Shown here: positions 1 to 64,000 of the stretch, piece after piece
Layout: every line of letters begins with the position of its first letter
Numbering within the stretch: position 1 is the stretch's first letter
Assembly (NCBI GenBank): GCA_009840005.1
Contig: VXOR01000035.1
Location: 1-64,000, forward strand
Direction of reading: 5' to 3'
From: Gemmatimonadota bacterium
GTDB lineage: Bacteria > Latescibacterota > UBA2968 > UBA8231
DNA: 64,000 bases
The notes under the pieces: model-generated
What the model was told of the DNA's origin: nothing
Seen by the model: the letters and a program-made list of their open reading frames with translations, nothing else
Database searches by the model: none
Program-made: the position numbers and the translations under genes

Positions 1-2
1 TC

Positions 3-95
3 GTCAAGACGCTCACCCGCGACGAATTCCAAGAAACCGATTTGGAGCGCCTCTATGTCGAATACGTAGAACGGCCGGTGCTGCCAGCGGCCTAG
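3..95 (+). CDS. C-terminal end of an unidentified protein (truncated by window edge)
   Basis: An open frame enters from the left edge and ends at TAG 93-95. It gives 30 residues starting VKTLTRDEFQETDLERLY and ending RPVLPAA. The acidic, helix-like composition and clean stop suggest a real C-terminus, but nothing identifies the family. It is the only reading of this stretch that is open from base 1 on the + strand and consistent with the direction of the next genes. Confidence 0.4.
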   Translation, partial: VKTLTRDEFQETDLERLYVEYVERPVLPAA

Positions 96-150
96 GGGAC
101 GTAGTAGTTGGCCGATTGTCCTGCCTGCACATACCGTCTATCCTCTGGCC

Positions 151-310
151 GTGAAGCTCGCCCTCGATACCAATCGCTACCGCGATTTTTGCATCCACGA
201 TGATCCAAATTTCCGAGCCGATAACACTCGAAAAGCTGTTACCGCTGATTGAGCAATTGCCCCAAGTCGAGCGCGAACAATTGCGTAAATCCCTTGAGTT
301 TCTATATTCG
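151..310 (+). pseudogene. Remnants of a PIN-toxin/antitoxin pair
   Basis: A GTG at 151 opens a short frame beginning MKLALDTNRYRDFC, which matches the N-terminus of VapC-type PIN-domain toxins (first conserved Asp in the LALDTN motif). The similarity stops after about 14 residues and the frame ends at 252. In another frame an ATG at 200 starts MIQISEPITLEKLLPLIEQL, followed by QVEREQLRKSLEFLYS. This looks like the N-terminus of the small antitoxins that accompany PIN toxins, and it then runs without a stop into the downstream E1 alpha gene. Both pieces are fragments, so I read this as a decayed toxin-antitoxin locus. Similarity is from memory of the family, and the antitoxin part is the weaker call. 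Confidence 0.4.
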
Positions 311-315
311 CCGCC

Positions 316-1314
316 ATGCCTACCTCAACTGAAGCAACCCTGCCCGACAAGGATACCTGTCTGGCGCTCTATCGCCAGATGTTGGTCACCCGCCGCTGCG
401 AAGAGCAACTCGCCCGGTCTTACCAAGCCGGCCTGATTCCCGGTGCCTGCCACACGTACGTCGGCGAGGAAGCCATTGCCACCGGCGTTTGCGCCCACCT
501 CAACGACGACGACGCGGTTTTTAGCACACACCGCGGCCACGGCCACGCCCTCGCCAAAGGCGTACCCCCCAAGGAGCTGATTGCCGAACTTTTCGGCAAA
601 GCCACGGGCTGCTCGCAGGGGCGCGGCGGCTCCATGCACCTTTTCTCGCCGCAAGTGGGGATGATGGGCACCAGCGGCATCGTCGGTCCCTGCATCCTCC
701 AGGCCGCTGGCGCTGGCTACTCTTTCAAGCTCTTGGGCGTCCCCAAGGTTGGTGTGGCGTTCTTTGGCGACGGGGCGGTAGCCAACGGAGCCTTCCACGA
801 GGGCATCAACCTAGCGACCAACTGGCAGTTGCCAGTGCTCTTCGTCTGCGAAAACAACCTCTACGCCACGGAAGTTGCCTTTGTCGATACCACCCGCAAT
901 CCGCAGGTGGCCAACCGCGCTGAAGCCTATGGACTGCCCGGTATCGCCGTCGATGGCAACGACGTAGCTGAGGTGTACGCGGTAGCTGGCGAAGCGATAA
1001 CGCGGGCGCGCCAAGGCGGCGGCCCGACCCTCATTGAGTGCAAGACCTACCGCACCCGGCCACACGCCGAGGGAATGCGCGACGGGGGCTATCGCTCCAC
1101 CGAGGAAATCGACGAGTGGAAAAAGCGCGACCCCATCCCGGCGTTTGCTCAGCGGCTGCTAGAGGCCGGCCACGCCCGCCAAGAAGAACTCGACGCGATC
1201 GCGGCGGATGTTACCGCGCTGATCGCCGAGGCTTTGCAATTTGCCCACGACAGTCCATGGCCCGACCCGGCCACCGTGGCCGACCACGTCTTTAGCCAAA
1301 GGGGCGGCGCGTAA
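316..1314 (+). CDS. pdhA: 2-oxo acid dehydrogenase E1 component, alpha subunit (pyruvate/acetoin type)
   Basis: The product (332 aa) is the thiamine-diphosphate-binding alpha subunit of a pyruvate- or acetoin-dehydrogenase-type E1. It decarboxylates the 2-oxo acid and passes the acyl group to lipoyl-E2. The ThDP/Mg motif is clear: GDG at residues 151-153 and NN at 180-181, about 27 residues apart, with GAFHEGINLA between. An N-terminal HTYVGEEA segment and the STHRGHGHALAKG region are typical of E1 alpha. The length matches the acetoin/pyruvate E1 alpha family (320-360 aa). The stop TAA overlaps the ATG of the beta subunit by one base, so the two are translationally coupled. The substrate (pyruvate, acetoin or branched 2-oxo acid) cannot be decided from sequence alone, so the symbol is tentative. 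Confidence 0.9.
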   Translation: MPTSTEATLPDKDTCLALYRQMLVTRRCEEQLARSYQAGLIPGACHTYVGEEAIATGVCAHLNDDDAVFSTHRGHGHALAKGVPPKELIAELFGKATGCSQGRGGSMHLFSPQVGMMGTSGIVGPCILQAAGAGYSFKLLGVPKVGVAFFGDGAVANGAFHEGINLATNWQLPVLFVCENNLYATEVAFVDTTRNPQVANRAEAYGLPGIAVDGNDVAEVYAVAGEAITRARQGGGPTLIECKTYRTRPHAEGMRDGGYRSTEEIDEWKKRDPIPAFAQRLLEAGHARQEELDAIAADVTALIAEALQFAHDSPWPDPATVADHVFSQRGGA

Positions 1315-2291
1315 TGCCCGAACTCACGTATGTAGAAGCGGCGCGCCAAGCCCTAGCCGAGGAGATGGCGCGCGACGAGACCATTTTCGTCGTCGGCGAG
1401 GGCATTGGGCCGCGCGGTGGCAACTTTAACACCACTACTGGTCTCTTCGATTTGTACGGCCCGGAACGCTTGCGCGACACCCCGATATGCGAGCGCGGCT
1501 TCGTCGGTTTGTGCGCTGGCGCAGCTATGACCGGGACGCGGCCGGTTGTGGATTTCATGTTCTTGGACTTCATCCTCGATTCATTTGGCGAACTGGTCAA
1601 CCAGATCGCCAAGATGCAGTACATGAGCAGCGGCCGCCTGAAAATGCCCATCGTCCTGCGCGGCTGCATTGGCGTCGGTGGCGCGGCCGCCACCCATCAC
1701 TCGGGCAATTACTATCCGATTTTTACGCATCTGCCCGGCTTCAAGGTCGCGGTGCCGTCCAATCCGTACGATGCCAAGGGCCTGCTCAAGACGGCCCTGC
1801 GCGGCGACGATCCAGTGCTTTTCCTCGAACACAAGTCCTTGCTCAACACCCGAGGAGAGGTTCCAGAAGAGGAGTACTCCATTCCCTTTGGCCAAGCGGC
1901 CGTGTGTCGTCGCGGTGAGCATCTGACCGTCGTGGCTTTGACTACTATGCTGACCGAGACGCTGCAAGTCGCCGAGGCCCTATCTGGCGAGGGCATCTCG
2001 GTCGAAGTCATTGACCCCCGCACTACGTCCCCCCTCGACATTGACACGGTGCTCGAATCCGTCCACCGGACGGGCCGTCTGCTGATCGCCGATGAGACCT
2101 TTGCCCCCTGTGGCATGGGCGCGGAAATCGCCGCCGCAGTGGTTGACCGGGCCTTCGACGACCTCGACGCGCCGGTGCGCCGCCTCAACGGTGCGCACGT
2201 GCCCACGCCGTACAGCGCGCCCCTAGAGGCCGCGATTGCGCCCAACAGGGAGGACATAGAACGGGCCATCCGCGACCTGATGGCCGAGTAG
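1314..2291 (+). CDS. pdhB: 2-oxo acid dehydrogenase E1 component, beta subunit
   Basis: The product (325 aa) is the beta subunit that completes the alpha2-beta2 E1 heterotetramer and binds the pyrimidine end of ThDP. Family signatures visible are the N-terminal LTYVEAARQALAEEMARDE, the VGEGIGPRGG segment, the PICERGFVGLCAGAAMTGTR stretch, and the C-terminal transketolase domain with VIDPRTTSPLD and GRLLIADETFAPCG. Length is standard. It starts inside the stop of the alpha gene (TAATG) and is followed after 10 nt by E2, so the three genes form one operon. No E3 (lipoamide dehydrogenase) gene lies in the window, so E3 must be encoded elsewhere. Confidence 0.9.
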   Translation: MPELTYVEAARQALAEEMARDETIFVVGEGIGPRGGNFNTTTGLFDLYGPERLRDTPICERGFVGLCAGAAMTGTRPVVDFMFLDFILDSFGELVNQIAKMQYMSSGRLKMPIVLRGCIGVGGAAATHHSGNYYPIFTHLPGFKVAVPSNPYDAKGLLKTALRGDDPVLFLEHKSLLNTRGEVPEEEYSIPFGQAAVCRRGEHLTVVALTTMLTETLQVAEALSGEGISVEVIDPRTTSPLDIDTVLESVHRTGRLLIADETFAPCGMGAEIAAAVVDRAFDDLDAPVRRLNGAHVPTPYSAPLEAAIAPNREDIERAIRDLMAE

Positions 2292-2301
2292 GAGCAAGCG
2301 C

Positions 2302-3390
2302 ATGGCCGAGCCAATCGCAATGCCCCGCTTGGGGTGGACTATGGAGGAGGGTACACTCGCCGAGTGGCTCAAAGCCGATGGCGACGCGGTCGAGGCTGGC
2401 GAAATCCTCTTTACGGTGGAAAGCGACAAGGCCCTCAACGAGATCGAGACTTTTTCCAGCGGCATCCTGCGCATTCCCCCAGATGCGCCCCAACCCGGTG
2501 ATACGGTGCCGGTGGGCACCCTATTGGGCTATCTGTTGCAGCCCGGCGAGGAAATGCCGACTGCGCCGCTCCCAACTCCCGTAGCAGAGCCGGTTCCAAC
2601 GCCTGCGGAATCCGCGCCTGTAGCAAAGCCAGGGCCGGTTCCAACGGCTACGCTGACTCGCTCCGCAGGGCCGACCATCAGCCCCCGCGCTCGACGCGTG
2701 GCCTCGGAGCTTGGGGTGGAATGGCGCGCGCTTACGGGCAGTGGGCGCACGGGTCGGATCGTCGAGCGCGATGTGCGTGCGGCTGCCGCCCGCAGCGGCC
2801 AAGCGGCTCCCGCAATCCTGACGACCGAAGCAGACGCCACCGAGTTGGTCACGTTGCGCCCGCGGCTCAAGGCGGAGGATGCGCCAGCACCTGCCTATCA
2901 CCACCTGATTGCCAAGCTGGCGGTGGTAGCCTTGGCCGATTACCCCCAGTTAAATGCCGCGGGGGCTGAGGCCGTCCATCTCAGCCTCGCAGTAGATACA
3001 GGCGATGGCTTGGCGAGTCCGGTTATCCGCGACGCGCATACCAAGAACTGGGCCGAACTCGCGGCCGAGGCCCGCTCCCTAGCGCTACAGGCGCGGCGGC
3101 GCACCTTGGAGCCGGAGGCCGTGCAGGGCGGCACCTTTGCCATCGCCAACTTCGGCATGTACGGGATCGACGCCTTTACTCCCATTCTCCGCCCTCCCTA
3201 CCGCGCGGCTTTGGGACTGGGGCGCATTGCCGAGCGCCCGGCCGTGCGCGAGGGCCGCGTGGTGCCACGGGCGTTGATATCTTTGAGCCTGACGGTTGAG
3301 AGCGGGCTGCTCGAAAACGGTGCCGCGGCTCGTTTCCTCGACCGCCTGCGGTCCTTGATTGAGCGGCCCGAATTGGGGTTGCAAGACTAG
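2302..3390 (+). CDS. pdhC: E2-like lipoyl-domain protein, dihydrolipoamide acyltransferase with atypical core
   Basis: The domains in order are: a lipoyl domain (residues 1-80, lipoylated Lys predicted at K43 in VESDKALNE); an Ala/Pro/Val/Thr-rich flexible linker (85-122); a peripheral-subunit-binding domain (about 125-160, with ISPRARRVASELGV and GSGRTGRIVERDV); and a shortened acyltransferase-like core (about 180-362). The core keeps the ending FAIANFGMYGIDAFTPIL...AARFL but does not carry the HxxxDG active-site motif. At that place (residues 333-340) it reads ESGLLENG. It also lacks much of the N-terminal part of the core. The product may therefore be a structural/binding component (like eukaryotic protein X) or a degenerate E2. 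A RBS-like GGAGCAAGCG precedes the ATG. Confidence 0.75.
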   Translation: MAEPIAMPRLGWTMEEGTLAEWLKADGDAVEAGEILFTVESDKALNEIETFSSGILRIPPDAPQPGDTVPVGTLLGYLLQPGEEMPTAPLPTPVAEPVPTPAESAPVAKPGPVPTATLTRSAGPTISPRARRVASELGVEWRALTGSGRTGRIVERDVRAAAARSGQAAPAILTTEADATELVTLRPRLKAEDAPAPAYHHLIAKLAVVALADYPQLNAAGAEAVHLSLAVDTGDGLASPVIRDAHTKNWAELAAEARSLALQARRRTLEPEAVQGGTFAIANFGMYGIDAFTPILRPPYRAALGLGRIAERPAVREGRVVPRALISLSLTVESGLLENGAAARFLDRLRSLIERPELGLQD

Positions 3391-3399
3391 GCGCATTCC

Positions 3400-5799
3400 T
3401 CACTCCAGCATCGTCTGCACGACCATGTCTGTGCCGTCAATCCGCACTTGTACCGCACCAGTGTGGTCGGTGCGCAGCACCCGCGCCCCGTGCGCTGCGT
3501 AGCGCGCGACGACCTCTGGGGCCGGGTGCTTGAACTTGTTGCTCTCTCCCAGTGACATCACCGCCACTGCGGGCGCGACTGCCGCGACGAAAAGCGGCTG
3601 CGACGAGGTGCGCGAGCCGTGGTGAGCCACCTTGAGCAAGTGCGCCTGTAGCCGCGGGCCCCAAGCGAGAATCGCCGGGTCGGTCTCCTGCTCTATGTCG
3701 CCGGTAAAGAGCACGCGCACGATTCCGTGCTGCAAGCTAAAGGCTACCGAGCCGTTGTTTGGGCCAAAAGGGACATTGCCGTCTGCATCGACAAAGTCCG
3801 CAGTTGGATGCAGGATGAGTCCCGCGACCCCGCCCAAGCCCGCCAAGCTGTCGCCCGCTGCGACCCGGTGGTAGCGAACACCCCGCTCGGCGATTAGTTC
3901 TTGCAAGTGCCGAGCGGTCCACGAGTCATAGACTTGCCCGCTGTCGAGGAAGTGGCCGACTTCCATTTGCTCCAACAGGGCTACCAGTCCGCCGATGTGG
4001 TCGTTGTGCGAATGCGAGGCCACGACGACATCGACCCGCCGGACGCCTATGTAGCGCAAGAAAGGCAACAGTACCTGTTCGCCGCAGTCGAAGTATGCGT
4101 TGCGCTCGCCGCCATCGACGACCATGGTTTTGCCATCGGGGAAGCGCACAAACGCCGCGTCGCCTTGGCCCACGTCTAAAAAGACGATCTCCAAGTCGCG
4201 GGAGCGGAGCGCATAGGTCCACACCGCGACATTGAGCCAGATGAGCGCTGCGAAAATGGCAGCTTTGCGCGCCCAAACCCTGTGGGGCAGGAGCGGGCCG
4301 AGCAGGCAGAGAGCGGCGGCTACTGCTACGAAGAGCACCCCTGGCCGCGGCACCACCACGGACGCAAAGGGCAGCGAGGCCCACCACGAGACTAGCTCGA
4401 TCAGCCCCACGAGGACTAGGTAATTGGCAGCGTTGAAGGCAGTGGCAACCCAAGGCAAAATCCACCCCGTCAACGCGGCGAGCAAGCCCAAGCCCACGGC
4501 GAGCGCCAACAACGGAACTACCACTATATTGGCCACCACGGCCCCCAGTGCTAGCTGCTGAAAGGAATAGGCGATCAACGGTCCGGTGCCGAACTGGGCC
4601 GCGAGCGAGGCGCACAGGGGGATGACGATCCAGCGGCCGATTCGGCTATCGGCGCGTTGACAGGCCGCGGGAAAAAGCGAGGCGAGCGGCCCGTGCAAGG
4701 AGACGATGGCCCACGTCGCGCCAAAGGAGAGTTGGAAGCTCAAGCTCCACGGACTCTCTGGCCATATCACTAAAATTGCCAGCGCCGCCAGCCCTAGGGT
4801 GTTGTAGATGTCGCCCTGCCGCCTAAGTACCCGCCCCAACAGCACTACCGCTCCCATCACCACCGCTCGCACTACCGGCACCTGCGCTCCGGTTGCGAGG
4901 GCATAGAATGCCAGAGCGACGATGGTAGCCGCGGAACTCGGTCGATCAGCGAGCCGCAAGAGCCGGAAGCCGAAGAAGAAGAACCCGCCGACCATCCCGA
5001 CGTGGAGTCCGCTGACTACGAGCGCGTGCGCCAATCCGGTGCTGCGAAACGCCGTGCGCACCTCCTCGGGAATCCGCCGCTTCTCTCCCAAGAGTACTCC
5101 CAACAGCAGTCCGGCTGGCGCTCCTGAGAGGTTCTGCTCAATGCTCTGGCGCACGGCGCGTCTGAGGGGCAGCACTACTCTCTCGTACAGCCAGTGTCCG
5201 GGTAAGTGCTCTACGGAAACAACCTGCGCGGGTTTGCCGACGAAGAGCGTGCCGTAGATGTCTTGTTGGGCCAAAAAGGCTCGGTAGTCGAAGGCACCAG
5301 GATTCCGCATTGCACGGGGCCGTTGTAGCTTCCCGCGCAGGGACACGCGGTCGCCGTAATCGGCTGGCAAGTACGCGTCTTTTACTGTGACCAGCACTTG
5401 CCCGCTCAAGTGGTAGATGGTGCTGTCGGTGACTACCTGTTCCAGCTCTATGACAAAGTGTATTCGCTCGTCGCTGCGCTCTGGTTCTTGGACGATGCGC
5501 CCGGTGACCACGCCGCGCTGGCCAAAGACCTCGAGCGAGGCTAGGTGTGGTAAAGGGGACAGAGCTGTGTCGATGTGGTAACGCAACGCGCCTAACAGGA
5601 TGACCACTATCCACATCATCCAACCTGTCCAACGCGCCTTGCGATAGAAGCCTGTGGTCGCGCAGAGAAAGGCCAAGCCGCTCAGGACCGCCACTGCGGC
5701 CAAGCCCATCTCTACAGTCCGCCCTAGGAAAATGCCGATGCCGAATCCGAGGGCCGTCCACAGCGCGGGCCGCCGGAGCGTCTTTTTGCTCGCAGACAT
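3400..5799 (-). CDS. comEC: ComEC/Rec2-family DNA-uptake channel protein
   Basis: The product (799 aa) is a polytopic inner-membrane protein of the ComEC/Rec2 family, which forms the channel for single-stranded DNA entry in natural transformation. It shows the three-part layout. There is an N-terminal region with two to three membrane spans and a soluble OB-like segment. The central Competence domain has many hydrophobic spans (LLLGVLLGEKRRIPEEV, then HALVVSGLHVGMVGG). The C-terminal part is a metallo-beta-lactamase-like domain starting VFLDVGQGDAAFVRF, with the metal motif HSHNDH at about residue 595 and a later VAHHGS. Length is typical (700-850). It converges on the E2 gene with a 9-nt gap. 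No other competence genes are in the window. Confidence 0.93.
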   Translation of the reverse strand: MSASKKTLRRPALWTALGFGIGIFLGRTVEMGLAAVAVLSGLAFLCATTGFYRKARWTGWMMWIVVILLGALRYHIDTALSPLPHLASLEVFGQRGVVTGRIVQEPERSDERIHFVIELEQVVTDSTIYHLSGQVLVTVKDAYLPADYGDRVSLRGKLQRPRAMRNPGAFDYRAFLAQQDIYGTLFVGKPAQVVSVEHLPGHWLYERVVLPLRRAVRQSIEQNLSGAPAGLLLGVLLGEKRRIPEEVRTAFRSTGLAHALVVSGLHVGMVGGFFFFGFRLLRLADRPSSAATIVALAFYALATGAQVPVVRAVVMGAVVLLGRVLRRQGDIYNTLGLAALAILVIWPESPWSLSFQLSFGATWAIVSLHGPLASLFPAACQRADSRIGRWIVIPLCASLAAQFGTGPLIAYSFQQLALGAVVANIVVVPLLALAVGLGLLAALTGWILPWVATAFNAANYLVLVGLIELVSWWASLPFASVVVPRPGVLFVAVAAALCLLGPLLPHRVWARKAAIFAALIWLNVAVWTYALRSRDLEIVFLDVGQGDAAFVRFPDGKTMVVDGGERNAYFDCGEQVLLPFLRYIGVRRVDVVVASHSHNDHIGGLVALLEQMEVGHFLDSGQVYDSWTARHLQELIAERGVRYHRVAAGDSLAGLGGVAGLILHPTADFVDADGNVPFGPNNGSVAFSLQHGIVRVLFTGDIEQETDPAILAWGPRLQAHLLKVAHHGSRTSSQPLFVAAVAPAVAVMSLGESNKFKHPAPEVVARYAAHGARVLRTDHTGAVQVRIDGTDMVVQTMLE

Positions 5800-5901
5800 A
5801 CCAAGTCCAACGGCAAAAAGCGTTCCAACTCGACAGGACGTTGGCGAGTCTGTATGCTAAGGAGAAGAAAAAAGAAGTTTCTTTGACGAAGGAAGATTAA
5901 G

Positions 5902-6213
5902 ATGACTGCTTCTATCGCTGAACTCCGAGGCAAAGACCGTCGCTACTTACGCGGCTTAGGCAACGCGCTGCGCCCGACCGTGTATTTGGGCAAAGAGGGC
6001 CTTTCTGCCGCCGTTATCCGCTCGCTCAACGAAGCCTACGCCAACAGCGAGTTGGTCAAGGTGCGCTGTGAGCGCAACAGCCCCCTCGACCGCTGCGAAG
6101 CCGGCGAGCAGCTTGCCGCCGCTACCGAGTCACACCTAGTGCAAGTCTTGGGCAACACGCTGCTCCTCTACCGTCCCGGTCCCGACGATCCCCAAATCGC
6201 GCTGCCCGAATAG
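5902..6213 (+). CDS. yhbY: CRM-domain RNA-binding protein YhbY
   Basis: The product (103 aa) consists of one CRM domain and matches YhbY, a small protein that binds pre-50S ribosomal particles. Diagnostic features are LRGLGNALRPTVYLGKEGLS (the GxxG-type loop of the CRM fold appears as GKEG) and the HLVQVLGNTLLLYRP C-terminal strand. The ATG at 5902 is preceded by GAAGGAAG. It stands alone, transcribed away from comEC. Confidence 0.88.
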   Translation: MTASIAELRGKDRRYLRGLGNALRPTVYLGKEGLSAAVIRSLNEAYANSELVKVRCERNSPLDRCEAGEQLAAATESHLVQVLGNTLLLYRPGPDDPQIALPE

Positions 6214-6286
6214 AGGCGTAGGCTTCGTTGAGAAGCGAGACCAGCTTCCATATACTTACTTAAAAGCTCGTAGCAGGAAAGCTATT

Positions 6287-6493
6287 ATGCTCAATATCAA
6301 GCCGAAATATGTTGTGAATGAAAAGGGACGAAAAACAGCAACCGTTCTATCGATGGAAGATTATCGCTCTCTGATGCAACGACTTCAGGATTTAGAAGAT
6401 GCTTTAGACTTGGATAGAGCCGTTGAAACGGCAACCGATTTTCGGGAATACACTGAGATACAGGCAGAAATAAAAAGAGAAGGAAAACTTTGA
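6287..6493 (+). CDS. Phd/YefM-type antitoxin of a RelE module
   Basis: The product is a 68-aa protein. Residues 1-35 (MLNIKPKYVVNEKGRKTATV then LSMEDYRSLM) match the DNA-binding part of Phd/YefM-type antitoxins, and the charged C-terminal tail is the toxin-wrapping segment. It is translationally coupled to the toxin: its TGA (6491-6493) overlaps the toxin's TTG start. Known role of such pairs: the antitoxin neutralises the toxin and autoregulates the operon. The pair is visibly less GC-rich than its neighbours, which suggests recent acquisition. Confidence 0.8.
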   Translation: MLNIKPKYVVNEKGRKTATVLSMEDYRSLMQRLQDLEDALDLDRAVETATDFREYTEIQAEIKREGKL

Positions 6494-6762
6494 CGGATGC
6501 GATGGCTTACACCATCCATTTAGAACGTCGTGCTGAACGAGAGTTTCGGAGACTACCACGAGAAGTCATCAGACGTATCGACGCTATGTTTCGTCAATTG
6601 GCAAGTAATCCACGTCCAGATGGGGTCGTTAAACTTTCGGGTCGTACTGCTTCTGGTTGGCGGGTGCGTGTTGGGGAGTACCGCATCCTTTACCAAATAG
6701 ATGACAGCAGGAACCGTATCGATGTCTATCGAATAAAACATCGTCGGGAAGCTTACCGTTAG
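6490..6762 (+). CDS. RelE/ParE-superfamily toxin
   Basis: The product (90 aa) has the RelE fold pattern: IHLERRAEREFRRLPREVIRRI, then VVKLSGRTASGWRVRVGEYRILYQIDD and the terminal VYRIKHRREAYR. Such proteins are ribosome-dependent mRNA endonucleases (RelE) or gyrase poisons (ParE). The R-x-G-x-YR-I-x-Y core and the H-R-x-x-x-Y end favour RelE-type mRNA cleavage. The TTG at 6490 has an AGAAGGA about 8 nt upstream and overlaps the antitoxin stop; an ATG at 6502 is the alternative start. The gene appears complete. Confidence 0.85.
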   Translation: MTDAMAYTIHLERRAEREFRRLPREVIRRIDAMFRQLASNPRPDGVVKLSGRTASGWRVRVGEYRILYQIDDSRNRIDVYRIKHRREAYR

Positions 6763-6813
6763 TAAACAAATTGTCTTGGGGCGACTTTTCGAGACGGCGG
6801 TCGAAATTGCCGC

Positions 6814-7761
6814 TCACGCCTTCCACGCCTGGGCAAAGATGCCGAGTGAACCGGGCGCGTATCCGGCGTAGTGGTTGTTGAAGAATACGTACACGGACTG
6901 TTCCGGCGCGGCCTTGGCCAACTCCCGGACTTGCTGTGCCCACTGTTGGGTTTCGGCGGCGCGGTCCCAGACGAGGCGGTCCCAATGCCGCTCCTGCTCG
7001 CCGCGGCGAATTCGCTCCTCCACGTAGGCGTCCATCTTTTTGCGGTCGCCTAAAAAGCGCACGTAGAGAAAGTCGGCCGTTACAGGATCGACGCGGTTGA
7101 GGGTCTCCGCTAAGCCTGGCATGGTGTAGTAGTTGTTTAGCACTAGCGCCACTCCGTGTTCGCGCAGCAGATCTAACAGTTCCGCCCGCAGCCAGCTCCC
7201 GTTGCGCACTTCCACCGCAAAGCGGAACTCGCCCGTAGGTAGCTGCGGCAAGAACTCTGCTAGGCGTTCGATGAATGCGCTGCCGTACTCGTTTTCGTGC
7301 GCGTCCTGTCCCCGCGCAGTGTATGGAAACTGCATCAGCAGCGGCCCCAACCGCTCGCCCAATGGGGCCATCGCGTCGAGGAATTCTTCCATTTCCCCCA
7401 TGCAGTCCACGAGCATTTTTTCGTGGCTGATCACGCGGGGAATTTTGGCGGTAAAGCGGAAGTGCGGATGCGTCCGCCGCAGCCATCCTTCGATCGCCTT
7501 GGGCGTCGGCACCCGGTACCAAGTCGAGTCGATCTCCACACTCCTGAAGACCTTGGCATAGTGCTCGATGTAGTCGGCTGTGGCGCAACCCTCTGGGTAG
7601 ATCAACCCTTCCCAATCCTCATTCGACCAACTCGTCGTTCCCAAGAAAAGTTGCGCGGGTAGTCCCTCCTGCACCTGCTGCATCCGCTCGACGTGCCGGG
7701 GCTTGGCTGGCGGCATGATTTCGGAGAAAAGGTCTTGTTGTTCTGCCACGATTTGCTCCAT
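6814..7761 (-). CDS. DUF72 (YecE-like) TIM-barrel protein
   Basis: The product (315 aa from the ATG at 7761) belongs to the DUF72 family, TIM-barrel proteins of unknown biochemical role. Signatures are FLGTTSWSNEDWEGLIYP near the N-terminus, SVEIDSTWYRVP, FRFTAKIPRVISHEKML, a QFPYTARG-like segment, and the C-terminal VYVFFNNHYAGYAPGS, which corresponds to the family's NN-H-xG-xAP motif. A longer TTG-initiated form (7797) would add 12 residues, but the Met at 7761 gives the usual N-terminus. It lies downstream of the LysRS gene on the same strand, 61 nt away. Confidence 0.85.
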   Translation of the reverse strand: MEQIVAEQQDLFSEIMPPAKPRHVERMQQVQEGLPAQLFLGTTSWSNEDWEGLIYPEGCATADYIEHYAKVFRSVEIDSTWYRVPTPKAIEGWLRRTHPHFRFTAKIPRVISHEKMLVDCMGEMEEFLDAMAPLGERLGPLLMQFPYTARGQDAHENEYGSAFIERLAEFLPQLPTGEFRFAVEVRNGSWLRAELLDLLREHGVALVLNNYYTMPGLAETLNRVDPVTADFLYVRFLGDRKKMDAYVEERIRRGEQERHWDRLVWDRAAETQQWAQQVRELAKAAPEQSVYVFFNNHYAGYAPGSLGIFAQAWKA

Positions 7762-7821
7762 AAAAAAGAGGGCGCGGCACTTACCGCCCCCTCGCAATTA
7801 TCGGCGAATGTCCTGTATGCG

Positions 7822-9396
7822 CTATGCTTTCTCCCGCACCATCTTCACCACCTGTTCCTTCCCCACTAGCTGTACAAGCGACCCAAATCGCGGCCCTCGC
7901 TCCTGCCCGAGTACCACCTCGTAAAACATCCGAAATAACTCCTTGGGAGGGATTTCGGCCTCGCGGGCCAAGTCGAACGGAATGGCCTGCAACTCCTCTT
8001 CCGTAGCTCCATTGGCCGCGCTTAGTCGCTCCGCCAACTGCCCTAAGAGTGCCCGTTCTTCGTCTGTAGGCGGACGAAACTGCTTGTTGGGCAGCACCAC
8101 GTCTCGGTAGTAGTTGAGCCCCTTCTCCACCAACGCCTGTGTTACCTGAGGATAAGCAGCAGCCTGCGCGTCGTAGCGCGCCAGATATTCCCCCAACACT
8201 TCGACCGAATCCACTCCCAAGGCGGCGATTAGATTGTTGACGGTCGAGAAGTTGACCCGGGACGCGTACTCGGGCACATCTTTACCGCGGTCGCCGATGT
8301 GCCACAGGGCCTGCTCGGGGCGCTCTGACTCTGCCACATCGGGATAGTGCCGCAGCGCATCGAGATAGTCGTCAACGCACTTGGGGACGATGTCCCAGTG
8401 CAGCCGCTTGGCTCGCTTGGGATTTTGGAACAGGAAAAAGAGCAGGGATTCTATTGGCGCGTACTCTTTCCACGCATCCACCGTCACCCCCATGCGGCCG
8501 GTGCTGCTCGCCACCTTGCGCCCTTCCTCGTCGAGAAAAAACTCGAAGCACAAGCCAACCGGCGGCTGCTTGCCCATCAGGCGCACGATGCGGGAGGACT
8601 GGCGAACCGAGTCGATGAGATCTTTGCCGTACATTTCATAATCGACCTCGTAGGTGTACCAGCGCAGCGCCCAATCGACTTTCCAGCCCACCTTGGCGTT
8701 GCCGCCGAGCACCGACTGCTCGCCGCTTTCGCCACACCCGGTGTAGTGGCCGGTGTCGAGGTCGCAGGTGAAACTCACGGTGCCCCGGCTGGGGTGGTAG
8801 GCGGTGACGCGCGTGGCCATGATCGAGCCGCAGTTGGGACAAATCGGAAAGAAGGGCGACCAGTGCTGGCGGTTTTGTTCCCGCAGCGTCGGCACGATGA
8901 TCTGGCGGACCTCCTCGGCTTTGGCTAGGAGAATCGACAGCCCTTCGTCGAAGTCGCCGCGCACGTAGGCTTCGCGTGAGCTTTGAAACTCGTAGTCGAA
9001 GCCGGACGCGTCGAAAAACTCGCACAGCTTGGCGTTCATGTAGTCGCCAAAACTCGTACAGCAACCAAAAGGATCGGGGATGGCGTGGACGGGTTTGCCG
9101 AGGTGGGCGGCGAGCATGTCGGGCTGCGGAAAGTTGCTAGGCACCTTGCGCAGGGCATCCATGTCGTCGCTGAAGCAGAGTAGGTGGGTCTTTAATCCGT
9201 AGAGGTATTCACAGGCGTTGCGCACCCAAGAGGTGCGGACGCCTTCTGAAAAGTGACCTAGATGGGGAAAGCCGCTGGGGCCAAAGCCGGTCTCGAATAG
9301 TACCGGGCGATCTTCGCTGGGCCGGCGCTGCTTGACGATCTGTGCCGCCTCTTGGAAGGGCCAAGCCCGATGCGTACTGGTCTGGTTCCTCTCCAT
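7822..9396 (-). CDS. lysS: Lysyl-tRNA synthetase, class I
   Basis: The product (524 aa) is an archaeal-type class I lysyl-tRNA synthetase, which attaches lysine to tRNA-Lys. The Rossmann-fold HIGH-like motif is GFGPSGFPHLGH (residues about 37-48). The KMSKS-like loop is KVASSTGR near residue 290. A zinc-binding-like PFFPICPNCGSIMATRV segment and the MYGKDLIDS region are family features. It is unrelated to the class II LysU/LysS enzyme found in most bacteria; class I occurs in archaea, spirochaetes, alphaproteobacteria and scattered other phyla. A downstream alternative start is unlikely because the residues before the first motif fit the family. Confidence 0.93.
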   Translation of the reverse strand: MERNQTSTHRAWPFQEAAQIVKQRRPSEDRPVLFETGFGPSGFPHLGHFSEGVRTSWVRNACEYLYGLKTHLLCFSDDMDALRKVPSNFPQPDMLAAHLGKPVHAIPDPFGCCTSFGDYMNAKLCEFFDASGFDYEFQSSREAYVRGDFDEGLSILLAKAEEVRQIIVPTLREQNRQHWSPFFPICPNCGSIMATRVTAYHPSRGTVSFTCDLDTGHYTGCGESGEQSVLGGNAKVGWKVDWALRWYTYEVDYEMYGKDLIDSVRQSSRIVRLMGKQPPVGLCFEFFLDEEGRKVASSTGRMGVTVDAWKEYAPIESLLFFLFQNPKRAKRLHWDIVPKCVDDYLDALRHYPDVAESERPEQALWHIGDRGKDVPEYASRVNFSTVNNLIAALGVDSVEVLGEYLARYDAQAAAYPQVTQALVEKGLNYYRDVVLPNKQFRPPTDEERALLGQLAERLSAANGATEEELQAIPFDLAREAEIPPKELFRMFYEVVLGQERGPRFGSLVQLVGKEQVVKMVREKA

Positions 9397-9453
9397 GTGA
9401 CCTGATCAGGTGTGAGGCTCATCGAGACGGCGCTTGGGTGAGCGTGCGGCGTC

Positions 9454-9672
9454 TCAGCGATTGCGGAAAGTGATGCGTCCGCGGCTCAAATCATAGGGCG
9501 AAAGGGCCACAGTGACTTGGTCGCCCGGCAGTACGCGAATGTAGTACTTGCGCATCTTGCCGGAGACGTGGGCCATAATCTCGTGGCTATTTTCCATCTC
9601 GCACTTGAAGTAGCCGTTGGGCAGGGCCTCTTTGACCACTGCTTGGACTTCGATTGCTTCTTCTTTGGCCAT
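9454..9672 (-). CDS. infA: Translation initiation factor IF-1
   Basis: The product (72 aa) is a single S1/OB-fold domain with the IF-1 hallmarks: [40 protein letters not shown] and [20 protein letters not shown]. The length is exactly that of IF-1. IF-1 occupies the ribosomal A site during initiation. The gene stands alone between the LysRS gene and a terminator of the upstream TPR operon. Its leader contains a perfect 7-bp hairpin (9694-9712, loop 5 nt). Confidence 0.96.
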
Positions 9673-9713
9673 TGCTCTCGCTTAAAGGAGATGGTGGCGT
9701 TCGGTACGCCACG

Positions 9714-9740
9714 GAAAAAAGCAGCCGCTAAGGCAGCTTG
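9714..9740 (-). terminator. Rho-independent terminator of the TPR/NHL operon
   Basis: Read on the minus strand, AGCTGCC...GGCTGCT (9739 to 9719) forms a 7-position stem with one mismatch and a five-base loop, followed directly by six to seven T residues (9720-9714). It sits 44 nt after the stop of the TPR gene and upstream of infA, so it would end the 9784-16856 operon. Confidence 0.6.
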
Positions 9741-9783
9741 CAAAAAAATCAAATTGTACGCTTTAACCGAGCAAAAGTCAAAC

Positions 9784-10719
9784 TCATTCGGTCAGGTAGT
9801 TCACGTCGTACGAAGCGTGTTTGACCGCTTCAATCGTCGATAGATGTGGGGCTAGCTGCTGGACCTTGTCGTAGTAGTGGATGGCTTCCGCGTATCGCTC
9901 GGTTTTTTCGCAGATTACGCCGAGGTTGTGCAGGGCGGGGATGTGATCGCCGGACAATGCGATGACCTGCTTGAACGCCGCTTCGGCTCCGGTGAGGTCG
10001 CCGCTGTCGAGGTGGGCGAGGCCCTTGGCGAAGAACATGCTTTCGTTGTCTTGTTCGTACTCGACGGCCTTGGTCAGCACGGGGAGTGCCAACTCGGGCT
10101 GTTGGGCTTGCAGCCGCACGAGCCCAAGGCTGTAGTAAGAACGGGCCAGTGCGCGGCGCGCACCGCGATAATTGAAATCGACCCTCAGCAAGGTCTCTAG
10201 GTGTTCGATGGATTTTTTGAAGTCGCCGACCTTGTGATACGCCACGGCCATGTTGAAGCGGGCGTTGACGTGATCGGGCTGGATTGCGATGACTTTTTCG
10301 AGGTATTCAAGGCCCTCGACTTGGCGCTCGGTGCGGCAGAGCAGGGTCCCCAGTCCAGCCATGGCTTCGACCATTAGCGAGTCCAGCCGCAGGGCTTCTT
10401 CGTAGTGGTGCTTGGCCTCGCGCTCGTATCCCTGGCCGTGGAGCATGACTGCGAGATTGCAATGCGCCTCGGCGTAGTAGGGGTCGAGTTCCAACGCCTC
10501 AAGCAACAGTCTTTTGGCTTCGTACTTTTGCCCGTCGTCAAAATACGCGTTGGCGAGGAGGACTCGCAGTTGCGGGTTGTAGGGATTGATGGTGACCTTG
10601 GCGTTGAGATAGCGGATCTTCTCTTTGGTCCAGAGGTTGTACGTCCGCTTGTCCTGGAGTTGGGCCTGGCCCTCGCCGGACAACAAGGCCAGCAATAGCA
10701 ATGCGAGCACGGCCTTCAT
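9784..10719 (-). CDS. Exported TPR-repeat protein
   Basis: The product (311 aa) has a signal peptide (MKAVLALLLLALLSGEGQAQ) followed by about seven tetratricopeptide repeats, for example ALELDPYYAEAHCNLAVMLH, ALRLDSLMVEAMAGLGTLL, VIAIQPDHVNARFNMAVAYH and QVIALSGDHIPALHNLGVIC. TPR arrays bind partner proteins, probably in the periplasm here. The start was placed at ATG 10719, because the longer frame only adds low-complexity Arg-rich sequence that overlaps the upstream gene. At 10719 the ATG overlaps the upstream TGA as ATGA, showing coupling with the NHL-propeller gene. Confidence 0.85.
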   Translation of the reverse strand: MKAVLALLLLALLSGEGQAQLQDKRTYNLWTKEKIRYLNAKVTINPYNPQLRVLLANAYFDDGQKYEAKRLLLEALELDPYYAEAHCNLAVMLHGQGYEREAKHHYEEALRLDSLMVEAMAGLGTLLCRTERQVEGLEYLEKVIAIQPDHVNARFNMAVAYHKVGDFKKSIEHLETLLRVDFNYRGARRALARSYYSLGLVRLQAQQPELALPVLTKAVEYEQDNESMFFAKGLAHLDSGDLTGAEAAFKQVIALSGDHIPALHNLGVICEKTERYAEAIHYYDKVQQLAPHLSTIEAVKHASYDVNYLTE

Positions 10720-12005
10720 GGTTGAAACTTCTGAATTCGATCGTTGAAGGTATCGGCCACATAAATGAACCCTTCGGCGTCGCGGGCTATGCCGCCGGCC
10801 ACTACCTCGCGCTTGTCCTCCTCGCCAGTAGCCATATCGACGACAACTTGGAGGCGGCCTGTGAAGCGGAATTGGTCGGCGGCTTCGCCCTCTTCGCCCC
10901 ATTGCGTCAGATAGACACCGCGCTGGAATACCTCGATGCGGCTGTGGCCGGCATTGACCACGAAAGCCCGGTCGGCGGCTTCATCGACGGCAAAATCGGT
11001 GGGCCGCAGCAAAAGCCCATTGCCGCGGTCCTGATGCGATTTGGGATCGCGGCCGATGACGCGGCTGGCCGCGGCGCGCTGCGGGTCGTCGTACACGACT
11101 AGCCGAGGTGCCTGCCAGTCGTCGGCGCGCAGGGCCAACGGCTCGATCAGCGCGGCGAAACGCCCTTGCCAAAGCCGCAGACTAGCCACCAGCAGGGCCG
11201 GGATGGCGTACTGAATTTGCTGTTCGCCGGCTTGGTTGAATAGCTGCAATTGGCTGATGCTTTCGATGTAGATGGCATCGCTATCGATGACGATGTGGCG
11301 GGCAAACAGCCCGGCGAGTGGGCGGGTCCACAACAGCCGACCGTCTGGGGTGAATTTCGCCCAAAAGGCCTCTGGCTTCTGGCCCGGACGGTGCAGGTTG
11401 TACACCACATAGAGATGATCTTCGTCGTCGAGGGCTAGCGCTGGCCCGTCCAGCGCACTCGTTTCCATACGGGCCAGCGGCTCAGTGGTATAGACCCATG
11501 CCTCCAAGGCGTGGCCCGTGCGGTCGAAGCGCTCGACGCGCCCGGTGCCCACGCCGACGGCAAAGATCGTGCCGTTGCGGCTGATGGCCAGTCGCGTAGG
11601 GGCCGTGCCCTTGTCGAGTGACCAGCTTGCGATGCGGCGGTGGAACCCGCCCGCAACCGTCGTGCTGGCCAACTCGTGTACGGTTTCGTCTGCGCCGAAG
11701 AAGCTGACGACTCGGTAGCTATATTGGGTGTTGGCCAACAAGCCGACGTCTGTAAAGGTGGTGTCAGTTGCGGATTCCACACGCGCTATGGTCGCGAACT
11801 CGCCTCCTGTGGCGCGCTGGATTTCGCCGTAGAGAAAGCTCGCCGAAGACACTGGGGGCCATACCAGATGCGCGGCGGCCTTCTCACTGGAGAAGGTCGC
11901 TTTGAGCACGGGGGGATCTGCAAGCCAAGGCGGAACCTTCTTGCCGGCGAAGGGGCCGACACAGGCGACGAGTGCTGTGGCGAGGAAGAAAAAGAGTCTA
12001 TTCAT
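10716..12005 (-). CDS. Secreted FN3 / NHL-type beta-propeller protein
   Basis: The product (429 aa) has an N-terminal signal sequence (MNRLFFFLATALVACVG; Cys15 could be a lipoprotein cysteine, though the lipobox is weak). A fibronectin-III-like domain follows (about 30-115, TFTDVGLLANTQYSYRVVSF), then a beta-propeller. The propeller has NHL-like blades such as APTRLAISRNGTIFAVGVG, LRPTDFAVDEAADRAFVVNA and the terminal GFIYVADTFNDRIQKF, which is a classical NHL blade. Such proteins act as extracellular or periplasmic binding scaffolds; the ligand is unknown. It is coupled to the downstream TPR gene. Confidence 0.75.
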   Translation of the reverse strand: MNRLFFFLATALVACVGPFAGKKVPPWLADPPVLKATFSSEKAAAHLVWPPVSSASFLYGEIQRATGGEFATIARVESATDTTFTDVGLLANTQYSYRVVSFFGADETVHELASTTVAGGFHRRIASWSLDKGTAPTRLAISRNGTIFAVGVGTGRVERFDRTGHALEAWVYTTEPLARMETSALDGPALALDDEDHLYVVYNLHRPGQKPEAFWAKFTPDGRLLWTRPLAGLFARHIVIDSDAIYIESISQLQLFNQAGEQQIQYAIPALLVASLRLWQGRFAALIEPLALRADDWQAPRLVVYDDPQRAAASRVIGRDPKSHQDRGNGLLLRPTDFAVDEAADRAFVVNAGHSRIEVFQRGVYLTQWGEEGEAADQFRFTGRLQVVVDMATGEEDKREVVAGGIARDAEGFIYVADTFNDRIQKFQP

Positions 12006-12054
12006 AGCGCAAAAGAGATAGGCCCGCCTTCCCGCAATGTCAAGGAATATGAGA

Positions 12055-14217
12055 TCACCCCAGAATGAAAACGGCGTTGCCGACTTTACCGGTGAAGTAG
12101 TCGATGACCAGCCAAATCCCGTTGCACAGGGCCTCGCCCATAATCAGGCCCATGAAGAAATGCTGACTCGTCCGATAGTGAGACGCCCCGCCAAAACGCA
12201 AGATCAGCTTCTTGAGCGCCCAAGCCAAGAGCACGCAAGCCCAGATTTTGTCGAGCATGAAGTTTGCGCCAATCGGGAAGCCGATTGGATGAAAGGGCCA
12301 CCACAAGAAGTGATGCCGCGCCCAAGTCAAAAGGCCCATGACCACGGCTCCACCAGCGAAAAACGCGAGTCCCAACCAGTCGGCTCCGGCTGGCTCTAGC
12401 GCGCGTTGCGCCGCGTTGTAGATGGTGGATGGGCCGCCGCGAAAGCGCCAGCTATCGAGATTGATGCCCCCGTACTTGTAGGCGAGGTGGAAGACCATCC
12501 AGCAGGAGCCCGCTACGCCGATGAAAATGGCTGCCACCAGCGCCCAGAAAACGACCCGCCGACTGCGGCGGTCCATGTTTTGGATCAGCTTCAAGCCATT
12601 GGCGACCATGGCCAGCAGGAAGATGCGGATGTCGGCCGACCAGATGTAAGCAAAGGAGAGGTTGAAGACGCCAGCCGCACCGATCGTCTGCGAACCAATG
12701 CCCTGCACGATGAAGTCTGGGGCGATCATGGGCGAGCGCACAGCCGCTAGGCCAGCCTCGCACACGACCCGCGAGATGCCGATAAACACCAATAGGGCTA
12801 CCATCGCAAATAGCGCGCCGACCCAGAGCGGGGTACCCATCAGCCACAGCCAGCCGACGATGCCTCCGCTGCCTAATAATACTCCGATCACGGCCGCTCG
12901 ATAGGACATGATTTCATCGCCGTCGTCGATGTCCGCATGGCGGCTGCGGGCCTTGCGCCATACGTCCCGCAAGTGGCCGCGCCCCGTCCACAGCCCCAAG
13001 AGTACCATGGCGATGAGTGCGCCGCCGCCCTGATAGGCCAAGAGCGGCTCGTACGAGACCCCATAGACGAATTTGCTAGTGGATTTGAGGCCGGATACGG
13101 CGAGGAATTCGGCTTCGACCTTGGAGAGCAAATAGAAAATCCAGATGCCGGCCGCTATTTGGGTGCTGATGAGATAGGAAAAGCCAACGAGCGCGAAGCT
13201 GATCCAGATTTGCAGGTTCTGCTGGCCGATAAAGGGCACCCACCAAATTAGGCCGAAATTAGGCAAGGACGGGTAGTATTGGTGCAGGGCTTTGAGGCTG
13301 CCGTACGCGAGCGGCAAGGCTGCGCCCCACCACAGGGCACCGTGCTTGAGAAAGCCGTTGAGCAGCCCGGTGCCGCGCTCGCCTTGCACGATGGCCACCC
13401 CGAGTTGGGTCAGCGGATAGGCCAACCGCTCGCGCTCGACCCACTGCCGACGCAAGATCACGGCCGTCGATACCATCGCCACGTATAGCGAGAGGAGTAG
13501 CAGTGCCCACCAGCACAGTGGCTCGACCCAAGTGGCGTAGGGAATGTCGGCGAGTGCGCCGCCCTCGTAAAAGCCGCGGTTGCCAGTGCCGTCATCGACG
13601 AGGATGCGCTGCGAGGGAAAGAGCGGAAAGAGCTTTTCAGCCCATTGGTTGGCCGGGGAGGCGTAGTAGAAAATGCCGGTGAGAGCGGGCAAAAGTTGCT
13701 GGGTCAGCCCCATAGTGCAGAGGGCGGAGACGACCAGCAGCATCGCGTACACTAGCACTAGCTCGGCGCGGTTCAGCGCGAGGGTACCTCCGCGCTGAAC
13801 CACGGGCACGTTCCACAGCGAAGAGAGGGCGAGGAAGGCGCCAAACCAAAAACCAGGCGAGTACCAATCGACCGCGTCGCGGCTGATCCAATAGCCACAA
13901 AAGCCGCCCGTGGCCAGCAGGGCTAGCCCCACTGCTAGGCGGAAGTCGCGGGCAGCGAGCTTGAAAAGCGTATTGAGCAAGCCGACCAGCACCAAAAATA
14001 GAAAGATGGCCCCTGGGGTATTGAAGTCGAAGGCCATGTTGGTCGCCCGCATCGCCATGTTGGCGTAGGGTGCGCCAATGGACAGGAAAAAGCTGAGGAA
14101 CGCACCGACCCAAAAGCCGCGCAGCGTTAGGTGCGAGCGGCCTGTGTCATCGGTGAGTCCCTCGTCTTGGCTGCCTTGGAGGTGCCGGCCATACGGAGAG
14201 GGTAGCGATCTATTCAC
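12055..14217 (-). CDS. Large polytopic membrane protein, DUF6785/DUF6784 type
   Basis: The product (720 aa from GTG 14217) has about 14 or more hydrophobic spans. Recognisable stretches are RGFWVGAFLSFFLSIGAPYA at the start, VERERLAYPLTQLGVAIVQG, LIWWVPFIGQQNLQIWISFA and RVVCEAGLAAVRSPMIAPDF. These match a family annotated only as DUF6785/DUF6784, common in Planctomycetes, Poribacteria-like and Latescibacteria-like genomes and distantly reminiscent of oligopeptide (OPT) transporters. I chose GTG 14217 because it overlaps the upstream stop as GTGA; the 32 residues before it are low-complexity and overlap the preceding gene. The transported substrate is unknown. Coupling with the peptidase gene suggests peptide or amide substrates (inference). 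Confidence 0.7.
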   Translation of the reverse strand: MNRSLPSPYGRHLQGSQDEGLTDDTGRSHLTLRGFWVGAFLSFFLSIGAPYANMAMRATNMAFDFNTPGAIFLFLVLVGLLNTLFKLAARDFRLAVGLALLATGGFCGYWISRDAVDWYSPGFWFGAFLALSSLWNVPVVQRGGTLALNRAELVLVYAMLLVVSALCTMGLTQQLLPALTGIFYYASPANQWAEKLFPLFPSQRILVDDGTGNRGFYEGGALADIPYATWVEPLCWWALLLLSLYVAMVSTAVILRRQWVERERLAYPLTQLGVAIVQGERGTGLLNGFLKHGALWWGAALPLAYGSLKALHQYYPSLPNFGLIWWVPFIGQQNLQIWISFALVGFSYLISTQIAAGIWIFYLLSKVEAEFLAVSGLKSTSKFVYGVSYEPLLAYQGGGALIAMVLLGLWTGRGHLRDVWRKARSRHADIDDGDEIMSYRAAVIGVLLGSGGIVGWLWLMGTPLWVGALFAMVALLVFIGISRVVCEAGLAAVRSPMIAPDFIVQGIGSQTIGAAGVFNLSFAYIWSADIRIFLLAMVANGLKLIQNMDRRSRRVVFWALVAAIFIGVAGSCWMVFHLAYKYGGINLDSWRFRGGPSTIYNAAQRALEPAGADWLGLAFFAGGAVVMGLLTWARHHFLWWPFHPIGFPIGANFMLDKIWACVLLAWALKKLILRFGGASHYRTSQHFFMGLIMGEALCNGIWLVIDYFTGKVGNAVFILG

Positions 14218-16856
14218 CGCGCGGTCTGGGGCTTGACGGTGCAGGTGGGACAGACGCGCCGCAGGTGTTCGCGCCGCACCTGCCACAGATCGTGGGCCTT
14301 CACCAATTCGCATTCGGCCTGCCCGACCTTGCCCCGCCGCTGCAACTTCCTCCGGTCGAGGGTTGAGTCCAGCTTATGGGTTGGAACCGGGCAGGGACCG
14401 CTGCGAAAGGCCAGCCCCAAGACCTCTTCTACAATCCCGTCCTCGCGCACGATGCGGTCTGGAATGGCAAAAGATTCAATGCAGCCGCAGGGCACGGACA
14501 TCTCGGCCACGTGATAGGCCGTGCTCGTGTCGTGCGTCGAGCCCAGCGCGAGGATGTAGCCACCGTCGTGGACCAATTTGCCGATCGGGCTATCTGGAGC
14601 CCAGATGCCAGCCTCGAGATGACCTTGGCAATAGTAGCTAGCGCGTGGCCCAATCGCCGCTACCGCGTGGGTGGGATGCATGCTGCGCTCGGCTTCGGTA
14701 CGCTGCCATAGCGCGTCCGGGATGGTGCCGTTGGTGGTGGGCGTGGTCAGCCGGTTGAAGACTTTTGCCGCACGGTGATTGAACGAAGGGGCCAACAGGG
14801 TCCCGCGCTTGCCAACCGCCTGCAAGAGCGCATCGACTACGGTCTCGGCACCGCCTTCGACAAAGCCGATGGCCGACAGGGAGCTATGCACCATCAGATC
14901 CATGCCTGGGGTGACGCCCAAGCGGCGCAAATCCCGCACCAGTTCCTTGCGGCCAATCGTATTGGCTGGGTCGATCAACTCGACATAGCCCAATTCGGCG
15001 TGTGCTGCGAAGTACTCGTGAACTCGAGCGACGGCGACGGAACCTTCCGTCCGTGGCCCGTCCGGATAGTCGGCTTCCTCGCAGGCAATGCGCTCGGCGA
15101 TTTCGCCTAAATTCCGGCGTCCGTCGGCCCAAAACAGCGCCCATGGCGGTAGCTGTGCGGCCGAGATGCGCGCGTTGATCGCGGCGGGTGCGTTCTCAGC
15201 GGTGGGTGAGAGCACGGCCGTGCGCCGCGGTACCAGCCGCGCTTGGGCCGTGCGTCGCGCTCGCTTGTCCGGCAGCGCGGCCTCGGCGGCGGCGGCCGCC
15301 ACTTGCCGCTCGCTATCGTCCATAGTCTCCAAGACTTCGCGCCGACTGCCTCCCCAGAGCCAGCGCGTGAGCCGCCGCACACTGCGACTGTGCGCCTCGC
15401 GCACGTATTCGACCTCGGCTTGAGGCCGCTTTTTCTTGTGCAATACAGAGAGAAAATGTTGGGTCTCGGTGCGGACCAGCTCCCCCACTTCGCGGCTGCC
15501 CATGTCGGCCAAGTAGTACAGATAGGCCGCCATTGAGGCCGCGCAGGTCTCCAGCCCCCGCGGACTGAGCAGGGCTTCCACGTCGGCCGAAGAGTGGTAG
15601 GCGTCGAAGCCGCGCCCGCTCTTGCGGTGATGGGTGGTGATCCAAGGGCAGGGAAATCCGTACTGGGGATCACCGATTAAGGTGTCAGACGTCGACATGA
15701 ATCGCGCTAGATGCACGCGATAGCCAGGCTTGTGTTGCCGCACCCCGGCCCGCACGATAGCCGCACCGACCCGATCGACGAAACCTGCCGACATGGGGAT
15801 CGTCGCGTGCCACTCTAGTCGGCCATCGCAGATGGCGGGTCGGGAGCCGATCGTGTCGATGCACACACCAGCCAAAGGGGTCTGCAAGCGCCGCACCCGC
15901 TCTAGATAGGCGAAGAACCCGTAGCACTCATAGGCGTTGAGCAGGCGAATGGTGCGCTTGGGGCGCGCGAGTTTGCCCGCTCGGATAAGCCTTTCGATCA
16001 CGCGGGCGATCTCCAAGGTGGTGGCCACGCCCGAAGCGTTGTCGATGGCCCCCGGCTCGGCGCTATGCGCGATGGCCCACACTTCGTCCTGCGGGTCGCC
16101 GGCTCCCTCGATGATGCCGCTGACCACGTCGTGGCTGCCGACGTATTTGCGGATGTCGGCTCGCACGTGCAGGGTCAGGGGGCCGCGTTGCTGCGCCAGC
16201 CGCCGCAACCGCTTCCCTTGCTGCTCAGAGATCACAAAGCCCACCAATTGCGCCGCCGCATGTTCGAGGGGAATTGCGCCCCACCCGAATTTGGTCCACG
16301 CCACTGCCTTGGGCAGGTTGGGTACCGGCCGGTCGGTGATGACGGCGGCGGCCCCTTTAGTGGCTAAAAGAGCGAGGTAGGAGCGCGGGTCTAGCTTGGT
16401 CAGCACAATAGCTCCTGCGAGTCCGTCGGTTGGCTGACGTTGGATGTCTTCGACTTGGTCGAGAACCACCAGCCGCAGCCGCAAACCATCTGCTGGGGTC
16501 GCCGCGCTCCACTGGATGACGTGCCAAGGATTCTCCTGCCAATCCAGTACTCGCTCGGTGAGCGGATGCACCACATCCACAGTCGCGCCCGCGACATCGG
16601 CGGCTTCGCGGATGATCCACCGGCCCGACCCCAGCCGCCCTCCGGTCTGGATGGATTCGACCTCCACGCGTGCGCCCGCGGCCTCGTAGCGGCTAGTTAG
16701 CGTGGCGGTCGTTTCGCCGAAGCGGTCAAATGAATTCCAGCGATCGGTCTGTACCACATCTCGCACCGCCGCCATCATCTTCTGTCCATTCGCCTGCTGC
16801 AACATCAGCGGCAGAGTTTGGCGACAAAGCTGCTGTAACGACTTTGCGCTAGGCAT
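14214..16856 (-). CDS. Fusion of M28-type aminopeptidase-like domain and AAC(3)-family acetyltransferase domain
   Basis: The product has 880 aa. Residues about 1-490 resemble M28-family (DUF4910-like) aminopeptidases with an inserted PA-like segment. Metal-site candidates are H264 and D272 in HSAEPGAIDNASG and E310 in NAYECYGF, although the second Glu of the usual EE pair is Cys. A middle region (about 590-625, WALFWADGRRNLGEIAERI) resembles a small winged-helix. The C-terminus (about 630-860) is an aminoglycoside N3-acetyltransferase fold: MDLMVHSSLSAIGFVEGG, KRGTLLAPSFNHR and the HPTHAVAAIG motif with its catalytic-type His. The start at 16856 has AGGAGGAGAGC directly upstream; the longer form (16907) would lack this. 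It heads the operon that continues to the membrane protein, propeller and TPR genes. Confidence 0.8.
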   Translation of the reverse strand: MPSAKSLQQLCRQTLPLMLQQANGQKMMAAVRDVVQTDRWNSFDRFGETTATLTSRYEAAGARVEVESIQTGGRLGSGRWIIREAADVAGATVDVVHPLTERVLDWQENPWHVIQWSAATPADGLRLRLVVLDQVEDIQRQPTDGLAGAIVLTKLDPRSYLALLATKGAAAVITDRPVPNLPKAVAWTKFGWGAIPLEHAAAQLVGFVISEQQGKRLRRLAQQRGPLTLHVRADIRKYVGSHDVVSGIIEGAGDPQDEVWAIAHSAEPGAIDNASGVATTLEIARVIERLIRAGKLARPKRTIRLLNAYECYGFFAYLERVRRLQTPLAGVCIDTIGSRPAICDGRLEWHATIPMSAGFVDRVGAAIVRAGVRQHKPGYRVHLARFMSTSDTLIGDPQYGFPCPWITTHHRKSGRGFDAYHSSADVEALLSPRGLETCAASMAAYLYYLADMGSREVGELVRTETQHFLSVLHKKKRPQAEVEYVREAHSRSVRRLTRWLWGGSRREVLETMDDSERQVAAAAAEAALPDKRARRTAQARLVPRRTAVLSPTAENAPAAINARISAAQLPPWALFWADGRRNLGEIAERIACEEADYPDGPRTEGSVAVARVHEYFAAHAELGYVELIDPANTIGRKELVRDLRRLGVTPGMDLMVHSSLSAIGFVEGGAETVVDALLQAVGKRGTLLAPSFNHRAAKVFNRLTTPTTNGTIPDALWQRTEAERSMHPTHAVAAIGPRASYYCQGHLEAGIWAPDSPIGKLVHDGGYILALGSTHDTSTAYHVAEMSVPCGCIESFAIPDRIVREDGIVEEVLGLAFRSGPCPVPTHKLDSTLDRRKLQRRGKVGQAECELVKAHDLWQVRREHLRRVCPTCTVKPQTAR

Positions 16857-16904
16857 GCTCTCCTCCTTTTTAGACCCTAATAAAGGTCGAGGCATGGATT
16901 GGAA

Positions 16905-16953
16905 CAAAAAAAGCGGAGAGCTAGCGGACGAAAACGTCCACCAACTCTCCGCT
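16905..16953 (-). terminator. Rho-independent terminator after the HTH gene
   Basis: On the minus strand a 9-bp perfect stem (AGCGGAGAG paired with CTCTCCGCT, 16953-16945 with 16920-16912) encloses an inner GGACG-AAAA-CGTCC hairpin and is followed by seven T (16911-16905). It lies 26 nt after the stop of the small HTH gene and separates it from the peptidase operon. Confidence 0.8.
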
Positions 16954-16978
16954 GGCCAAGCGCAGTATGCGATGCCTA

Positions 16979-17236
16979 TTAATTGAGGTCGAGGACCTCC
17001 TCTAGCGCCTTGATCTCTTGCAGGTCGAGGTCGATGTCTTCCAAGAGATCGTCGTCGCGCTGGCGGCCAAACTCCTCGCGCCGCCGCCGTTTGCGCGCAT
17101 AGGGGGTCTCGATTTTATAGAGTCGGCAGAGCCGACTGAAACTGCCCGGGGCAATACCCAGCGCACGGCTAGCCTCTTGATTGCTCGCGTAAATGCGCGC
17201 CGCGCGCCTGATGCGTTCTGGCTCGATTTTGCGCAT
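16979..17236 (-). CDS. Small helix-turn-helix protein
   Basis: The product (85 aa) has an N-terminal helix-turn-helix (residues 5-45: ERIRRAARIYASNQEASRAL, then GIAPGSFSRLCRLYKIETPY) that resembles transposase/CENP-B-like or sigma-region-4-like HTHs. A basic stretch (ARKRRRREE) and an acidic helical tail (DDDLLEDIDLDLQEIKALEE) follow. The layout is that of a DNA-binding regulator with a protein-interaction tail. The gene is complete, with its own terminator. No family name can be given confidently. Confidence 0.65.
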   Translation of the reverse strand: MRKIEPERIRRAARIYASNQEASRALGIAPGSFSRLCRLYKIETPYARKRRRREEFGRQRDDDLLEDIDLDLQEIKALEEVLDLN

Positions 17237-17325
17237 GAGTTGTTTTCTCTCCAGATCTTCAATTGGTGCGAAGTTCGACGAAATTGAACAAAAAAAAGCC
17301 GCAGCATTTTTGCGCCACGGCCATC

Positions 17326-17348
17326 AAAAAAGCCGCTGGAAAGCGGCT
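17326..17348 (-). terminator. Rho-independent terminator of an upstream minus-strand RNA
   Basis: AGCCGCT-TTCC-AGCGGCT on the minus strand (17347 to 17331) is a perfect 7-bp hairpin with a four-base loop, followed by six T (to 17326). The only sequence upstream of it on this strand is the non-coding stretch to about 17770, so it would end a non-coding transcript. Confidence 0.7.
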
Positions 17349-17775
17349 GGATCGAATTTGATTATCGCCGGTTTCCGGGACGCAAAAGTGCCCTCTTTCT
17401 CGAAAGCGCTGTCCCGAAAACCCCGTGGGAAAGCCCTTGCACGCGTGGTCAATCGCCCGAGACGATTACATTGCGAATGCGAGGTGAATTCCCGATTCGG
17501 CTGTGCGTTTTAGCCAGCCGATGCACACAACCTGAAGAGTCGTGCGTGTATCCTAGGGATTGGGACGAACGCGCAACGCTCGGATGCTGTTCGTAGGCCA
17601 CATATTTGGGACCGTATGGCCGCTCCCGCCGGGGAGCTGGCTCCTGAGACTACACGAGGATCGATGTGCGAAAAGAATCATTCTTTGAGGCCCTCCTCTC
17701 CTATGGTGATGTGCAATTTGCTTGCACGGTTTTTGACTGCCTTTTAGTTTCAGTTTCAAGGTGATATATTGTCAA
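17326..17775 (-). other. Non-coding, hairpin-rich intergenic region; candidate structured RNA
   Basis: About 670 bp between the HTH gene and rhaM contain no credible ORF. On the minus strand a consensus -35 (TTGACA, 17774-17769) lies at one end and the terminator at 17347-17326 at the other, about 430 nt apart; a convincing -10 was not found. In between are stems such as CGGGAC/GTCCCG enclosing CTTTC-GA-GAAAG (about 17376-17416), CGGCTG/CAGCCG (17497-17521), GGCCA/TGGCC (17596-17620) and GCTCC/GGAGC. On the plus strand, GTGCAA-TTTGC-TTGCAC followed by GG and five T (17711-17734) could be a terminator of an opposite RNA. I see no tmRNA tag frame, no RNase P core and no SRP tetraloop motif. Confidence 0.4.
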
Positions 17776-17906
17776 GGAAAAAATGGCTAAGAATAGAAAA
17801 AAAAGAACTTTACGTCATTTTCTGAATATCTCTTTATTAATCCGCATATTTATCAATCGATCTGCGCCAAACGACGTGCGATTCCTAACAATATAAGGAG
17901 ACCATT

Positions 17907-18227
17907 ATGTATTCGATTGGCTTAGCTATGCGGCTGCGCCCCAATGCGTATGCCGAGTACAAACAGGCCCACGACGACCTGTGGCCCGAAATCGCCGACA
18001 GCATGACCGACAACGAGGTCAGTATGGCCATCTACCGCTTGGACGAATACCTCATCATCCACGCGGTTGCTCCCACCGAGGAAGACTGGCTCAAGAGCCG
18101 CCAAGTTCCCGTCCTAGAAGAGTGGTACGACTACATGGCCCAGTTGCTGGAGACCGACGGCGAAGGGGAGATCATCTTCGAGGAACTACCCGAAGCCTTT
18201 GCCTTTGGAATGTTCAAGGAAGAGTAA
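17907..18227 (+). CDS. rhaM: L-rhamnose mutarotase family protein
   Basis: The product (106 aa) is a ferredoxin-like dimeric alpha/beta barrel of the L-rhamnose mutarotase family, which interconverts alpha and beta anomers of L-rhamnose (relatives act on L-fucose). Typical pieces are AMRLRPNAYAEYKQAHDDLW, where the H in KQAHDDLWPEI is the conserved His; a central strand SMAIYRLDEYLIIHA; and the C-terminal MFKEE. Length is standard (104-108). AAGGAG lies 7 nt before the ATG, and a strikingly AT-rich leader (about 17760-17900) precedes it. Its position 950 bp upstream of the BMC operon suggests that a methylpentose or its acid is the substrate of this region (inference). Confidence 0.88.
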   Translation: MYSIGLAMRLRPNAYAEYKQAHDDLWPEIADSMTDNEVSMAIYRLDEYLIIHAVAPTEEDWLKSRQVPVLEEWYDYMAQLLETDGEGEIIFEELPEAFAFGMFKEE

Positions 18228-18230
18228 ACG

Positions 18231-19034
18231 CTAGGCCGCTTGCACCGGGTTTTGCAGTCGGCCGATCTGGTCTATTTCCACGATTACCTCGTCGCCGGCT
18301 GTGAGCCACACGGGTGGTTGGCGCGCAAAACCCACGCCCTGCGGGGTGCCGGTAAGGATGACCGTGCCCGGCAGCAAGGTCGTATCTTGGCTGAGGAATT
18401 CGATTAGTTCGGCGACCGTGAAGATCATATCGCCAGTGGTGTGGTCCTGCATGGTCGCGCCGTTGAGGATCGTGCGGATGCCGAGGGTTTGTGGGTCGGG
18501 GATTTCGTCGGCTGAGACCAGTACCGGCCCCAAAGGGCAGAAGGTGTCAAAGCCCTTGCCGCGAATCCACTGGCCGCCGCCGCCGTTTAGCTGCCATTTG
18601 CGGGCTGAGACGTCGTTGGCGCACGTGTATCCGAGCACGTAGTTGAGAGCGTCGGCTCGCGCCACATTGCGGGCGGCCCTGCCGATTACCACCGCGAGTT
18701 CGCACTCGTAGTCAACTTCTGGGCCGTGGTTGCAGCAGGCTGGCAGCAGGATCGGGTCGCCCGGCCCGCAGACCGCGCTCGTGGGCTTGGCAAAGACGAC
18801 GGGCTGCTCGGGCGGCTCGAGGCCGGATTCGGCCGCGTGCTCGCGGTAGTTTAGCCCAATGCAGAAAATGTTGGTCGGGGCCAACGGGGCGAGCAGTCTT
18901 TTGACGGCCACCTGTTCGCCGGTGGGGACTAGTCTGTCGAAGAGATCGCCGGTGAGGACGGAGGCTTGGCCTCCCTCGGCTTCGAGGCCCCACTGGACGG
19001 CGTCGTCAGCGTCGATAAAGCGGATGATGCGCAT
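18231..19034 (-). CDS. Fumarylacetoacetate hydrolase (FAH) family enzyme
   Basis: The product (267 aa) has the FAH fold. Family members cleave C-C bonds of 2,4-diketo acids, hydrate or decarboxylate, using a divalent metal. Visible features are the IFCIGLNYREHAAESGL entry, the metal carboxylates E110 and E112 (VDYECELAVVIG) and D141 (CANDVSARKWQ), and the terminal LLPGTVILTGTPQGVGFARQ. One known subgroup hydrolyses 2,4-diketo-3-deoxy-L-fuconate or -rhamnonate in the non-phosphorylative deoxysugar pathway; the neighbouring rhaM makes this plausible but it is unproven. AAAGGAG precedes the ATG. It is divergent from the BMC operon and convergent with rhaM (3-nt gap). Confidence 0.85.
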   Translation of the reverse strand: MRIIRFIDADDAVQWGLEAEGGQASVLTGDLFDRLVPTGEQVAVKRLLAPLAPTNIFCIGLNYREHAAESGLEPPEQPVVFAKPTSAVCGPGDPILLPACCNHGPEVDYECELAVVIGRAARNVARADALNYVLGYTCANDVSARKWQLNGGGGQWIRGKGFDTFCPLGPVLVSADEIPDPQTLGIRTILNGATMQDHTTGDMIFTVAELIEFLSQDTTLLPGTVILTGTPQGVGFARQPPVWLTAGDEVIVEIDQIGRLQNPVQAA

Positions 19035-19103
19035 GTCTTTCTCCTTTGTTTTTCCACCATTTGCACAAACTTTAAGGCAGGGCTAGCAGCGCGTCAAATG
19101 ACC

Positions 19104-19132
19104 TTGACGCTCAGAGTGGGGCCGCCTATTTT
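19104..19132 (+). promoter_or_regulatory. Predicted sigma-70-type promoter of the microcompartment operon
   Basis: TTGACG (19104-19109), a 17-nt spacer and TATTTT (19127-19132) lie in the 138-nt gap between the divergent FAH gene and the aldehyde dehydrogenase gene. The expected start of transcription is near 19139, leaving a leader of about 34 nt. No operator palindrome is obvious, and no dedicated regulator gene accompanies the operon. Confidence 0.55.
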
Positions 19133-19172
19133 CCCCATTCTTAAAAATTAGATTCAACGCGAGGAAAAAAGC

Positions 19173-20585
19173 GTGTCCCAAAACGTCAGTGAAGAACACG
19201 TACGCAAAATAGTAGAAGAAGTGGTGCAGCGAGTCATCAGCGGTGGGAACGGCAGTGAGGGCGGGGACACTGGAGTCTTCGCGACGATTGATGCAGCCGT
19301 TCAAAGTGCGACTCGCGCCCAGCAGCAGTTGGTGACCTTGTCGCTGGAGGAGCGCAAAAAGATCGTCGAGGCCCTCCGGCAGACGGCCCACGTCCACGCC
19401 GAGGAATTTTCGCGGCGGGCTTTGGCCGAGACGGGCATGGGGCGGCTGGAAGACAAGATCATCAAGCACCAAGTCGCGGCCGACACAACGCCCGGCGTCG
19501 AAGACCTAGAGGCCACTTCGTGGACCGGCGATCACGGGCTGACCGTAGTAGAAATGGCTCCCTACGGGGTCATCGGCGCGGTCACTCCATCGACGCATCC
19601 CGTGCCGACGATGGTCAACAACGCCATTTGCATTGTCGCGGCGGGCAACTCGGTCGTCTTCAACGTACATCCGGCGGGCAGAAAGGTCTCCATGTTCGCG
19701 GTGGGCTTGATCAATCAGGCCATCGTCGCGGCTGGCGGCCCGGCCAATTTGGTGACCGCGGTCGAAACGCCGACCATTGAGACGGCCAACGAATTGTTCA
19801 ACCACCCAGACATCCGCCTGCTGCTGGTCACCGGCGGCCCGGGCGTGGCCAAGGCCGCGCTGGGCAGCCCAAAAAAGGCCATCGTCGCTGGTCCGGGCAA
19901 TCCGCCGGTGGTCGTTGATGAAACGGCCGATTTGGCCAAGGCCGCGCGCGATATCATCGATGGGGGCGGCTTTGACAACAACATCCTCTGCATTGGCGAG
20001 AAGCAGGTCTTTGCCGTCGCTTCCATTGTCGATGAGCTCAAGCGGCTGATGGTCCAATACAATGCATACGAACTCGAGGCGCGGCAGATCGAGGCGCTTG
20101 CGCAGGTGGCCTTTGTCGATGGGCCAGACGGACATCTCGTAGCCAACCGCGAATTGGTGGGGCGCGACGCCGCCGTGTTGGGCGAGCGTCTCGGCCTCCG
20201 GCTCGACTCGTCGCTACGCATGCTGATTGGCGAGACGGACGCTAACCACGTCTTCGTGCGCGAGGAGCAGATGATGCCCTTTCTGCCGGTCGTGCGCGTG
20301 CCCAACGTCGACCAAGCCATCCGCGAGGCCGTCATCTCCGAGCACGGCTACGGACACACGGCCGTGATTCATTCGCGCAACATCGAAAACATGCACAACA
20401 TGGCCTGCGCCGTGGATACCACCATTTTCGTCAAGAACGGGCCTTCCTACGCCGGGGTTGGCTTGGGCGGCGAGGGCTTTGGGACGTACTCAATCGCCGG
20501 GCCTACGGGCGAGGGCCTGACGTCGCCGCGCACCTTTACGCGCCAGCGCCGCTGCGCTCTCGTCGATTACTTCCGCATCACCTGA
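19173..20585 (+). CDS. BMC-associated CoA-acylating aldehyde dehydrogenase (PduP/EutE-like)
   Basis: The product (470 aa) converts an aldehyde, CoA and NAD+ to acyl-CoA inside the microcompartment. The N-terminus (SEEHVRKIVEEVVQRVIS, residues 6-23) is an amphipathic helix followed by a Gly/Ser linker, the standard encapsulation peptide of cargo enzymes. The catalytic domain shows APYGVIGAVTPSTHPVPTMV, the VTGGPGVAKAAL nucleotide-binding region and the active-site Cys in NNILCIGEKQVF. The end VDTTIFVKNGPSYAGVGLGG is typical of PduP/EutE. GTG start with GAGG upstream. The gene is first in the operon; its stop overlaps the next ATG. The aldehyde cannot be read from sequence; lactaldehyde fits the rhamnose-linked context. 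Confidence 0.93.
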   Translation: MSQNVSEEHVRKIVEEVVQRVISGGNGSEGGDTGVFATIDAAVQSATRAQQQLVTLSLEERKKIVEALRQTAHVHAEEFSRRALAETGMGRLEDKIIKHQVAADTTPGVEDLEATSWTGDHGLTVVEMAPYGVIGAVTPSTHPVPTMVNNAICIVAAGNSVVFNVHPAGRKVSMFAVGLINQAIVAAGGPANLVTAVETPTIETANELFNHPDIRLLLVTGGPGVAKAALGSPKKAIVAGPGNPPVVVDETADLAKAARDIIDGGGFDNNILCIGEKQVFAVASIVDELKRLMVQYNAYELEARQIEALAQVAFVDGPDGHLVANRELVGRDAAVLGERLGLRLDSSLRMLIGETDANHVFVREEQMMPFLPVVRVPNVDQAIREAVISEHGYGHTAVIHSRNIENMHNMACAVDTTIFVKNGPSYAGVGLGGEGFGTYSIAGPTGEGLTSPRTFTRQRRCALVDYFRIT

Positions 20586-20899
20586 TGCTCTTGGGTCAAG
20601 TCAAAGGGCACCTAATTTCCACGGCCAAGGTCCCGAGCCTGCACGGCAAGAAGCTCTTAGTCGTCGAAATCGCGTCGGTGCGCGAGCACGGCTTGGTGCT
20701 GACGGGGCGGGATATGGTTTGCATCGACGCGGTGCAAGCGGGCAAGGGGGAGTTGGTGATTTTGGTGCAGGGCAGTTCATCGCGGATCGCCCCGAACTTG
20801 GGCGATGTGCCAACCGACGCGGTAATCGTCGGGATCGTCGATTCGCTACAGGCGATGGGCAAGGACTTCGACTGTCGGCAACTGAGCCGCGAGGGGTAG
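20585..20899 (+). CDS. Pentameric shell vertex protein, BMC-P (EutN/CcmL family)
   Basis: The product (104 aa) caps the vertices of the polyhedral shell as a pentamer. The family pattern is clear: MLLGQVKGHLISTAKVPSLH, GKKLLVVEI, the ...DAVQAGKGELVILVQGSSSR beta-core with its GxG-V-L-V-x-x-G-S-S-x-R signature, and TDAVIVGIVDSL. ATG overlaps the upstream TGA (TGATG), so it is translationally coupled. It is the only pentamer gene in the locus, which is enough for a closed shell. Confidence 0.93.
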   Translation: MLLGQVKGHLISTAKVPSLHGKKLLVVEIASVREHGLVLTGRDMVCIDAVQAGKGELVILVQGSSSRIAPNLGDVPTDAVIVGIVDSLQAMGKDFDCRQLSREG

Positions 20900-20902
20900 G
20901 GG

Positions 20903-21574
20903 ATGGAAGCGGGTAGATTGGACCGCAAGCAGATTGAGGTGCTGGTGCGTCGGGTGGTGTACGATCACCTGCCCGACGCTCAGCTAGAGCAGGCACCTCC
21001 AGCCCCGAGGCTGGTCGTCAATATGTCCGCCCGTCACGTCCACCTCAATCGCACGGCGCTAGACGCGCTGTTCGGCGCGGGTGCCGAGCTGACTGTGCAG
21101 AAGGCTCTGTACCAAGAGGGTGCTTTCGCCGCCGAGCAGACGGTGTCGGTTTTCGGCCCGCGCAAGCAGGTGATTCCCAATGTGCGAATCCTCGGCCCCT
21201 TGCGTGATTACAACCAGGTGGAGCTGGCCTTTACGGACGCCCGCTATTTGGGTATTGACGCGCCGGTGCGGCTCAGCGGCAACATCGAGGGGACGCCGGG
21301 TTGTTACTTGGTGGGGTCGGCTGGGGGGTTGGAATTAGATCACGGGGTGATTCGGGCCGCTCGCCACGTGCATTTGAACCCGGCAGAGGCCGCATACTAC
21401 GGGGTCGGCCCAGGGGATTTGCTGCGACTGGTTGTAGAAGGCGATCAGGGTGGAGTCTTGGAAGGGCTGATCTGCCGCGTCAGCGAGCGGGAGCGCTTGG
21501 AAGTTCACATCGATACGGACGAGGGCAATGCGATTGATTTGGTACACGCCCGCAAGGTATATTTAGAGCGTTGA
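20903..21574 (+). CDS. pduL: PduL-type phosphate acyltransferase
   Basis: The product (223 aa) converts acyl-CoA and phosphate to acyl-phosphate and recycles CoA inside the compartment. Both halves of the tandem fold carry the zinc-binding signature: SARHVHLN in the first half and AARHVHLNPAEAAYYG in the second, with KQVIPNVRILGP between. The N-terminus (residues 6-24, LDRKQIEVLVRRVVYDHL) is again an encapsulation-type amphipathic helix followed by an Ala/Pro linker. The gene follows BMC-P by 3 nt. With the aldehyde dehydrogenase it gives the standard metabolosome core. Confidence 0.94.
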   Translation: MEAGRLDRKQIEVLVRRVVYDHLPDAQLEQAPPAPRLVVNMSARHVHLNRTALDALFGAGAELTVQKALYQEGAFAAEQTVSVFGPRKQVIPNVRILGPLRDYNQVELAFTDARYLGIDAPVRLSGNIEGTPGCYLVGSAGGLELDHGVIRAARHVHLNPAEAAYYGVGPGDLLRLVVEGDQGGVLEGLICRVSERERLEVHIDTDEGNAIDLVHARKVYLER

Positions 21575-21611
21575 AAGCAAAAATCCGCACAACTACTTCA
21601 GGAGGTAAGGG

Positions 21612-22172
21612 ATGTCGGATGCAATAGGCATGGTAGAAACCGTGGGGTTGGTCGGGGTCGTCGAGGCCGGCGACGCCATGGCCAAGGCCGCCAGCGTCCA
21701 GCTTTTGGGCTGGGACCGAGTCGGCTCTGGCTTGGTGACTGTGTTTTGCTCAGGGGATGTGGCGGCTGTCAAGTCGGCCGTGGATGCTGGATCGGCCGCG
21801 GCGGCCAAGGTCGGGCAGGTGCATTCGGTGCACGTGATTCCCCGCCCACACAGCGAGTTGACGACCGTCGTACCCGAGCGCGGCGACAACGGCGACAGCG
21901 ATGACCGCGTCCGCGCCTTGGGTCTGATTGAGACGAAGGGGGCCATCGGCGTGATCGAAGCGGCCGACGCCATGAGCAAAGCCGCGGATGTGGAGATCGT
22001 CAAGCTACAGGACATCGGCGGCGGGTACATCACCGTCATCGTCAGCGGCGACGTTGGCTCGGTGCAAGCTGCGGTCAGCGCCGGTGCCGAGGCGGCCGAG
22101 CGCGTAGGCGAACTCGTATCGCAGCATGTGATCCCCCGTCCCCACGACGATCTCGTCGCGCTGTACTTGTAG
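21612..22172 (+). CDS. Tandem-domain shell protein, BMC-T (first copy)
   Basis: The product (186 aa) has two BMC domains (about 4-78 and 102-178) joined by a 23-residue Asp/Glu/Arg-rich linker. Each contains the GLxET-x-G...AGDAMAKAA opening and the terminal HVIPRPH signature. The putative pore loops read RVGSG in domain 1 and DIGGG in domain 2. Such proteins trimerise into pseudohexameric tiles. A very strong RBS (CAGGAGGTAAGG) precedes the ATG, consistent with a high-copy shell component. It is the third-longest of the shell proteins in the operon. Confidence 0.93.
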   Translation: MSDAIGMVETVGLVGVVEAGDAMAKAASVQLLGWDRVGSGLVTVFCSGDVAAVKSAVDAGSAAAAKVGQVHSVHVIPRPHSELTTVVPERGDNGDSDDRVRALGLIETKGAIGVIEAADAMSKAADVEIVKLQDIGGGYITVIVSGDVGSVQAAVSAGAEAAERVGELVSQHVIPRPHDDLVALYL

Positions 22173-22184
22173 AGGAGAGAAATA

Positions 22185-22448
22185 ATGAAAGCATTGGGTA
22201 TGGTCGAGACCCGCGGTCTGGTCTGTGTCGTCGAAGCCCTCGACGCCATGCTGAAGACCGCCGACGTGAGCTATGCGGGCCAAAAGCGCGTGGGCAGCGG
22301 CCTAATCGCCGTGCTGGTCGAAGGCGACGTAGCCGCAGTCAAAGCGGCCGTAGATGCAGGGGCGCAAGCCGCTCAGCGCATCGGAGAGCTGCGCAGCGTC
22401 CACGTGATTCCCCGTCCAACTGAGGGACTGACAGATCAACTTGGTTAG
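22185..22448 (+). CDS. Hexameric shell protein, BMC-H
   Basis: The product (87 aa) is a canonical single-domain shell subunit: [40 protein letters not shown] with pore-loop [21 protein letters not shown] and HVIPRP. Hexamers of this protein should form most facets. A GAGGAGAG RBS lies before the ATG. It is the only single-domain BMC-H in the operon. Confidence 0.95.
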
Positions 22449-22452
22449 CTAG

Positions 22453-22899
22453 GTGGCCAAGGCTTTGCACATTGACGCCCCGGTAGTAACCGGCGATTTG
22501 CTCGGACGCGAGCACAAGGGCGAGCGGACGCTGAGCGTGTCCCCTAGCGCCATCTTGACGCCGACGGCTTGGGACTACATCCGCCAGCACCGCTTGCAGC
22601 TAAGTCGTGGCGAGGCCGTTGCAGCTGCCGAGGCCATTGCGGATGTGGGCCGGTGCGAGCATCCCGACCGCGCCTGCGGCTGCGAGCACGAGGAATTTGG
22701 TTCGGGGTACGTCGAGCCGACGCGCTGTGGCGATTGCGCCGTCCACCAGCGCAAGCAGGCGGGCGATCCCGAGGCGAGTTGCGAGGGTTGCAACCGCTAC
22801 AAGACGCTTTTGCAACAAATTGAGCAGGGCCAAGCCACCGATCCAGAAGCCTTAGTTGAACAGATCACCGAGCTAGTAATTCACCGGCTGGCAGACTAA
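22453..22899 (+). CDS. Cys-rich BMC-associated protein with EutT-N-like mini-domain and C-terminal encapsulation-type helix
   Basis: The product (148 aa) has three parts. Residues 5-50 (IDAPVVTGDLLG...ILTPTAWDYIRQHRLQLSR) resemble the short N-terminal region of EutT/EutQ-like BMC proteins. Residues 65-115 hold seven cysteines (C68, C75, C77, C92, C95, C110, C113), including CGDC and CEGC pairs, suggesting an Fe-S or zinc site. Residues 129-147 (TDPEALVEQITELVIHRLAD) form an amphipathic helix like the encapsulation peptides of the aldehyde dehydrogenase and PduL. The mini-domain recurs at the N-terminus of the aldolase at 24643. GTG start 4 nt after the BMC-H stop. Function is unknown; a redox or adaptor protein of the lumen is my inference. 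Confidence 0.7.
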   Translation: MAKALHIDAPVVTGDLLGREHKGERTLSVSPSAILTPTAWDYIRQHRLQLSRGEAVAAAEAIADVGRCEHPDRACGCEHEEFGSGYVEPTRCGDCAVHQRKQAGDPEASCEGCNRYKTLLQQIEQGQATDPEALVEQITELVIHRLAD

Positions 22900-22902
22900 G
22901 CT

Positions 22903-23487
22903 ATGGCGGGCGACCCGGCAGTCGGCATGATTGAGGTGCAGGGCGTGGCCGCTGCCATTGTGGGTGCGGATGCGGCCTGCAAGGCCGCGGACGTTAAGCT
23001 CGCAGGTTGGTCGTCAATCGGCGGTTATACTACGGCCTTTTTCACCGGATCGATTAGCGATGTAGCTGCCGCGCTGCAAAGCGGCGAAGAAGCGTCCCGC
23101 AGCGTGATAGAACACGTGGTGGCCGCATCCCTACTCCAACCCGCTACCGCCTGCCACCAATTCGTCGATTTTCCGGTCCGGTCCGACAGTGACTTTCCCG
23201 CTGGTGCTTTGGGATTGGTCGAGACACGCGGCTATGGGGCTCACATTCACACCAACGATCAGATGGTTAAGACGGCTGCCGTCGAGGTAGTCAACGTGCT
23301 GACGGTCCACGACCGCGTGGTGTGTTCGCTGGTCTTGGGAGACGTAGGGGCCGTCAACGAAGCCATCGCCGTCGCGCAAAAGTTGCTCGCGGACTGCGAG
23401 CACTTGCTGGGCACGGCACTGATTCCGCAGCCGCGGCCCGAGGTTTTGGCTGCATACGCCGCGCCGATGGGAGGTAGCGGTGTCTAG
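22903..23487 (+). CDS. Tandem-domain shell protein, BMC-T (second, divergent copy)
   Basis: The product (194 aa) has two BMC domains (about 5-85 and 100-178). Domain 1 opens VGMIEVQGVAAAIVGADAAC with pore-loop region SIGGYT; domain 2 opens ALGLVETRGYGAHIHTNDQM with VHDRVV at the pore position, so neither pore loop has the usual GSG. Domain 1 ends in AASLLQPATACHQF rather than the VIPRP signature. This implies a tile with an unusual, possibly gated or ligand-binding pore. The stop overlaps the next start by 8 nt. Confidence 0.88.
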   Translation: MAGDPAVGMIEVQGVAAAIVGADAACKAADVKLAGWSSIGGYTTAFFTGSISDVAAALQSGEEASRSVIEHVVAASLLQPATACHQFVDFPVRSDSDFPAGALGLVETRGYGAHIHTNDQMVKTAAVEVVNVLTVHDRVVCSLVLGDVGAVNEAIAVAQKLLADCEHLLGTALIPQPRPEVLAAYAAPMGGSGV

Positions 23488-24628
23488 CGGGGCAATCGGC
23501 ATGTTGGAGACGCGCGGCATGGCGTCGCTGATGGCTTCTACCGATGCCATGCTCAAGGCCGCTGAGGTGCAACTATGCGGTCGGCACGGCATTGGCTCGG
23601 GTTGGCTCACCGCCGTAATCGCCGGCCAAGTGGCTGACGTGGAGGCGGCCATCCGCGTCGGCGAGGTCGAGGCCAACCGCACCGGCGAACTGATTGGTGC
23701 GCAAGTGGTGCCGCGACCAGATGCACGCGCCATGGATGCCATGCCCCACGTAACCGGCCTTGGTGCCGAACAGGTACAGCCACAGGCGATTGGCTTATTG
23801 GAGACGCAGGGCCTGACGCCGCTGGTGGCTGGTGCCGACGCCATGCTCAAGGCCGCCCAAGCGGAGCTAGGGGGTTGGGCCTTCATCGGGGGTGCGCTGT
23901 GTCATGCGCCGATCTTTGGCGATGTGGCGGCCGTGCAGACGGCGCTAGAAGTCGGTCGGCAAGCAGCCGAGCGAATCGGCACTGTGTACGCGACGCTCGT
24001 TTTGCCGCAGCCCAGTGCGGGACTAGGCCCTCTGTTGCCGCCTGCGCCAGCAGTCGAGCCGCGCTCTACCGGTGCCTTGGGCCTCATAGAGACCATTGGT
24101 TACGCCTCGGTCGTGGGCAGCGCGGACGCCATGCTTAAGGCCGCAGATGTGCAAATCGAGCGCTTGAGCATTGGCAGCGGCGGGCGAATTGCCGCGCTGG
24201 CCACCGGCCATCTCGACGATGTGCAGGCCGCGGTGTGCGCCGGGGCCGAGGCAGCCACGGCCTTGGGGGAGCTCAACGCCTCGGCCGTAGTCTCTAGACC
24301 CGATCCTGCGCTAGTCGCTCGCTTTGCGACCGCGGCCGAGGGCCTTGGCGCGGGTGCGCGGCAGGCCATGGGGTTGATTGAGACGCGCAGCACTGTGGCC
24401 TTGGTGCGGGCTGTTGATCGGATGCTCAAGGCTGCGGCTGTCGAATACGAAGGGGCCTATAAGGTGGGGTACTACTTGACGGCCGCGGTCGTGCGCGGCG
24501 ATGTCGGTGCCGTGCAGGTCGCCATAGATGCGGGTCGGGAAGAGGCCGTTGAACACGGGGAACTGGTTTCGGCCTACGCAATTCCACAGCCCTATAGCGG
24601 CCTCGAAGGCCGCCTGCCGCATGTTTAG
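23480..24628 (+). CDS. Four-domain BMC shell protein (quadruple BMC)
   Basis: The product (382 aa) contains four complete BMC domains in one chain, at residues about 4-80, 103-178, 198-275 and 296-372, separated by three linkers of about 20 residues (the second Pro-rich). Each domain has its own opening (AIGMLETRG, AIGLLETQG, ALGLIETIG, AMGLIETRS), a D-x-MLKAA helix (the repeats read TDAMLKAA, ADAMLKAA, ADAMLKAA, VDRMLKAA) and a closing VVPRP, VLPQP, VVSRP or AIPQP. Pore-loop positions differ: GIGSG, FIGGA, SIGSG and KVGYY. Known shell proteins have one (BMC-H) or two (BMC-T) domains, so this architecture is unusual. GTG start, coupled to the preceding BMC-T gene. No frameshift is needed; the frame is continuous. 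Confidence 0.92.
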   Translation: MSSGAIGMLETRGMASLMASTDAMLKAAEVQLCGRHGIGSGWLTAVIAGQVADVEAAIRVGEVEANRTGELIGAQVVPRPDARAMDAMPHVTGLGAEQVQPQAIGLLETQGLTPLVAGADAMLKAAQAELGGWAFIGGALCHAPIFGDVAAVQTALEVGRQAAERIGTVYATLVLPQPSAGLGPLLPPAPAVEPRSTGALGLIETIGYASVVGSADAMLKAADVQIERLSIGSGGRIAALATGHLDDVQAAVCAGAEAATALGELNASAVVSRPDPALVARFATAAEGLGAGARQAMGLIETRSTVALVRAVDRMLKAAAVEYEGAYKVGYYLTAAVVRGDVGAVQVAIDAGREEAVEHGELVSAYAIPQPYSGLEGRLPHV

Positions 24629-24642
24629 CGAGGACGCGAAAA

Positions 24643-25824
24643 ATGATTCGGATTGACGATGCAGTAATTACCGCGCAGACCTTGGAGGGTCGCCTAGCTG
24701 GCGAACGGCAGGTCGAGATCGGCCTAGGGTCTAAACTGACGCCCTCGGCGCAGGACTTGTTGCGCGTCCAAGGCGTTGAGATCGTGCGCCGGGAAGCCGG
24801 CGGCCAAGCTCCCCCAACGGCAACACTGGCACCAGCACCGGCACCAGCGGTTCCTCGCGCCGCCGGACGCCAAGCATTTGCTGGCATCTTCTGCCCCAGT
24901 ATCGTCCTTTTGGACAGCCACAACAGGATCAACCACGCCGAGATGGAGCGCTACATCAACTGGCTGATCGAGGCCGGGGTCCACGGGCTGTACCCCAACG
25001 GCAGTACTGGTGAGTTCGCGCGCCTGTCGCAGGAGGAGCGCCAAGACGTGGTGCGCTTGGTCTGCGAGGTCAATAAGGGACGCGTACCCGTCCTAACTGG
25101 AGCCAGCGAGGCCAACTTGCGCGATGTGCTCAAGATGGCCGAATACTACGCCTCGCTAGGCGTGGATGCCATTGCGCTGATGCCCCCCTATTACTACGAA
25201 ATTTCCACCGAGAGCCTCTTTGAGTACTTCGCCGAAATCGCCGAGGAATCACCGCTTGATATCCTGCTGTGCAATATCCCGCAGTTTACCCAAGAGTTGT
25301 CGATAGATTTGCTGGAGCGGCTCTTGCCCTACGATCTGATCTTCGGCACCAAGGACTCCAGCCGCGACCTGCCGAGGCTGCTCAACACCATGAACTGCCT
25401 ACGCCAACAGCGCCCCGACTACGTGGTGATGACTGGTTGCGAGGAGCTCGTATTTCCCTCGGTGCTCATGGGAGCCAGTGGGGGCACCATTGCCACCTCG
25501 GGCATCGTCCCGGAAGTCATCGTCGAACTTTATGAAAAGGCCAAAAGCGGTGACATCGAGCGGGCCCGCGAACTGCAATACCGCATCCTCGATCTCATCA
25601 ACTTGATGCTCTTAGGAGTCAACTTTCCAGAGGGCTTCAAGACCGGGGTGGCGGCTCGCGGCTTTGACGTAGGCCCAGCGCGCGCGTCGAGTAGCGCGTC
25701 CGAACAGGAGTACCTGATCAAGCTAGAGGCCCAAATCAACTGCGTCCTCGCGGATATGGGCTATCCAGTCCAAGGCCCCCGAGCCTGCCCGGCGACCAAC
25801 CTGCCGCCGATTGTCGGTCGCTAG
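24643..25824 (+). CDS. DHDPS/N-acetylneuraminate-lyase-family Schiff-base lyase with BMC-type N-terminal domain
   Basis: The product (393 aa) is about 90 aa longer than usual for the family. Residues 1-50 (VITAQTLEGRLAGERQVEI, then LGSKLTPSAQDLLRVQGVEI) repeat the mini-domain of the Cys-rich protein at 22453, and an Ala/Pro linker (56-73) follows. The TIM barrel (78-380) has NGSTGEFARLSQEE (119-132), the catalytic Tyr region PPYYYE (181-186) and the Schiff-base Lys K237 in FGTKDSSRD. The usual YNVPxRTG segment is CNIPQFTQ, so the DapA substrate Arg is absent. This argues against dihydrodipicolinate synthase and for an aldolase/lyase giving pyruvate plus an aldehyde, or a dehydratase. As the only non-core enzyme next to the shell genes it is the likely signature enzyme. 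Confidence 0.88.
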   Translation: MIRIDDAVITAQTLEGRLAGERQVEIGLGSKLTPSAQDLLRVQGVEIVRREAGGQAPPTATLAPAPAPAVPRAAGRQAFAGIFCPSIVLLDSHNRINHAEMERYINWLIEAGVHGLYPNGSTGEFARLSQEERQDVVRLVCEVNKGRVPVLTGASEANLRDVLKMAEYYASLGVDAIALMPPYYYEISTESLFEYFAEIAEESPLDILLCNIPQFTQELSIDLLERLLPYDLIFGTKDSSRDLPRLLNTMNCLRQQRPDYVVMTGCEELVFPSVLMGASGGTIATSGIVPEVIVELYEKAKSGDIERARELQYRILDLINLMLLGVNFPEGFKTGVAARGFDVGPARASSSASEQEYLIKLEAQINCVLADMGYPVQGPRACPATNLPPIVGR

Positions 25825-25863
25825 ATGTCCCTGACGGGCGCGGGCGCGTTGGTGGAAATGATC

Positions 25864-25928
25864 CGCAGATAGACGCAGATAGACGCAGATAGACGCAGAT
25901 AGACGCAGATAGACGCAGATGGACGCAG
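25864..25928. repeat. Short tandem repeat, 10-bp unit AGACGCAGAT
   Basis: Six near-identical copies of AGACGCAGAT run from about 25864 to 25928, the last changed to GGACGCAGGA. The tract sits in the 155-nt gap between the lyase gene and the FAD oxidase gene. On either side are similar 31-nt segments that both begin with an ATG and CCCTGACGGG (25825 and 25980). It is not a CRISPR: units are too short and there are no spacers. Confidence 0.9.
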
Positions 25929-25979
25929 GATGGCCCTTGTTGGTGGTTATCTTATGTCGGCATACCAGCGGACTGTAAT

Positions 25980-27056
25980 ATGGCCCTGACGGGTGCGTGC
26001 ACGTTGGTGGTCGGGGCCGGTATCATCGGTCGCTCGACGGCCTATTTCTTGGCCCGGCAAGGCGCGAAGGTAGTTCTGCTCGACGAGGGGATCCCCGCAG
26101 GCTCGTCCACGAGCCGGGCCTCGTTGGGCGTCCTCACCCACTGCAACGGCGGCGACAATCCCTACGCCCAGCTTTTCCGCGACGGCCACGCTCTGCACGC
26201 TCGGCTGGCCCGCGACCTAGCCGAAGACTTAGGCGCAGACGTGGGCTGGCGTCCCCTCGGCGGCATCGATCTTTTTGCCGACCCAGCCCAGCTAGAGGAG
26301 GTATGGCGCTTCAATCGCGAGCGCGGCTGTCGGGTCGAACGGCTCGACGAGCAAGCCCTGCGCGATGCGGAGCCGGGGTTGGACGGCGGCGGCGAGGGGC
26401 TGTATTTTGCCGATGATCACCGGGTGGATCCCCTCAAGTTGGGCGCGGCGCTTTGGGCGGCGGCCGTCCAGCGGGGCGCATCTGCCGCTTGGGGCGAGCG
26501 CGTTTGGCGCATTGCCCAAGAAGGCGAGACCGTCGAGGTCGCCACCAATCGCGAAACTCACCGCGCCGACTTTGCGGTGTTGGCGGCTGGGGCGTGGACC
26601 GGCGACTTGGCCGCCCAGCTTGGCGCTCAAGTCGCGCTGCGTCCCGTGCGGGGCCAACAAGCGCGTTTTGCCGGTGCCCCGCTGCGCCACCTAGTGAGGA
26701 TAAACGGACGCCACTTTATTCCAGAAGGCGGCGAAACGATCGTGGGAGCGACGTCGGAGGAGGTCGGCTTTCGGTTGGAGACGACCCGCGCAGCCGCTGT
26801 GCAATTTGCCACGGAGGTGCGCTCCGCGCTGGGGAGGTGTTTGCCGCTGGTGCGCCAACAGGCCGGTCTGCGGCCCAAGCCCCGAGGCGGGCGTCCGCTC
26901 ATCGGCCCGTTGACGGATACGCCGCGCGTTTTTGTGGCCTCTGGGCACTACAAAAACGGCGTCTTGCTAGGCCCGATTACCGGTCAGATCGTCGCCCGTT
27001 GGATCGCCGAGGGAACTCCAGGGCGCGACATGCGCCGCTTCGCACCCGAGCGTTGA
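25980..27056 (+). CDS. FAD-dependent amine/amino-acid oxidoreductase (DAO family)
   Basis: The product (358 aa) belongs to the D-amino-acid oxidase/glycine oxidase superfamily. The dinucleotide-binding motif is at the start (VVGAGIIGRSTAYFLARQGA), followed by VVLLDEG and SSTSRASLGVL. A substrate-domain segment is HRVDPLKLGAALWAAA. The C-terminal FAD-contact region is AGLRPKPRGGRPLIGPLTDT, then VFVASGHYKNGVLLGPITGQ, closest in style to ThiO-type glycine oxidases. Substrate is unknown. No strong RBS lies upstream of the ATG; the repeat tract just before it may have changed the original leader. It probably belongs to the BMC catabolic unit, feeding an imino or keto acid to the lyase-type enzymes (inference). 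Confidence 0.82.
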   Translation: MALTGACTLVVGAGIIGRSTAYFLARQGAKVVLLDEGIPAGSSTSRASLGVLTHCNGGDNPYAQLFRDGHALHARLARDLAEDLGADVGWRPLGGIDLFADPAQLEEVWRFNRERGCRVERLDEQALRDAEPGLDGGGEGLYFADDHRVDPLKLGAALWAAAVQRGASAAWGERVWRIAQEGETVEVATNRETHRADFAVLAAGAWTGDLAAQLGAQVALRPVRGQQARFAGAPLRHLVRINGRHFIPEGGETIVGATSEEVGFRLETTRAAAVQFATEVRSALGRCLPLVRQQAGLRPKPRGGRPLIGPLTDTPRVFVASGHYKNGVLLGPITGQIVARWIAEGTPGRDMRRFAPER

Positions 27057-27089
27057 ATTCATCGTCACCTAACACAGTTGAGGTTAAAC

Positions 27090-28031
27090 ATGCCATTGCA
27101 AAAAGAAGACCTACTCGCCGCGCTAAACTCGGTTACCTCCATTCCGGTGATCCCTTTTCGCGGCGGGCAAATCGATTACGAGGCTCACGCCAAGAACATC
27201 AACTACTTGATGGAGAACAATCACTTGGACGGCGACCGACCCCGGGTGATCGGTATCGCTGGCACCAGCTTGATCCACCACATTAGCGCGGACGAGCAAG
27301 TGCGGCTGTTAAGCTCTACCGGCAAGCAGATGGGAGGGCGCGGGGTGCTGATGTCCGGGATTGCCCCCAATCCGGTGGGGGATGCCGAGCGGTTGATCGA
27401 GCGGGAGGCCGCGCTTGAATATCCCCCGGATGTCTATCTGGTCATGCCGCTTACAGGCGTGGCCAGTCCAGAGGGCATTTTTGCGTACTACATGGATTTT
27501 GCCGAGCGGTTGGGGCGTTCGTGTGGGGCCAAGTTGCTCTACTACCTGCGCAACCAAGCCGAGCGCGAGATAGCCGTGCGGCTGATGAACGAGTCCGAGC
27601 ACTTCGTGGGGCTGAAGATCGGCACCACGGTTGATGATGTTGAGCCGATTGTCGCGGGTGTGGAAGAAGGGGCTGCGCTGGTGATTTGGGGCGTGGGGGA
27701 CCGTTCGACTGGGCCGGCTGAGCGCGGCACCAAGGGGCATACGTCGGGGATTAACGTGGCCTTTGCCCGCGCTTCAGACGAGATCAACAACGCCCAGCGC
27801 CGGGGCGATTTTGCGACCTCGCAGCAGATTGAAGACAAGCTTGCGGCCCTAGAGGGAATTCGCTTCCGCAACGGCCGCATGTACAACTACTCGGCTGTGG
27901 TTGAAGCTATGCACTTGGGGGGGTTCAGCGATGTGGATGGTGGCGAGGGTGGTCCGTTCAATCCGCGGGTGCCGGCGGAAGTGGCCGAGGAAGTGGCTGC
28001 GGCTATAGCAGACATTGTGGACTATCACTAG
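27090..28031 (+). CDS. Second DHDPS/NAL-family enzyme
   Basis: The product (313 aa from ATG 27090, with GAGG 6 nt upstream; a TTG at 27078 is the alternative) is a class I lyase-type TIM barrel. Matches are the IPVIPFRGGQIDYEAHAKNI N-terminus, IGIAGTSLIHHISADEQ in place of GTTGEF...LSxEE, LLYYLRN, and K176 in FVGLKIGTTVDD as the expected Schiff-base lysine. The usual PxYY tyrosine is replaced (VMPLTGVA), so the mechanism or even the reaction may differ; dehydratases and deaminases of this family exist. It is 34 nt after the FAD oxidase gene. It lacks the N-terminal BMC mini-domain, so it probably acts in the cytosol. Confidence 0.8.
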   Translation: MPLQKEDLLAALNSVTSIPVIPFRGGQIDYEAHAKNINYLMENNHLDGDRPRVIGIAGTSLIHHISADEQVRLLSSTGKQMGGRGVLMSGIAPNPVGDAERLIEREAALEYPPDVYLVMPLTGVASPEGIFAYYMDFAERLGRSCGAKLLYYLRNQAEREIAVRLMNESEHFVGLKIGTTVDDVEPIVAGVEEGAALVIWGVGDRSTGPAERGTKGHTSGINVAFARASDEINNAQRRGDFATSQQIEDKLAALEGIRFRNGRMYNYSAVVEAMHLGGFSDVDGGEGGPFNPRVPAEVAEEVAAAIADIVDYH

Positions 28032-28330
28032 CCTTCGTCGCGCAGCCGCTCTAGATAGGCCGCCCATTCGACGGGAAGCAGATGCTGCTTTTGGCTGTTG
28101 CAGTGTTTGCAGCAAGGCACCACGTTGGATTTGGTGGTGCGGCCGCCGCGGATGAGCGGCACCACGTGATCCATGGTCAGCTCATCGGGCGCAAACGACT
28201 GCTGGCAGTAGTGACATTGGCCAGCGGCCCGTCTGCGCTTCCACCATTGGGAGCGGCGCAGTTCTTTGGCCTTGTTTTTCTCTCGGGCGACGTGCTCGGC
28301 GTCGGCTGGGACGAAGTAGGTGTTTTCCAT
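28028..28330 (-). CDS. HNH endonuclease
   Basis: The product (100 aa from ATG 28330) is a small HNH nuclease. A zinc-binding CHYC pair (CHYCQQSF) is followed by the core TMDHVVPLIRGGRTTKSNVV and then CCKHCNSQK, with the catalytic His in DHVVPL and the Asn in KSN. The longer reading from 28384 only adds 18 weak residues. Its stop shares CTAG with the stop of the convergent lyase gene. Such stand-alone HNH genes often travel with mobile DNA; here it borders the defence island. Confidence 0.85.
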   Translation of the reverse strand: MENTYFVPADAEHVAREKNKAKELRRSQWWKRRRAAGQCHYCQQSFAPDELTMDHVVPLIRGGRTTKSNVVPCCKHCNSQKQHLLPVEWAAYLERLRDEG

Positions 28331-28358
28331 GCGAGAGCAAGATCTTAGGTGTATTTCT

Positions 28359-29303
28359 CTATGCTGGAGTTCCGGTGGGCCCACTAGTGGAATCTGAAGA
28401 CAGTGCTACGGGGTATAAGCATTCATGCTCCAAAAACCGTCGGAGTGTTTCAAGATTAATTTTACCCGACTTAAAGTCTGATGGAGCGATTGCAATCGTT
28501 AGTTTATCGCAGAAGTGACCTGCACGACAAGCGGAAACGAATGATTTAATGATTTCACGGGTTAAATCTTCCCGGGTCGCTTTTACGCGACTAAACTTGG
28601 AACCAAGGATTGGACAGCAAAGCGGTACGAACTCGCCTCTTGTACGGATGAATTCCCATATCGCGGGGAGAGCATCAAGGATATCCTCTGTCGACGCGGT
28701 TGCTTTCTTGTACTCGTTGAGGGAGCTAATGGCGACAAGATAAGCGGTTTTTCCACTGGACGAGACTTCCGCGACAGTGCCTATAGGGAATTCGATTTGA
28801 TTTCCATATGGTTTGTTGTTTCTGTCGAGCGTAGTCCCTTCCCTGCTACCGACGCTTATACGTATCTGTCCATCCAATTCATCCCGCGAGTTAGGAAAGA
28901 AAAGCTGTGTAAATTGCCCTTGAGTACTCTCTGGGGAAATAATGCCATCCTCGAGACTCGTATCGAACGTGCGATTACAGGGTATTATAAATGCTGCCGG
29001 CACACTGAACATATCCGCGATGCGTAGTTCAATAAACGAGTCTGTGCCCTGAATGCGTGAGGATGCTTTGGATTTCGGCAAAGCGCGATACACGCCGAGG
29101 ACAACGCCGATAAGCAGGAATAACCACCAGTAGGGCCTAACAAAGTCCCCAAACGATGGAAAGAAAAACGATGAAGGCTCAACGATGAGCCACAGGACTC
29201 CGAACGATTGAAGGAGAGATACAATAAGAGCAAGAGGCGAAAAATGACGGAATAAAGCTATGATTATGTGGCTCTTAGTTATGCCTCTCCTAATAAGGTT
29301 CAT
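28359..29303 (-). CDS. thsA: Type II Thoeris effector, TM-macro protein (DUF6430-like)
   Basis: The product (314 aa) has two N-terminal membrane spans (about 21-43 and 58-76) and a cytosolic macro-like domain of the DUF6430 type. Landmarks are IIPCNRTFDTSLEDGIISPE, FPIGTVAEVSSSGKTAYLVA and LCCPILGSKFSRVK. Family knowledge: in type II Thoeris, the TM-macro effector binds a nucleotide signal (histidine-ADP-ribose) made by the TIR protein after phage infection and damages the membrane. The partner TIR-like gene is directly upstream (6-nt gap). Base composition is clearly more AT-rich than the flanking chromosome, consistent with acquisition. Confidence 0.8.
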   Translation of the reverse strand: MNLIRRGITKSHIIIALFRHFSPLALIVSLLQSFGVLWLIVEPSSFFFPSFGDFVRPYWWLFLLIGVVLGVYRALPKSKASSRIQGTDSFIELRIADMFSVPAAFIIPCNRTFDTSLEDGIISPESTQGQFTQLFFPNSRDELDGQIRISVGSREGTTLDRNNKPYGNQIEFPIGTVAEVSSSGKTAYLVAISSLNEYKKATASTEDILDALPAIWEFIRTRGEFVPLCCPILGSKFSRVKATREDLTREIIKSFVSACRAGHFCDKLTIAIAPSDFKSGKINLETLRRFLEHECLYPVALSSDSTSGPTGTPA

Positions 29304-29309
29304 GGTGGT

Positions 29310-29813
29310 TTATAGTCCCAGACGGGTATAGACTTCTCGCTTATAGTAGTAGGGGCCGCTTTCGTTGTTTCTTCTATAACTTGCGTATTTGGTGGGCCAG
29401 TCTTCGAGAGCGTATTGGAGAATCGCTGCATTGAAGCTAATGTGAATTGCCAACTCATCACGGATAATGGGTGGACAGAGCACAGTGTCTTGGGATCGCC
29501 GTCCGTTAAGGTTGACACCAATTATCGGCAAACCACGTTTGATTGCCTGCTCTAGTTCCCATCGGACGAACTTATAGTGATACCGTGTATGTTTGCCTAT
29601 CAGAGAAACTACAACAAACGCATTCGCAAGACGTTCACTGAGTCGCCTCTTGATTGTTTCTTCAGTGCTGGTGTCCCTTGCGGTGTTGATGTCATGCGCG
29701 TCGAAAAAGTTGAAATCTGTGTGATCACTCTGTTTCCATGCACGCATAAGTCGGTAATAATGGATATCATTGTCCCCATCGAACGAGATGAACACTTTGT
29801 TACGATACGGCAT
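29310..29813 (-). CDS. thsB: Thoeris TIR-like signal-producing protein ThsB
   Basis: The product (167 aa) is a TIR-like domain protein of the MTH538/DUF1863 group: KVFISFDGDNDIHYYRLMRA at the N-terminus, FFDAHDINTARDT, VVVSLIGKHTRYHYKFVRWE with the E in the WELEQAI catalytic-Glu position, and the GLPIIGVNLNG strand. In Thoeris systems ThsB senses infection and makes the signalling nucleotide that activates ThsA. It is the promoter-proximal gene of a two-gene unit, with the TM-macro effector following. Confidence 0.85.
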   Translation of the reverse strand: MPYRNKVFISFDGDNDIHYYRLMRAWKQSDHTDFNFFDAHDINTARDTSTEETIKRRLSERLANAFVVVSLIGKHTRYHYKFVRWELEQAIKRGLPIIGVNLNGRRSQDTVLCPPIIRDELAIHISFNAAILQYALEDWPTKYASYRRNNESGPYYYKREVYTRLGL

Positions 29814-29858
29814 CCGATTACTCCTTTTCAGTATAGATTTTGTTGTAAGTTACCCAGC

Positions 29859-30164
29859 TCAGACAGGTTCATAGCGCCGGACGCTTATCTCACTTGCACG
29901 GGCACGCATCTGCGAGGCGTCGTACCAAGCTTGCATCTGCAGCAACATGTCCATACCCACGCCGAATGCCTTCTCGATGCGCAGTGCCATCTCCGGCGAT
30001 AGTGCAGCGTTGCCGTTTAGTAAATCCGAAAGCGTTGCCCGCCGAACCCCTAGAATCTCGGCCGTCCTTGTCACGTTCAGATCCAGCTCCTCGATGATCT
30101 CCGTGCGAATGAAGTCACCTGGATGCGAAGGGGTCATGTTCACTTTGATGCCGTCGATAGTCAT
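29859..30164 (-). CDS. higA: HigA-family antitoxin (XRE HTH)
   Basis: The product (101 aa) is a HigA-type addiction-module antitoxin. Its HTH lies at about residues 30-60 (RTAEILGVRRATLSDLLNGN), preceded by SHPGDFIRTEIIEELDLNVT and followed by PEMALRIEKAFGVGMDMLLQ, all diagnostic. It is intact, but its toxin gene upstream has been reduced to its two ends (see the pseudogene at 30164-30243). The ATG overlaps the TAA of the old toxin frame (TAATG). Confidence 0.88.
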   Translation of the reverse strand: MTIDGIKVNMTPSHPGDFIRTEIIEELDLNVTRTAEILGVRRATLSDLLNGNAALSPEMALRIEKAFGVGMDMLLQMQAWYDASQMRARASEISVRRYEPV

Positions 30165-30243
30165 TAGTAGTGATCCTCCAAGTTCACACGGTCGCCTCGA
30201 TCAACCGGCGCAATCCTCGGTGGTGGATGGAGCGAATGATCAT
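30164..30243 (-). pseudogene. higB: higB toxin gene with internal deletion
   Basis: On the minus strand an ATG at 30243 starts MIIRSIHHRGLRRLIEATV and stops at 30184. Its first 16 residues match the HigB N-terminus. In a different frame, GDRVNLEDHY ends at TAA 30166-30164, exactly the type of C-terminus HigB has (…DVDYEDYH). The TAA overlaps the higA ATG by one base, as in intact higBA operons. The middle of the gene, about 75 codons, is missing. The toxin is therefore dead while the antitoxin remains. The identification rests on both ends and on the operon position. Confidence 0.7.
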
Positions 30244-30495
30244 GTTCTAAGTGTACGGTAATACCGTTCATTTTACAAGTTTCTCCTCGCGCCGAAAGAT
30301 CACCTCTGGCACTCACCAATGGAAACCCTCAGATTTGCTTATGGATCAGGCTGTTGTCGGCACATCGGTTAGCACCGCATCATTGAACATCTAAGAAGAA
30401 CGGATGGATACCATGACGGAGAAGAACCCAAACGACAAAAGGCTCATCATCTTCGTTTGTCCTTGATATGTAACCATTAATAGGTTAGTCTTAGT

Positions 30496-30759
30496 ATGTA
30501 TAAGATCATCGTAAAGCGAAAAGTGCTGAGGCGGATTCAAAAGCTGCCTGAGTCGGTTCAACGACGAGTCGCCAACCTTGTCGAAGATTTGCGGGATAAA
30601 GGACCGATCAGAAGCGATTGGCCTCATTACAGCAAACTTGGAGCCGATCAATACCACTGCCACCTTTCCCGCGATTGGGTGGCCTGTTGGTCTTACGCGA
30701 AAACTTCAAAAACCATCGAGGTCTATTATGCAGGCAGTCGTGAAAACGCCCCGTATTGA
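30496..30759 (+). CDS. RelE-like toxin
   Basis: The product (87 aa) shows YKIIVKRKVLRRIQKLPESV, VANLVEDLRDKGPIRSDW, then YHCHLSRDWVACWSYAKTSK and IEVYYAGSRENAPY. This is the RelE/HigB-like pattern, with the basic N-terminal helix and the terminal YxGSRE(N)APY seen in XRE-partnered toxins. The following antitoxin gene starts inside its 3' end (32-nt overlap), so the order is toxin first, as in HigBA-type modules. Confidence 0.82.
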   Translation: MYKIIVKRKVLRRIQKLPESVQRRVANLVEDLRDKGPIRSDWPHYSKLGADQYHCHLSRDWVACWSYAKTSKTIEVYYAGSRENAPY

Positions 30760-31096
30760 GATCAATATCAAGGGAGAGATTCCCGATAGGTTAATGTCTG
30801 TACTGGAAGAAGAGTACGGCGAACAGATTCAACTTTTGAAAGATAACGACGAAGAGGCCGTGAACGTCTTTGAGACCGACTGGTATCGGGATATCAAGTC
30901 AAAGATGACGCCGGGCGACAATCTGAAGATCTATCGGGAGAATCGCGGTTTGACTCAGGCCAAGTTAGGTGAGATGCTCGGTGCTGTTCCCCGTCAGCAT
31001 ATCTCAAACATGGAGAGAGGGGTGCGGTCGATTAGCTTAAAAACAGCCCGGAAGCTGGCAGAGCTATTCAAGGTATCGCCTGAGAAATTCATTTGA
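30728..31096 (+). CDS. XRE-family antitoxin
   Basis: The product (122 aa from ATG 30728) has an N-terminal toxin-interacting region and a C-terminal HTH (about 68-120, LKIYRENRGLTQAKLGEMLG, VPRQHISNMERGVRSISLKT, ARKLAELFKVSPEKFI). This matches antitoxins paired with RelE-like toxins. Another frame of the same stretch begins at 30578, but that start lies deep in the toxin gene and adds unrelated sequence. Like the rest of the 28-32 kb block it is relatively AT-rich. Confidence 0.85.
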   Translation: MQAVVKTPRIEINIKGEIPDRLMSVLEEEYGEQIQLLKDNDEEAVNVFETDWYRDIKSKMTPGDNLKIYRENRGLTQAKLGEMLGAVPRQHISNMERGVRSISLKTARKLAELFKVSPEKFI

Positions 31097-31255
31097 AGAC
31101 CAGAAGGGCCAGACAAACTGAGTGCGGCACAAATGGCGATAGACCAGCGCCCATATGGTATCGACATTGTCGGCATCATCTACATTATACCAGCCTCGAT
31201 GTACATCCGCCAAATCCCGTCTTCCTGTTGCAATGCATAGCGGTAATCACCCCTT

Positions 31256-32206
31256 CTACTGCAGCGTCTGGCCGAAATGATCGGCCACTGCATCGCTGGC
31301 CGTCTTCACGGCATTGGGATCGTCATAGAAATCGAATTGCGTGACGTTTTCCAGCCAAAGCTCAGTGATGTTGCGTCCCATGCGATGGGCGTATTCCCGT
31401 GCTCCCTGCGGAATGGCAGCGGCTTCAGAATGGACCAGCAGCGTTGGCTTTTCTAGATCATCTGCCGTTTCAATCGCATCATAGGTCAACCAGCCCTCCC
31501 AAGAGGCGACATTGAATTTGTTGTCGTATTCCGGGATTAACCCACGATCCGTTTCCGTGTAGTACGGCACCTGATACATCACTGCTTTGTCGTTGATCAT
31601 GCTGGCCGCTTCCAAAATGACAGGTTGTGGAGCCTGCTGTGCCTTTCGGCTGGCTTGGATAAGACGGTTCATTCCTTCGTCACCGCCATAAACCGCCTTG
31701 ACGATTGGGGCATTGTGCAGCCATGGGGCCACGAGAGCCAGTGATTTGATATGGCTATTGGCATACGCCGCATCGCTCATGTACCCAGCAGAGGCGCAAA
31801 CCCCCAATCCGCCGATCCGCTCGTTATCCACCTCGGGCCGCGTGGCTAGGTAGTCTAAGGCAGCGTTGATATCTGCGGTTTTGCGCTGGGGGTCTTCCAA
31901 ATACTGGATCGCGTCCTGCGATTGGCCCCATCCCCGAAAGTCGAAGGTCAGAGCCGCATAGCCTCTGTTGGCCATTGCAGCCGCATAAGTCCCTGCCATT
32001 TGTTCCTTGACTGTCGTCCAGGCCCCCGTGACGACCACGCCGGGCAACTTCTGACCATCCGAATAATTATCGGGCAGATATAGGTCGCCGACGAGCGTTT
32101 GCCCTTGGCTTGAAAATGTGACGCGTTTTATAATCGCAGCCTCCGAGTGGGCGAGATTAAAGTGAGAGCCAGCAGCGAGAGCCAGCGCAATGAGAAGTTT
32201 CCCCAT
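31256..32206 (-). CDS. Secreted alpha/beta hydrolase (YcjY/dienelactone-hydrolase-like)
   Basis: The product (316 aa) carries a signal peptide (MGKLLIALALAAGSHFNLAH) and an alpha/beta hydrolase domain: VGDLYLPDNYSDGQKLPGVV, VTGAWTTVKEQMAG, YAALTFDFRGWGQSQ. The nucleophile elbow is VCASAGYMSDAAY, of the C-x-S-x-G type typical of the YcjY group. An Asp lies near LLVHSEAAAIP. At the expected His position the sequence reads VTQFDFYD; I recall this Gln in other family members, so I do not call it inactive. Likely an esterase acting outside the cytoplasm; substrate unknown. Confidence 0.8.
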   Translation of the reverse strand: MGKLLIALALAAGSHFNLAHSEAAIIKRVTFSSQGQTLVGDLYLPDNYSDGQKLPGVVVTGAWTTVKEQMAGTYAAAMANRGYAALTFDFRGWGQSQDAIQYLEDPQRKTADINAALDYLATRPEVDNERIGGLGVCASAGYMSDAAYANSHIKSLALVAPWLHNAPIVKAVYGGDEGMNRLIQASRKAQQAPQPVILEAASMINDKAVMYQVPYYTETDRGLIPEYDNKFNVASWEGWLTYDAIETADDLEKPTLLVHSEAAAIPQGAREYAHRMGRNITELWLENVTQFDFYDDPNAVKTASDAVADHFGQTLQ

Positions 32207-32352
32207 GGTATTTGCTCCTCCATCTACGGGTTTTGTTGGCGATTGTTGCTTTTAATTTCGTTCAAGTTGAACGAGATGAAAATCGAGCCGTTATCGGCGC
32301 ATCGGCCAGCACTGACATCATTGAAAAAGTAAAGAACGGACGTGCGACGACA

Positions 32353-33942
32353 TCAGCAGCGCTTGGTGATGAATTCGCGGCTCATCCACTGCCCGAGCAC
32401 GTTGTGCGAGCGGAGCAGCATCTTCTGGTAAGCGCGCTCTAAGTTTTTTTTGTTTTTGGCGTTGGGTAGGGCGTTAAAACGGCCGCGGATTTGGGTGATG
32501 GTGCGGCTGCGCGGATCGACGGCGATGGTGAGGATGCGGTGGCGGTGGCCTTTGCCGTCTTCTACGCCGAGGGACCAAATCGAGGTGCTGCCGTTGCGGC
32601 AGCTTTTGGCGTAGGTATAGACGCAGTGGCCCATTTCGCGGCCCTCGGCTCCCAGTTCGTGGTTGGAGAGCAGCTCCTTTACGCTCCAGGTGAGGGTCTC
32701 GCCGAGTTGCTTGTCCTCCTGCTTCATCTCGAATTCGCCGATACTCGAAGCGCCCCAAGACATGTGCCGGGCGCGGATCTTCTTGCCACCAGCTCTGTCT
32801 GGCTCGGCTTCTTCATTGGGTAGCAGGACCTGCCGCGCCAGGGCTTCGTGCCACTCGTCCACTTGGCGCAACAGCTTGGGAATGCTGCGGCTCTTCAGCG
32901 AAAAGTTCGGCTGTGCCGGCGGCCTTTGCTCGAAGCCACCGCCAGGCAGGGCGATTTGCTGTGGCACGTATTTCTGATCGTGAATAAAATCGACGATAGG
33001 GCCGACATGGGCTGGGTCGAGCATGGGATTGTTGGCAAAAAACAGGATCGCGGTGGACCAGAAGTCCTCGTTTTCAAACGACTGGCCCAACCGGGTGGCA
33101 ATCACCGCCCGCGCCAGCGCCGGACTGCCGCCTTGACCCAAGACTTGGCCCCAGCGCAGGGCATGGGCGATGGAGAGGTCGTCGGGGGCGGTGAGGAAGC
33201 AGTGGGCCGACTTTTTGCTCAAGGCGACGGGGAGGTCGGCGGTGCGGATGTTCTGCCCTGAGCCGATGTGTTTGAACCACGCCTGATGCAAACCAGCTTC
33301 TGGCATCTGCGAGGTGAAAAAGGCCGCGTCCATAAAAGCAGGCACGTCGTAGCGGGCTAGCAGGTGGCAGGCGAGATGGTGGAACTGCTTGCGAGGGTTG
33401 TGACTCGGCGGCATCCACTCGGCCACGGGGCGCACCCAGGCTTCTGAATGGCGAGCCAAGGCGGCCAAGCCATTGATGAAGTTGTTATCTGGGTGGGCAC
33501 CGAAAGCGGGGATGACAGGATCGAGGCGGAACAGGTCGGCGCGGCGCGCAGCTTGGAGCAAGATGTCGAGAAAGGCGCGTCGCGTCGGGCCGCTGGGAAA
33601 GGCGTTGAAGAGACCGCGGATCTTGTAGAGATAATCGGCACCGAGCCGTCCCCTGGGGAGCGTGCGGTCGTAGAGCTGGCGGATGGTATTGGCCGGGCTG
33701 CGCGTTTGTTGGCGGGTGCGGGTGAGCGCGACCTCGCCCTGTTGGCGGCGGGCGAGCTGGCGCTCCTTTTGGATCTGGCGATTGCTCTTGTGGAGACCGT
33801 CGCCCAAACCGCGCTTGCGGCACCAAGCCCGGTACTCGTCCTCGGATTGGAGGCCGAGGGCGCGGATGTGGCTTTTGAGGTTGGCGCGGTTGTGGGCTCG
33901 CTCGATCTCGCTGCGGATATTTCTCTTGCGACGGCGCGCCAT
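32353..33942 (-). CDS. PcfJ-domain protein
   Basis: The product (529 aa from ATG 33942; 33966 adds 8 residues) ends in a PcfJ-like domain (about 400-529): LLSNHELGAEGREMGHCVYT, SCRNGSTSIWSL, ILTIAVDPRSRTITQIRGRF. The conserved GHCV motif and the strand pair are the hallmark. The N-terminus is highly basic (MARRRKRNIRSEIERAHNRA), suggesting nucleic-acid contact. PcfJ is named for a gene on the conjugative plasmid pCF10, but chromosomal copies have no known function. No other conjugation gene is nearby. Confidence 0.75.
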   Translation of the reverse strand: MARRRKRNIRSEIERAHNRANLKSHIRALGLQSEDEYRAWCRKRGLGDGLHKSNRQIQKERQLARRQQGEVALTRTRQQTRSPANTIRQLYDRTLPRGRLGADYLYKIRGLFNAFPSGPTRRAFLDILLQAARRADLFRLDPVIPAFGAHPDNNFINGLAALARHSEAWVRPVAEWMPPSHNPRKQFHHLACHLLARYDVPAFMDAAFFTSQMPEAGLHQAWFKHIGSGQNIRTADLPVALSKKSAHCFLTAPDDLSIAHALRWGQVLGQGGSPALARAVIATRLGQSFENEDFWSTAILFFANNPMLDPAHVGPIVDFIHDQKYVPQQIALPGGGFEQRPPAQPNFSLKSRSIPKLLRQVDEWHEALARQVLLPNEEAEPDRAGGKKIRARHMSWGASSIGEFEMKQEDKQLGETLTWSVKELLSNHELGAEGREMGHCVYTYAKSCRNGSTSIWSLGVEDGKGHRHRILTIAVDPRSRTITQIRGRFNALPNAKNKKNLERAYQKMLLRSHNVLGQWMSREFITKRC

Positions 33943-34078
33943 AGCCAAGTCTCGGTTTTGAGGCACTTCTTAATGAGTCGCGCCGCTAGAGCAATGTCAA
34001 CCGTGCCACCGCGTCGCTTGCCCCGCCAGTATCGGCGGTTTAATTTGCTCTTATCAACCAACCCAACCCGACGCGTCC

Positions 34079-34720
34079 ATGCTAGATCGCAATCCGATCC
34101 CACTTCTTCCCCTGCCGATAGTCGTTTTCCCCGACCAAATCGTGCCCCTGCACATATTTGAGCCGCGCTACAAGCAGATGCTCGCCGATGTGCGGGCGGC
34201 TGACGAGCGCGGCGAGATCTTGCCCATTGGCATGATTCTGGGGGAGGACCGCGAGGTGCAGGGCGAGATAGGCTGCGCGATGCTGTTGGCCAAAGTGCTC
34301 GATGAGTTTGACGATGGCCGACTCAACATCATCGTCCGCGGCGGGCGGCGCTTTCGCATCGCGCGCATCGCTGAGGACAAGCCCTATTTAGAGGCGTGGG
34401 TAGAGTACGTAGATGACGTTGAGGAACCGACGGACCCAGTGCTTTTGGCTAAGGCCGTTGCGGCGCTGGAGAAGTTGGCGGGGCAACTTGAGGAAGTGAC
34501 CGGTATGCGCGCCGAAATAGGGTCTCTGCAAAACGCCTTTCAGATCGCCCAAGTGCCGGGCCTCGACTTAAAAATTAGGCAACAGCTGTTGGAAATGACG
34601 ACTGAAAATGGCCGCCTACACTCGCTCTGCGAGTACTTTGAGCAAATAATCCCCCTGCTGGAGGCGGAGGGCAAGCTCCATCGCTTGGCGTCCGCCAATG
34701 GACACACCGGAAGCCACTAA
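34079..34720 (+). CDS. Stand-alone LON substrate-binding domain protein
   Basis: The product (213 aa) is the N-terminal LON/PUA-like domain without ATPase or protease: IPLLPLPIVVFPDQIVPLHI, FEPRYKQMLADV, RRFRIARIAEDKPYLEAWVE and a helical C-terminus with DLKIRQQLLEMTTENGRLHS. Such proteins (YcbX-neighbour/LonN type) are widespread with undefined function, perhaps binding misfolded proteins. It ends 5 nt from the convergent DtxR gene. Confidence 0.88.
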   Translation: MLDRNPIPLLPLPIVVFPDQIVPLHIFEPRYKQMLADVRAADERGEILPIGMILGEDREVQGEIGCAMLLAKVLDEFDDGRLNIIVRGGRRFRIARIAEDKPYLEAWVEYVDDVEEPTDPVLLAKAVAALEKLAGQLEEVTGMRAEIGSLQNAFQIAQVPGLDLKIRQQLLEMTTENGRLHSLCEYFEQIIPLLEAEGKLHRLASANGHTGSH

Positions 34721-34725
34721 TAAAA

Positions 34726-35397
34726 TTAGTCGGTCTCGACGAAGATACTACCGGCCACTTCCAACCCCAGCGACACTTCCTTCTCCTTGGCAGCACCGAT
34801 CTTCAATTGCAGCGGACCGTTAAAGGGTGCCTTGGCGGTGACTTCGACCCGGGTGCCCAAGAGCAGTTGCAAATTTTCCATATAGCGCAGCATCTGGGGA
34901 TTGCGGTCACTGACGCGGCGGATGATCGCGGATTGGCCATCTTTTAGCTCGGAGAGACGGCGATAGTTAGGGTGGTCAATCTGGCCTTGCTTGGTGGGGA
35001 TTGGCTCGCCGTGGGCGCCGACAGTCGGATAGCCCAAGGCTTCGTCGATGCGGTCTTCAAATTCCTCGGAAATAGCGTGCTCTAGGCGGTCGGCCTCGGC
35101 GTCGATCTGGTCCCAGGAATAGCCCAACGCTTGGCTGAGGTACAGCTCGATCAAGCGGTGATGGCGGATGGTCTCCAAGGCGATCTTCTCGCCGCTGGCC
35201 GTTAGCTCGACCCCTTGGTACGGCGTGTACTTGAGCAGATTCAGCTCGGCGAGCTTCTTGATCATGTTCGTCGCCGAGGCCGCGGCCACTTCCATGCGAC
35301 TGGCAATCACCGAGGTGGTGACGCGCCCGCCGTGCTCGTCGCTGTGCTGCAATTTGTAGATCGCCTTGAGATAATCCTCAATAGCCTGCGTTAGCAC
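34726..35397 (-). CDS. DtxR/MntR-family metal-dependent regulator
   Basis: The product (223 aa) has the N-terminal winged helix (LTQAIEDYLKAIYKLQ, VTTSVIASRMEVAAASATNM), the dimerisation/metal domain (HHRLIELYLSQALGY, EADRLEHAISEEFEDRIDEA) and a C-terminal FeoA/SH3-like domain (about 150-223). Metal ligand candidates are the H and E residues in LEHAISEEFED. It is divergent from the metal ABC transporter. A palindrome of the right type lies in the transporter promoter, so it most likely represses that operon when Mn or Fe is sufficient. GTG start with GGAGG upstream. Confidence 0.9.
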   Translation of the reverse strand: MLTQAIEDYLKAIYKLQHSDEHGGRVTTSVIASRMEVAAASATNMIKKLAELNLLKYTPYQGVELTASGEKIALETIRHHRLIELYLSQALGYSWDQIDAEADRLEHAISEEFEDRIDEALGYPTVGAHGEPIPTKQGQIDHPNYRRLSELKDGQSAIIRRVSDRNPQMLRYMENLQLLLGTRVEVTAKAPFNGPLQLKIGAAKEKEVSLGLEVAGSIFVETD

Positions 35398-35462
35398 CCC
35401 TTGCCTCCAAGGTTACGCGCTTTGTCTTGAAAATAAAGCCAAAAACAGATTTAGCAATAACC

Positions 35463-35491
35463 TTGACAGTTTTTTAGCCATAGCTAAATTT
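35463..35491 (+). promoter_or_regulatory. Metal-transporter promoter with DtxR/MntR-type operator
   Basis: TTGACA (35463-35468) is followed by a 16-17 nt spacer and an AT-rich -10 (TAAATT at 35485-35490). The spacer and -10 contain an inverted repeat TTTAGC-CATA-GCTAAA (35473-35488), so a bound DtxR-family dimer would block RNA polymerase. Additional TTTAGC/TTTAGA half-sites occur at about 35450 and 35515. The 136-nt gap between the divergent regulator and transporter genes thus carries a likely operator for both. Confidence 0.65.
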
Positions 35492-35533
35492 TTATTTTTG
35501 TATGTCAACTAAAATTTAGATAAGCAAGGAATT

Positions 35534-36430
35534 ATGTTCTGGATTTTCATTTTGTTGTGCGCGTTGGGTTGCGACGCTCCCGAGCGCAGAGACGAGCGAA
35601 TCGAGGTGGTGTGTACCACCGGGATGGTGGCCGACCTTGCTCGCAATATCGGCGGCGACCGCATCGCGGTGGTCGGGATGATGGGCCCGGGCGTCGATCC
35701 GCATTACTACAAGGCATCGCAAGGCGATTTGGCCAAGCTGACGGCCGCGGATTTGATTCTCTTCAACGGCCTTTTTCTCGAAGGCAAGATGGAAGACATC
35801 TTCGCCAAAATGGCCCGCAGCAAGCAGGTGTTGGCCGTGGCCGGGCAAATACCAGAAGAGCGCCTGCTGCGCCCGCCGGAATTCGAGGGCAACTTCGATC
35901 CCCATATATGGTTCGACGTATCGCTGTGGGCGCAGACGATCGAGCCGGTCGTGGCCCGTCTGAGCGCAATAGACCCGGACGGGACGGCGGTCTATCGCCA
36001 GAACGGCGCGCACTACCGGGAGCGCCTCGACGCGCTGAATCAATGGATCGTCGAGCAGGTTGAGTTGCTGCCGGAGGCCAGCCGCGTGCTGATTACGGCC
36101 CACGACGCCTTTGGCTATTTTGGCCGAGCCTATGGAGTGGAGGTCGTCGGCCTGCAAGGCATTTCCACGGTGGCCGACTACGGGGTCAACGACGTCACTC
36201 GGCTAGTCGATTTAATCGTAGAGCGCCAAGTCAAGGCCATCTTCGTCGAGAGCAGCGTGCCCGTGCGCTCGATTGAGGCCGTGCGCGAAGGGTGCTTAGA
36301 CCGCGGCTTCCAAGTGAAAATAGGCGGCACCCTATACTCGGATGCGATGGGGGCTGCTGGCAGTGGTGCCGACACGTACGTGGGCATGGTCGAAAGCAAC
36401 GTCAACACCATTGTGGGAGCCTTGCGGTGA
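35534..36430 (+). CDS. Metal ABC transporter substrate-binding protein (ZnuA/TroA family)
   Basis: The product (298 aa) captures Mn, Zn or Fe in the periplasm. After a short lipoprotein-like leader ([19 protein letters not shown], Cys13 probably lipidated) come [40 protein letters not shown] with the first metal His in PHYY, and [20 protein letters not shown] with the second His. [20 protein letters not shown] holds the third His, and [13 protein letters not shown] and GTLYSDAMG contain the Glu/Asp. The His-His-His/Glu-Asp set fits the Mn/Fe clade. It is coupled to the ATPase gene (GTGA overlap). Confidence 0.92.
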
Positions 36431-37197
36431 GCGCGCCCCATCCCATCCAGATCCACGATATGACCATTGCCTACCACAAGAAGCCGGTGCTGTGGGACGT
36501 GGATCTCGATGTACCCGAAGGGCAACTCGTGGGCATCATCGGCCCCAACGGCTCGGGCAAAAGCACCATGATCAAGGCCATTATGAACCTCGTGCCCAAG
36601 GCGTCGGGATGGGTCAAGATCTACGGCGAGGACTACAGCCAGATGCGCAAGATCATCGGCTATGTGCCGCAGCGCGAGTCTGTGGATTGGGACTTCCCGG
36701 TTAGTGCGCTCGATGTGGTGTTGATGGGCCGCTACGGCCACGTGGGATGGATGCGGCGGCCGAGCAAGGAGGATCGCCGCTTGGCTTGGGCGGCCCTCGA
36801 CGAGGTGGGCATGACCCCCTTTGCCGAGCGGCAGATCAGCCAGCTATCGGGCGGCCAGCAGCAGCGGGTCTTTCTCGCCCGCGCCTTGGCCCAAGAAGCC
36901 CGCATCTACATCATGGACGAGCCGCTTGCTGGCGTGGATGCGGCGACCGAGCGCGCGATCATCGCCAGCTTGGTCGCCCTGCGCGAGCAGGGCAAAACCA
37001 TCTTGGTCGTGCACCACGACTTGCAGACCGTAACTGAATACTTCGATTGGGTCATCATGCTCAACATGCGGGTCGTGGCGTCCGGCCCCACCCGCGAGGT
37101 CTTTACCGACGACAACCTGCAAAAGACCTATGGGGGTCGGCTGACCGTGCTTTCGCAGGCCGCCCAAGCCATGGCCGAACAGCGGCGCGAGGGCTGA
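36427..37197 (+). CDS. Metal ABC transporter ATP-binding protein
   Basis: The product (256 aa from GTG 36427) energises metal import. It has Walker [10 protein letters not shown], the Q-loop [18 protein letters not shown] typical of the Mn/Zn (TroB/ZnuC/MntB) group, signature LSGGQQQRV, Walker [13 protein letters not shown] and the H-loop [10 protein letters not shown] longer frame beginning at 36292 overlaps the substrate-binding gene and is not real. The first permease gene starts 3 nt after its stop. Confidence 0.93.
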
Positions 37198-37199
37198 CG

Positions 37200-38528
37200 A
37201 TGCTAGTCGAAAATGCCCTGCGCTTCTTGAGCTTGGCTGACGCCAACGTGCGCTTCGTGCTCTTCGGCTCTCTGCTGATCGGCGCGACCGGCGGGTTGCT
37301 GGGGTCGTTTGCGGTGTTGCGGCGGCGGAGCCTCGTCGGCGACGCGCTGGCGCACGCGGCCCTGCCCGGGGTGGCGTTGGCCTATTTGTGGACGGGAAGC
37401 AAGGCCCTGCCAGTGCTGCTGACAGGTGCGGCGATTTCCGGGGTGCTCGGCGTGTTGGTGATGCAGTTCATCATCAACTATACCCGCGTCAAGGCGGATT
37501 CGGCGATTGGCATTGTGCTGTCGGTATTTTTTGGCGTGGGGATCGTGCTGTTGACTCACGTCCAGCGGGTCGGCTCGGGCAATCAGAGCGGTTTGGACAA
37601 GTTCCTCTTTGGGCAGGCGGCCTCGCTGGTGGATGACGACCTGCGCGTCATGAGCGTGCTGGCGGGCCTCATCATCCTCGCGGTGGCCTTGTTTTTTAAG
37701 GAATTCAAGGCCCTGATTTTCGACGCGGACTTTTTGCAGACGCTCGGCTACTCGGCCCGCTGGATCGACGCCCTGCTGATGGGGCTGATCGCGCTGACGG
37801 TGATCGTGGGCTTGCAGGCCGTGGGCGTGGTGCTGATTGCGGCTATGCTCATCACGCCGGCTGTGGCGGCGCGCTTTTGGACCGAGCACCTGCACAAGAT
37901 GGTGCTGCTCGCCGCTGCTTTCGGGGGTTTGTCTGGGGTCGTCGGCACCTTCATCAGTTCCTTGGTGCCGCGGATTCCCACCGGCCCGGTGATGGTGCTC
38001 ATCGCCACCTTGTGCTTTGTGGTGTCGGCTCTTTTCGCGCCCCAGCGGGGGGTGTTGGCGCGGTGGCGCCGGCAGCGGCACAACAGCCGCCGCGAGAGCC
38101 AGCAGCACTTTTTGCGCGCCTGCGTCGAGCTGCAAGAGAAGCTGGGGACGAGTCGCTCCCTAACCGTGGAGGAACTGGCCATTGAGATGGGTCTGTCGCC
38201 GGACCGGGTCAAACGCCTCGGGCGGCGGCTCGCTGAAAAGGGACTAGTCTCTAGTCAGGACGGTCGTTTCGCCCTGACGGCCCCAGGCGCGGAGGAAGGG
38301 CTTTTCGTGGTTAAATCGCACCGTCTGTGGGAGCACTATTTGTACTATCGGGACATACTCGACGCCGATCATGTAGATCGGCCGGCCGACGAAGTCGAGC
38401 ACTTGCTGACGCCGGAAATCATTGCCGAGTTAGAGGACATCCTCCAGCGCGAGCAAGGTCTAGACCCGGCCCGGATCGTCAATATCCACGGCACTGGCAG
38501 CCACTACCGCCGGGGAGGCCGCGAATGA
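37200..38528 (+). CDS. Metal ABC transporter permease with C-terminal DtxR-like domain
   Basis: The product (442 aa from ATG 37200) has about eight membrane spans of the ZnuB/TroC type (GLLGSFAVLRRRSLVGDALA, HAALPGVALAYLW, QAVGVVLIAAMLITPAVAAR). A cytosolic C-terminus (about 300-442) follows: a winged helix (LTVEELAIEMGLSPDRVKRL, ALTAPGAEEGLFVVKSHRLW), then a metal/dimerisation-like part (HRLWEHYLYYRDILDADHVD, EVEHLLTPEIIAELEDIL) resembling DtxR/MntR. The fusion suggests metal sensing or gating by the transporter itself, but DNA-binding is not excluded. Its TGA overlaps the next ATG. Confidence 0.9.
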   Translation: MLVENALRFLSLADANVRFVLFGSLLIGATGGLLGSFAVLRRRSLVGDALAHAALPGVALAYLWTGSKALPVLLTGAAISGVLGVLVMQFIINYTRVKADSAIGIVLSVFFGVGIVLLTHVQRVGSGNQSGLDKFLFGQAASLVDDDLRVMSVLAGLIILAVALFFKEFKALIFDADFLQTLGYSARWIDALLMGLIALTVIVGLQAVGVVLIAAMLITPAVAARFWTEHLHKMVLLAAAFGGLSGVVGTFISSLVPRIPTGPVMVLIATLCFVVSALFAPQRGVLARWRRQRHNSRRESQQHFLRACVELQEKLGTSRSLTVEELAIEMGLSPDRVKRLGRRLAEKGLVSSQDGRFALTAPGAEEGLFVVKSHRLWEHYLYYRDILDADHVDRPADEVEHLLTPEIIAELEDILQREQGLDPARIVNIHGTGSHYRRGGRE

Positions 38529-39802
38529 TTGAAGGGGCTTTTTGGATCGTACTCACCGGCGCGTTGGTCACCGCGTCCTGCGCTCTGTTGGGCACCTTCT
38601 TGGTGCTGCGCAAGATGTCGCTGTTGGGCGACGCTTTGAGCCACGCGGTGCTGCCGGGGATCGCCGTGGCCTTCCTGTTGTCGGGTAGCCGCGCGGTCCT
38701 GCCGATGTTTTTGGGCGCAGCCGCCTTCGGCTTGCTAACTGCGCTGTTAGTCGAGGCCTTTCACCGGCGGTGGCGCGTGCAAGAGGACGCGGCCATCGGC
38801 ATCGTGTTTACCGCGCTTTTCGCGCTCGGCGTGGTGATCATCACCGCGTATGCCGGTCAAGTGGATCTCGATCAGGAGTGCGTGCTCTACGGCGAGATCG
38901 CCTATACCCCTTGGGATCTGCTGCTGTGGGGCGACCAATCGCTGGGGCCGCGGCCAGTGTGGATATTGGGCGCGATGCTGGTGATTAACCTGACCGTGAT
39001 CGCGCTCTTGTACAAGGAATTCAAAATTTCCGCGTTCGACCCAGCCTTGGCCATGTCGGTGGGGATCAACGCCACGCTGATGCATTATCTCTTGATGGGT
39101 TTGGTTGCGCTGACGACGGTGGCGTCGTTTGAGTCCGTGGGTGCGATCTTGGTCGTGGCCATGCTGATCGTGCCTGGGGCCGCCGCTTACTTGTGGAGCG
39201 ACCGGCTCATCGCGGTAATGGGGTTGGCCGTGTTCTTTGGGGTGGTCTCAGCCGTGGCGGGTTACTTTTTGGCCAGCTTGTGGAATAGCTCCATCGCCGG
39301 TGCCATGGTGGTGGTCATCGGCGGGATATTTCTCTTTTCCCTGCTTTTTTCGCCGAATCAGGGCGTGCTGGCGCGGATTTATCAGCGCGTGCGGCTGTCG
39401 CTGCAAGTGGCGCAAGATCACATGCTACTGGCGCTGGTGCGGCGCGAGGAGAAGGAGGCCGGGTGCGCTGGGCTGCGGCCCGCCGAGTTGGTGGCGGCTG
39501 CGGCTGTTTGGAATCCGCTGGCGCAGCTGGCGTTTGGCGGCCTGCGGCGGCGGCAACTGCTGGTACAGGCGAATGGCGTGGTCGAATTGTCCGCCAAGGG
39601 CCAACAAGCCGCGCTGCGCCTGTTGCGCTATCACCGGCTTTGGGAGACCTATATGAGCCATCTGGGCCTGCCCGAAGACCACGTACACGACCCGGCCGAC
39701 GCGATTGAGCACTTTATCGGCGGCGAGCTGGCCGCCGAGTTGGGCGCGCAAATCAGCGACGAACAGGATCCGCAAGGCAAGCAAATCCCGCCCTCTAATT
39801 GA
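38525..39802 (+). CDS. Second metal ABC transporter permease with DtxR-like C-terminus
   Basis: The product (425 aa from ATG 38525) is a paralogue of the preceding permease: GTFLVLRKMSLLGDALSHAV, FESVGAILVVAMLIVPGAAA and about eight spans. The C-terminal 120 residues (LRPAELVAAAAVWNPLAQLA, LRLLRYHRLWETYMSHLGLP, HDPADAIEHFIGGELAAELG) again look like a shortened DtxR wing plus metal domain. Two different permeases with one ATPase and one binding protein suggest a heterodimeric membrane core. It ends the operon, followed by a hairpin terminator. Confidence 0.9.
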   Translation: MIEGAFWIVLTGALVTASCALLGTFLVLRKMSLLGDALSHAVLPGIAVAFLLSGSRAVLPMFLGAAAFGLLTALLVEAFHRRWRVQEDAAIGIVFTALFALGVVIITAYAGQVDLDQECVLYGEIAYTPWDLLLWGDQSLGPRPVWILGAMLVINLTVIALLYKEFKISAFDPALAMSVGINATLMHYLLMGLVALTTVASFESVGAILVVAMLIVPGAAAYLWSDRLIAVMGLAVFFGVVSAVAGYFLASLWNSSIAGAMVVVIGGIFLFSLLFSPNQGVLARIYQRVRLSLQVAQDHMLLALVRREEKEAGCAGLRPAELVAAAAVWNPLAQLAFGGLRRRQLLVQANGVVELSAKGQQAALRLLRYHRLWETYMSHLGLPEDHVHDPADAIEHFIGGELAAELGAQISDEQDPQGKQIPPSN

Positions 39803-39803
39803 T

Positions 39804-39841
39804 ACTGACCCGTCCCGGTGTGGGTCAGTTTGCCGTTTGTG
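39804..39841 (+). terminator. Terminator of the metal-transporter operon
   Basis: A perfect 8-bp stem ACTGACCC/GGGTCAGT (39804-39811 with 39822-39829), loop 10 nt, is followed by a moderately T-rich tail (TTTGCCGTTTGTGTT). It lies directly after the stop of the second permease. Confidence 0.55.
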
Positions 39842-39856
39842 TTCGAGCTGGAGTAA

Positions 39857-40180
39857 TCAGCCGCCGGCCCGCTTGGCCTGATAGCCGCGCTTGGACAGTT
39901 CGGCGAGCACGACATCCACTTTGTCTCCCTGAATTTCTATTACGCCATCGACGACCGATCCGCCACTGCCGCATTTGCGCTTGAGTTCGGAGGCGAGGGT
40001 CTTTAGTTCGGCTGCGGATAGCCGCAGGCCCGAGACCGTGGTGACGGTCTTGCCGCCGCGGCCCTTTTTCTCGCGGCGCACGCGGGCGATGCCGTCGCCG
40101 GTGGGGGCGGCGGCTTGCTTTTTCGGCTGGGGTACGCGGCCGGTATCAGACGAATACACGAGGCGGCTGTTTTTAGCCAT
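39857..40180 (-). CDS. yciH: SUI1/eIF1-family translation factor YciH
   Basis: The product (107 aa) is a SUI1-domain protein: RGGKTVTTVSGLRLSAAELK, TLASELKRKCGSGGSVVDGV, IEIQGDKVDVVLAELSKRGY. The KxKCGSGGSV motif and GDK are diagnostic. Bacterial YciH is an eIF1 homologue that affects initiation fidelity. The N-terminal 40 residues are a charged tail. Its 5' end overlaps the 3' end of the PhyH gene upstream by 8 nt. Confidence 0.93.
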   Translation of the reverse strand: MAKNSRLVYSSDTGRVPQPKKQAAAPTGDGIARVRREKKGRGGKTVTTVSGLRLSAAELKTLASELKRKCGSGGSVVDGVIEIQGDKVDVVLAELSKRGYQAKRAGG

Positions 40181-40985
40181 GATTGGGATTCTCCATGCCG
40201 TGTCCCGCTGCCTGCCGCTCTTGGACTAGGCGCAGGGTCTCGCCGCGCCACGCTGCAAACTCGTCGGTATCTACGGCGTCGTGCAGGGTCCCCCTTTTGG
40301 CGTAGGGCACGTAGCTGCCGATATGCCACAGGGTATTGCGGTAGAGACAGAAGTCGCCGGAGTCGAGGAAGAGTTGCTGGGCGCCGGGCATACTCTGTGC
40401 GTATTCGCGGCAGCTAGACTCGCGCTCGGTAGCGGATTGTCCTTCGAAATCGGGCTTGGCGATGGGGCGATCGGGGAAGCGCGCTGCTTCGCACGGCAGG
40501 TCGCGGCGCAGGTGGCTGCCGGGAACGACCCAAGTGCACGAGTCGGCGTACAGCGCACAGTTGACTTGGTTGAAATAGCGGTCGTCGGCAAAATGTTCAT
40601 CCCAGCGCGCCAGTTCCAAGCCGGGCATATTGTCGCGCCAGTCGCGGTGCCAGTGGGTACACCACGGCGACTCGGCTGGTTCAAAGAGCACGCCCATGAC
40701 CTGCGGCCCGCCGACGCGGAAATCCGGCGCGAGTAGGCGGTGGAGTGCGTCGTTGAGCGCGGGGAGTTCGGCGTAGTCGATAAAGGGCTGTTGGTCGAGC
40801 GGGAAGTCGGCCATCGGCTGTAAACGCTGGGCTTGGGGGCCGCGCTGTTGGCGGGCCAAGTCCCGCGCCTCGTCGCAGACTCGGCGTAGATCGGCGACGA
40901 GGGAAGGAGGTAAGAGTTGGCGGAAGACCGTGTAGCCCTGAGTGCGGTACTCGTCGATGTGCTGGTCGGAAAAGGCGAAGGCCAT
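40173..40985 (-). CDS. Phytanoyl-CoA dioxygenase (PhyH) family protein
   Basis: The product (270 aa) is a non-haem Fe(II)/2-oxoglutarate-dependent oxygenase-like protein. It has the opening YRTQGYTVFRQLLPPSLVAD and an Fe-binding HxD candidate in CTHWHRDWRDNM. A distal His is in LYRNTLWHIGSYVPYAKRGT, followed by a 2OG-contact Arg (KRGT). PhyH-family genes are expanded in Poribacteria/Latescibacteria-type genomes; substrates are mostly unknown. It follows a second PhyH gene (9-nt gap) on the same strand. Confidence 0.85.
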   Translation of the reverse strand: MAFAFSDQHIDEYRTQGYTVFRQLLPPSLVADLRRVCDEARDLARQQRGPQAQRLQPMADFPLDQQPFIDYAELPALNDALHRLLAPDFRVGGPQVMGVLFEPAESPWCTHWHRDWRDNMPGLELARWDEHFADDRYFNQVNCALYADSCTWVVPGSHLRRDLPCEAARFPDRPIAKPDFEGQSATERESSCREYAQSMPGAQQLFLDSGDFCLYRNTLWHIGSYVPYAKRGTLHDAVDTDEFAAWRGETLRLVQERQAAGHGMENPNHG

Positions 40986-40994
40986 GGCGTTGCC

Positions 40995-41705
40995 TCACAC
41001 GTGCCCCACGTGAAAGCCTTCGGGCGGCTCGAAGTGTTCGGCGCGTTTGCCGATGTAGTGGCAGATAAAACTGCGCCGCCAGCGGTCGGCGGTCTGGTTG
41101 GGGTAGGAGCCGTGGATGGTTTTGCCATCGAAGAAGAGGCCGTCGCCCGGGGCCATGTCGAGCCCGACGATTGCGGCTCCGGGAGGTAGCTGGCTTTGAG
41201 CGCGGGTGAATGAAACATTCGTATCGGCCTCTTCAACGGGCCGGAGTTGGTCGTGTGAACTGGGGACGACGACCATTTGGCCCACGGCGTCGTCGGATGG
41301 GTCGAGGGCGATCCACAGGCCGATTAGGGGGTTGATGGTGATGTACTGCTCGTCTTGGTGCAGGCCCTGCCCCCGGCCGCCGGGCGGCTTGAAGTAGAGC
41401 ATGGTTTGGCGCAGGACGGGCTCGTCGTCGATGAGCTGTTCGACCGCGGCGAGTAGGTCGGGGCGGGTGGCCCAAGTGGCGCTGGCGGGATCCCAGTCGT
41501 GCATGTTGATCATGCGCGGATAGGTGTGATTGGGATCGTCGGGCTGGTCGTCGGTACCGCCGCTGTCGCCCGGATGGGGGCCTTGGGCGCGCAGTTCCAT
41601 GTAGTGGCCGATCATGGCCTCGGCTTGGTCGGGCGCAAACACCCCCGGCACGACGAGGTAGCCTTGGGCGCGGTAGGACTGGACTTGGGCGGCGTTGAGG
41701 TTCAC
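40995..41705 (-). CDS. Phytanoyl-CoA dioxygenase (PhyH) family protein
   Basis: The product (236 aa) is a second PhyH-type dioxygenase: YRAQGYLVVPGVFAPDQAEA, the Fe ligands in GQGLHQDEQYIT (HxD), and the distal His in FDGKTIHGSYPNQTADRWRR with the 2OG-binding Arg. It shares only family-level similarity with the downstream copy, so this is not a recent duplication. It lies upstream in a two-gene unit; the co-location with an enolase-superfamily gene suggests a shared catabolic or tailoring role (inference). Confidence 0.88.
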   Translation of the reverse strand: MNLNAAQVQSYRAQGYLVVPGVFAPDQAEAMIGHYMELRAQGPHPGDSGGTDDQPDDPNHTYPRMINMHDWDPASATWATRPDLLAAVEQLIDDEPVLRQTMLYFKPPGGRGQGLHQDEQYITINPLIGLWIALDPSDDAVGQMVVVPSSHDQLRPVEEADTNVSFTRAQSQLPPGAAIVGLDMAPGDGLFFDGKTIHGSYPNQTADRWRRSFICHYIGKRAEHFEPPEGFHVGHV

Positions 41706-41737
41706 GGCGGGTTACTTCCTAAGCGACGTTACGCATT

Positions 41738-41766
41738 GTAGGGGGCGGTTTCAAACCGCCCCCTAC
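41738..41766. repeat. Perfect 14-bp inverted repeat
   Basis: GTAGGGGGCGGTTT, a single C, and AAACCGCCCCCTAC form an uninterrupted 14-bp hairpin between the PhyH pair and the enolase-superfamily gene. It lacks an adjacent T-run of useful length. It resembles the short dispersed palindromes (REP-like) common in such genomes, or a bidirectional stop for transcription. No second copy was noticed in the window. Confidence 0.75.
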
Positions 41767-41836
41767 CGATCAGCATGACAGGAACGGCTGCTCCGTAACT
41801 TAGCGAACATGGTCACGCCCTTCAACCAATGGCGAT

Positions 41837-42976
41837 TTACCATTCGGCCACGCGCTTTTTGGCGAAATAAGCGCGGTCCCACTCGGCTCCCCAGCCGGGG
41901 CCGGTCGGCGGCGCGATGTGACCATCGACGGGCAGTGGGGGATTGAGCAGGCCGATTTCGCGGCCGATTTCGTCGCGGCTGCCGCCGGGGAAATACTCGT
42001 AGTACGTGGTGTTTTGCAGGGCGCAGACTAGGTGTGCGTGGACTAAGCCAAAAAGGCCGCCCGGACCGTTGAGTTCGATGGTGGTGCGGTGGGCGGCGGC
42101 TATAGCGGCGAGCTTGAGGGTGGCTGTGGTGCCGTGGCGGGCGTTGGCGCGGACGAGGTCCGTAGCTCCGGCGCGAACCCAGGCGACGCAGAGTTCATAG
42201 TCGTGCATTAGGGTTTCAAGGGCCATGACTGGTATGTCGAGTTCGGCGCACAGCGTTTGCAAGCCTTGGAGATCGCGGTCGGAGATGGCCTCCTCGAACC
42301 AACCGTAGTTGAGTTCCTCCAGCGCGCGACCAACGCGCAGGGCTTCGCGCAGGGTGTAGGGGCTGCCAGCGGCGTCGTGCAACAGATCAATGTCTGGACC
42401 GACGTGATCGCGGATGGCACGCGACCACGCGATATTGGTGTCGGGAGAGCCGGACCAGTGATCTTTGAGCGCCACAAAGCCCGCTGCGAGTGCTTGGTCT
42501 GCCCCTTCTAGGGCGGCGTCGAGACTACCGGAGGGGAAGTTGTAATAGGCTCGGCAGCGAGGGCGGGTCCGGCCGATTAGGGCGCAAACTGGAAGGCCGG
42601 TTGCTTGCCCGGCGATGTCCCAGAGGCAGTTGTCAAAAGCTCCGTGCCAGCCCGGGCGCGAAAACAGCGAGCGGGTAGCCCAGCGCAGCTTGTCGTCGAG
42701 CTGCTCGCGGTCGAGCGGGTCTTGGCCGACGGCCATGATTCGCAAGGCCTCCAGTTCCTCGCGGCGCATGGTCTGGTAGCGGGCGTCGCCGACCGTGCAG
42801 ATGCCCTCCAAGCCTTCGTCGGTCAGCACGTGCAGTACGTGGATGGGAGCTTCGGCGCGGCGGTGGCCGTGAGCCTGCCAGCGGGTGCGATGGCCGTAGG
42901 GGACTTGTTCTAGATCGAAGAGGGGGGTGGTAACTGGAAGCTCAAAAATCGAGAGTTTGATGGCGGTGATTTTCAC
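41837..42976 (-). CDS. Enolase-superfamily enzyme (mandelate racemase/muconate lactonizing group)
   Basis: The product (379 aa) has the capping domain (MKITAIKLSIFELPVTTPLF, GRTRPRCRAYYNFPS) and a barrel with metal-ligand candidates D (LLHDAAGSPYT), E (YGWFEEAISD) and E (PVMALETLMHDYE). The catalytic base pattern is less standard: FVALKDHWSG carries a KDH in place of the KxK of the MLE group, which is more like the sugar-acid dehydratase side of the family. This supports a sugar-acid dehydratase or related function, but the exact substrate is not readable. Confidence 0.82.
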   Translation of the reverse strand: MKITAIKLSIFELPVTTPLFDLEQVPYGHRTRWQAHGHRRAEAPIHVLHVLTDEGLEGICTVGDARYQTMRREELEALRIMAVGQDPLDREQLDDKLRWATRSLFSRPGWHGAFDNCLWDIAGQATGLPVCALIGRTRPRCRAYYNFPSGSLDAALEGADQALAAGFVALKDHWSGSPDTNIAWSRAIRDHVGPDIDLLHDAAGSPYTLREALRVGRALEELNYGWFEEAISDRDLQGLQTLCAELDIPVMALETLMHDYELCVAWVRAGATDLVRANARHGTTATLKLAAIAAAHRTTIELNGPGGLFGLVHAHLVCALQNTTYYEYFPGGSRDEIGREIGLLNPPLPVDGHIAPPTGPGWGAEWDRAYFAKKRVAEW

Positions 42977-43101
42977 AATCGATTCCCTGTGTCTCCTGTT
43001 GACAATATCAAAGAGTTATATTCCTACGCTACGACGACAGTATTTTTTTGCGTCCTTTGCTGGTCGCTTGCGTCTTACTGGTTAAATGAAAGGAGCGAGT
43101 T

Positions 43102-43521
43102 ATGCGTTTGCAATTGGCCCTGAACGTCCGTGATTTGGATGAAGCCGTCGCTTATTACGGTGAACTCTTCAATGCCAAGCCGCACAAGCGGCACCCCGGT
43201 TATGCCAACTTTGCCATCGATCAACCGCCGTTGAAGTTGGTGCTATTTGAGAATCCAGCGGCGGCAGAACGCCTCAACCATCTAGGCGTCGAAGCGTTTG
43301 CAGAAGCCGAGGTGAGCGACGCCGAGCAACGGCTGCGGAACGCGGGCATTTTGACCGAAGTGCAGCGGAACGAAACCTGTTGCCACGCGACGCAGAACAA
43401 AGTCTGGTCGAGCGATCCGCAAGGCTTGCGTTGGGAGTGGTATCGCATCGTCGATGACAAGCCGGTGGAGAGTGCCTGCTCTCCCCGAGATTCTGGTGAA
43501 GAAGATAGCTGCTGCGCATGA
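43102..43521 (+). CDS. ArsI/CadI-family glyoxalase-fold protein (organoarsenical C-As lyase-like)
   Basis: The product (139 aa) is a vicinal-oxygen-chelate protein like ArsI, which cleaves the C-As bond of methylarsenite. It has the vicinal Cys pair C93-C94 in ETCCHATQNKVW, the metal ligands H60 (LNHLGVE) and E112 (RWEWYR), and a C-terminal CC pair. The first metal His near the N-terminus of ArsI appears as Gln here (RLQLALNV), so activity is uncertain. Its TGA overlaps the ATG of the sigma-factor gene, so the two are coupled. No ars resistance genes (arsB, arsC, arsM) are in the window. Confidence 0.75.
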   Translation: MRLQLALNVRDLDEAVAYYGELFNAKPHKRHPGYANFAIDQPPLKLVLFENPAAAERLNHLGVEAFAEAEVSDAEQRLRNAGILTEVQRNETCCHATQNKVWSSDPQGLRWEWYRIVDDKPVESACSPRDSGEEDSCCA

Positions 43522-44126
43522 CCGCTGAGAAGCAGATCGATCCGCAAGCCTACCTCGGGCAGGATTTCCAGACGAGCTTGCGCGCCTACGTGGGTCGCCG
43601 CGTCGAAGCAGGCGCAGTAGATGACGTTGTAGGCGATATCCTGCTGCTACTCGTCCGCCATCGGGACCGGCTCGCCGTTGCTGATGAGCCGGCCGCTTGG
43701 GTGTTCCGCGTTGCTGCCAACGCGATCGCTGATCACCATCGTCGCCGTGCTGCGGAGGCACGGGCGTTGACGCAATATGCCGCGGAAATCGAACGGAACG
43801 GCGATGAGTCCGGCGATGCGAGCAACGCCGCGGAAATCGCCGAGTGTCTGACGCCCGTTATCCGCAACTTGCCGCAATCTTATGCGGAAGCACTGCTACT
43901 CACAGACATCGCAGGTCTCAACCAAACAGAAGCGGCGGCTCGCCTCGGCCTTTCTACTTCCGGTATGAAATCCCGCGTACAACGCGGTCGTTCCAAGCTA
44001 AAGCAGGCGATACTGCGTTGCTGTGCCGTTGCGTTCGATTGCCGCGGTGGGATGGTCGATTGCGAACCGCGCAGCAGCACCAAGCCCTTTTGTTTTTCTA
44101 CCACTAGCGAACGGCTTGGACCTTGA
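43518..44126 (+). CDS. sigZ: SigZ-like RNA polymerase sigma factor (sigma-70 family)
   Basis: The product (202 aa) has sigma region 2 (DDVVGDILLLLVRHRDRLAV, AAWVFRVAANAIADHHRRRA) and region 4 (LPQSYAEALLLTDIAGLNQT, EAAARLGLSTSGMKSRVQRG), with the SigZ-type Cys-rich ending LKQAILRCCAVAFDCRGG. SigZ-like genes often sit in arsenic or redox-linked loci, possibly sensing through these cysteines. It overlaps the ArsI-like gene by 4 nt. Its 3' end runs 23 nt into the convergent antitoxin gene, so its last 20 residues may be replaced sequence. Confidence 0.85.
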   Translation: MTAEKQIDPQAYLGQDFQTSLRAYVGRRVEAGAVDDVVGDILLLLVRHRDRLAVADEPAAWVFRVAANAIADHHRRRAAEARALTQYAAEIERNGDESGDASNAAEIAECLTPVIRNLPQSYAEALLLTDIAGLNQTEAAARLGLSTSGMKSRVQRGRSKLKQAILRCCAVAFDCRGGMVDCEPRSSTKPFCFSTTSERLGP

Positions 44127-44430
44127 GGTGTAAACCTTCGCGTTCCTGAAGGAATCCGATAATCTCAAACAGGTTCCGAGCTTGGGGATTGCCGTTGGGG
44201 CCGAACATGCGCATCAAGCTCTTGGGCGACTTCGCGGTCAACCCGCCTAACTCCTTAAACCCGATGGTCGCGTTGATGTAGTCGCGCAATACCGCCTTGC
44301 CAGTGTCCACATCGCCTGCAAGCAGACACTCGACCCCTTCCTTGAGCAGTTCCTCCCGGAAGATTGGATCGCGCTCTATGCGCGCTTGGATCGTTTCCTT
44401 GAAATTTCGCGTTAGAACCATAGTTTTCAA
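44104..44430 (-). CDS. Antitoxin of a RelE/ParE-type addiction module
   Basis: The product (108 aa) starts LTRNFKETIQARIERDPIFR and contains LLKEGVECLLAGDVDTGKAV and FKELGGLTAKSPKSLMRMFG, then NPQARNLFEIIGFLQEREGL. This is the HTH pattern of the antidotes that pair with putative addiction-module killer proteins. It lies downstream of the toxin with a 4-nt overlap and is complete. Its 5' end is within the 44427-44430 overlap. Confidence 0.8.
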   Translation of the reverse strand: MKTMVLTRNFKETIQARIERDPIFREELLKEGVECLLAGDVDTGKAVLRDYINATIGFKELGGLTAKSPKSLMRMFGPNGNPQARNLFEIIGFLQEREGLHLKVQAVR

Positions 44431-44798
44431 GCCTCCTGCCGCTTGCGTCGCTTATATTCCCGCCAGAGTTCTCGGGCGGTCTCAATATCTTGTTGCTGGG
44501 ATTTCTTAGTTCCACCGCCTAAGAGGACGATTAGGGTATCGCCTTCCTTGCCGAAGTAGATCCGGTAGCCAGGACCAAAGTCTATTCGGCATTCGAGGAC
44601 ACCTCCACCCACGCCCTTAGCGTTGGAAAGATTTCCCTGCTCCATCCGGACCAGTGTTATCGCTACTTTAGCCGCGGCTTGAGCGTTGAGTCGATTGAAC
44701 CATCTAGCGTAAGGACTACGTCCTTTAGCGTCGATGAATTCTCTAAGCTCAATCATTGAAATAGGTAACGGATATGGTACCATTTGGCAAGTTTTCAT
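44427..44798 (-). CDS. RelE/ParE-family toxin (addiction-module killer protein)
   Basis: The product (123 aa, or 109 aa from the ATG at 44756) has MIELREFIDAKGRSPYARWF, AAAKVAITLVRMEQGNLSNA, KGVGGGVLECRIDFGPGYRI and LLGGGTKKSQQQDIETAREL, matching the PF05973-type killer proteins. The first 14 residues of the long form are atypical, so the Met at 44756 is a reasonable start; neither has a strong RBS. It precedes its antitoxin, and together they form a complete module. Confidence 0.82.
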   Translation of the reverse strand: MKTCQMVPYPLPISMIELREFIDAKGRSPYARWFNRLNAQAAAKVAITLVRMEQGNLSNAKGVGGGVLECRIDFGPGYRIYFGKEGDTLIVLLGGGTKKSQQQDIETARELWREYKRRKRQEA

Positions 44799-44836
44799 CC
44801 GCGACCTGCTGGAACTTCATGCGGAAGCGATACTAC

Positions 44837-45826
44837 TCACGCCCGCTCGCCGCGCACGAATTCTTCTAGCGTAGCTACGTCGTCTCTGCTGCCGATAAAC
44901 AGCGGCGTCCGTTGGTGTAGCTCGGTCGCCTGCAAATCCATGATGGGTTGGGTTCCGTTGGAGGCTGCGCCGCCGGCTTGTTCGACGACAAAAGCCAAGG
45001 GCGAGGCTTCGTACAAGAGGCGCAGCTTGCCGTTGGGCGACTTGCTGTCGCCGGGGTAGAGGAAGATGCCGCCCTTGAGCAGATTGCGGTGGAAGTCGGC
45101 CACGAGCGAGCCGATGTAGCGCGCCGAGTAGGATTGCGGACCTTCCTTGAGCTGCTTGACATAGTGGCGCACCGGCTCGTCCCACCTAGGATAATTGCCC
45201 TCGTTGGCGCTGTAGTACTGACCTTTCTTGGGAATTTCGATGTGCTCGTGCGAGAGCAGGAATTCGCCGAGGCTTGGGTCGAGGGTAAAGCCGTGGCTGC
45301 CGCTGCCGGTGGTATAGACCAGCATGGTGCTGGAGCCGTAGATGATGTAACCGGCGCAGACTTGCTCGCGGCCGCAACGGAGGAAGTCGCTGTGGGTTAC
45401 GCCATCGGTACTTTTCTTGCGGTAGATGGAGAAGATGGTGCCGATGGAGACGTTCACGTCTATATTGGACGAGCCGTCAACCGGATCGAAGACGAGGATG
45501 TAGTTGCCGCGCGGGTGTCTTTCCGGGATGGGGTAAATGTCGTCCATCTCTTCGGAAGCCATGCCGGCAAGCCGGCCCGTGTGATCGGTGGTGCGGATGA
45601 TGAGTGCATTGGCGAACTCGTCGAGTTTTTGCACTTCTTCGCCGTGAACGTTGGTGCGACCGGTGATGCCCATTACCTCGGCGAGGCCGGCCTTGTTCAC
45701 GTCGCGGGAGATGATTTTGGCTGCGCTGGTCAGGTCGGTGAGTAGGCCGGTGAATTCGCCGGTAGCCTCGGGGTGCTGCCGCTCTTCTTCGATGATGAAG
45801 CGAGTGAGAGTGGTGCCGATTTGCAT
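44837..45826 (-). CDS. fbp: Fructose-1,6-bisphosphatase, class I
   Basis: The product (329 aa from ATG 45826, with AAGG upstream) hydrolyses fructose-1,6-bisphosphate in gluconeogenesis. It shows the family core: MQIGTTLTRFIIEEERQHPE, VFDPVDGSSNIDVNVSIGTI, and LYPGDSKSPNGKLRLLYEAS with the NGKLR contact; the metal-binding DPVDGSS is intact. A longer frame (to 45901) adds 25 residues not seen in the family. It stands alone, transcribed away from the sugar-isomerase gene. Confidence 0.95.
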   Translation of the reverse strand: MQIGTTLTRFIIEEERQHPEATGEFTGLLTDLTSAAKIISRDVNKAGLAEVMGITGRTNVHGEEVQKLDEFANALIIRTTDHTGRLAGMASEEMDDIYPIPERHPRGNYILVFDPVDGSSNIDVNVSIGTIFSIYRKKSTDGVTHSDFLRCGREQVCAGYIIYGSSTMLVYTTGSGSHGFTLDPSLGEFLLSHEHIEIPKKGQYYSANEGNYPRWDEPVRHYVKQLKEGPQSYSARYIGSLVADFHRNLLKGGIFLYPGDSKSPNGKLRLLYEASPLAFVVEQAGGAASNGTQPIMDLQATELHQRTPLFIGSRDDVATLEEFVRGERA

Positions 45827-45940
45827 GAGGGACCTTGCATCAATTAAGGGTGTTTGACACGGGATGGGATAAAACAATACAATCCCGTCTATTCTGTCCA
45901 TTCGTTACATTTGCAACGCTACTGAGGAGAACGAGAGACT

Positions 45941-46759
45941 ATGATCAAATTGGCGACTATGAGCAGCGCATGTCCAGACTGGACCTTGGACGAGGTCGTC
46001 GCTGGCATGAAGCGGCACGGCTATCAGGGGTTTGAACCGCGCGTCGAGTGGGATCACGCCTGCGGCATTGAGGCTGCGCTGGCGGCCAAAGAGCGGCGGG
46101 ATATTCGCCGACGGATGGAGGGCGAGGGGCTGGAAATCTGCTGCATTGCTACGGGTGCGCGGATGGCGGTGCCCGACGCGACAGAGCGGGCCGGACACGT
46201 GGAGGACTTGAAAAAGTACATCGACCTAGCGGCTGATTTGGGCTGTGGTTTGGTGCGGGTTTTTGGCGGTCAGCGCGACCGGGGCCGCGAGTGGACTGCG
46301 GTCGTCAATTACGTGGTGGAGGGGTTTGCGCAGGTGTTGCCCGCGGCGGCTGAACGCGGCGTGACGTTGCTACTGGAAACGCACGACGATTGGTGCTGCT
46401 CGGCACCGGTGCGCGCGGTTGTCGAGCGAGCAGGGCACCCGAATTTGCAGGTGCTGTGGGATTTTATGCACACGCAGCGGGTGCTGGAAAAGCCAGCCGA
46501 GAGCTTTCAGATGCTGGGCGCGCATACGCGCCACATCCACGCCCACGACGGGACGATCGTCGATGGCAGGTTGCGGGTCAGCGATGTGCTGGGCGCGGGC
46601 GTCTTCGATCACGCCGAGCCGCTGCGCCTACTTGCTGAGGCCGGGTTTGATGGGTATTGCTCGGTGGAAGTGATCCACAAGCGCGGCAGCGGAGATCGGG
46701 CCGATGCGGTGCTCGGGCAATATGCCGAGGGGTTGCGGGGGATTGTGGCTGGTTTTTGA
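45941..46759 (+). CDS. Sugar phosphate isomerase/epimerase (AP-endonuclease-2 TIM barrel)
   Basis: The product (272 aa) is a xylose-isomerase-like TIM barrel. Landmarks are MIKLATMSSACPDWTLDEVV, YQGFEPRVEWDHACG, a LLLETHDDWCCSAPVRAVVE metal-ligand region, VLWDFMHTQRVLEKPAE, HIHAHDGTIVDGRLRVSDVL, and the closing YCSVEVIHKRG. Metal ligands E (ETHDDW), D (WDFMH), H (HAHD) and E (SVEV) are present, so it is likely active as an isomerase, epimerase or dehydratase of a sugar or cyclitol. Substrate unknown. Confidence 0.85.
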   Translation: MIKLATMSSACPDWTLDEVVAGMKRHGYQGFEPRVEWDHACGIEAALAAKERRDIRRRMEGEGLEICCIATGARMAVPDATERAGHVEDLKKYIDLAADLGCGLVRVFGGQRDRGREWTAVVNYVVEGFAQVLPAAAERGVTLLLETHDDWCCSAPVRAVVERAGHPNLQVLWDFMHTQRVLEKPAESFQMLGAHTRHIHAHDGTIVDGRLRVSDVLGAGVFDHAEPLRLLAEAGFDGYCSVEVIHKRGSGDRADAVLGQYAEGLRGIVAGF

Positions 46760-46837
46760 GTGGCAACCTCTCCTACTCGGCTATTTGTCCCCAACAGGGG
46801 TGGGTTATTTTCTATTAACTGACTTTACGCAGTGCCT

Positions 46838-47407
46838 CTACTCGGCGGCATCTAACAGGTGCCTAAAGGCTTCGAGGCTGGACACCTGTATGGCCGCCCG
46901 ATGCAACTGCTTGAGCCGCTGCACATCGTCGATGGCCCCAAGACGGGCGGCCAACGGATCGGACGTGGCCAGCCCAAAGCGAATCTCCAGCACATCGATC
47001 AGATCTTCGATGGCGCGTTCTCGGCCCCCTTGCTCAATGCCTTGCTCGATGCCTTGCTCCAATGCTCGCTTGCGCAGAGACTCAAGTAACGGAAATTCAG
47101 TCATAATATCCTCCGAGATAAGAGAATAGATGGTAGCAGCATCGCACACCAACGAACTCAGTACGCCCATGTGCCCCAACACGGCATCCTTGGTCGCACG
47201 GGATACCGACAACGCCTCGGTCGCTTCTATGCACCGACCCAACCACGCGGCCGCATCCACCCCGGCAGGACGTCCCATCAACGGTGTAAACGGCAACACC
47301 CCCGGATTGCCCGAGGACAAATACGCCACTCCGTCCAAGGCACTCAAACGGATCACCTTGTAGCGGATGACCACCTCATACCCAGCGTCCTCTTGGAAAA
47401 GGTACAC
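46838..47407 (-). pseudogene. Truncated Rpn/PD-(D/E)XK-type transposase-like gene
   Basis: The frame (189 aa) shows the C-terminal part of Rpn-family proteins: a helix-rich middle, the repetitive EQGIEQGIEQGGRERAIEDL spacer and RFGLATSDPLAARLGAIDDV. The N-terminal nuclease domain with its PD...ExK residues is absent: the frame begins MYLFQEDAGYEVVIRYKVIR with only the last strands of that domain. The upstream 100 nt hold no continuation. I therefore read it as a 5'-truncated copy. Confidence 0.65.
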
Positions 47408-47592
47408 AGATGGAAAGTTGGGGACAAAGACTGCGTAACGTCAGTAAAGATCATAAACGGATATTACGTATCTTCCCTGGGACCTTTCGACCCGCTCAGG
47501 GGCCTTTCGCATCTGCGGCCTGAGTCCCTATCTTAAAGCCGCTTTTGCGGGCGAGATACCCGCGTCCCCAGACGACAAAACGGAGTGCATGT

Positions 47593-48930
47593 ATGGACAG
47601 CGCGCAAAGTAGCATCCGTGAGGCCCCGACTCATTTTGGCGGCCTCTTACGCAATATAGGCCCCGGCGTCGTTGTCTCGGGATCGGTGGTTGGTTCGGGC
47701 GAGTTGTTGGTGACGACGCGGATGGGGGCCGAGGTCGGCTTTGTCTTTCTCTGGGGTGTGATCTTGGCCTGTTTGGTCAAGTTTGTGATCCAGCTTGAAT
47801 TGGGCCGGCAGTGCCTGTTGCGCAAAAGCAGTACCGTGCAAATCCTCGACCAAGTGCCGGGCACGCGCTGGCGCGGCACCTCGTGGATCGCGTGGCTCTG
47901 CGTGATAGGCTACTTCTCGGTGACGGTGGCCGTCATCGGCATCTTGGGGTCGGTGGCTGGGCTGATGGTCACGGTTTTTCCCTTTGCGTCCGAACAAGTG
48001 TGGGCGGTAGTCATTTTCTTGGCTATGTCGGTTTTGCTGTGGCGAGGATTGTACGGCGACTTGGAGAAAATGGTCTCCGTGCTGGTGGCGACCTTCAGCT
48101 TGGTAGTAGTCGGCTCGGTGCTCGCACTGCAAGGCACGAGCTACGCAATCAGCAGCGAGCAAATCGCCTCGGGCTTCCGCTTTGCCATGCCAGCCGAAGG
48201 CGCGTTTGTGGCGTTGGCAGTGATGGGATCGGTCGGCGCGACTGCGGTCGAGCTATTCATGTATCCCTATTGGATCGTGGAAAAAGGCTACCCGGATTTC
48301 GTCGGGCCAAAAGACGATAGCCCGGAATGGCAGGCGCGCTACCGGGGCTGGATGCGGGTCTTGATTACGGATGCGGGCGTGTGTACGGGCATCGCGCTGG
48401 TGGTTACGTGCGCGTATTACCTGCTGGGCGCGTCGGTGCTCAATCAGCTACAAGTCTTGCCCGAAGGCATGAAGGTCGTCGAGCAAGTTTCGCTAATTTT
48501 CACCGAGAGCATCGGCGGTGGGGCGTACTATATCTTCATGTTCGGGGGATTTTGCACGCTCTTTTCCACGCTGCTGGTATTTGCCGCTTCTTCGGGGCGG
48601 ATCGGCGCTGACTTTCTGCGGCAACTAAAGGTGAGTGCGCTGGTCGGCGAAGAGGGCTACCGCCGCTGGATCCGCATTTTCCAGATCGTTTTCCCGTTTG
48701 GGTGGCTGCTGTTCATATTGTTCGATCCGCGCACCCTCGACTTCGTGCTCAAAGGGGCCAACGCCAACAATCTGCTGCTCATCCCTATGGCCTATGCCGT
48801 GCTGCATCTGGCGATGCGGGTGCCCAAAGACGAGCGGATGTCGCTGAAGACCGAGATAGCGCTGCTGTTTACGATCTGGGCCATCATCAATTTTACGGCG
48901 GTCAATTTGTTTAAGCTGTCTGGGCACTAG
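47593..48930 (+). CDS. Nramp-related membrane transporter lacking the canonical metal motifs
   Basis: The product (445 aa from ATG 47593) has about 11 membrane spans in the Nramp/APC arrangement: GGLLRNIGPGVVVSGSVVGS, GELLVTTRMGAEVGFVFLWG, ALAVMGSVGATAVELFMYPY, WIVEKGYPDFVGPKDDS. The TM1 DPGN motif of true Nramp metal transporters reads SVVGSGE and the TM6 MPH motif reads MYPY, so a divalent metal is not the expected cargo. Such proteins in Planctomycetes-like genomes carry the Nramp name but have unknown substrates. The restriction-methylase gene starts 15 nt after its stop. Confidence 0.8.
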   Translation: MDSAQSSIREAPTHFGGLLRNIGPGVVVSGSVVGSGELLVTTRMGAEVGFVFLWGVILACLVKFVIQLELGRQCLLRKSSTVQILDQVPGTRWRGTSWIAWLCVIGYFSVTVAVIGILGSVAGLMVTVFPFASEQVWAVVIFLAMSVLLWRGLYGDLEKMVSVLVATFSLVVVGSVLALQGTSYAISSEQIASGFRFAMPAEGAFVALAVMGSVGATAVELFMYPYWIVEKGYPDFVGPKDDSPEWQARYRGWMRVLITDAGVCTGIALVVTCAYYLLGASVLNQLQVLPEGMKVVEQVSLIFTESIGGGAYYIFMFGGFCTLFSTLLVFAASSGRIGADFLRQLKVSALVGEEGYRRWIRIFQIVFPFGWLLFILFDPRTLDFVLKGANANNLLLIPMAYAVLHLAMRVPKDERMSLKTEIALLFTIWAIINFTAVNLFKLSGH

Positions 48931-48945
48931 CGGCTTTCTCGCAAT

Positions 48946-51900
48946 ATGACCGGCCAGCTATTCACTCACTATTTCCTCACCGACGGCATAAAGACCACGC
49001 CCGAGTGGCAAGCGTCTGTTGACCAGCCGGAAGCGTTTGCTGCGTTTAGGAACGGCGTTGCTCGACATCATATTGCCCTCAGTCGTTCCCGAAATCCCAA
49101 CGAAGCTCGCACGGAGGAAGAGTTGATTCGTCCGGTTCTGGAGCTATTGGGATGGACCGAGTACGTGCCTCAGCCGAGCGCCGCTGGCCATGAGGACATT
49201 CCCGATCATTTGCTTTTTGCTGACGCCGACTCCAAGGCGCGGGCTGGGAATCCCTTCCAGTACGCGACAGTAGTTGAAGAGAGTAAGCGCTTTGGGCTTG
49301 CGCTCGACAGTCGGGACCGGAGTGATCGGGCGCAGCGTGGGACGCCGCACGGTCAGATTCTTCGATACTTGGCGACGGCTGAGATCGAGTCGGAGGGGCG
49401 TATTCGCTGGGGTATTCTGAGCAATGGCAGTGTATGGCGGCTGTATGACTACCGCGCTCGACCGCGTGCTAGCGGCTACTTTGAAGCCGACTTGACAGAA
49501 CTGCTCAAGCCCGGCAAGGAAGACGACCTTCGGGTTTTTCATCTGTTGTTCCGTCGCGAGTCTTTCACGCTACGGGATGGGGCCACGAGTACGTTTCTCG
49601 AAGAGGCGCTAGCTGAGGGGCGGCGCTATGAGGAACAGGTTGCACAAGACCTGTCGGGGGTGGTGTTTGAGCGGGTGTTTCCCAATCTCGTCAATGCGCT
49701 TGTGCAGAAGTCGGAGGAAAGCCTCGTCGCGAGCCGGGATGCGGCGTTGATCTTTCTCTATCGGCTGCTGTTTGTGCTCTATGCCGAGGATCGGGGGCTG
49801 TTGCCGGTCAACGATGCGCGATACGACGACTATGGTTTGCGCAAGCCTGTCCGCGATGACATTGCGAGCAGGATGACGGCTGACGATACGTACTCGGCGA
49901 TTGCCACCAATTATTACGATCACCTGACGACGTTATTTAAGCTCATTGATAAGGGCGACGAGTCCATTGGTTTGCCGCCGTACAATGGCGGGCTGTTTGC
50001 GGTGGAAGCTGCGCCATTGTTGGAAACAGTCCGTCTGGCTGATGAAGCAATCGCGCCCATCATCTACGATCTGAGCCACGCCGAGGATTCGCAGGGCGTG
50101 CGGCGTTTCGTCAACTACCGCGACATGTCCGTGCAGCAGCTTGGCTCGATCTACGAGCGGCTGCTGGAGCGCGAGCCGGTGCGCGACGATAACGGCAGCA
50201 TTTCTATTCGTCCCAATCCGTATGCCCGCAAGGACAGCGGCAGTTTTTATACCTCTCAGGAACTAGTCGATCTGATTGTCGAGCGGACTTTGAAGCCGCT
50301 GGCCGAAGAGCGGCTACAAGTCTTTGAGGACAAGGTCGCTGAACTTAAAAGCGAACGCCGATCCAAGCAGGAACGGCGGGAGGAACTTGAGCAACTCGAT
50401 CCGGCAGAGGCCGTATTAGACCTCAAAGTTTTGGATCCGGCGATGGGCAGCGGGCACTTCCTCGTCACCGCCGTTGATTTTCTGTCGGACTACATCGCCG
50501 AGTTAATTGAGCGCGTCCCCTCGATTCCAGAGTGGCTGGATGGTGAGTACGCGTCGCCGCTGGTGGGGCGCGTGGCGGCGATTCGGGAGGACATTCGCAA
50601 ACGGGCCGACGAATCAAACTGGGTTTTGGACGAGGCGCAGCTTACCGACCAAGCCATTATCCGCCGTATGGTGCTCAAGCGCTGCATTTATGGGGTGGAT
50701 AAGAATCGGCTGACGGTCGAGTTGGCTAAGGTGTCGCTGTGGCTGCACAGCTTTACGGTGGGTGCGCCGTTGTCTTTTCTCGATCACCATTTGCGCTGTG
50801 GTGACTCGCTGGTTGGTCTGCGGGTGCGGGACGCCACGGATGAGTTGCACCGGCTCGGCGGGATGTTTGCCAGTAGCGCCATTGCCGGGGCGGAGACGGC
50901 CACCGACGGGATGCAACGCATTGAGGAGATGTCCGATGCGGACGTTGCGGAGGTACAGGAGTCGGCGGAGTTGTTCGACGGGGTAGAAGAGACGACCGCT
51001 GACCTGCGCGGCTTGCTCAACTTTTTGTGTGGCTGGCGTTGGCTGACGGCTGGAATGAAAAAGAAAGAACGCGATGAATTTGAGGGGCCGCTGGTTACGA
51101 CGCTCGGCCAGCATACGGCGATGGCGTACGAGCTTTTGGCGCGTGGGCCAGTGGAGAACATTTCCGACTTTTCCGAGCTATGGCACGAAGCCACGTCCAT
51201 TGCCAATCGCGAGGACTTCTTGCATTGGGAGGTGGCTTTTCCGGGGGTGTGGCATCGGTGGCAAGATAGTCGTCCGCAAGGTGGCTTTGACGCGATTATT
51301 GGTAATCCGCCGTGGGACCAGATTGAACAGCCGGAAGTGGAATGGTTCGCAACCCGCGACGAAGAGATTGCTCTCGTGACGACTGGAGCAAGACGAAAGG
51401 CGCTGATCAAAAAGAAAAAAGAGACAGGCGACAAACTCGTCTTGGAGTACGAAACGGTGCGGAACCACGCTACGGCGATGCGCGAGTTCATTCGATCATC
51501 GGATGAGTATCCGCTTCTAAGTGGCGGTCGCATCAATCTGTACTCGCTGTTCGTTGAGCGGGCCACGAGTCTGATTAAGCCGGATGGCTTTATCGGCCTG
51601 CTGACGCCATCAGGCATTTATGCCGACAAGACAGCTGCCCGGTTTTTCAAGTCCGTTTCGACCAACGGACGGGTGGGTGGCCTGTTCGATTTTGAGAACA
51701 AGAAAATTTTCTTCAAGGATGTTCATGCCTCTTTCAAATTTTGTGCCCTCATCTTGGGCGGCGAGGAGCGGCGATTCGATCAGGCCGAATGCGCCTTCTT
51801 CCTGCACGATACGAAAACCGTCCACGACGAAGACCGCTGCTTTCCCTTGACGCCGGACGACTTCGTCCGGGTGAATCCGAACACCGGCACCGCGCCCGTG

Positions 51901-52938
51901 TTCCGCAGCCGCCGCGATGTCGAAATCACGTGCCGTATCTACGAGCATCATCCGGTGTTGGTAGATCGCTCAGGGGGAGAGGAATGCAAAACGTGGCCAG
52001 TACGGTTCATGCAGGGACTATTTAACATGACCTCCGACTCCTATCTCTTCCGCACCTCTGCACAACTCGAAGCCGAAGGTTTCTATCCGGTCGAAGGCAA
52101 TCGCTGGAAGAAGGGCGAGGAGCTGTATCTGCCGCTATATCAGGGCCGGATGATTCACCAGTTCGACCATCGAGCCAATTCTGTTCGATTCAACCCAGAG
52201 AGTACGCACAATCCGTATCTCAGCGAGAAGGTCAGCGAAGCGCAGCACGCAGACCCCGGTTTCTTTCCCCAAACACAATACTGGGTTCCGGCTAGCGATG
52301 TTGAGCCAATTGTGCCACAAGCTCGGGGCTGGACAATAGCATTCCGTCGCATTGCGAGGTCTACTGACGTTAGAACATTGATTGCAGCCATTGTTCCACA
52401 GGTTGGATGTGGAGATCCCTTACCAATCCTTCTTCCGTCTGAAGCTGAACTCGATAGCAGAGCAGCGGCTTGTCTTCTGGCTAATCTCAACAGTTTTAGT
52501 CTAGATTACATTTCACGACAAAAGGTACAAGCAACCCATCTGGATTGGTACACCGCCGAGCAACTCCCCGTCATCGCCCCCGCCGCCTACGACCGCCCAT
52601 TCGGCGCGACGACCGCTCGCGATCTCGTCCGCGACCACGTGCTCCGCCTTACCTACACCGCCCAAGACATGGCCCCCTTCGCCCGCGACCTCGGATACGA
52701 CGGCGAGCCCTTCATCTGGGACGAAGAGGAACGCCGTCACCTCCGCGCCCGACTCGACGCGCTCTACTTCCACCTCTACGGCCTGTCGCGGGACGATGCC
52801 GAATACGTGCTCGACACCTTCCCTATCGTCCGCCGCGAAGACGAAGCCGCCTGCGGAACATACCGGACCCGCGATATGACGCTGGCGTATATGAATGCGC
52901 TGGCAGCGGGGGATACGGAGACGAGAGTGGCGGTGTAG
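48946..52938 (+). CDS. Large restriction/methyltransferase protein (Eco57I/type IIG-like)
   Basis: The product (1330 aa) combines a nuclease-like N-terminus and an adenine-N6 methyltransferase. Residues about 40-190 carry a PD-(D/E)XK candidate: HEDIPDHLLFAD and VVEESKRFG, then GILSNGSVWRLYD. SAM motif I is VLDPAMGSGHFLV (about residue 495) and the catalytic motif IV is GNPPWDQI (about 785); VDKNRLTVELAKVSLWLHSF is the usual region after motif I. The rest holds target-recognition-type segments. This matches single-chain type IIG or type ISP-like enzymes that cut and methylate DNA. The ATPase and TOPRIM genes that follow (82-nt gap) suggest a defence island. Confidence 0.82.
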   Translation: MTGQLFTHYFLTDGIKTTPEWQASVDQPEAFAAFRNGVARHHIALSRSRNPNEARTEEELIRPVLELLGWTEYVPQPSAAGHEDIPDHLLFADADSKARAGNPFQYATVVEESKRFGLALDSRDRSDRAQRGTPHGQILRYLATAEIESEGRIRWGILSNGSVWRLYDYRARPRASGYFEADLTELLKPGKEDDLRVFHLLFRRESFTLRDGATSTFLEEALAEGRRYEEQVAQDLSGVVFERVFPNLVNALVQKSEESLVASRDAALIFLYRLLFVLYAEDRGLLPVNDARYDDYGLRKPVRDDIASRMTADDTYSAIATNYYDHLTTLFKLIDKGDESIGLPPYNGGLFAVEAAPLLETVRLADEAIAPIIYDLSHAEDSQGVRRFVNYRDMSVQQLGSIYERLLEREPVRDDNGSISIRPNPYARKDSGSFYTSQELVDLIVERTLKPLAEERLQVFEDKVAELKSERRSKQERREELEQLDPAEAVLDLKVLDPAMGSGHFLVTAVDFLSDYIAELIERVPSIPEWLDGEYASPLVGRVAAIREDIRKRADESNWVLDEAQLTDQAIIRRMVLKRCIYGVDKNRLTVELAKVSLWLHSFTVGAPLSFLDHHLRCGDSLVGLRVRDATDELHRLGGMFASSAIAGAETATDGMQRIEEMSDADVAEVQESAELFDGVEETTADLRGLLNFLCGWRWLTAGMKKKERDEFEGPLVTTLGQHTAMAYELLARGPVENISDFSELWHEATSIANREDFLHWEVAFPGVWHRWQDSRPQGGFDAIIGNPPWDQIEQPEVEWFATRDEEIALVTTGARRKALIKKKKETGDKLVLEYETVRNHATAMREFIRSSDEYPLLSGGRINLYSLFVERATSLIKPDGFIGLLTPSGIYADKTAARFFKSVSTNGRVGGLFDFENKKIFFKDVHASFKFCALILGGEERRFDQAECAFFLHDTKTVHDEDRCFPLTPDDFVRVNPNTGTAPVFRSRRDVEITCRIYEHHPVLVDRSGGEECKTWPVRFMQGLFNMTSDSYLFRTSAQLEAEGFYPVEGNRWKKGEELYLPLYQGRMIHQFDHRANSVRFNPESTHNPYLSEKVSEAQHADPGFFPQTQYWVPASDVEPIVPQARGWTIAFRRIARSTDVRTLIAAIVPQVGCGDPLPILLPSEAELDSRAAACLLANLNSFSLDYISRQKVQATHLDWYTAEQLPVIAPAAYDRPFGATTARDLVRDHVLRLTYTAQDMAPFARDLGYDGEPFIWDEEERRHLRARLDALYFHLYGLSRDDAEYVLDTFPIVRREDEAACGTYRTRDMTLAYMNALAAGDTETRVAV

Positions 52939-53020
52939 ATGATTCATTGACTTAGTTCAAGATTCAGCGGTACATTCCATCAGTTCAAAACTTTCGCCCT
53001 CGAAAGAAGGTGCTAACGCT

Positions 53021-54220
53021 ATGTCCCAAGAACGACTCGACAATCACCTACATCTTCCAAGCCTGTCGATAAAAGGGTTTCGGGGAATCAAGGAGCTTTC
53101 CATTGAGCGATTGGGCCGCGTGACTCTGCTGGCGGGCAAGAATAGCGTCGGCAAGACGACTGTTTTAGATGCCGTCCAAGTCTATGCGGCGCGTGGGCAC
53201 CATAAAGTTCTGTCCGAACTGCTGGAGAGCCGCCAAGAGCTCGCTATTGCTGAGACTAAAGATGTCCGTATGCACAAAAGATTTGTACCCGATTTTACAG
53301 CCCTATTCCACGGCCGGGATATGTCGAGATGTGCCCGCATCTCAATTGGTCCAAAAAGCGATACGGGACAACTCAGGATTGAGGAGACCTCTCTGGACGA
53401 TGAGCAGATTTCTAATATCGGAGCTCTTCTATCTTCGTCTGTTACAAGAGGCTATACTCAGGTGTTCAAAGTCGTATTTCAAGATACTGAACAGATCCTT
53501 CCATGGATTCTCCCCATCCAAGGATCGGATGCGGCCAGAACCGTAGAACGTTATGGCGGTAGTGCATATCTATATTCATATGATCTCTTGGGAGAAGCTA
53601 AATGGCTCTCCCCAATAGGATGTCAACCTTTGGGACCGGGCCTGTTGAGCAACAAAGAAATCGTACGGTTCTGGAATGCCATTGCACTAACGGATGATGA
53701 GGACCGAGCGATGCAGGCACTGAGATTGATTCTCGGCAGTGACTTAGAGCGCGTGGCGGTGATTCGCGAAGACGAACCAAGTGTATCATATAAGAACGTT
53801 GAAGTAGAAGATCATATTCAGCGAGTGGTAGCAAAGCTCAGGGGGCAAGCTCGTCCCGTTCCTTTGCAGAGTCTAGGCGATGGAGCACTGCACTTGGCCG
53901 GGGTTGCCTTAGCACTGGCCAATAGCCGCGACAGCTTCTTGCTCATCGACGAAGTGGAAAACGGCATCCACCATTCCGTGCAGCCCGATTTCTGGCGCAT
54001 GATCTTTAAGACCGCCCAGGCAAATAACGTCCAAGTCATTGCAACGACGCACAGCTATGATTGCGTGCGCGGCTTTGCACAGGCAGCAGTCGAGTGTGAG
54101 GAAGTCGAAGGGGTGCTTGTGCGCATCGAACGAAAAAATAAGGAGATGTGGGCGGTCGAGTATTCAGAGCGAAATCTCAAAGCCGCTGCTAAGCAAAGTA
54201 TTGGTATTGAGGTGAGGTAG
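53021..54220 (+). CDS. AAA/ABC-type ATPase (OLD/AbiL/PARIS-AriA-like)
   Basis: The product (399 aa) is a RecF/SMC-like ATPase. Walker A is AGKNSVGKTTVLD (about 37-49), the signature-like segment is QSLGDGALHLAGVALALANS, Walker B is FLLIDEVENGIHH, and the H-loop is VIATTHSYDCVRGF. The N-terminus LPSLSIKGFRGIKELSIERL is typical of AAA_15/AAA_21 family members in OLD, Septu and PARIS defence systems. The TOPRIM gene follows after 4 nt, so the two form a unit. Confidence 0.82.
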   Translation: MSQERLDNHLHLPSLSIKGFRGIKELSIERLGRVTLLAGKNSVGKTTVLDAVQVYAARGHHKVLSELLESRQELAIAETKDVRMHKRFVPDFTALFHGRDMSRCARISIGPKSDTGQLRIEETSLDDEQISNIGALLSSSVTRGYTQVFKVVFQDTEQILPWILPIQGSDAARTVERYGGSAYLYSYDLLGEAKWLSPIGCQPLGPGLLSNKEIVRFWNAIALTDDEDRAMQALRLILGSDLERVAVIREDEPSVSYKNVEVEDHIQRVVAKLRGQARPVPLQSLGDGALHLAGVALALANSRDSFLLIDEVENGIHHSVQPDFWRMIFKTAQANNVQVIATTHSYDCVRGFAQAAVECEEVEGVLVRIERKNKEMWAVEYSERNLKAAAKQSIGIEVR

Positions 54221-54224
54221 GTGG

Positions 54225-54830
54225 ATGGATAATAATGACCGCGTCCTTCTCGTTGAAGGACCAAACGATAAGCATGTCGTCCGGCATCTCCGTAATCGCC
54301 ATCAAGCGATACCAGAATTCTGTATTCGGGATAAAGGAGGAATAGAAGGACTTCTTGAAGACATCGGCTTGGAAATTTTAGCTCCCAGCCGCAAAGCAAT
54401 CGGCATCCTCGTGGACGCAAACGACGATCTGGATGCCCGCTGGAATGCTGTGGCGAACAGGCTTCAAGAGGAGAGTATCGAGGTACCCAATAGTCCTGAA
54501 CTCACCGGCACCATTATAGACAGCAACCCCCGAGTCGGCATCTGGTTGATGCCCAACAATACATCACCCGGCGAACTCGAAAACTTCGTCTCAGAGATGA
54601 TCCCCGACGACGATCCAGTATGGCCGCTATCCGAGGACTACATTGATGGCATTCCAGAAAAGGCCCGAAAATTTACCGAAAAAAAGATACTGCGAGCCAA
54701 GATCCACGCTTGGCTGGCGACGAGAGAGGACCCTAGACAAATGGGTGTCGCCATTCGCGCACAGGATTTGCGCGTGGATGGACCTCTCAGTACAACATTC
54801 GCAAATTGGCTGCGGGAACTGTTTGAGTGA
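54225..54830 (+). CDS. TOPRIM-fold protein of DUF3226 type
   Basis: The product (201 aa) has TOPRIM motifs: VLLVEGPNDKHVVRHL with the catalytic-type Glu (E in VEGPND) and AIGILVDANDDLDARWNAV with the DxD. A helical C-terminus (SEMIPDDDPVWPLSEDYIDG, ...ILRAKIHAWLATREDPRQMG) follows. It partners the ATPase, as AriB (TOPRIM) does with AriA in PARIS and as fused TOPRIM does in OLD nucleases. It probably acts as the nuclease effector of the pair; inference from fold and context only. Confidence 0.82.
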   Translation: MDNNDRVLLVEGPNDKHVVRHLRNRHQAIPEFCIRDKGGIEGLLEDIGLEILAPSRKAIGILVDANDDLDARWNAVANRLQEESIEVPNSPELTGTIIDSNPRVGIWLMPNNTSPGELENFVSEMIPDDDPVWPLSEDYIDGIPEKARKFTEKKILRAKIHAWLATREDPRQMGVAIRAQDLRVDGPLSTTFANWLRELFE

Positions 54831-54908
54831 AACGCTGGAGGCTGAGGAAAAGTCGGCGTATATGAATGCACTGGCGGAGTAGAGACGCACGGACGTCGCC
54901 GTCAAGCT

Positions 54909-55688
54909 CTACAAGTTGGGACGGTTGTCCTCGCCCTCCCCTCGGTATGCCAACATATCCTCGTAGCGCAGCCCCGTACCCCCGAAAATATCCAGCGCTG
55001 CTCCCACAGTAAAATCCAATTTCCCTTGACCGAGCTTGCGGAGGATATCAATGTCCTCGGTGCTGCTCACGCCGCCGGCGTACGTCGTCGGGATGGGTGC
55101 GATCTCGCCCAAGAGCGCGACGAGTTCGGCATCGATCCCTTGCTGCTTGCCTTCGACTCCAGTGGCGTGAATGAGGAATTCGTTGCAAGACTCGGCGAGG
55201 AGCGCTAGGTTGTCCGCACTGATAGCAAAATCCGTGGCCTTTTGCCAGTGGTCGGTCATCACCACGTAGTGCCCGTCGCGTTTGCTGCAACTGAGGTCTA
55301 GGACCAGTCGCTCGCGCCCCACTGCAGCTACCATTTGCGCCAGCCGATTGTGGTGGAGTTGGCCGTTGCTAAAGACGTAGGAAGTGACGATTACCTGCGC
55401 GGCACCGCGACTGAGCCAAGCCGCTGCGTTGTCGGGGCGGATGCCGCCGCCGACCTGCAAGCCCCCGGGGAAAGCGGCCAGCGCCTGTGCGGCTGCGTCC
55501 TCGTTGCCTGGGCCGAGCATGATGACGTGGCCGCCGAAGAGTTGGTCGCGGCCATAGCGCGACGCAAAGTACGCAGGCGGATGGGGGGCGATGAAGTGGG
55601 TTTGGGGGGCGCTGCCGTCGCGTAAGCTGGTGCCGACGATCTGCTTGACTTGCCCCTCGTGTAGGTCGATACAGGGCCGGAAGCGCAT
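54909..55688 (-). CDS. hisA: Phosphoribosylformimino-AICAR ribotide isomerase, eukaryote-type HisA
   Basis: The product (259 aa) matches the histidine-biosynthesis isomerase of the HIS6 (fungal/plant) form: MRFRPCIDLHEGQVKQIVGT, FHIG-equivalent MLGPGNEDAAAQAL, GLQVGGGIRPDNAAAWLSRG, LVLDLSCSKRDGHYVVMTDH, and TYAGGVSSTEDIDILRKLGQ. Catalytic Asp candidates are in CIDLH and the second barrel half. The sequence is closer in style to eukaryotic than to E. coli HisA, and no other his gene is nearby. It overlaps the next gene's stop region by one base. Confidence 0.88.
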   Translation of the reverse strand: MRFRPCIDLHEGQVKQIVGTSLRDGSAPQTHFIAPHPPAYFASRYGRDQLFGGHVIMLGPGNEDAAAQALAAFPGGLQVGGGIRPDNAAAWLSRGAAQVIVTSYVFSNGQLHHNRLAQMVAAVGRERLVLDLSCSKRDGHYVVMTDHWQKATDFAISADNLALLAESCNEFLIHATGVEGKQQGIDAELVALLGEIAPIPTTYAGGVSSTEDIDILRKLGQGKLDFTVGAALDIFGGTGLRYEDMLAYRGEGEDNRPNL

Positions 55689-56836
55689 CAGCGGGCTTCG
55701 GCGAGCGTTTCGGCTGAGCTCAACGTCGAAGCCTCAGCCGAGCCGTCGCAGCGGTATTCTGCGAGTGCGTCCTCGTCGAGGGTGACGCCGAGGCCCGGGC
55801 CGGGTGGTGGGAGGATGTACCCGTCGGCGATGGGCAGCTTTTCGCGGATGACGTCGCCGCTGTGATAGACGCAGCCGTTCACGTCGCTGGCGTAGCCCAA
55901 GTTGGGCATGGCAAAGGCGAGGTGAGCTTGGGCCGCGGTGCCGATCCCCAGCTCGGGCATACTGCCGATGATACAGGGTAGGCGCGCGGCTTCGGCAATG
56001 GCGAAGATGCGTGCGGCCGCACCCAAGCCGCCGGCTTCTGACACGTACACGTTGAAGACATCGACAGCTTGGTGGCGGACGCAGTTGAGGGCGTCGGCTG
56101 GCGTCCAGACGCTCTCGTCGGCCATGATGGGTAGCGAGACGCGCTCGCGGACAAAGCGCAGTCCCTCTAAGTCGTCGGCTGCTAGGGGTTGCTCGACCAG
56201 TTCCAAGTCAAAGTCCGCGATTGCCTCGATGCAGCGCACGGCTTCCTTGGCGGAGGACCAGCCCATGTTGGCATCTACGCGCAGGACGATCTCGCTGCCG
56301 ACTGCGCTGCGCACGGCTGCGAGTACGGCTAAGTCGGCGCTCAGGTCTCGCCCGATTTTGGCCTTGAGGGTCTTGTATCCTTGCGCCACCAGGCTCTGGG
56401 CTTGGGCGGCGATGGCCTCGGGGTCGCCCATGGACAGCGAATGGCTCAGCAACACGCGGTCGCGGACTTGGCCGCCCAGCAGTTGGTAAACGGGCACATC
56501 GTAGGCTTTGCCGACTAGGTCGTAGAGGGCCATTTCAATGCCGGCCTTGGCCGGGAAGGAGCGGTGCAGGAGTTGATCCATGCGGTCGGCGATCTCGCGG
56601 ATGCGGCGCGGGTCTAGGCCGCAGAGCACATCGGCGAGCAGCCCGTTGATGGCCTCGCTTTCCCCGCGTCCGCGGCGGTCCCAGATGCTGGAGGCTTCGC
56701 CGAGGCCGGTGAGGCCGGCGTCGGTGTGGATCAGGACGACGGCGTTTTCAGAGGCTTGGTGCGTGCCGAGGCTGCTTTGGAACGGCTGCGGCCTAGGCAC
56801 GCGCACGGGTATGGCTTCGACGTGGGTGATTTTCAT
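55688..56836 (-). CDS. Enolase-superfamily enzyme, muconate-lactonizing subgroup
   Basis: The product (382 aa) has the KxK motif (KTLKAKIGR), the metal triad LRVDANMGW, LELVEQPLA and PIMADESVW, and the capping-domain start MKITHVEAIPVRVPRPQPFQ. It fits the MLE subgroup: dipeptide epimerase, OSBS or cycloisomerase. The substrate is uncertain. It ends 4 nt inside the RsmD gene's stop and is followed by hisA, so the three minus-strand genes form a unit. Confidence 0.88.
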   Translation of the reverse strand: MKITHVEAIPVRVPRPQPFQSSLGTHQASENAVVLIHTDAGLTGLGEASSIWDRRGRGESEAINGLLADVLCGLDPRRIREIADRMDQLLHRSFPAKAGIEMALYDLVGKAYDVPVYQLLGGQVRDRVLLSHSLSMGDPEAIAAQAQSLVAQGYKTLKAKIGRDLSADLAVLAAVRSAVGSEIVLRVDANMGWSSAKEAVRCIEAIADFDLELVEQPLAADDLEGLRFVRERVSLPIMADESVWTPADALNCVRHQAVDVFNVYVSEAGGLGAAARIFAIAEAARLPCIIGSMPELGIGTAAQAHLAFAMPNLGYASDVNGCVYHSGDVIREKLPIADGYILPPPGPGLGVTLDEDALAEYRCDGSAEASTLSSAETLAEAR

Positions 56837-57435
56837 GGGATTAGGTGGCGATATATGCTGAGGGTGGTGTTGCCGTAGGTCCGCTGCTGGGTGAGCGCGA
56901 GGTGGCCGCTCTGTTCGGGAACGTCCAAGTCGATTTGATGCTGTACGAACAGCAGACCCTCGTCGTTAAAGAGCGGGGATCCCCCGAGGGCTTCGATTAG
57001 GCCGAGCAGGAGCGGGGCTCCGCAGTAGCGAGCGTGGTATGGGGGATCGACGTACACGATGTCGAAGCGGCGGCCGGCCGCTACTAATTGGGGGATGAGG
57101 TGTTGGGCTTTGACCGAGTGCAGGCCCGCGACGCCGGCCCTCCATTGGTAGAGCAGCGAGCGGATCTGCCGCCGCCGTCGGTGATCTGGCTCGTTGAGCT
57201 CGACGCTTGCGCCCCGGCTCAGCGCTTCGAGTCCCATTTGGCCCGAGCCAGCACACAAGTCGAGGAAGGTGCGGCCCTTTAAGTTGGGGCCGAGCATGGA
57301 GAATACGGCTTCTTTGAGGCGCGTGGACGTGAGGCGGATCTGGCGCAGGCGTTGCCCGGAGGGTATCTGCCGACCGCGATAGGTGCCAGTGACAATGCGC
57401 ACGGCTAAGCCTTGAGTTGGAGTTGATTTAGACAA
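56833..57435 (-). CDS. rsmD: 16S rRNA (guanine-966 N2) methyltransferase RsmD
   Basis: The product (200 aa) has the RsmD pattern: AVRIVTGTYRGRQIPSG, RLKEAVFSMLGPNLKGRTFL, the SAM motif DLCAGSGQMGLEALSRGASV and the catalytic DIVYVDPPYHARYC. Length is standard. It has a normal start region 118 nt from the divergent oxidase gene, and overlaps the enolase-family gene by 4 nt. Confidence 0.93.
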   Translation of the reverse strand: MSKSTPTQGLAVRIVTGTYRGRQIPSGQRLRQIRLTSTRLKEAVFSMLGPNLKGRTFLDLCAGSGQMGLEALSRGASVELNEPDHRRRRQIRSLLYQWRAGVAGLHSVKAQHLIPQLVAAGRRFDIVYVDPPYHARYCGAPLLLGLIEALGGSPLFNDEGLLFVQHQIDLDVPEQSGHLALTQQRTYGNTTLSIYRHLIP

Positions 57436-57553
57436 AAAAGTATCGCGGTTGGGATTAGTAGCGTCAAGTTGTGGGTTGCGGGCGATGGGGGAAGTTTGAA
57501 GTTTGAATCAGGTATTCTTCTCTTGAGGGATTCGATGGGAGGTATAATCGCTA

Positions 57554-58702
57554 ATGGTCACAGAACGATACGATGTTGTCGTCGCAGGGGCCGGTGGCAT
57601 GGGCAGTGCCGCGCTGTACCACTTGGCCCGCCGCGGCGTGCGCGTCTGCGCTGTGGAGCGCTTTGGCATAGCGCACGACCGGGGGTCTTCGCACGGGGAT
57701 ACCCGCCTCATTCGCAAAGCCTATATGGAACATCCCGACTACGTGCCCCTGTTGCACCGGGCCTACGAGTTGTGGGAGGAGCTAGAGGACGAAGAGGTGG
57801 GGGAACTCTTTGCCCGCGTCGGGCTGCTGGTGGCCGGCGATCCCAACGCGGAGGCGATGCAGGGGCAGGCGGCCTGTTATCAGGCGCACGACCTGCCGCA
57901 TGAACAGCTCGATGCAGCAGCCATTGCCGCGCGCTACCCAGGTTTGGCTTTTCCCGAGGAGTGGAGTGGCTTTTACGATCCGCTAGGCGGTTTTCTCCGG
58001 GTCGAGGACTGCGTCCGCCGGCACGTTGCGTTGGCCCAGCAGCACGGCGCAAAGCTCTACACTGGGGAGACCATACTGTCGTGGCGGCGCGAGGGCGCAG
58101 GAGTGGTAGTGGAAACCGAGCGACGGCGCTTGCTCGCCACGCGGTTGGTGCTAGCGACTGGGGCTTGGGCGGTGCCGGATCTGTGTCGGCTGGGCGTGGC
58201 AGCGTGCGTAGTGCGCAAGGTGCTGTTGTGGTACCAGGGGCGCGGCGTGGAGCAGTACGCACGCGGCGCGTTCCCCTGCTTCTTCATCGCCGATGGCGAA
58301 CAGTACTTTTATGGTTTTCCCGCGGAAGCGCCGTGGGGTCTCAAGTTGGCCGAGCACAACGTGTCGCACGACCCGGTGGACGATCCGCTCCAACTCGACC
58401 GCGCATTGACTGATGGCGATCAGCCCTGTGTCCTCGATTTTCTCGTGCGATTCTTTCCCGCGCTGCAACCAGAGCTGAGCAAATACGCCGTCTGCATGTA
58501 TTCGCTGACGCCGGATAAGAACTTCGTCTTGGACATCCATCCCGAATGCCCGGCCGTGGTGTTCGGGGCGGGTTTTTCTGGCCACGGCTTCAAATTCTCC
58601 CCGGTAGTGGGTGAAATTTTGGCTGAATTGGCGCTGGAAGGCGATACTCAGCATCCCATCGAATTCCTGCGTCTTTCCCGTTTTGCACAAAGGAGGTCAT
58701 AG
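57554..58702 (+). CDS. Sarcosine/N-methyltryptophan-oxidase-like FAD enzyme (MSOX/SolA family)
   Basis: The product (382 aa) is a flavin oxidase with the FAD motif VVVAGAGGMGSAALYHLARR, the GSSHGDTRLIRKAYMEHPDY region of MSOX/MTOX, and the C-terminal SKYAVCMYSLTPDKNFVLDI. There Cys (in VCMYSLTPD) is the residue that covalently binds FAD in this family. GAGFSGHGFKFSPVVGEILA completes the match. It oxidises N-methylated amino acids to aldehyde-plus-amine products. The SDR gene follows without a gap. Confidence 0.88.
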   Translation: MVTERYDVVVAGAGGMGSAALYHLARRGVRVCAVERFGIAHDRGSSHGDTRLIRKAYMEHPDYVPLLHRAYELWEELEDEEVGELFARVGLLVAGDPNAEAMQGQAACYQAHDLPHEQLDAAAIAARYPGLAFPEEWSGFYDPLGGFLRVEDCVRRHVALAQQHGAKLYTGETILSWRREGAGVVVETERRRLLATRLVLATGAWAVPDLCRLGVAACVVRKVLLWYQGRGVEQYARGAFPCFFIADGEQYFYGFPAEAPWGLKLAEHNVSHDPVDDPLQLDRALTDGDQPCVLDFLVRFFPALQPELSKYAVCMYSLTPDKNFVLDIHPECPAVVFGAGFSGHGFKFSPVVGEILAELALEGDTQHPIEFLRLSRFAQRRS

Positions 58703-59479
58703 ATGGATCTAGGACTGAAAGACAAAATTGCTCTGATAACTGGAGGGAGTCGGGGGATCGGCCGGGCGATTGCGTTGGCGCTGGCCAACGAGGGGTGCAA
58801 GGTGGCGATTTGCGCCCGCGACCAAGAGCCGCTCGAACGCGCATTGCAGCAGGTGCGAGCCACTGGGGCCGAAGCCATTGCCGAGGTCGCCGATGTGCGC
58901 TCGCGGCCGGAGGTGGAGGCTGTTGTCGCGCGCTGCGCCGCCGAGTGGGGAGGCGTGGATATCTTGGTCAACAATGTGGGCGGGGCGGCTGGAGAACAGA
59001 GCTTGATTGAAACTACTGATGAGGACTGGGAGGAAACCTTTGACCTAAACGTGTTCCACGCCGTGCGTACGACGCGGGCGGCCCTGCCCTACATGCGGCA
59101 GCGCGGCGGGGGCGCGGTTGTGATCGTCTCGTCGATCTCGGGGTGGAAGCCCGGGCCTAAGTCCCAATACGGAAGCGCGAAGGCCGCGGAGATTTTTCTC
59201 GCCGGTGCGCTAGCGCTGGAGTTGGCCGAATGCGGGGTGCGGGTCAACACGGTTGCGCCGGGGTCGATATTTTTCCCCGGCGGTGGGTGGGCGCGTTTTC
59301 AGGAGGAGCAGCCCGAGCACTTTGCCCAGTTTGTGGAACGGGAGTTTCCCGCTGGGCGCTTGGGGACGCCAGAAGAGGTGGCGGATGTGGTGGCGTTTCT
59401 GGTGTCCGAGCGCGCGAATTGGATCAATGGAGCGATGATTCCCGTAGATGGGGCACAGGGCCGGCCGACGGCGTTTTGA
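58703..59479 (+). CDS. Short-chain dehydrogenase/reductase
   Basis: The product (258 aa) has the cofactor motif LITGGSRGIGRAIALALANE, the NNVGGAAG segment and the catalytic Ser-Tyr-Lys (SSISGWKPGPKSQYGSAKAA). AAAGGAGGTCATAG precedes the ATG at 58703, directly after the oxidase stop, so the two are co-expressed. The substrate is unknown. The 3' end (59424-59479) overlaps the convergent WD40 gene by 56 nt. Confidence 0.9.
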   Translation: MDLGLKDKIALITGGSRGIGRAIALALANEGCKVAICARDQEPLERALQQVRATGAEAIAEVADVRSRPEVEAVVARCAAEWGGVDILVNNVGGAAGEQSLIETTDEDWEETFDLNVFHAVRTTRAALPYMRQRGGGAVVIVSSISGWKPGPKSQYGSAKAAEIFLAGALALELAECGVRVNTVAPGSIFFPGGGWARFQEEQPEHFAQFVEREFPAGRLGTPEEVADVVAFLVSERANWINGAMIPVDGAQGRPTAF

Positions 59480-62400
59480 CGGGTGGCTTCTCACTCGCAC
59501 CGCCATTTAACAGGCCGAACAAGTCGCCGAAGCTCAGCGACGGGTTGACCGTGATGGAGAAGGTCAACGTGGCGGCGGCTCCTGTGCTGTCCTGCGCCGT
59601 GTAGGTGACCTCAACGGCCCCATCGGTGGCAGCTTCGGGCGTGCCCGAAATTATCCGCGTGGCCGCGTCAAACGTCAAGCCCGCAGGCAAGTCGGAGACG
59701 CGGTACGTTATCTCGCCTTCACCGCCCGTAGCTTCCGGCAGTTGCAGAGCAGTAATCGTCGTACCAGCGGTGTATGCTTGGTCTTCGACCGCCCTGGCGA
59801 AACCGAAGGCTAGCTCGCCATTGAGCAGGTGAGTCCACTCAGATACATCCCATAGCAGAATTGTGCCATCATGGGACCCGGAAGCAAGGATCATCCCATC
59901 GGGCGAAAACAACACAGAACTGACAGAATGTGCATGCCCTTCAAGGGTGGCGATAGTAGTGCCCGTCGCCACGTCCCATAGCTCGACCGCACCCTCGTTC
60001 CAACCCGACCCTGAAGCCAGCGTTGCGCCGTCAGGCGAAAATGCCATGGATTCGACCCACCGCCCTTCAAGGGTGGCGGTAGTGGTACCCGTCGCTATGT
60101 CCCATAGCCTGACCTCGCTATCACGCGACCCGGAAGCCAGCGTGGCCCCGTCGGATAAAAACGACATTGAGACAGCCCCAGAAGTATGCCCTTCAAGGGT
60201 GGCGGTAGTGGTGCCCGTCGCTATGTCCCACAGCCTGATCTCGCCATCGTACGACCCGGAAGCGAGAGTCTTCCCATCGGGTGAAAACAATACAGAAGTG
60301 ATCCAATCTCTATGACCGGAAAGAGTGGCGATGGTTTGTCCTGTCGCTATGTTCCACAGCAGAATCGTGCCGTTCGCTGACCCGGAAGCGAGGGTCTTCC
60401 CATCGGGCGAAAGCAATACAGAAGTGACTCCATGCGTATGCTCAAAGGTGGCGGTAGTGATACGTGTCGCTACGTTCCATAGCCTAATCGTCCTATCCTG
60501 TCCCCCGGAAGCGAGAGTCCTCCCATCCGGTGAAAACGATACCGACGTGATCAGGCCCATATGGCCGGAGAGGGTGGCGATCTTTCGTCCCGTCGTCCCA
60601 TCCCATAGATTGATCGCCCCATCCCAGGCATAAGAATTGGAAGCCAGCGTTGTCCCGTCGGGGGAAAATGCCATGGTGGAGACCAAATACGTATGGCCGG
60701 AGAGAGTGGCGGCGTTTCCCGTCGCCACGTCCCATAGCTTGACCGTCCCATCCTCAGACGCGGAGGCGAAGGTTTTCCCATCCGGCGCAAACGACACGGA
60801 GCGAACCCGACCCGTATGGCCGGAGAGGGTGGCGATATTTTGTCCCGTCGCCACATCCCACAGCTTGACCGAGCCATCCCATGCCCCGGAGGCGAGGATG
60901 GCTCCATCGGGCGCAAACGACACGCAAAGGACCTGAGCCTCATGGCCCCTAAGGATGGCGGTAGTGGTGCCCGTCGCCGTGTTCCACAGCCTGACCGTAC
61001 CGTCCCCGGACGCGGAGGCGAGGGTTTTTCCGTCGGGCGCAAACGACACGGACTCGACCGCCTTCGTCTGCGTATGCCCTTCAAGGATGGCGGTAGTGGT
61101 GCCCGTCGCCACGTCCCATAACAGAATCGTGCCATTCTCTGCCCCGGAGGCGAGGGTTTTCCCATCGGGCGCAAACGATACCGAAGTGCCTGGAGCCGTA
61201 TGCTCTTCAAGGGTGGCGATACTGGTGTCCGTTGCTACGTCCCACAACTCGATTAGGGGACCACTTGCCCCGAAGGCGAGGGTTTTCCCATCGGGCGCAA
61301 ACGACACATATTTGACCCAACTCGTATGCTCTTCAAGGGTGGCGATATTGGTGCCCGTCGCCACATCCCATAGCTCGACCGCACCGTTGTTCCAACCCGA
61401 CCCTGAAGCCAGCGTTGTGCCGTCAGGCGAAAAGGACACCGAATTGACCAGCGTAGAGGGTAGCAACGCGAGTTCATTTGAGGTCGCTACTTCGTACAGC
61501 CAGATGCCAATGCCACTTGCCACAGCGAGGAATTGACCATCCGGTGAAAAGGCAACTGACCTGTCACCTGTACCAATGCGTCCTTTTCCCATGCGGAGAG
61601 CCGCGCCATCGGGTAAATGCCACGTCTGAAAGTTATCATTCGCAACTGATATGGTAGGTGTTCCAACGCCCACCGCGTTAAACGTCACAAGCTCAAGACC
61701 GGCGACAGATACCTCAACGGTGTTTGTTCCCGGATTGGGACCAAGGGTGAGGATACTCTGTGCCCTACCATCGGCATCGGTCCTCACCTCCTCCACAGTG
61801 AACCTTTCACCGATCTGACCATCACCTGAGATGACCGTAAACGTGACTAGAGTACCTTGCACGGGATTCTCGTTCTGATCTCTTACTTCAACGACGTAAG
61901 GATTCGCCAACTTTGCACCGGATGTGCCCTGCTGGTTATCTCCGGAGATTTTCACAAGCATTCGAGGACGAGGACCCGCCCACTCAGACACGTTCCACAG
62001 CTTGACCGTACCATCAAGTGACCCAGAAGCCAGCGTTGCCCCGTCGGGTGAAAACGACACCGAAAGAACCTGAGACGTATGGCCGAGGTCGGCGATGTTT
62101 TCTTTTGTTAAAGCATCCCACAGTTTGACCGTACCATCAAGTGACCCAGAAGCCAGCATTGTGCCGTTGGGCGCAAACGACACCGATGTGACCCCATCCT
62201 TATGGCCGGAGCGGGTGGCGATAGCTTGTCCTGTTGCAACGTTCCACAACTTGACCGTACCATCATTTGACCCGAAAGCCAGCGTTGCTCCGTCGGGTGA
62301 AAACGACACCGATGTGACCCAACTTGTATGCCCCTCAAGGGTGGCGATATTCGTTGCCATCGCCACATTCCACAGTTTGACCTTACCATCACCCGACCCG

Positions 62401-63911
62401 GAAGCAAGGGTTTTTCCGTTGGGCGCAAACGACACCGATGTGACCCAATCTGTATGTCCCTCAAGGGTGGCGATAATTTGTCCTGTCGCCACATTCCACA
62501 GTTTGACCGTGCCATCCTTAGAGCCGGAAGCGAGAGTCGTCCCATCAGGTGAAAACGATACCGTGAGCAGACCTGTATGCCCCTCAAGGGTGGCGATAGT
62601 TCGTCCTGTCGCAACGTTCCACAGCACTATCCCATTCCCTAAAGCGGAAGCGAGAGTCGTCCCATCAGGTGAAAACGAAGTAAAATGGGACCCTGGAGGG
62701 GTGGAAATAGCCGTTTCCATCTCTACGTTCCACAATTTGACCGTACCATCAAGTGACCCGGAAGCCAGCGTGGCCCCATCGGGTGAAAACGACACCGAAA
62801 GAACCTGAGACGTATGGCCAAGTAAGGTGGCGATTTGGTATGACGAAACTTCCACAAGGTCATAGGACGCATAGCGAACATTGCCATCCGTATCAATGAC
62901 TTTTACATGAATCGGACGCACGGCAGAGGTGATTTGGTAAGATGGAGTATCGTCGTCAAAATCGAGCTCAACGACGGCATCTTTTTTGCCCTCCAATCCA
63001 CGACACGTCTTTACTTCATGAAATCCGGCAGCCAAGCTCAGATCTCCTGAAGTAGTAAACAGGATAACTTGGTGAAGCCCATCTGGATCGCTGATCTGAA
63101 GTTTAACGGAGAAGCTGGTTGCACCTGCCGGGTATTCAGTTGCCGAAATAAGTTCGACAGTTGGCGGCTGTGCCTCTTCAATTGAGACTTCGGGATTGAA
63201 GTAGGGATGCACAGATAAGAATTCGGCGGCACACGCAGACAACGTAGGTTGTCCTGCGCCATACGACATGATGTACGAATTATCGCGGAAATCGTGCTCC
63301 AAGCCGAAGGCGTGTCCAAGTTCATGGGCCGCTGTTTCCCAGTCAGAATAGTCGTTCATTGACGCCGCACCACCATTTTTCCCCCACCTACCTCCTCTTG
63401 GTGTCGAACCACGACTATTGTCAATGACGGCGAGGTAAATGTTCGCATCAGTAGCAAACACCTGTCCAATCTCGCCAAATACAGCCTCATGTGAGTCGTC
63501 AAGATAGTAGCTATCGGGGTGTTGCCCATCTACGCGATGCACCAGCGGCTCGCCCTCGGCATCGGTTTCAACGCGGAAGGTCATGTCGCCGTATCCATGC
63601 GCCTGCATCTGCTCGGCATAAAATGTTTGAACTTGGCGAATTTCGTCCTTCATCTTCTGAACCACTTCAGCGCGATACGGGCGGTCGTTGGGCAAAAAAT
63701 AGATCAGCCGCACGGTACGGGGCTCGCCGACGTTCAGGTCTGCCAGCCGTTTGCCGGCTGCATAGGTATCGCGCTCCCACTGCTCGAAGTCGAGCGGCAG
63801 GTAGAAATGTACACTATCGGAGGGCGAGGGCGACGCATGGCCTACGGCCATCGGTGGGATCAAGAAACCGATAAACGCCCAAAAGACGGAACGAAGAACG
63901 GGGATTTTCAT
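59424..63911 (-). CDS. Giant secreted metalloprotease with three WD40 propellers and Ig-like domains
   Basis: The product (1495 aa) has a signal peptide (residues 1-24) and a zinc metalloprotease domain with HELGHAFGLEHD (196-207, HExxHxxGxxHD) and Met-turn SYIMSYG (M215). An Ig-like segment (about 250-355) precedes 7 WD40 blades (about 358-650). A bacterial Ig-like (BIG_1) domain with VEVRDQNENPVQGTLVTFTV follows (about 652-770). Next are 14 more WD40 blades (about 790-1360), enough for two further propellers, and finally a He_PIG-like domain (LPAGLTFDAATRIISGTP). The blades are near-identical (for example DGTVKLWNVATG). An AAGGAG RBS precedes the ATG. Such proteins bind or modify surfaces; substrate unknown. 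The 56-nt convergent overlap with the SDR gene is unusual. Confidence 0.9.
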   Translation of the reverse strand: MKIPVLRSVFWAFIGFLIPPMAVGHASPSPSDSVHFYLPLDFEQWERDTYAAGKRLADLNVGEPRTVRLIYFLPNDRPYRAEVVQKMKDEIRQVQTFYAEQMQAHGYGDMTFRVETDAEGEPLVHRVDGQHPDSYYLDDSHEAVFGEIGQVFATDANIYLAVIDNSRGSTPRGGRWGKNGGAASMNDYSDWETAAHELGHAFGLEHDFRDNSYIMSYGAGQPTLSACAAEFLSVHPYFNPEVSIEEAQPPTVELISATEYPAGATSFSVKLQISDPDGLHQVILFTTSGDLSLAAGFHEVKTCRGLEGKKDAVVELDFDDDTPSYQITSAVRPIHVKVIDTDGNVRYASYDLVEVSSYQIATLLGHTSQVLSVSFSPDGATLASGSLDGTVKLWNVEMETAISTPPGSHFTSFSPDGTTLASALGNGIVLWNVATGRTIATLEGHTGLLTVSFSPDGTTLASGSKDGTVKLWNVATGQIIATLEGHTDWVTSVSFAPNGKTLASGSGDGKVKLWNVAMATNIATLEGHTSWVTSVSFSPDGATLAFGSNDGTVKLWNVATGQAIATRSGHKDGVTSVSFAPNGTMLASGSLDGTVKLWDALTKENIADLGHTSQVLSVSFSPDGATLASGSLDGTVKLWNVSEWAGPRPRMLVKISGDNQQGTSGAKLANPYVVEVRDQNENPVQGTLVTFTVISGDGQIGERFTVEEVRTDADGRAQSILTLGPNPGTNTVEVSVAGLELVTFNAVGVGTPTISVANDNFQTWHLPDGAALRMGKGRIGTGDRSVAFSPDGQFLAVASGIGIWLYEVATSNELALLPSTLVNSVSFSPDGTTLASGSGWNNGAVELWDVATGTNIATLEEHTSWVKYVSFAPDGKTLAFGASGPLIELWDVATDTSIATLEEHTAPGTSVSFAPDGKTLASGAENGTILLWDVATGTTTAILEGHTQTKAVESVSFAPDGKTLASASGDGTVRLWNTATGTTTAILRGHEAQVLCVSFAPDGAILASGAWDGSVKLWDVATGQNIATLSGHTGRVRSVSFAPDGKTFASASEDGTVKLWDVATGNAATLSGHTYLVSTMAFSPDGTTLASNSYAWDGAINLWDGTTGRKIATLSGHMGLITSVSFSPDGRTLASGGQDRTIRLWNVATRITTATFEHTHGVTSVLLSPDGKTLASGSANGTILLWNIATGQTIATLSGHRDWITSVLFSPDGKTLASGSYDGEIRLWDIATGTTTATLEGHTSGAVSMSFLSDGATLASGSRDSEVRLWDIATGTTTATLEGRWVESMAFSPDGATLASGSGWNEGAVELWDVATGTTIATLEGHAHSVSSVLFSPDGMILASGSHDGTILLWDVSEWTHLLNGELAFGFARAVEDQAYTAGTTITALQLPEATGGEGEITYRVSDLPAGLTFDAATRIISGTPEAATDGAVEVTYTAQDSTGAAATLTFSITVNPSLSFGDLFGLLNGGASEKPPVKTPSAGPVPHLRESSLH

Positions 63912-64000
63912 GAGGTACGCTCCTTAATCAATGGTACGGTAATCGCACGGTTCTGAGGGGGTGGGGAGTGGCGACACTTCCTCGCTACCCGACAATTTAG

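Follow-up and report, generated by a model that had tools for sequence, protein, structure and literature searches.

The window, a stretch of 64,000 nucleotides, carries a row of genes for bacterial microcompartment (BMC) shell proteins and enzymes, all on the plus strand. Among them is Q, a BMC protein of four domains, which lies between T2, a BMC protein of two domains, and DHDPS1, an enzyme of the DHDPS family. The features are as follows (D2 to D4 with the limits of an earlier note on this DNA, which agree with the model).

19173..20585, plus strand: acylating aldehyde dehydrogenase of the EutE/PduP kind (NF011927, 650.6 bits, cut-off 403)
20585..20899, plus strand: BMC-P (EutN/CcmL; PF03319)
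20903..21574, plus strand: PduL-type phosphotransacylase (PF06130; NF011652, 221.2 bits, cut-off 209)
21612..22172, plus strand: T1, an ordinary-looking two-domain BMC-T of 186 aa (PF00936 twice; short stem branches in the domain tree)
22185..22448, plus strand: H, a BMC-H of 87 aa (PF00936 once)
22453..22899, plus strand: X148, a protein of 148 aa with a module common with DHDPS1 (22453-22614), a Cys-rich middle and an amphipathic-looking C-terminal helix
22903..23487, plus strand: T2, a two-domain BMC protein of 194 aa directly upstream of Q (PF00936 twice), proposed partner with two of six tile domains
23470..23482, plus strand: ribosome-binding-like GGAGG (23470-23474) and, after it, the GTG with which Q starts, both within the end of T2 (sequence read)
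23480..24628, plus strand: Q, a four-domain BMC protein (PF00936 four times; AlphaFold2 model)
23492..23719, plus strand: domain D1 of Q, residues 5-80, pore loop RHGIGSGW (best PF00936 stretch; loop conservation)
23786..24013, plus strand: domain D2, about residues 103-178, pore loop WAFIGGAL (model strands; loop conservation)
24071..24304, plus strand: domain D3, about residues 198-275, pore loop LSIGSGGR (model; loop conservation)
24365..24595, plus strand: domain D4, about residues 296-372, pore loop YKVGYY (model; loop conservation)
24643..25824, plus strand: DHDPS1, a DHDPS-family protein (class I pyruvate lyase/aldolase; PF00701) with an N-terminal extension and an A- and P-rich linker, proposed aldehyde-making cargo
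24643..24798, plus strand: N-terminal module of DHDPS1, common to X148 (hhalign probability 98.7, E 2.1e-16, 51 columns)

The gene set resembles that of a metabolosome in which a pyruvate aldolase supplies the aldehyde. A CoA-acylating aldehyde dehydrogenase and a PduL phosphotransacylase, two of the enzymes by which a metabolosome is recognized, are both found above their NCBIfam cut-offs. The FRAG types of BMC in the 2021 catalogue are made of scattered shell genes with a triplet of BMC-P; within the window, the part of the genome covered, the locus has one BMC-P. X148 has a weak match to the end of the ethanolamine utilization family TIGR02536. Next to the locus, at 17907-19034, are genes for a rhaM-like mutarotase (PF05336) and a hydrolase of the FAH family, and the FAH gene occurs in part of the related loci. 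On the minus strand, an 897-aa frame (14214-16907) combines peptidase M28 and Antibiotic_NAT (aminoglycoside 3-N-acetyltransferase family) domains, and a DUF6785 and DUF6784 protein (12055-14313) has distant relatives of 29-32% near Q in loci L011-L014 and L017. After the operon, at 25980-28031, lie genes for an FAD enzyme that resembles ThiO and D-amino acid oxidases and for a further DHDPS-family protein, a remote one; they may belong to an amine or amino acid pathway. Among the other loci, L020 and L021 hold two T1-H pairs each, a duplication of ordinary shell genes, with a single T2-Q pair, and single-domain BMC proteins with a non-BMC C-terminal extension of about 60 residues are found at 491-1114 of L067 (minus strand) and 640-1137 of L068.

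The frame of Q is open from a GTG start through 382 aa to the stop at its end. PF00936 matches it in four stretches with 251.5 bits against a gathering score of 24.5 (whole-protein E 3.7e-76), so Q belongs to the PF00936 family; its best stretch, residues 5-80, covers profile positions 1-75 of 75. The AlphaFold2 model, computed from an alignment of 33 homologs, has four BMC domains with a pLDDT of 89.6 and a pTM of 0.88. The earlier note had read four complete BMC domains in one uninterrupted frame, at residues 4-80, 103-178, 198-275 and 296-372, and this reading is borne out by profile and model alike: the first strands of the modelled domains begin at residues 4, 103, 199 and 296. The domains are unpermuted, with profile positions 1-75 in order and the strand and helix order of BMC-H in each. 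BMC-H proteins have a single PF00936 domain and form homohexamers, and Q has four domains; BMC-T proteins have exactly two, and four are found in 145 of the 149 homologs listed; the circularly permuted fold of BMC-Tsp and BMC-Tdp is not present in Q.

The four pore loops are each marked by residues of their own. In the alignment of the 145 four-domain homologs, His36 and Trp42 of D1 are kept in 97% and 99%, Trp133 and His142 of D2 in 100% and 99%, Arg236 of D3 in 100%, and Lys328 and Tyr331 of D4 in 97% and 96%. This fixation of domain-peculiar loop residues is far beyond chance. As the earlier note states, the pore loops differ and the domains are not redundant. The lysine of a D-x-x-x-K motif is kept in all four domains (100, 99, 100 and 99% of the 145); in PduA this is the lysine at the tile edge. 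Single domains of Q superpose on the subunits of shell hexamers at about 1 Å.

A protein search with Q gave 789 matches, of which 120 were listed, and a second search with a longer query, in which 7,996 candidates were scored, gave 126 with again 120 listed. Together the listed homologs are 149 different proteins, one of them the window's own. By a profile built for this analysis, 145 have four domains and four have three, the latter all of 285-322 aa. A scan of GTDB R220 contigs, seeded by two short peptide patterns that distant relatives can escape, found 22 loci with Q (L001-L022). Their titles name Gemmatimonadota or Gemmatimonadetes, Latescibacterota or Latescibacteria, Handelsmanbacteria, one Gemmatimonas phototrophica MAG and one uncultured bacterium. 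The 15 genomes taken from these loci all lie inside one phylum of 64 genomes, in which Q matches 27. A plasmid search returned three records with best identities of 41-45%, which are ordinary BMC proteins or unannotated.

In five pairwise comparisons between close orthologs, dN/dS of Q is 0.06-0.12 over the whole gene and at most 0.14 in any domain. One genome (G064; L051/L066) has intact genes for T2 and the DHDPS enzyme, but its Q is broken by a frame change after D3 and before D4. Either a sequencing error or a genuine split could account for the break. A Q split 3+1 in this genome was considered as a natural variant and rejected, since it looks like a frame change and a near relative, G063, reads through that point. 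This broken copy would fit an assembly artefact or a decaying gene. Against that reading, 145 of 149 listed homologs are four-domain, records titled as whole chromosomes carry Q (L003, L005), the low dN/dS holds in all five comparisons, and the four domains differ among themselves. We regard its probability as close to nil. An assembly-made fusion of two BMC-T genes, which the earlier note had named as one way its reading could fail, is thus set aside by the four-domain homologs, the 27 of 64 genomes and the low dN/dS in all four domains.

The T2 and Q genes overlap by 8 bases (23480-23487), and this layout, with the ribosome-binding-like motif inside the end of T2, suggests a translationally coupled pair. 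A T2 profile search of the same phylum found T2 in 26 of the 64 genomes, once in each, and all 26 are Q genomes. A comparison of coordinates places T2 immediately before Q, in the same orientation, in 25 of them; in the 26th (G063), whose contig was read, Q is cut by the contig end and T2 is followed by the first part of Q. In the one Q genome in which T2 was not found (G056), a contig starts within Q, and no more than the last 143 residues of the protein are encoded on it. T2 is also upstream of Q in 22 of 22 loci, with -2 to +24 nt from the T2 stop to the first base of D1. In five loci (L011-L014, L017) the other shell genes of the window, H and T1 included, are absent from the stretch examined, and T2, Q and the DHDPS enzyme are still together. 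Two genomes with intact Q and T2 (G006, G007) have eight PF00936 matches each: two in T2, four in Q and one in each of two single-BMC-domain proteins, one with a C-terminal extension and the other, in G006, being the 93-aa frame of L023. By these counts, which cover PF00936-visible domains, no second multi-domain BMC protein is seen in either. Cryptic BMC domains of CcmP-type proteins can escape PF00936, according to the available text of PMC4207490. Within T2, residues Leu133, Thr134, Val135 and Arg138 of its second domain (T2b) are invariant in 17 T2 proteins.

Six BMC domains make one hexagonal tile. One hetero-tile of Q and T2 is suggested because four and two are six and because T2 always adjoins Q. 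Q would not tile alone; it would pair 1:1 with T2, and the 4 + 2 domains would close a single hexagonal tile. Its positions would be taken by six different domains in fixed order, with a fully asymmetric pore. We consider it probable that T2 and Q form such a 1:1 hetero-tile as a shell protein of a metabolosome-type microcompartment; the stoichiometry of 1:1, the closed ring, the place in the shell and the job of the two proteins are what we infer. We also lean towards a natural tile without any symmetry, in which two chains (4 + 2) bring six different domains in fixed order, with six position-specific pore loops, into the service of one aldolase.

Descent and structure both agree with this picture. 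In a tree of single domains (84 rows from ten loci), D1, D2, D3, D4, T2a and T2b each form a clade of their own, in 98-100% of 200 bootstrap trees and with long stems, while the stems of T1 and H are short; the tree is built on 80 columns and its deep forks are unsure. Separate descent and own fixed loop residues would be expected for the six domains if each ring position has one job. In the Q model, D3-D4 superposes on the tandem fusion 6ner at 1.5 Å over 178 residues, and D1-D2 of a six-domain model does so at 1.7 Å over 178 residues. As both superpose on 6ner, at least these two pairs are adjacent in the ring. The six-domain model is of T2 and Q of locus L015 as one chain of 568 aa, obtained by reading through the T2 stop, and AlphaFold2 gives it a pLDDT of 91.0 and a pTM of 0.89; only 2 of its 40 alignment rows hold both T2 and Q, and the short read-through linker may itself have placed T2 beside D1. 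A first alignment had put T2 rows on D2-D3, and the rows of the co-fold were picked, before any model was seen, such that T2 rows fall on T2.

Further signs of a single tile were looked for. It was predicted beforehand that natural BMC-T chains would match the first and the last domain if the ring closes; no natural BMC-T chain appears among the 50 rows listed, though the aligner may be unable to jump such a gap. Covariation between domains gives no signal, even between covalently joined neighbours, the sequences being few (effective number 25 for 51 T2-Q pairs and 67 for 145 Q rows). Of the 51 pairs, 27 were matched on the assumption that contigs of equal length are the same and 24 come from loci, and some genomes enter twice under different start codons or coordinates. 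No natural six-domain T2-Q fusion occurs among the 120 listed of the 126 matches, whose lengths are 366-424.

The earlier note had argued that three Q chains, with twelve domains, must fill two tiles. The single chain of four non-redundant domains stands; the necessity of two tiles is not supported, since T2, upstream of Q in 26 of 26 T2 genomes, would supply the missing two domains. The argument took Q alone and overlooked its neighbour. Two tiles per three Q chains, namely a D1-D2 trimer and a D3-D4 trimer, stacked or side by side, with T2 as a homotrimer of its own, would accord with the trimers formed by BMC-T, with the stacked trimers of BMC-Tdp described in the available text of PMC8217296, and with the superposition of D1-D2 and D3-D4 each on a two-domain ring unit. 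Adjacent T2 and Q genes would also be compatible with two distinct tiles produced in equal numbers. However, the domains of Q follow the profile from 1 to 75 in order and are not circularly permuted, unlike those of BMC-Tdp; the pTM of 0.88 for Q alone places four domains confidently in one chain, which would disfavour loosely tied tiles; and no reason is given for T2 as constant upstream neighbour. We hold this arrangement to be unlikely. The single tile is the most economical reading, and the two-tile reading is less so.

Alternatively, the two missing positions of a Q tile could be filled by T1 or by a pair of BMC-H subunits, giving a mixed tile. The window's locus has genes for both, paralogs are known to share tiles, and D4 groups weakly with H in the domain tree (88/68). 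But the constant neighbour is T2 and not H; the five loci that lack H and T1 in the stretch examined, and the two genomes with intact Q and T2 in which no second multi-domain BMC protein is seen, make mixed tiles improbable. More improbable still is a Q that forms no facet tile and acts as an inner scaffold or dock tying the shell to DHDPS1. Q and DHDPS1 do adjoin in all 27 Q genomes, and with four unlike domains Q would have more than one face for binding; against it stand the fit of the Q domains to shell hexamer subunits and the tile-edge lysine known from PduA, retained in all four domains.

DHDPS1 starts 14 bases downstream of Q. In all 27 Q genomes and all 22 loci it is the next gene after Q, and the order T2-Q-DHDPS1 is invariable. 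Two genomes without Q have a relative of DHDPS1 with 47-48% identity, and the match (55-377 of 393) lies outside the N-terminal module. The motifs GSTGE and KDSS, as expected for class I pyruvate lyases, are found in all 12 loci looked at. As the candidate for the signature aldehyde-making enzyme of the locus, DHDPS1 has PF00701 and stays below every NCBIfam cut-off listed. The module of about 50 residues that it shares with X148 is possibly a docking module. From the conservation of DHDPS1, its motifs and this shared module, we propose a cargo enzyme that would dock via its N-terminal module and release pyruvate and an aldehyde inside the compartment; the aldehyde would then be converted to acyl-CoA by the aldehyde dehydrogenase, to acyl-phosphate by PduL and finally to the acid. 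The T2-Q tile would be an asymmetric gate and/or dock for DHDPS1 and its sugar-acid type substrate. That the tile is dedicated to this adjoining aldolase is a tentative suggestion, for which the odds are below even.

As for the substrate, a 6-deoxy sugar acid that would yield lactaldehyde is a guess. The FAH-family gene reaches 220 bits to 2,4-didehydro-3-deoxy-L-rhamnonate hydrolase (cut-off 500), and the fucose genes of C. jejuni are a precedent for a DHDPS-family enzyme. The L-rhamnose or fucose acid route stays a guess because the rhaM-like and FAH-family genes are seen in only part of the loci. The ThiO-like FAD oxidase after the operon, present in 16 of 22 loci, would be just as compatible with an amino acid substrate; routes from hydroxyproline or a D-amino acid were considered on its account, and no model reaches its cut-off.

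A literature search that covered mostly titles and abstracts, with main-text passages of freely available papers, brought up no four-domain BMC protein; the earlier note likewise knew of none. The 2021 catalogue (PMC8217296) describes BMC-H, -Hp, -Ts, -Tsp, -Tdp and -P, and its main text, as far as available, does not contain "quadruple", "four BMC", "four domain" or "dihydrodipicolinate". The available text of the 2014 BMC taxonomy does not contain "four BMC". According to the available text of a 2015 paper, single-cell genomes of Latescibacteria encode a BMC for fucose and rhamnose; a four-domain protein is not mentioned there. "Dihydrodipicolinate" and "bacterial microcompartment" co-occur only in two papers, both unrelated. 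The locus may also represent a kind of metabolosome, built around a DHDPS-family enzyme, of which the search found no description. The shell tiles described in the literature searched either consist of a single type of chain, with one or two domains, or mix single-domain paralogs. If the T2-Q tile is real, its six fixed and different positions mean that the shell hexagon has evolved to full asymmetry, as other ring proteins did. The selection of metabolites by the pore, an open question, would become directly accessible, as six loops could be changed singly, and engineering would gain a tile with six addressable positions and a defined orientation.

A comparison of the window locus with PVM-type and other sugar metabolosomes (PMC8217296, available text) shows a common set of aldehyde dehydrogenase, PduL, BMC-P and BMC-H, with an aldolase as likely source of the aldehyde. 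PVM uses a class II aldolase (PF00596), whereas the candidate here is a PF00701 DHDPS-family enzyme. CcmO of the beta-carboxysome (NF053792) is the best NCBIfam match of Q, with 263.2 bits, below the cut-off of 270, in three stretches that reflect repeated domains. Both have tandem unpermuted BMC domains, and some JGI entries of the Q family are named CcmO; CcmO has two domains, according to the available text of PMC3425506, and the Q locus is not a rubisco-type locus. The unpermuted BMC-T proteins (BMC-Ts; PduT, HO-5812) likewise have tandem unpermuted PF00936 domains and are expected in hexagonal tiles. They have two domains and Q has four, so that three Q chains would bring twelve, too many for one tile. 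In the carboxysome heterohexamers CcmK3/CcmK4 and CsoS1A/B, two gene products share one tile (PMC11606499, available text). Their chains are single-domain and mixed arrangements are possible, whereas the Q chain fixes the order of at least four positions.

Among solved chains, the tandem BMC-H fusion 6ner of a synthetic Haliangium ochraceum shell is the best sequence match to Q (E 2.8e-34; 60 of 63 matches listed) and also the best structural match to D3-D4 and D1-D2. The longest solved chain among the same 60 of 63, with 342 aa, is a capsid-CcmK4 fusion. Natural BMC-T chains, taken as a pair, superpose at about 14-17 Å in Foldseek and fit no stretch of Q that it chose (14.7-16.7 Å). Because 6ner superposes and natural BMC-T pairs do not, domain neighbours in Q seem to run round the ring opposite to those of BMC-T. 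6ner is engineered and has one domain twice, whereas Q is natural and has four different domains.
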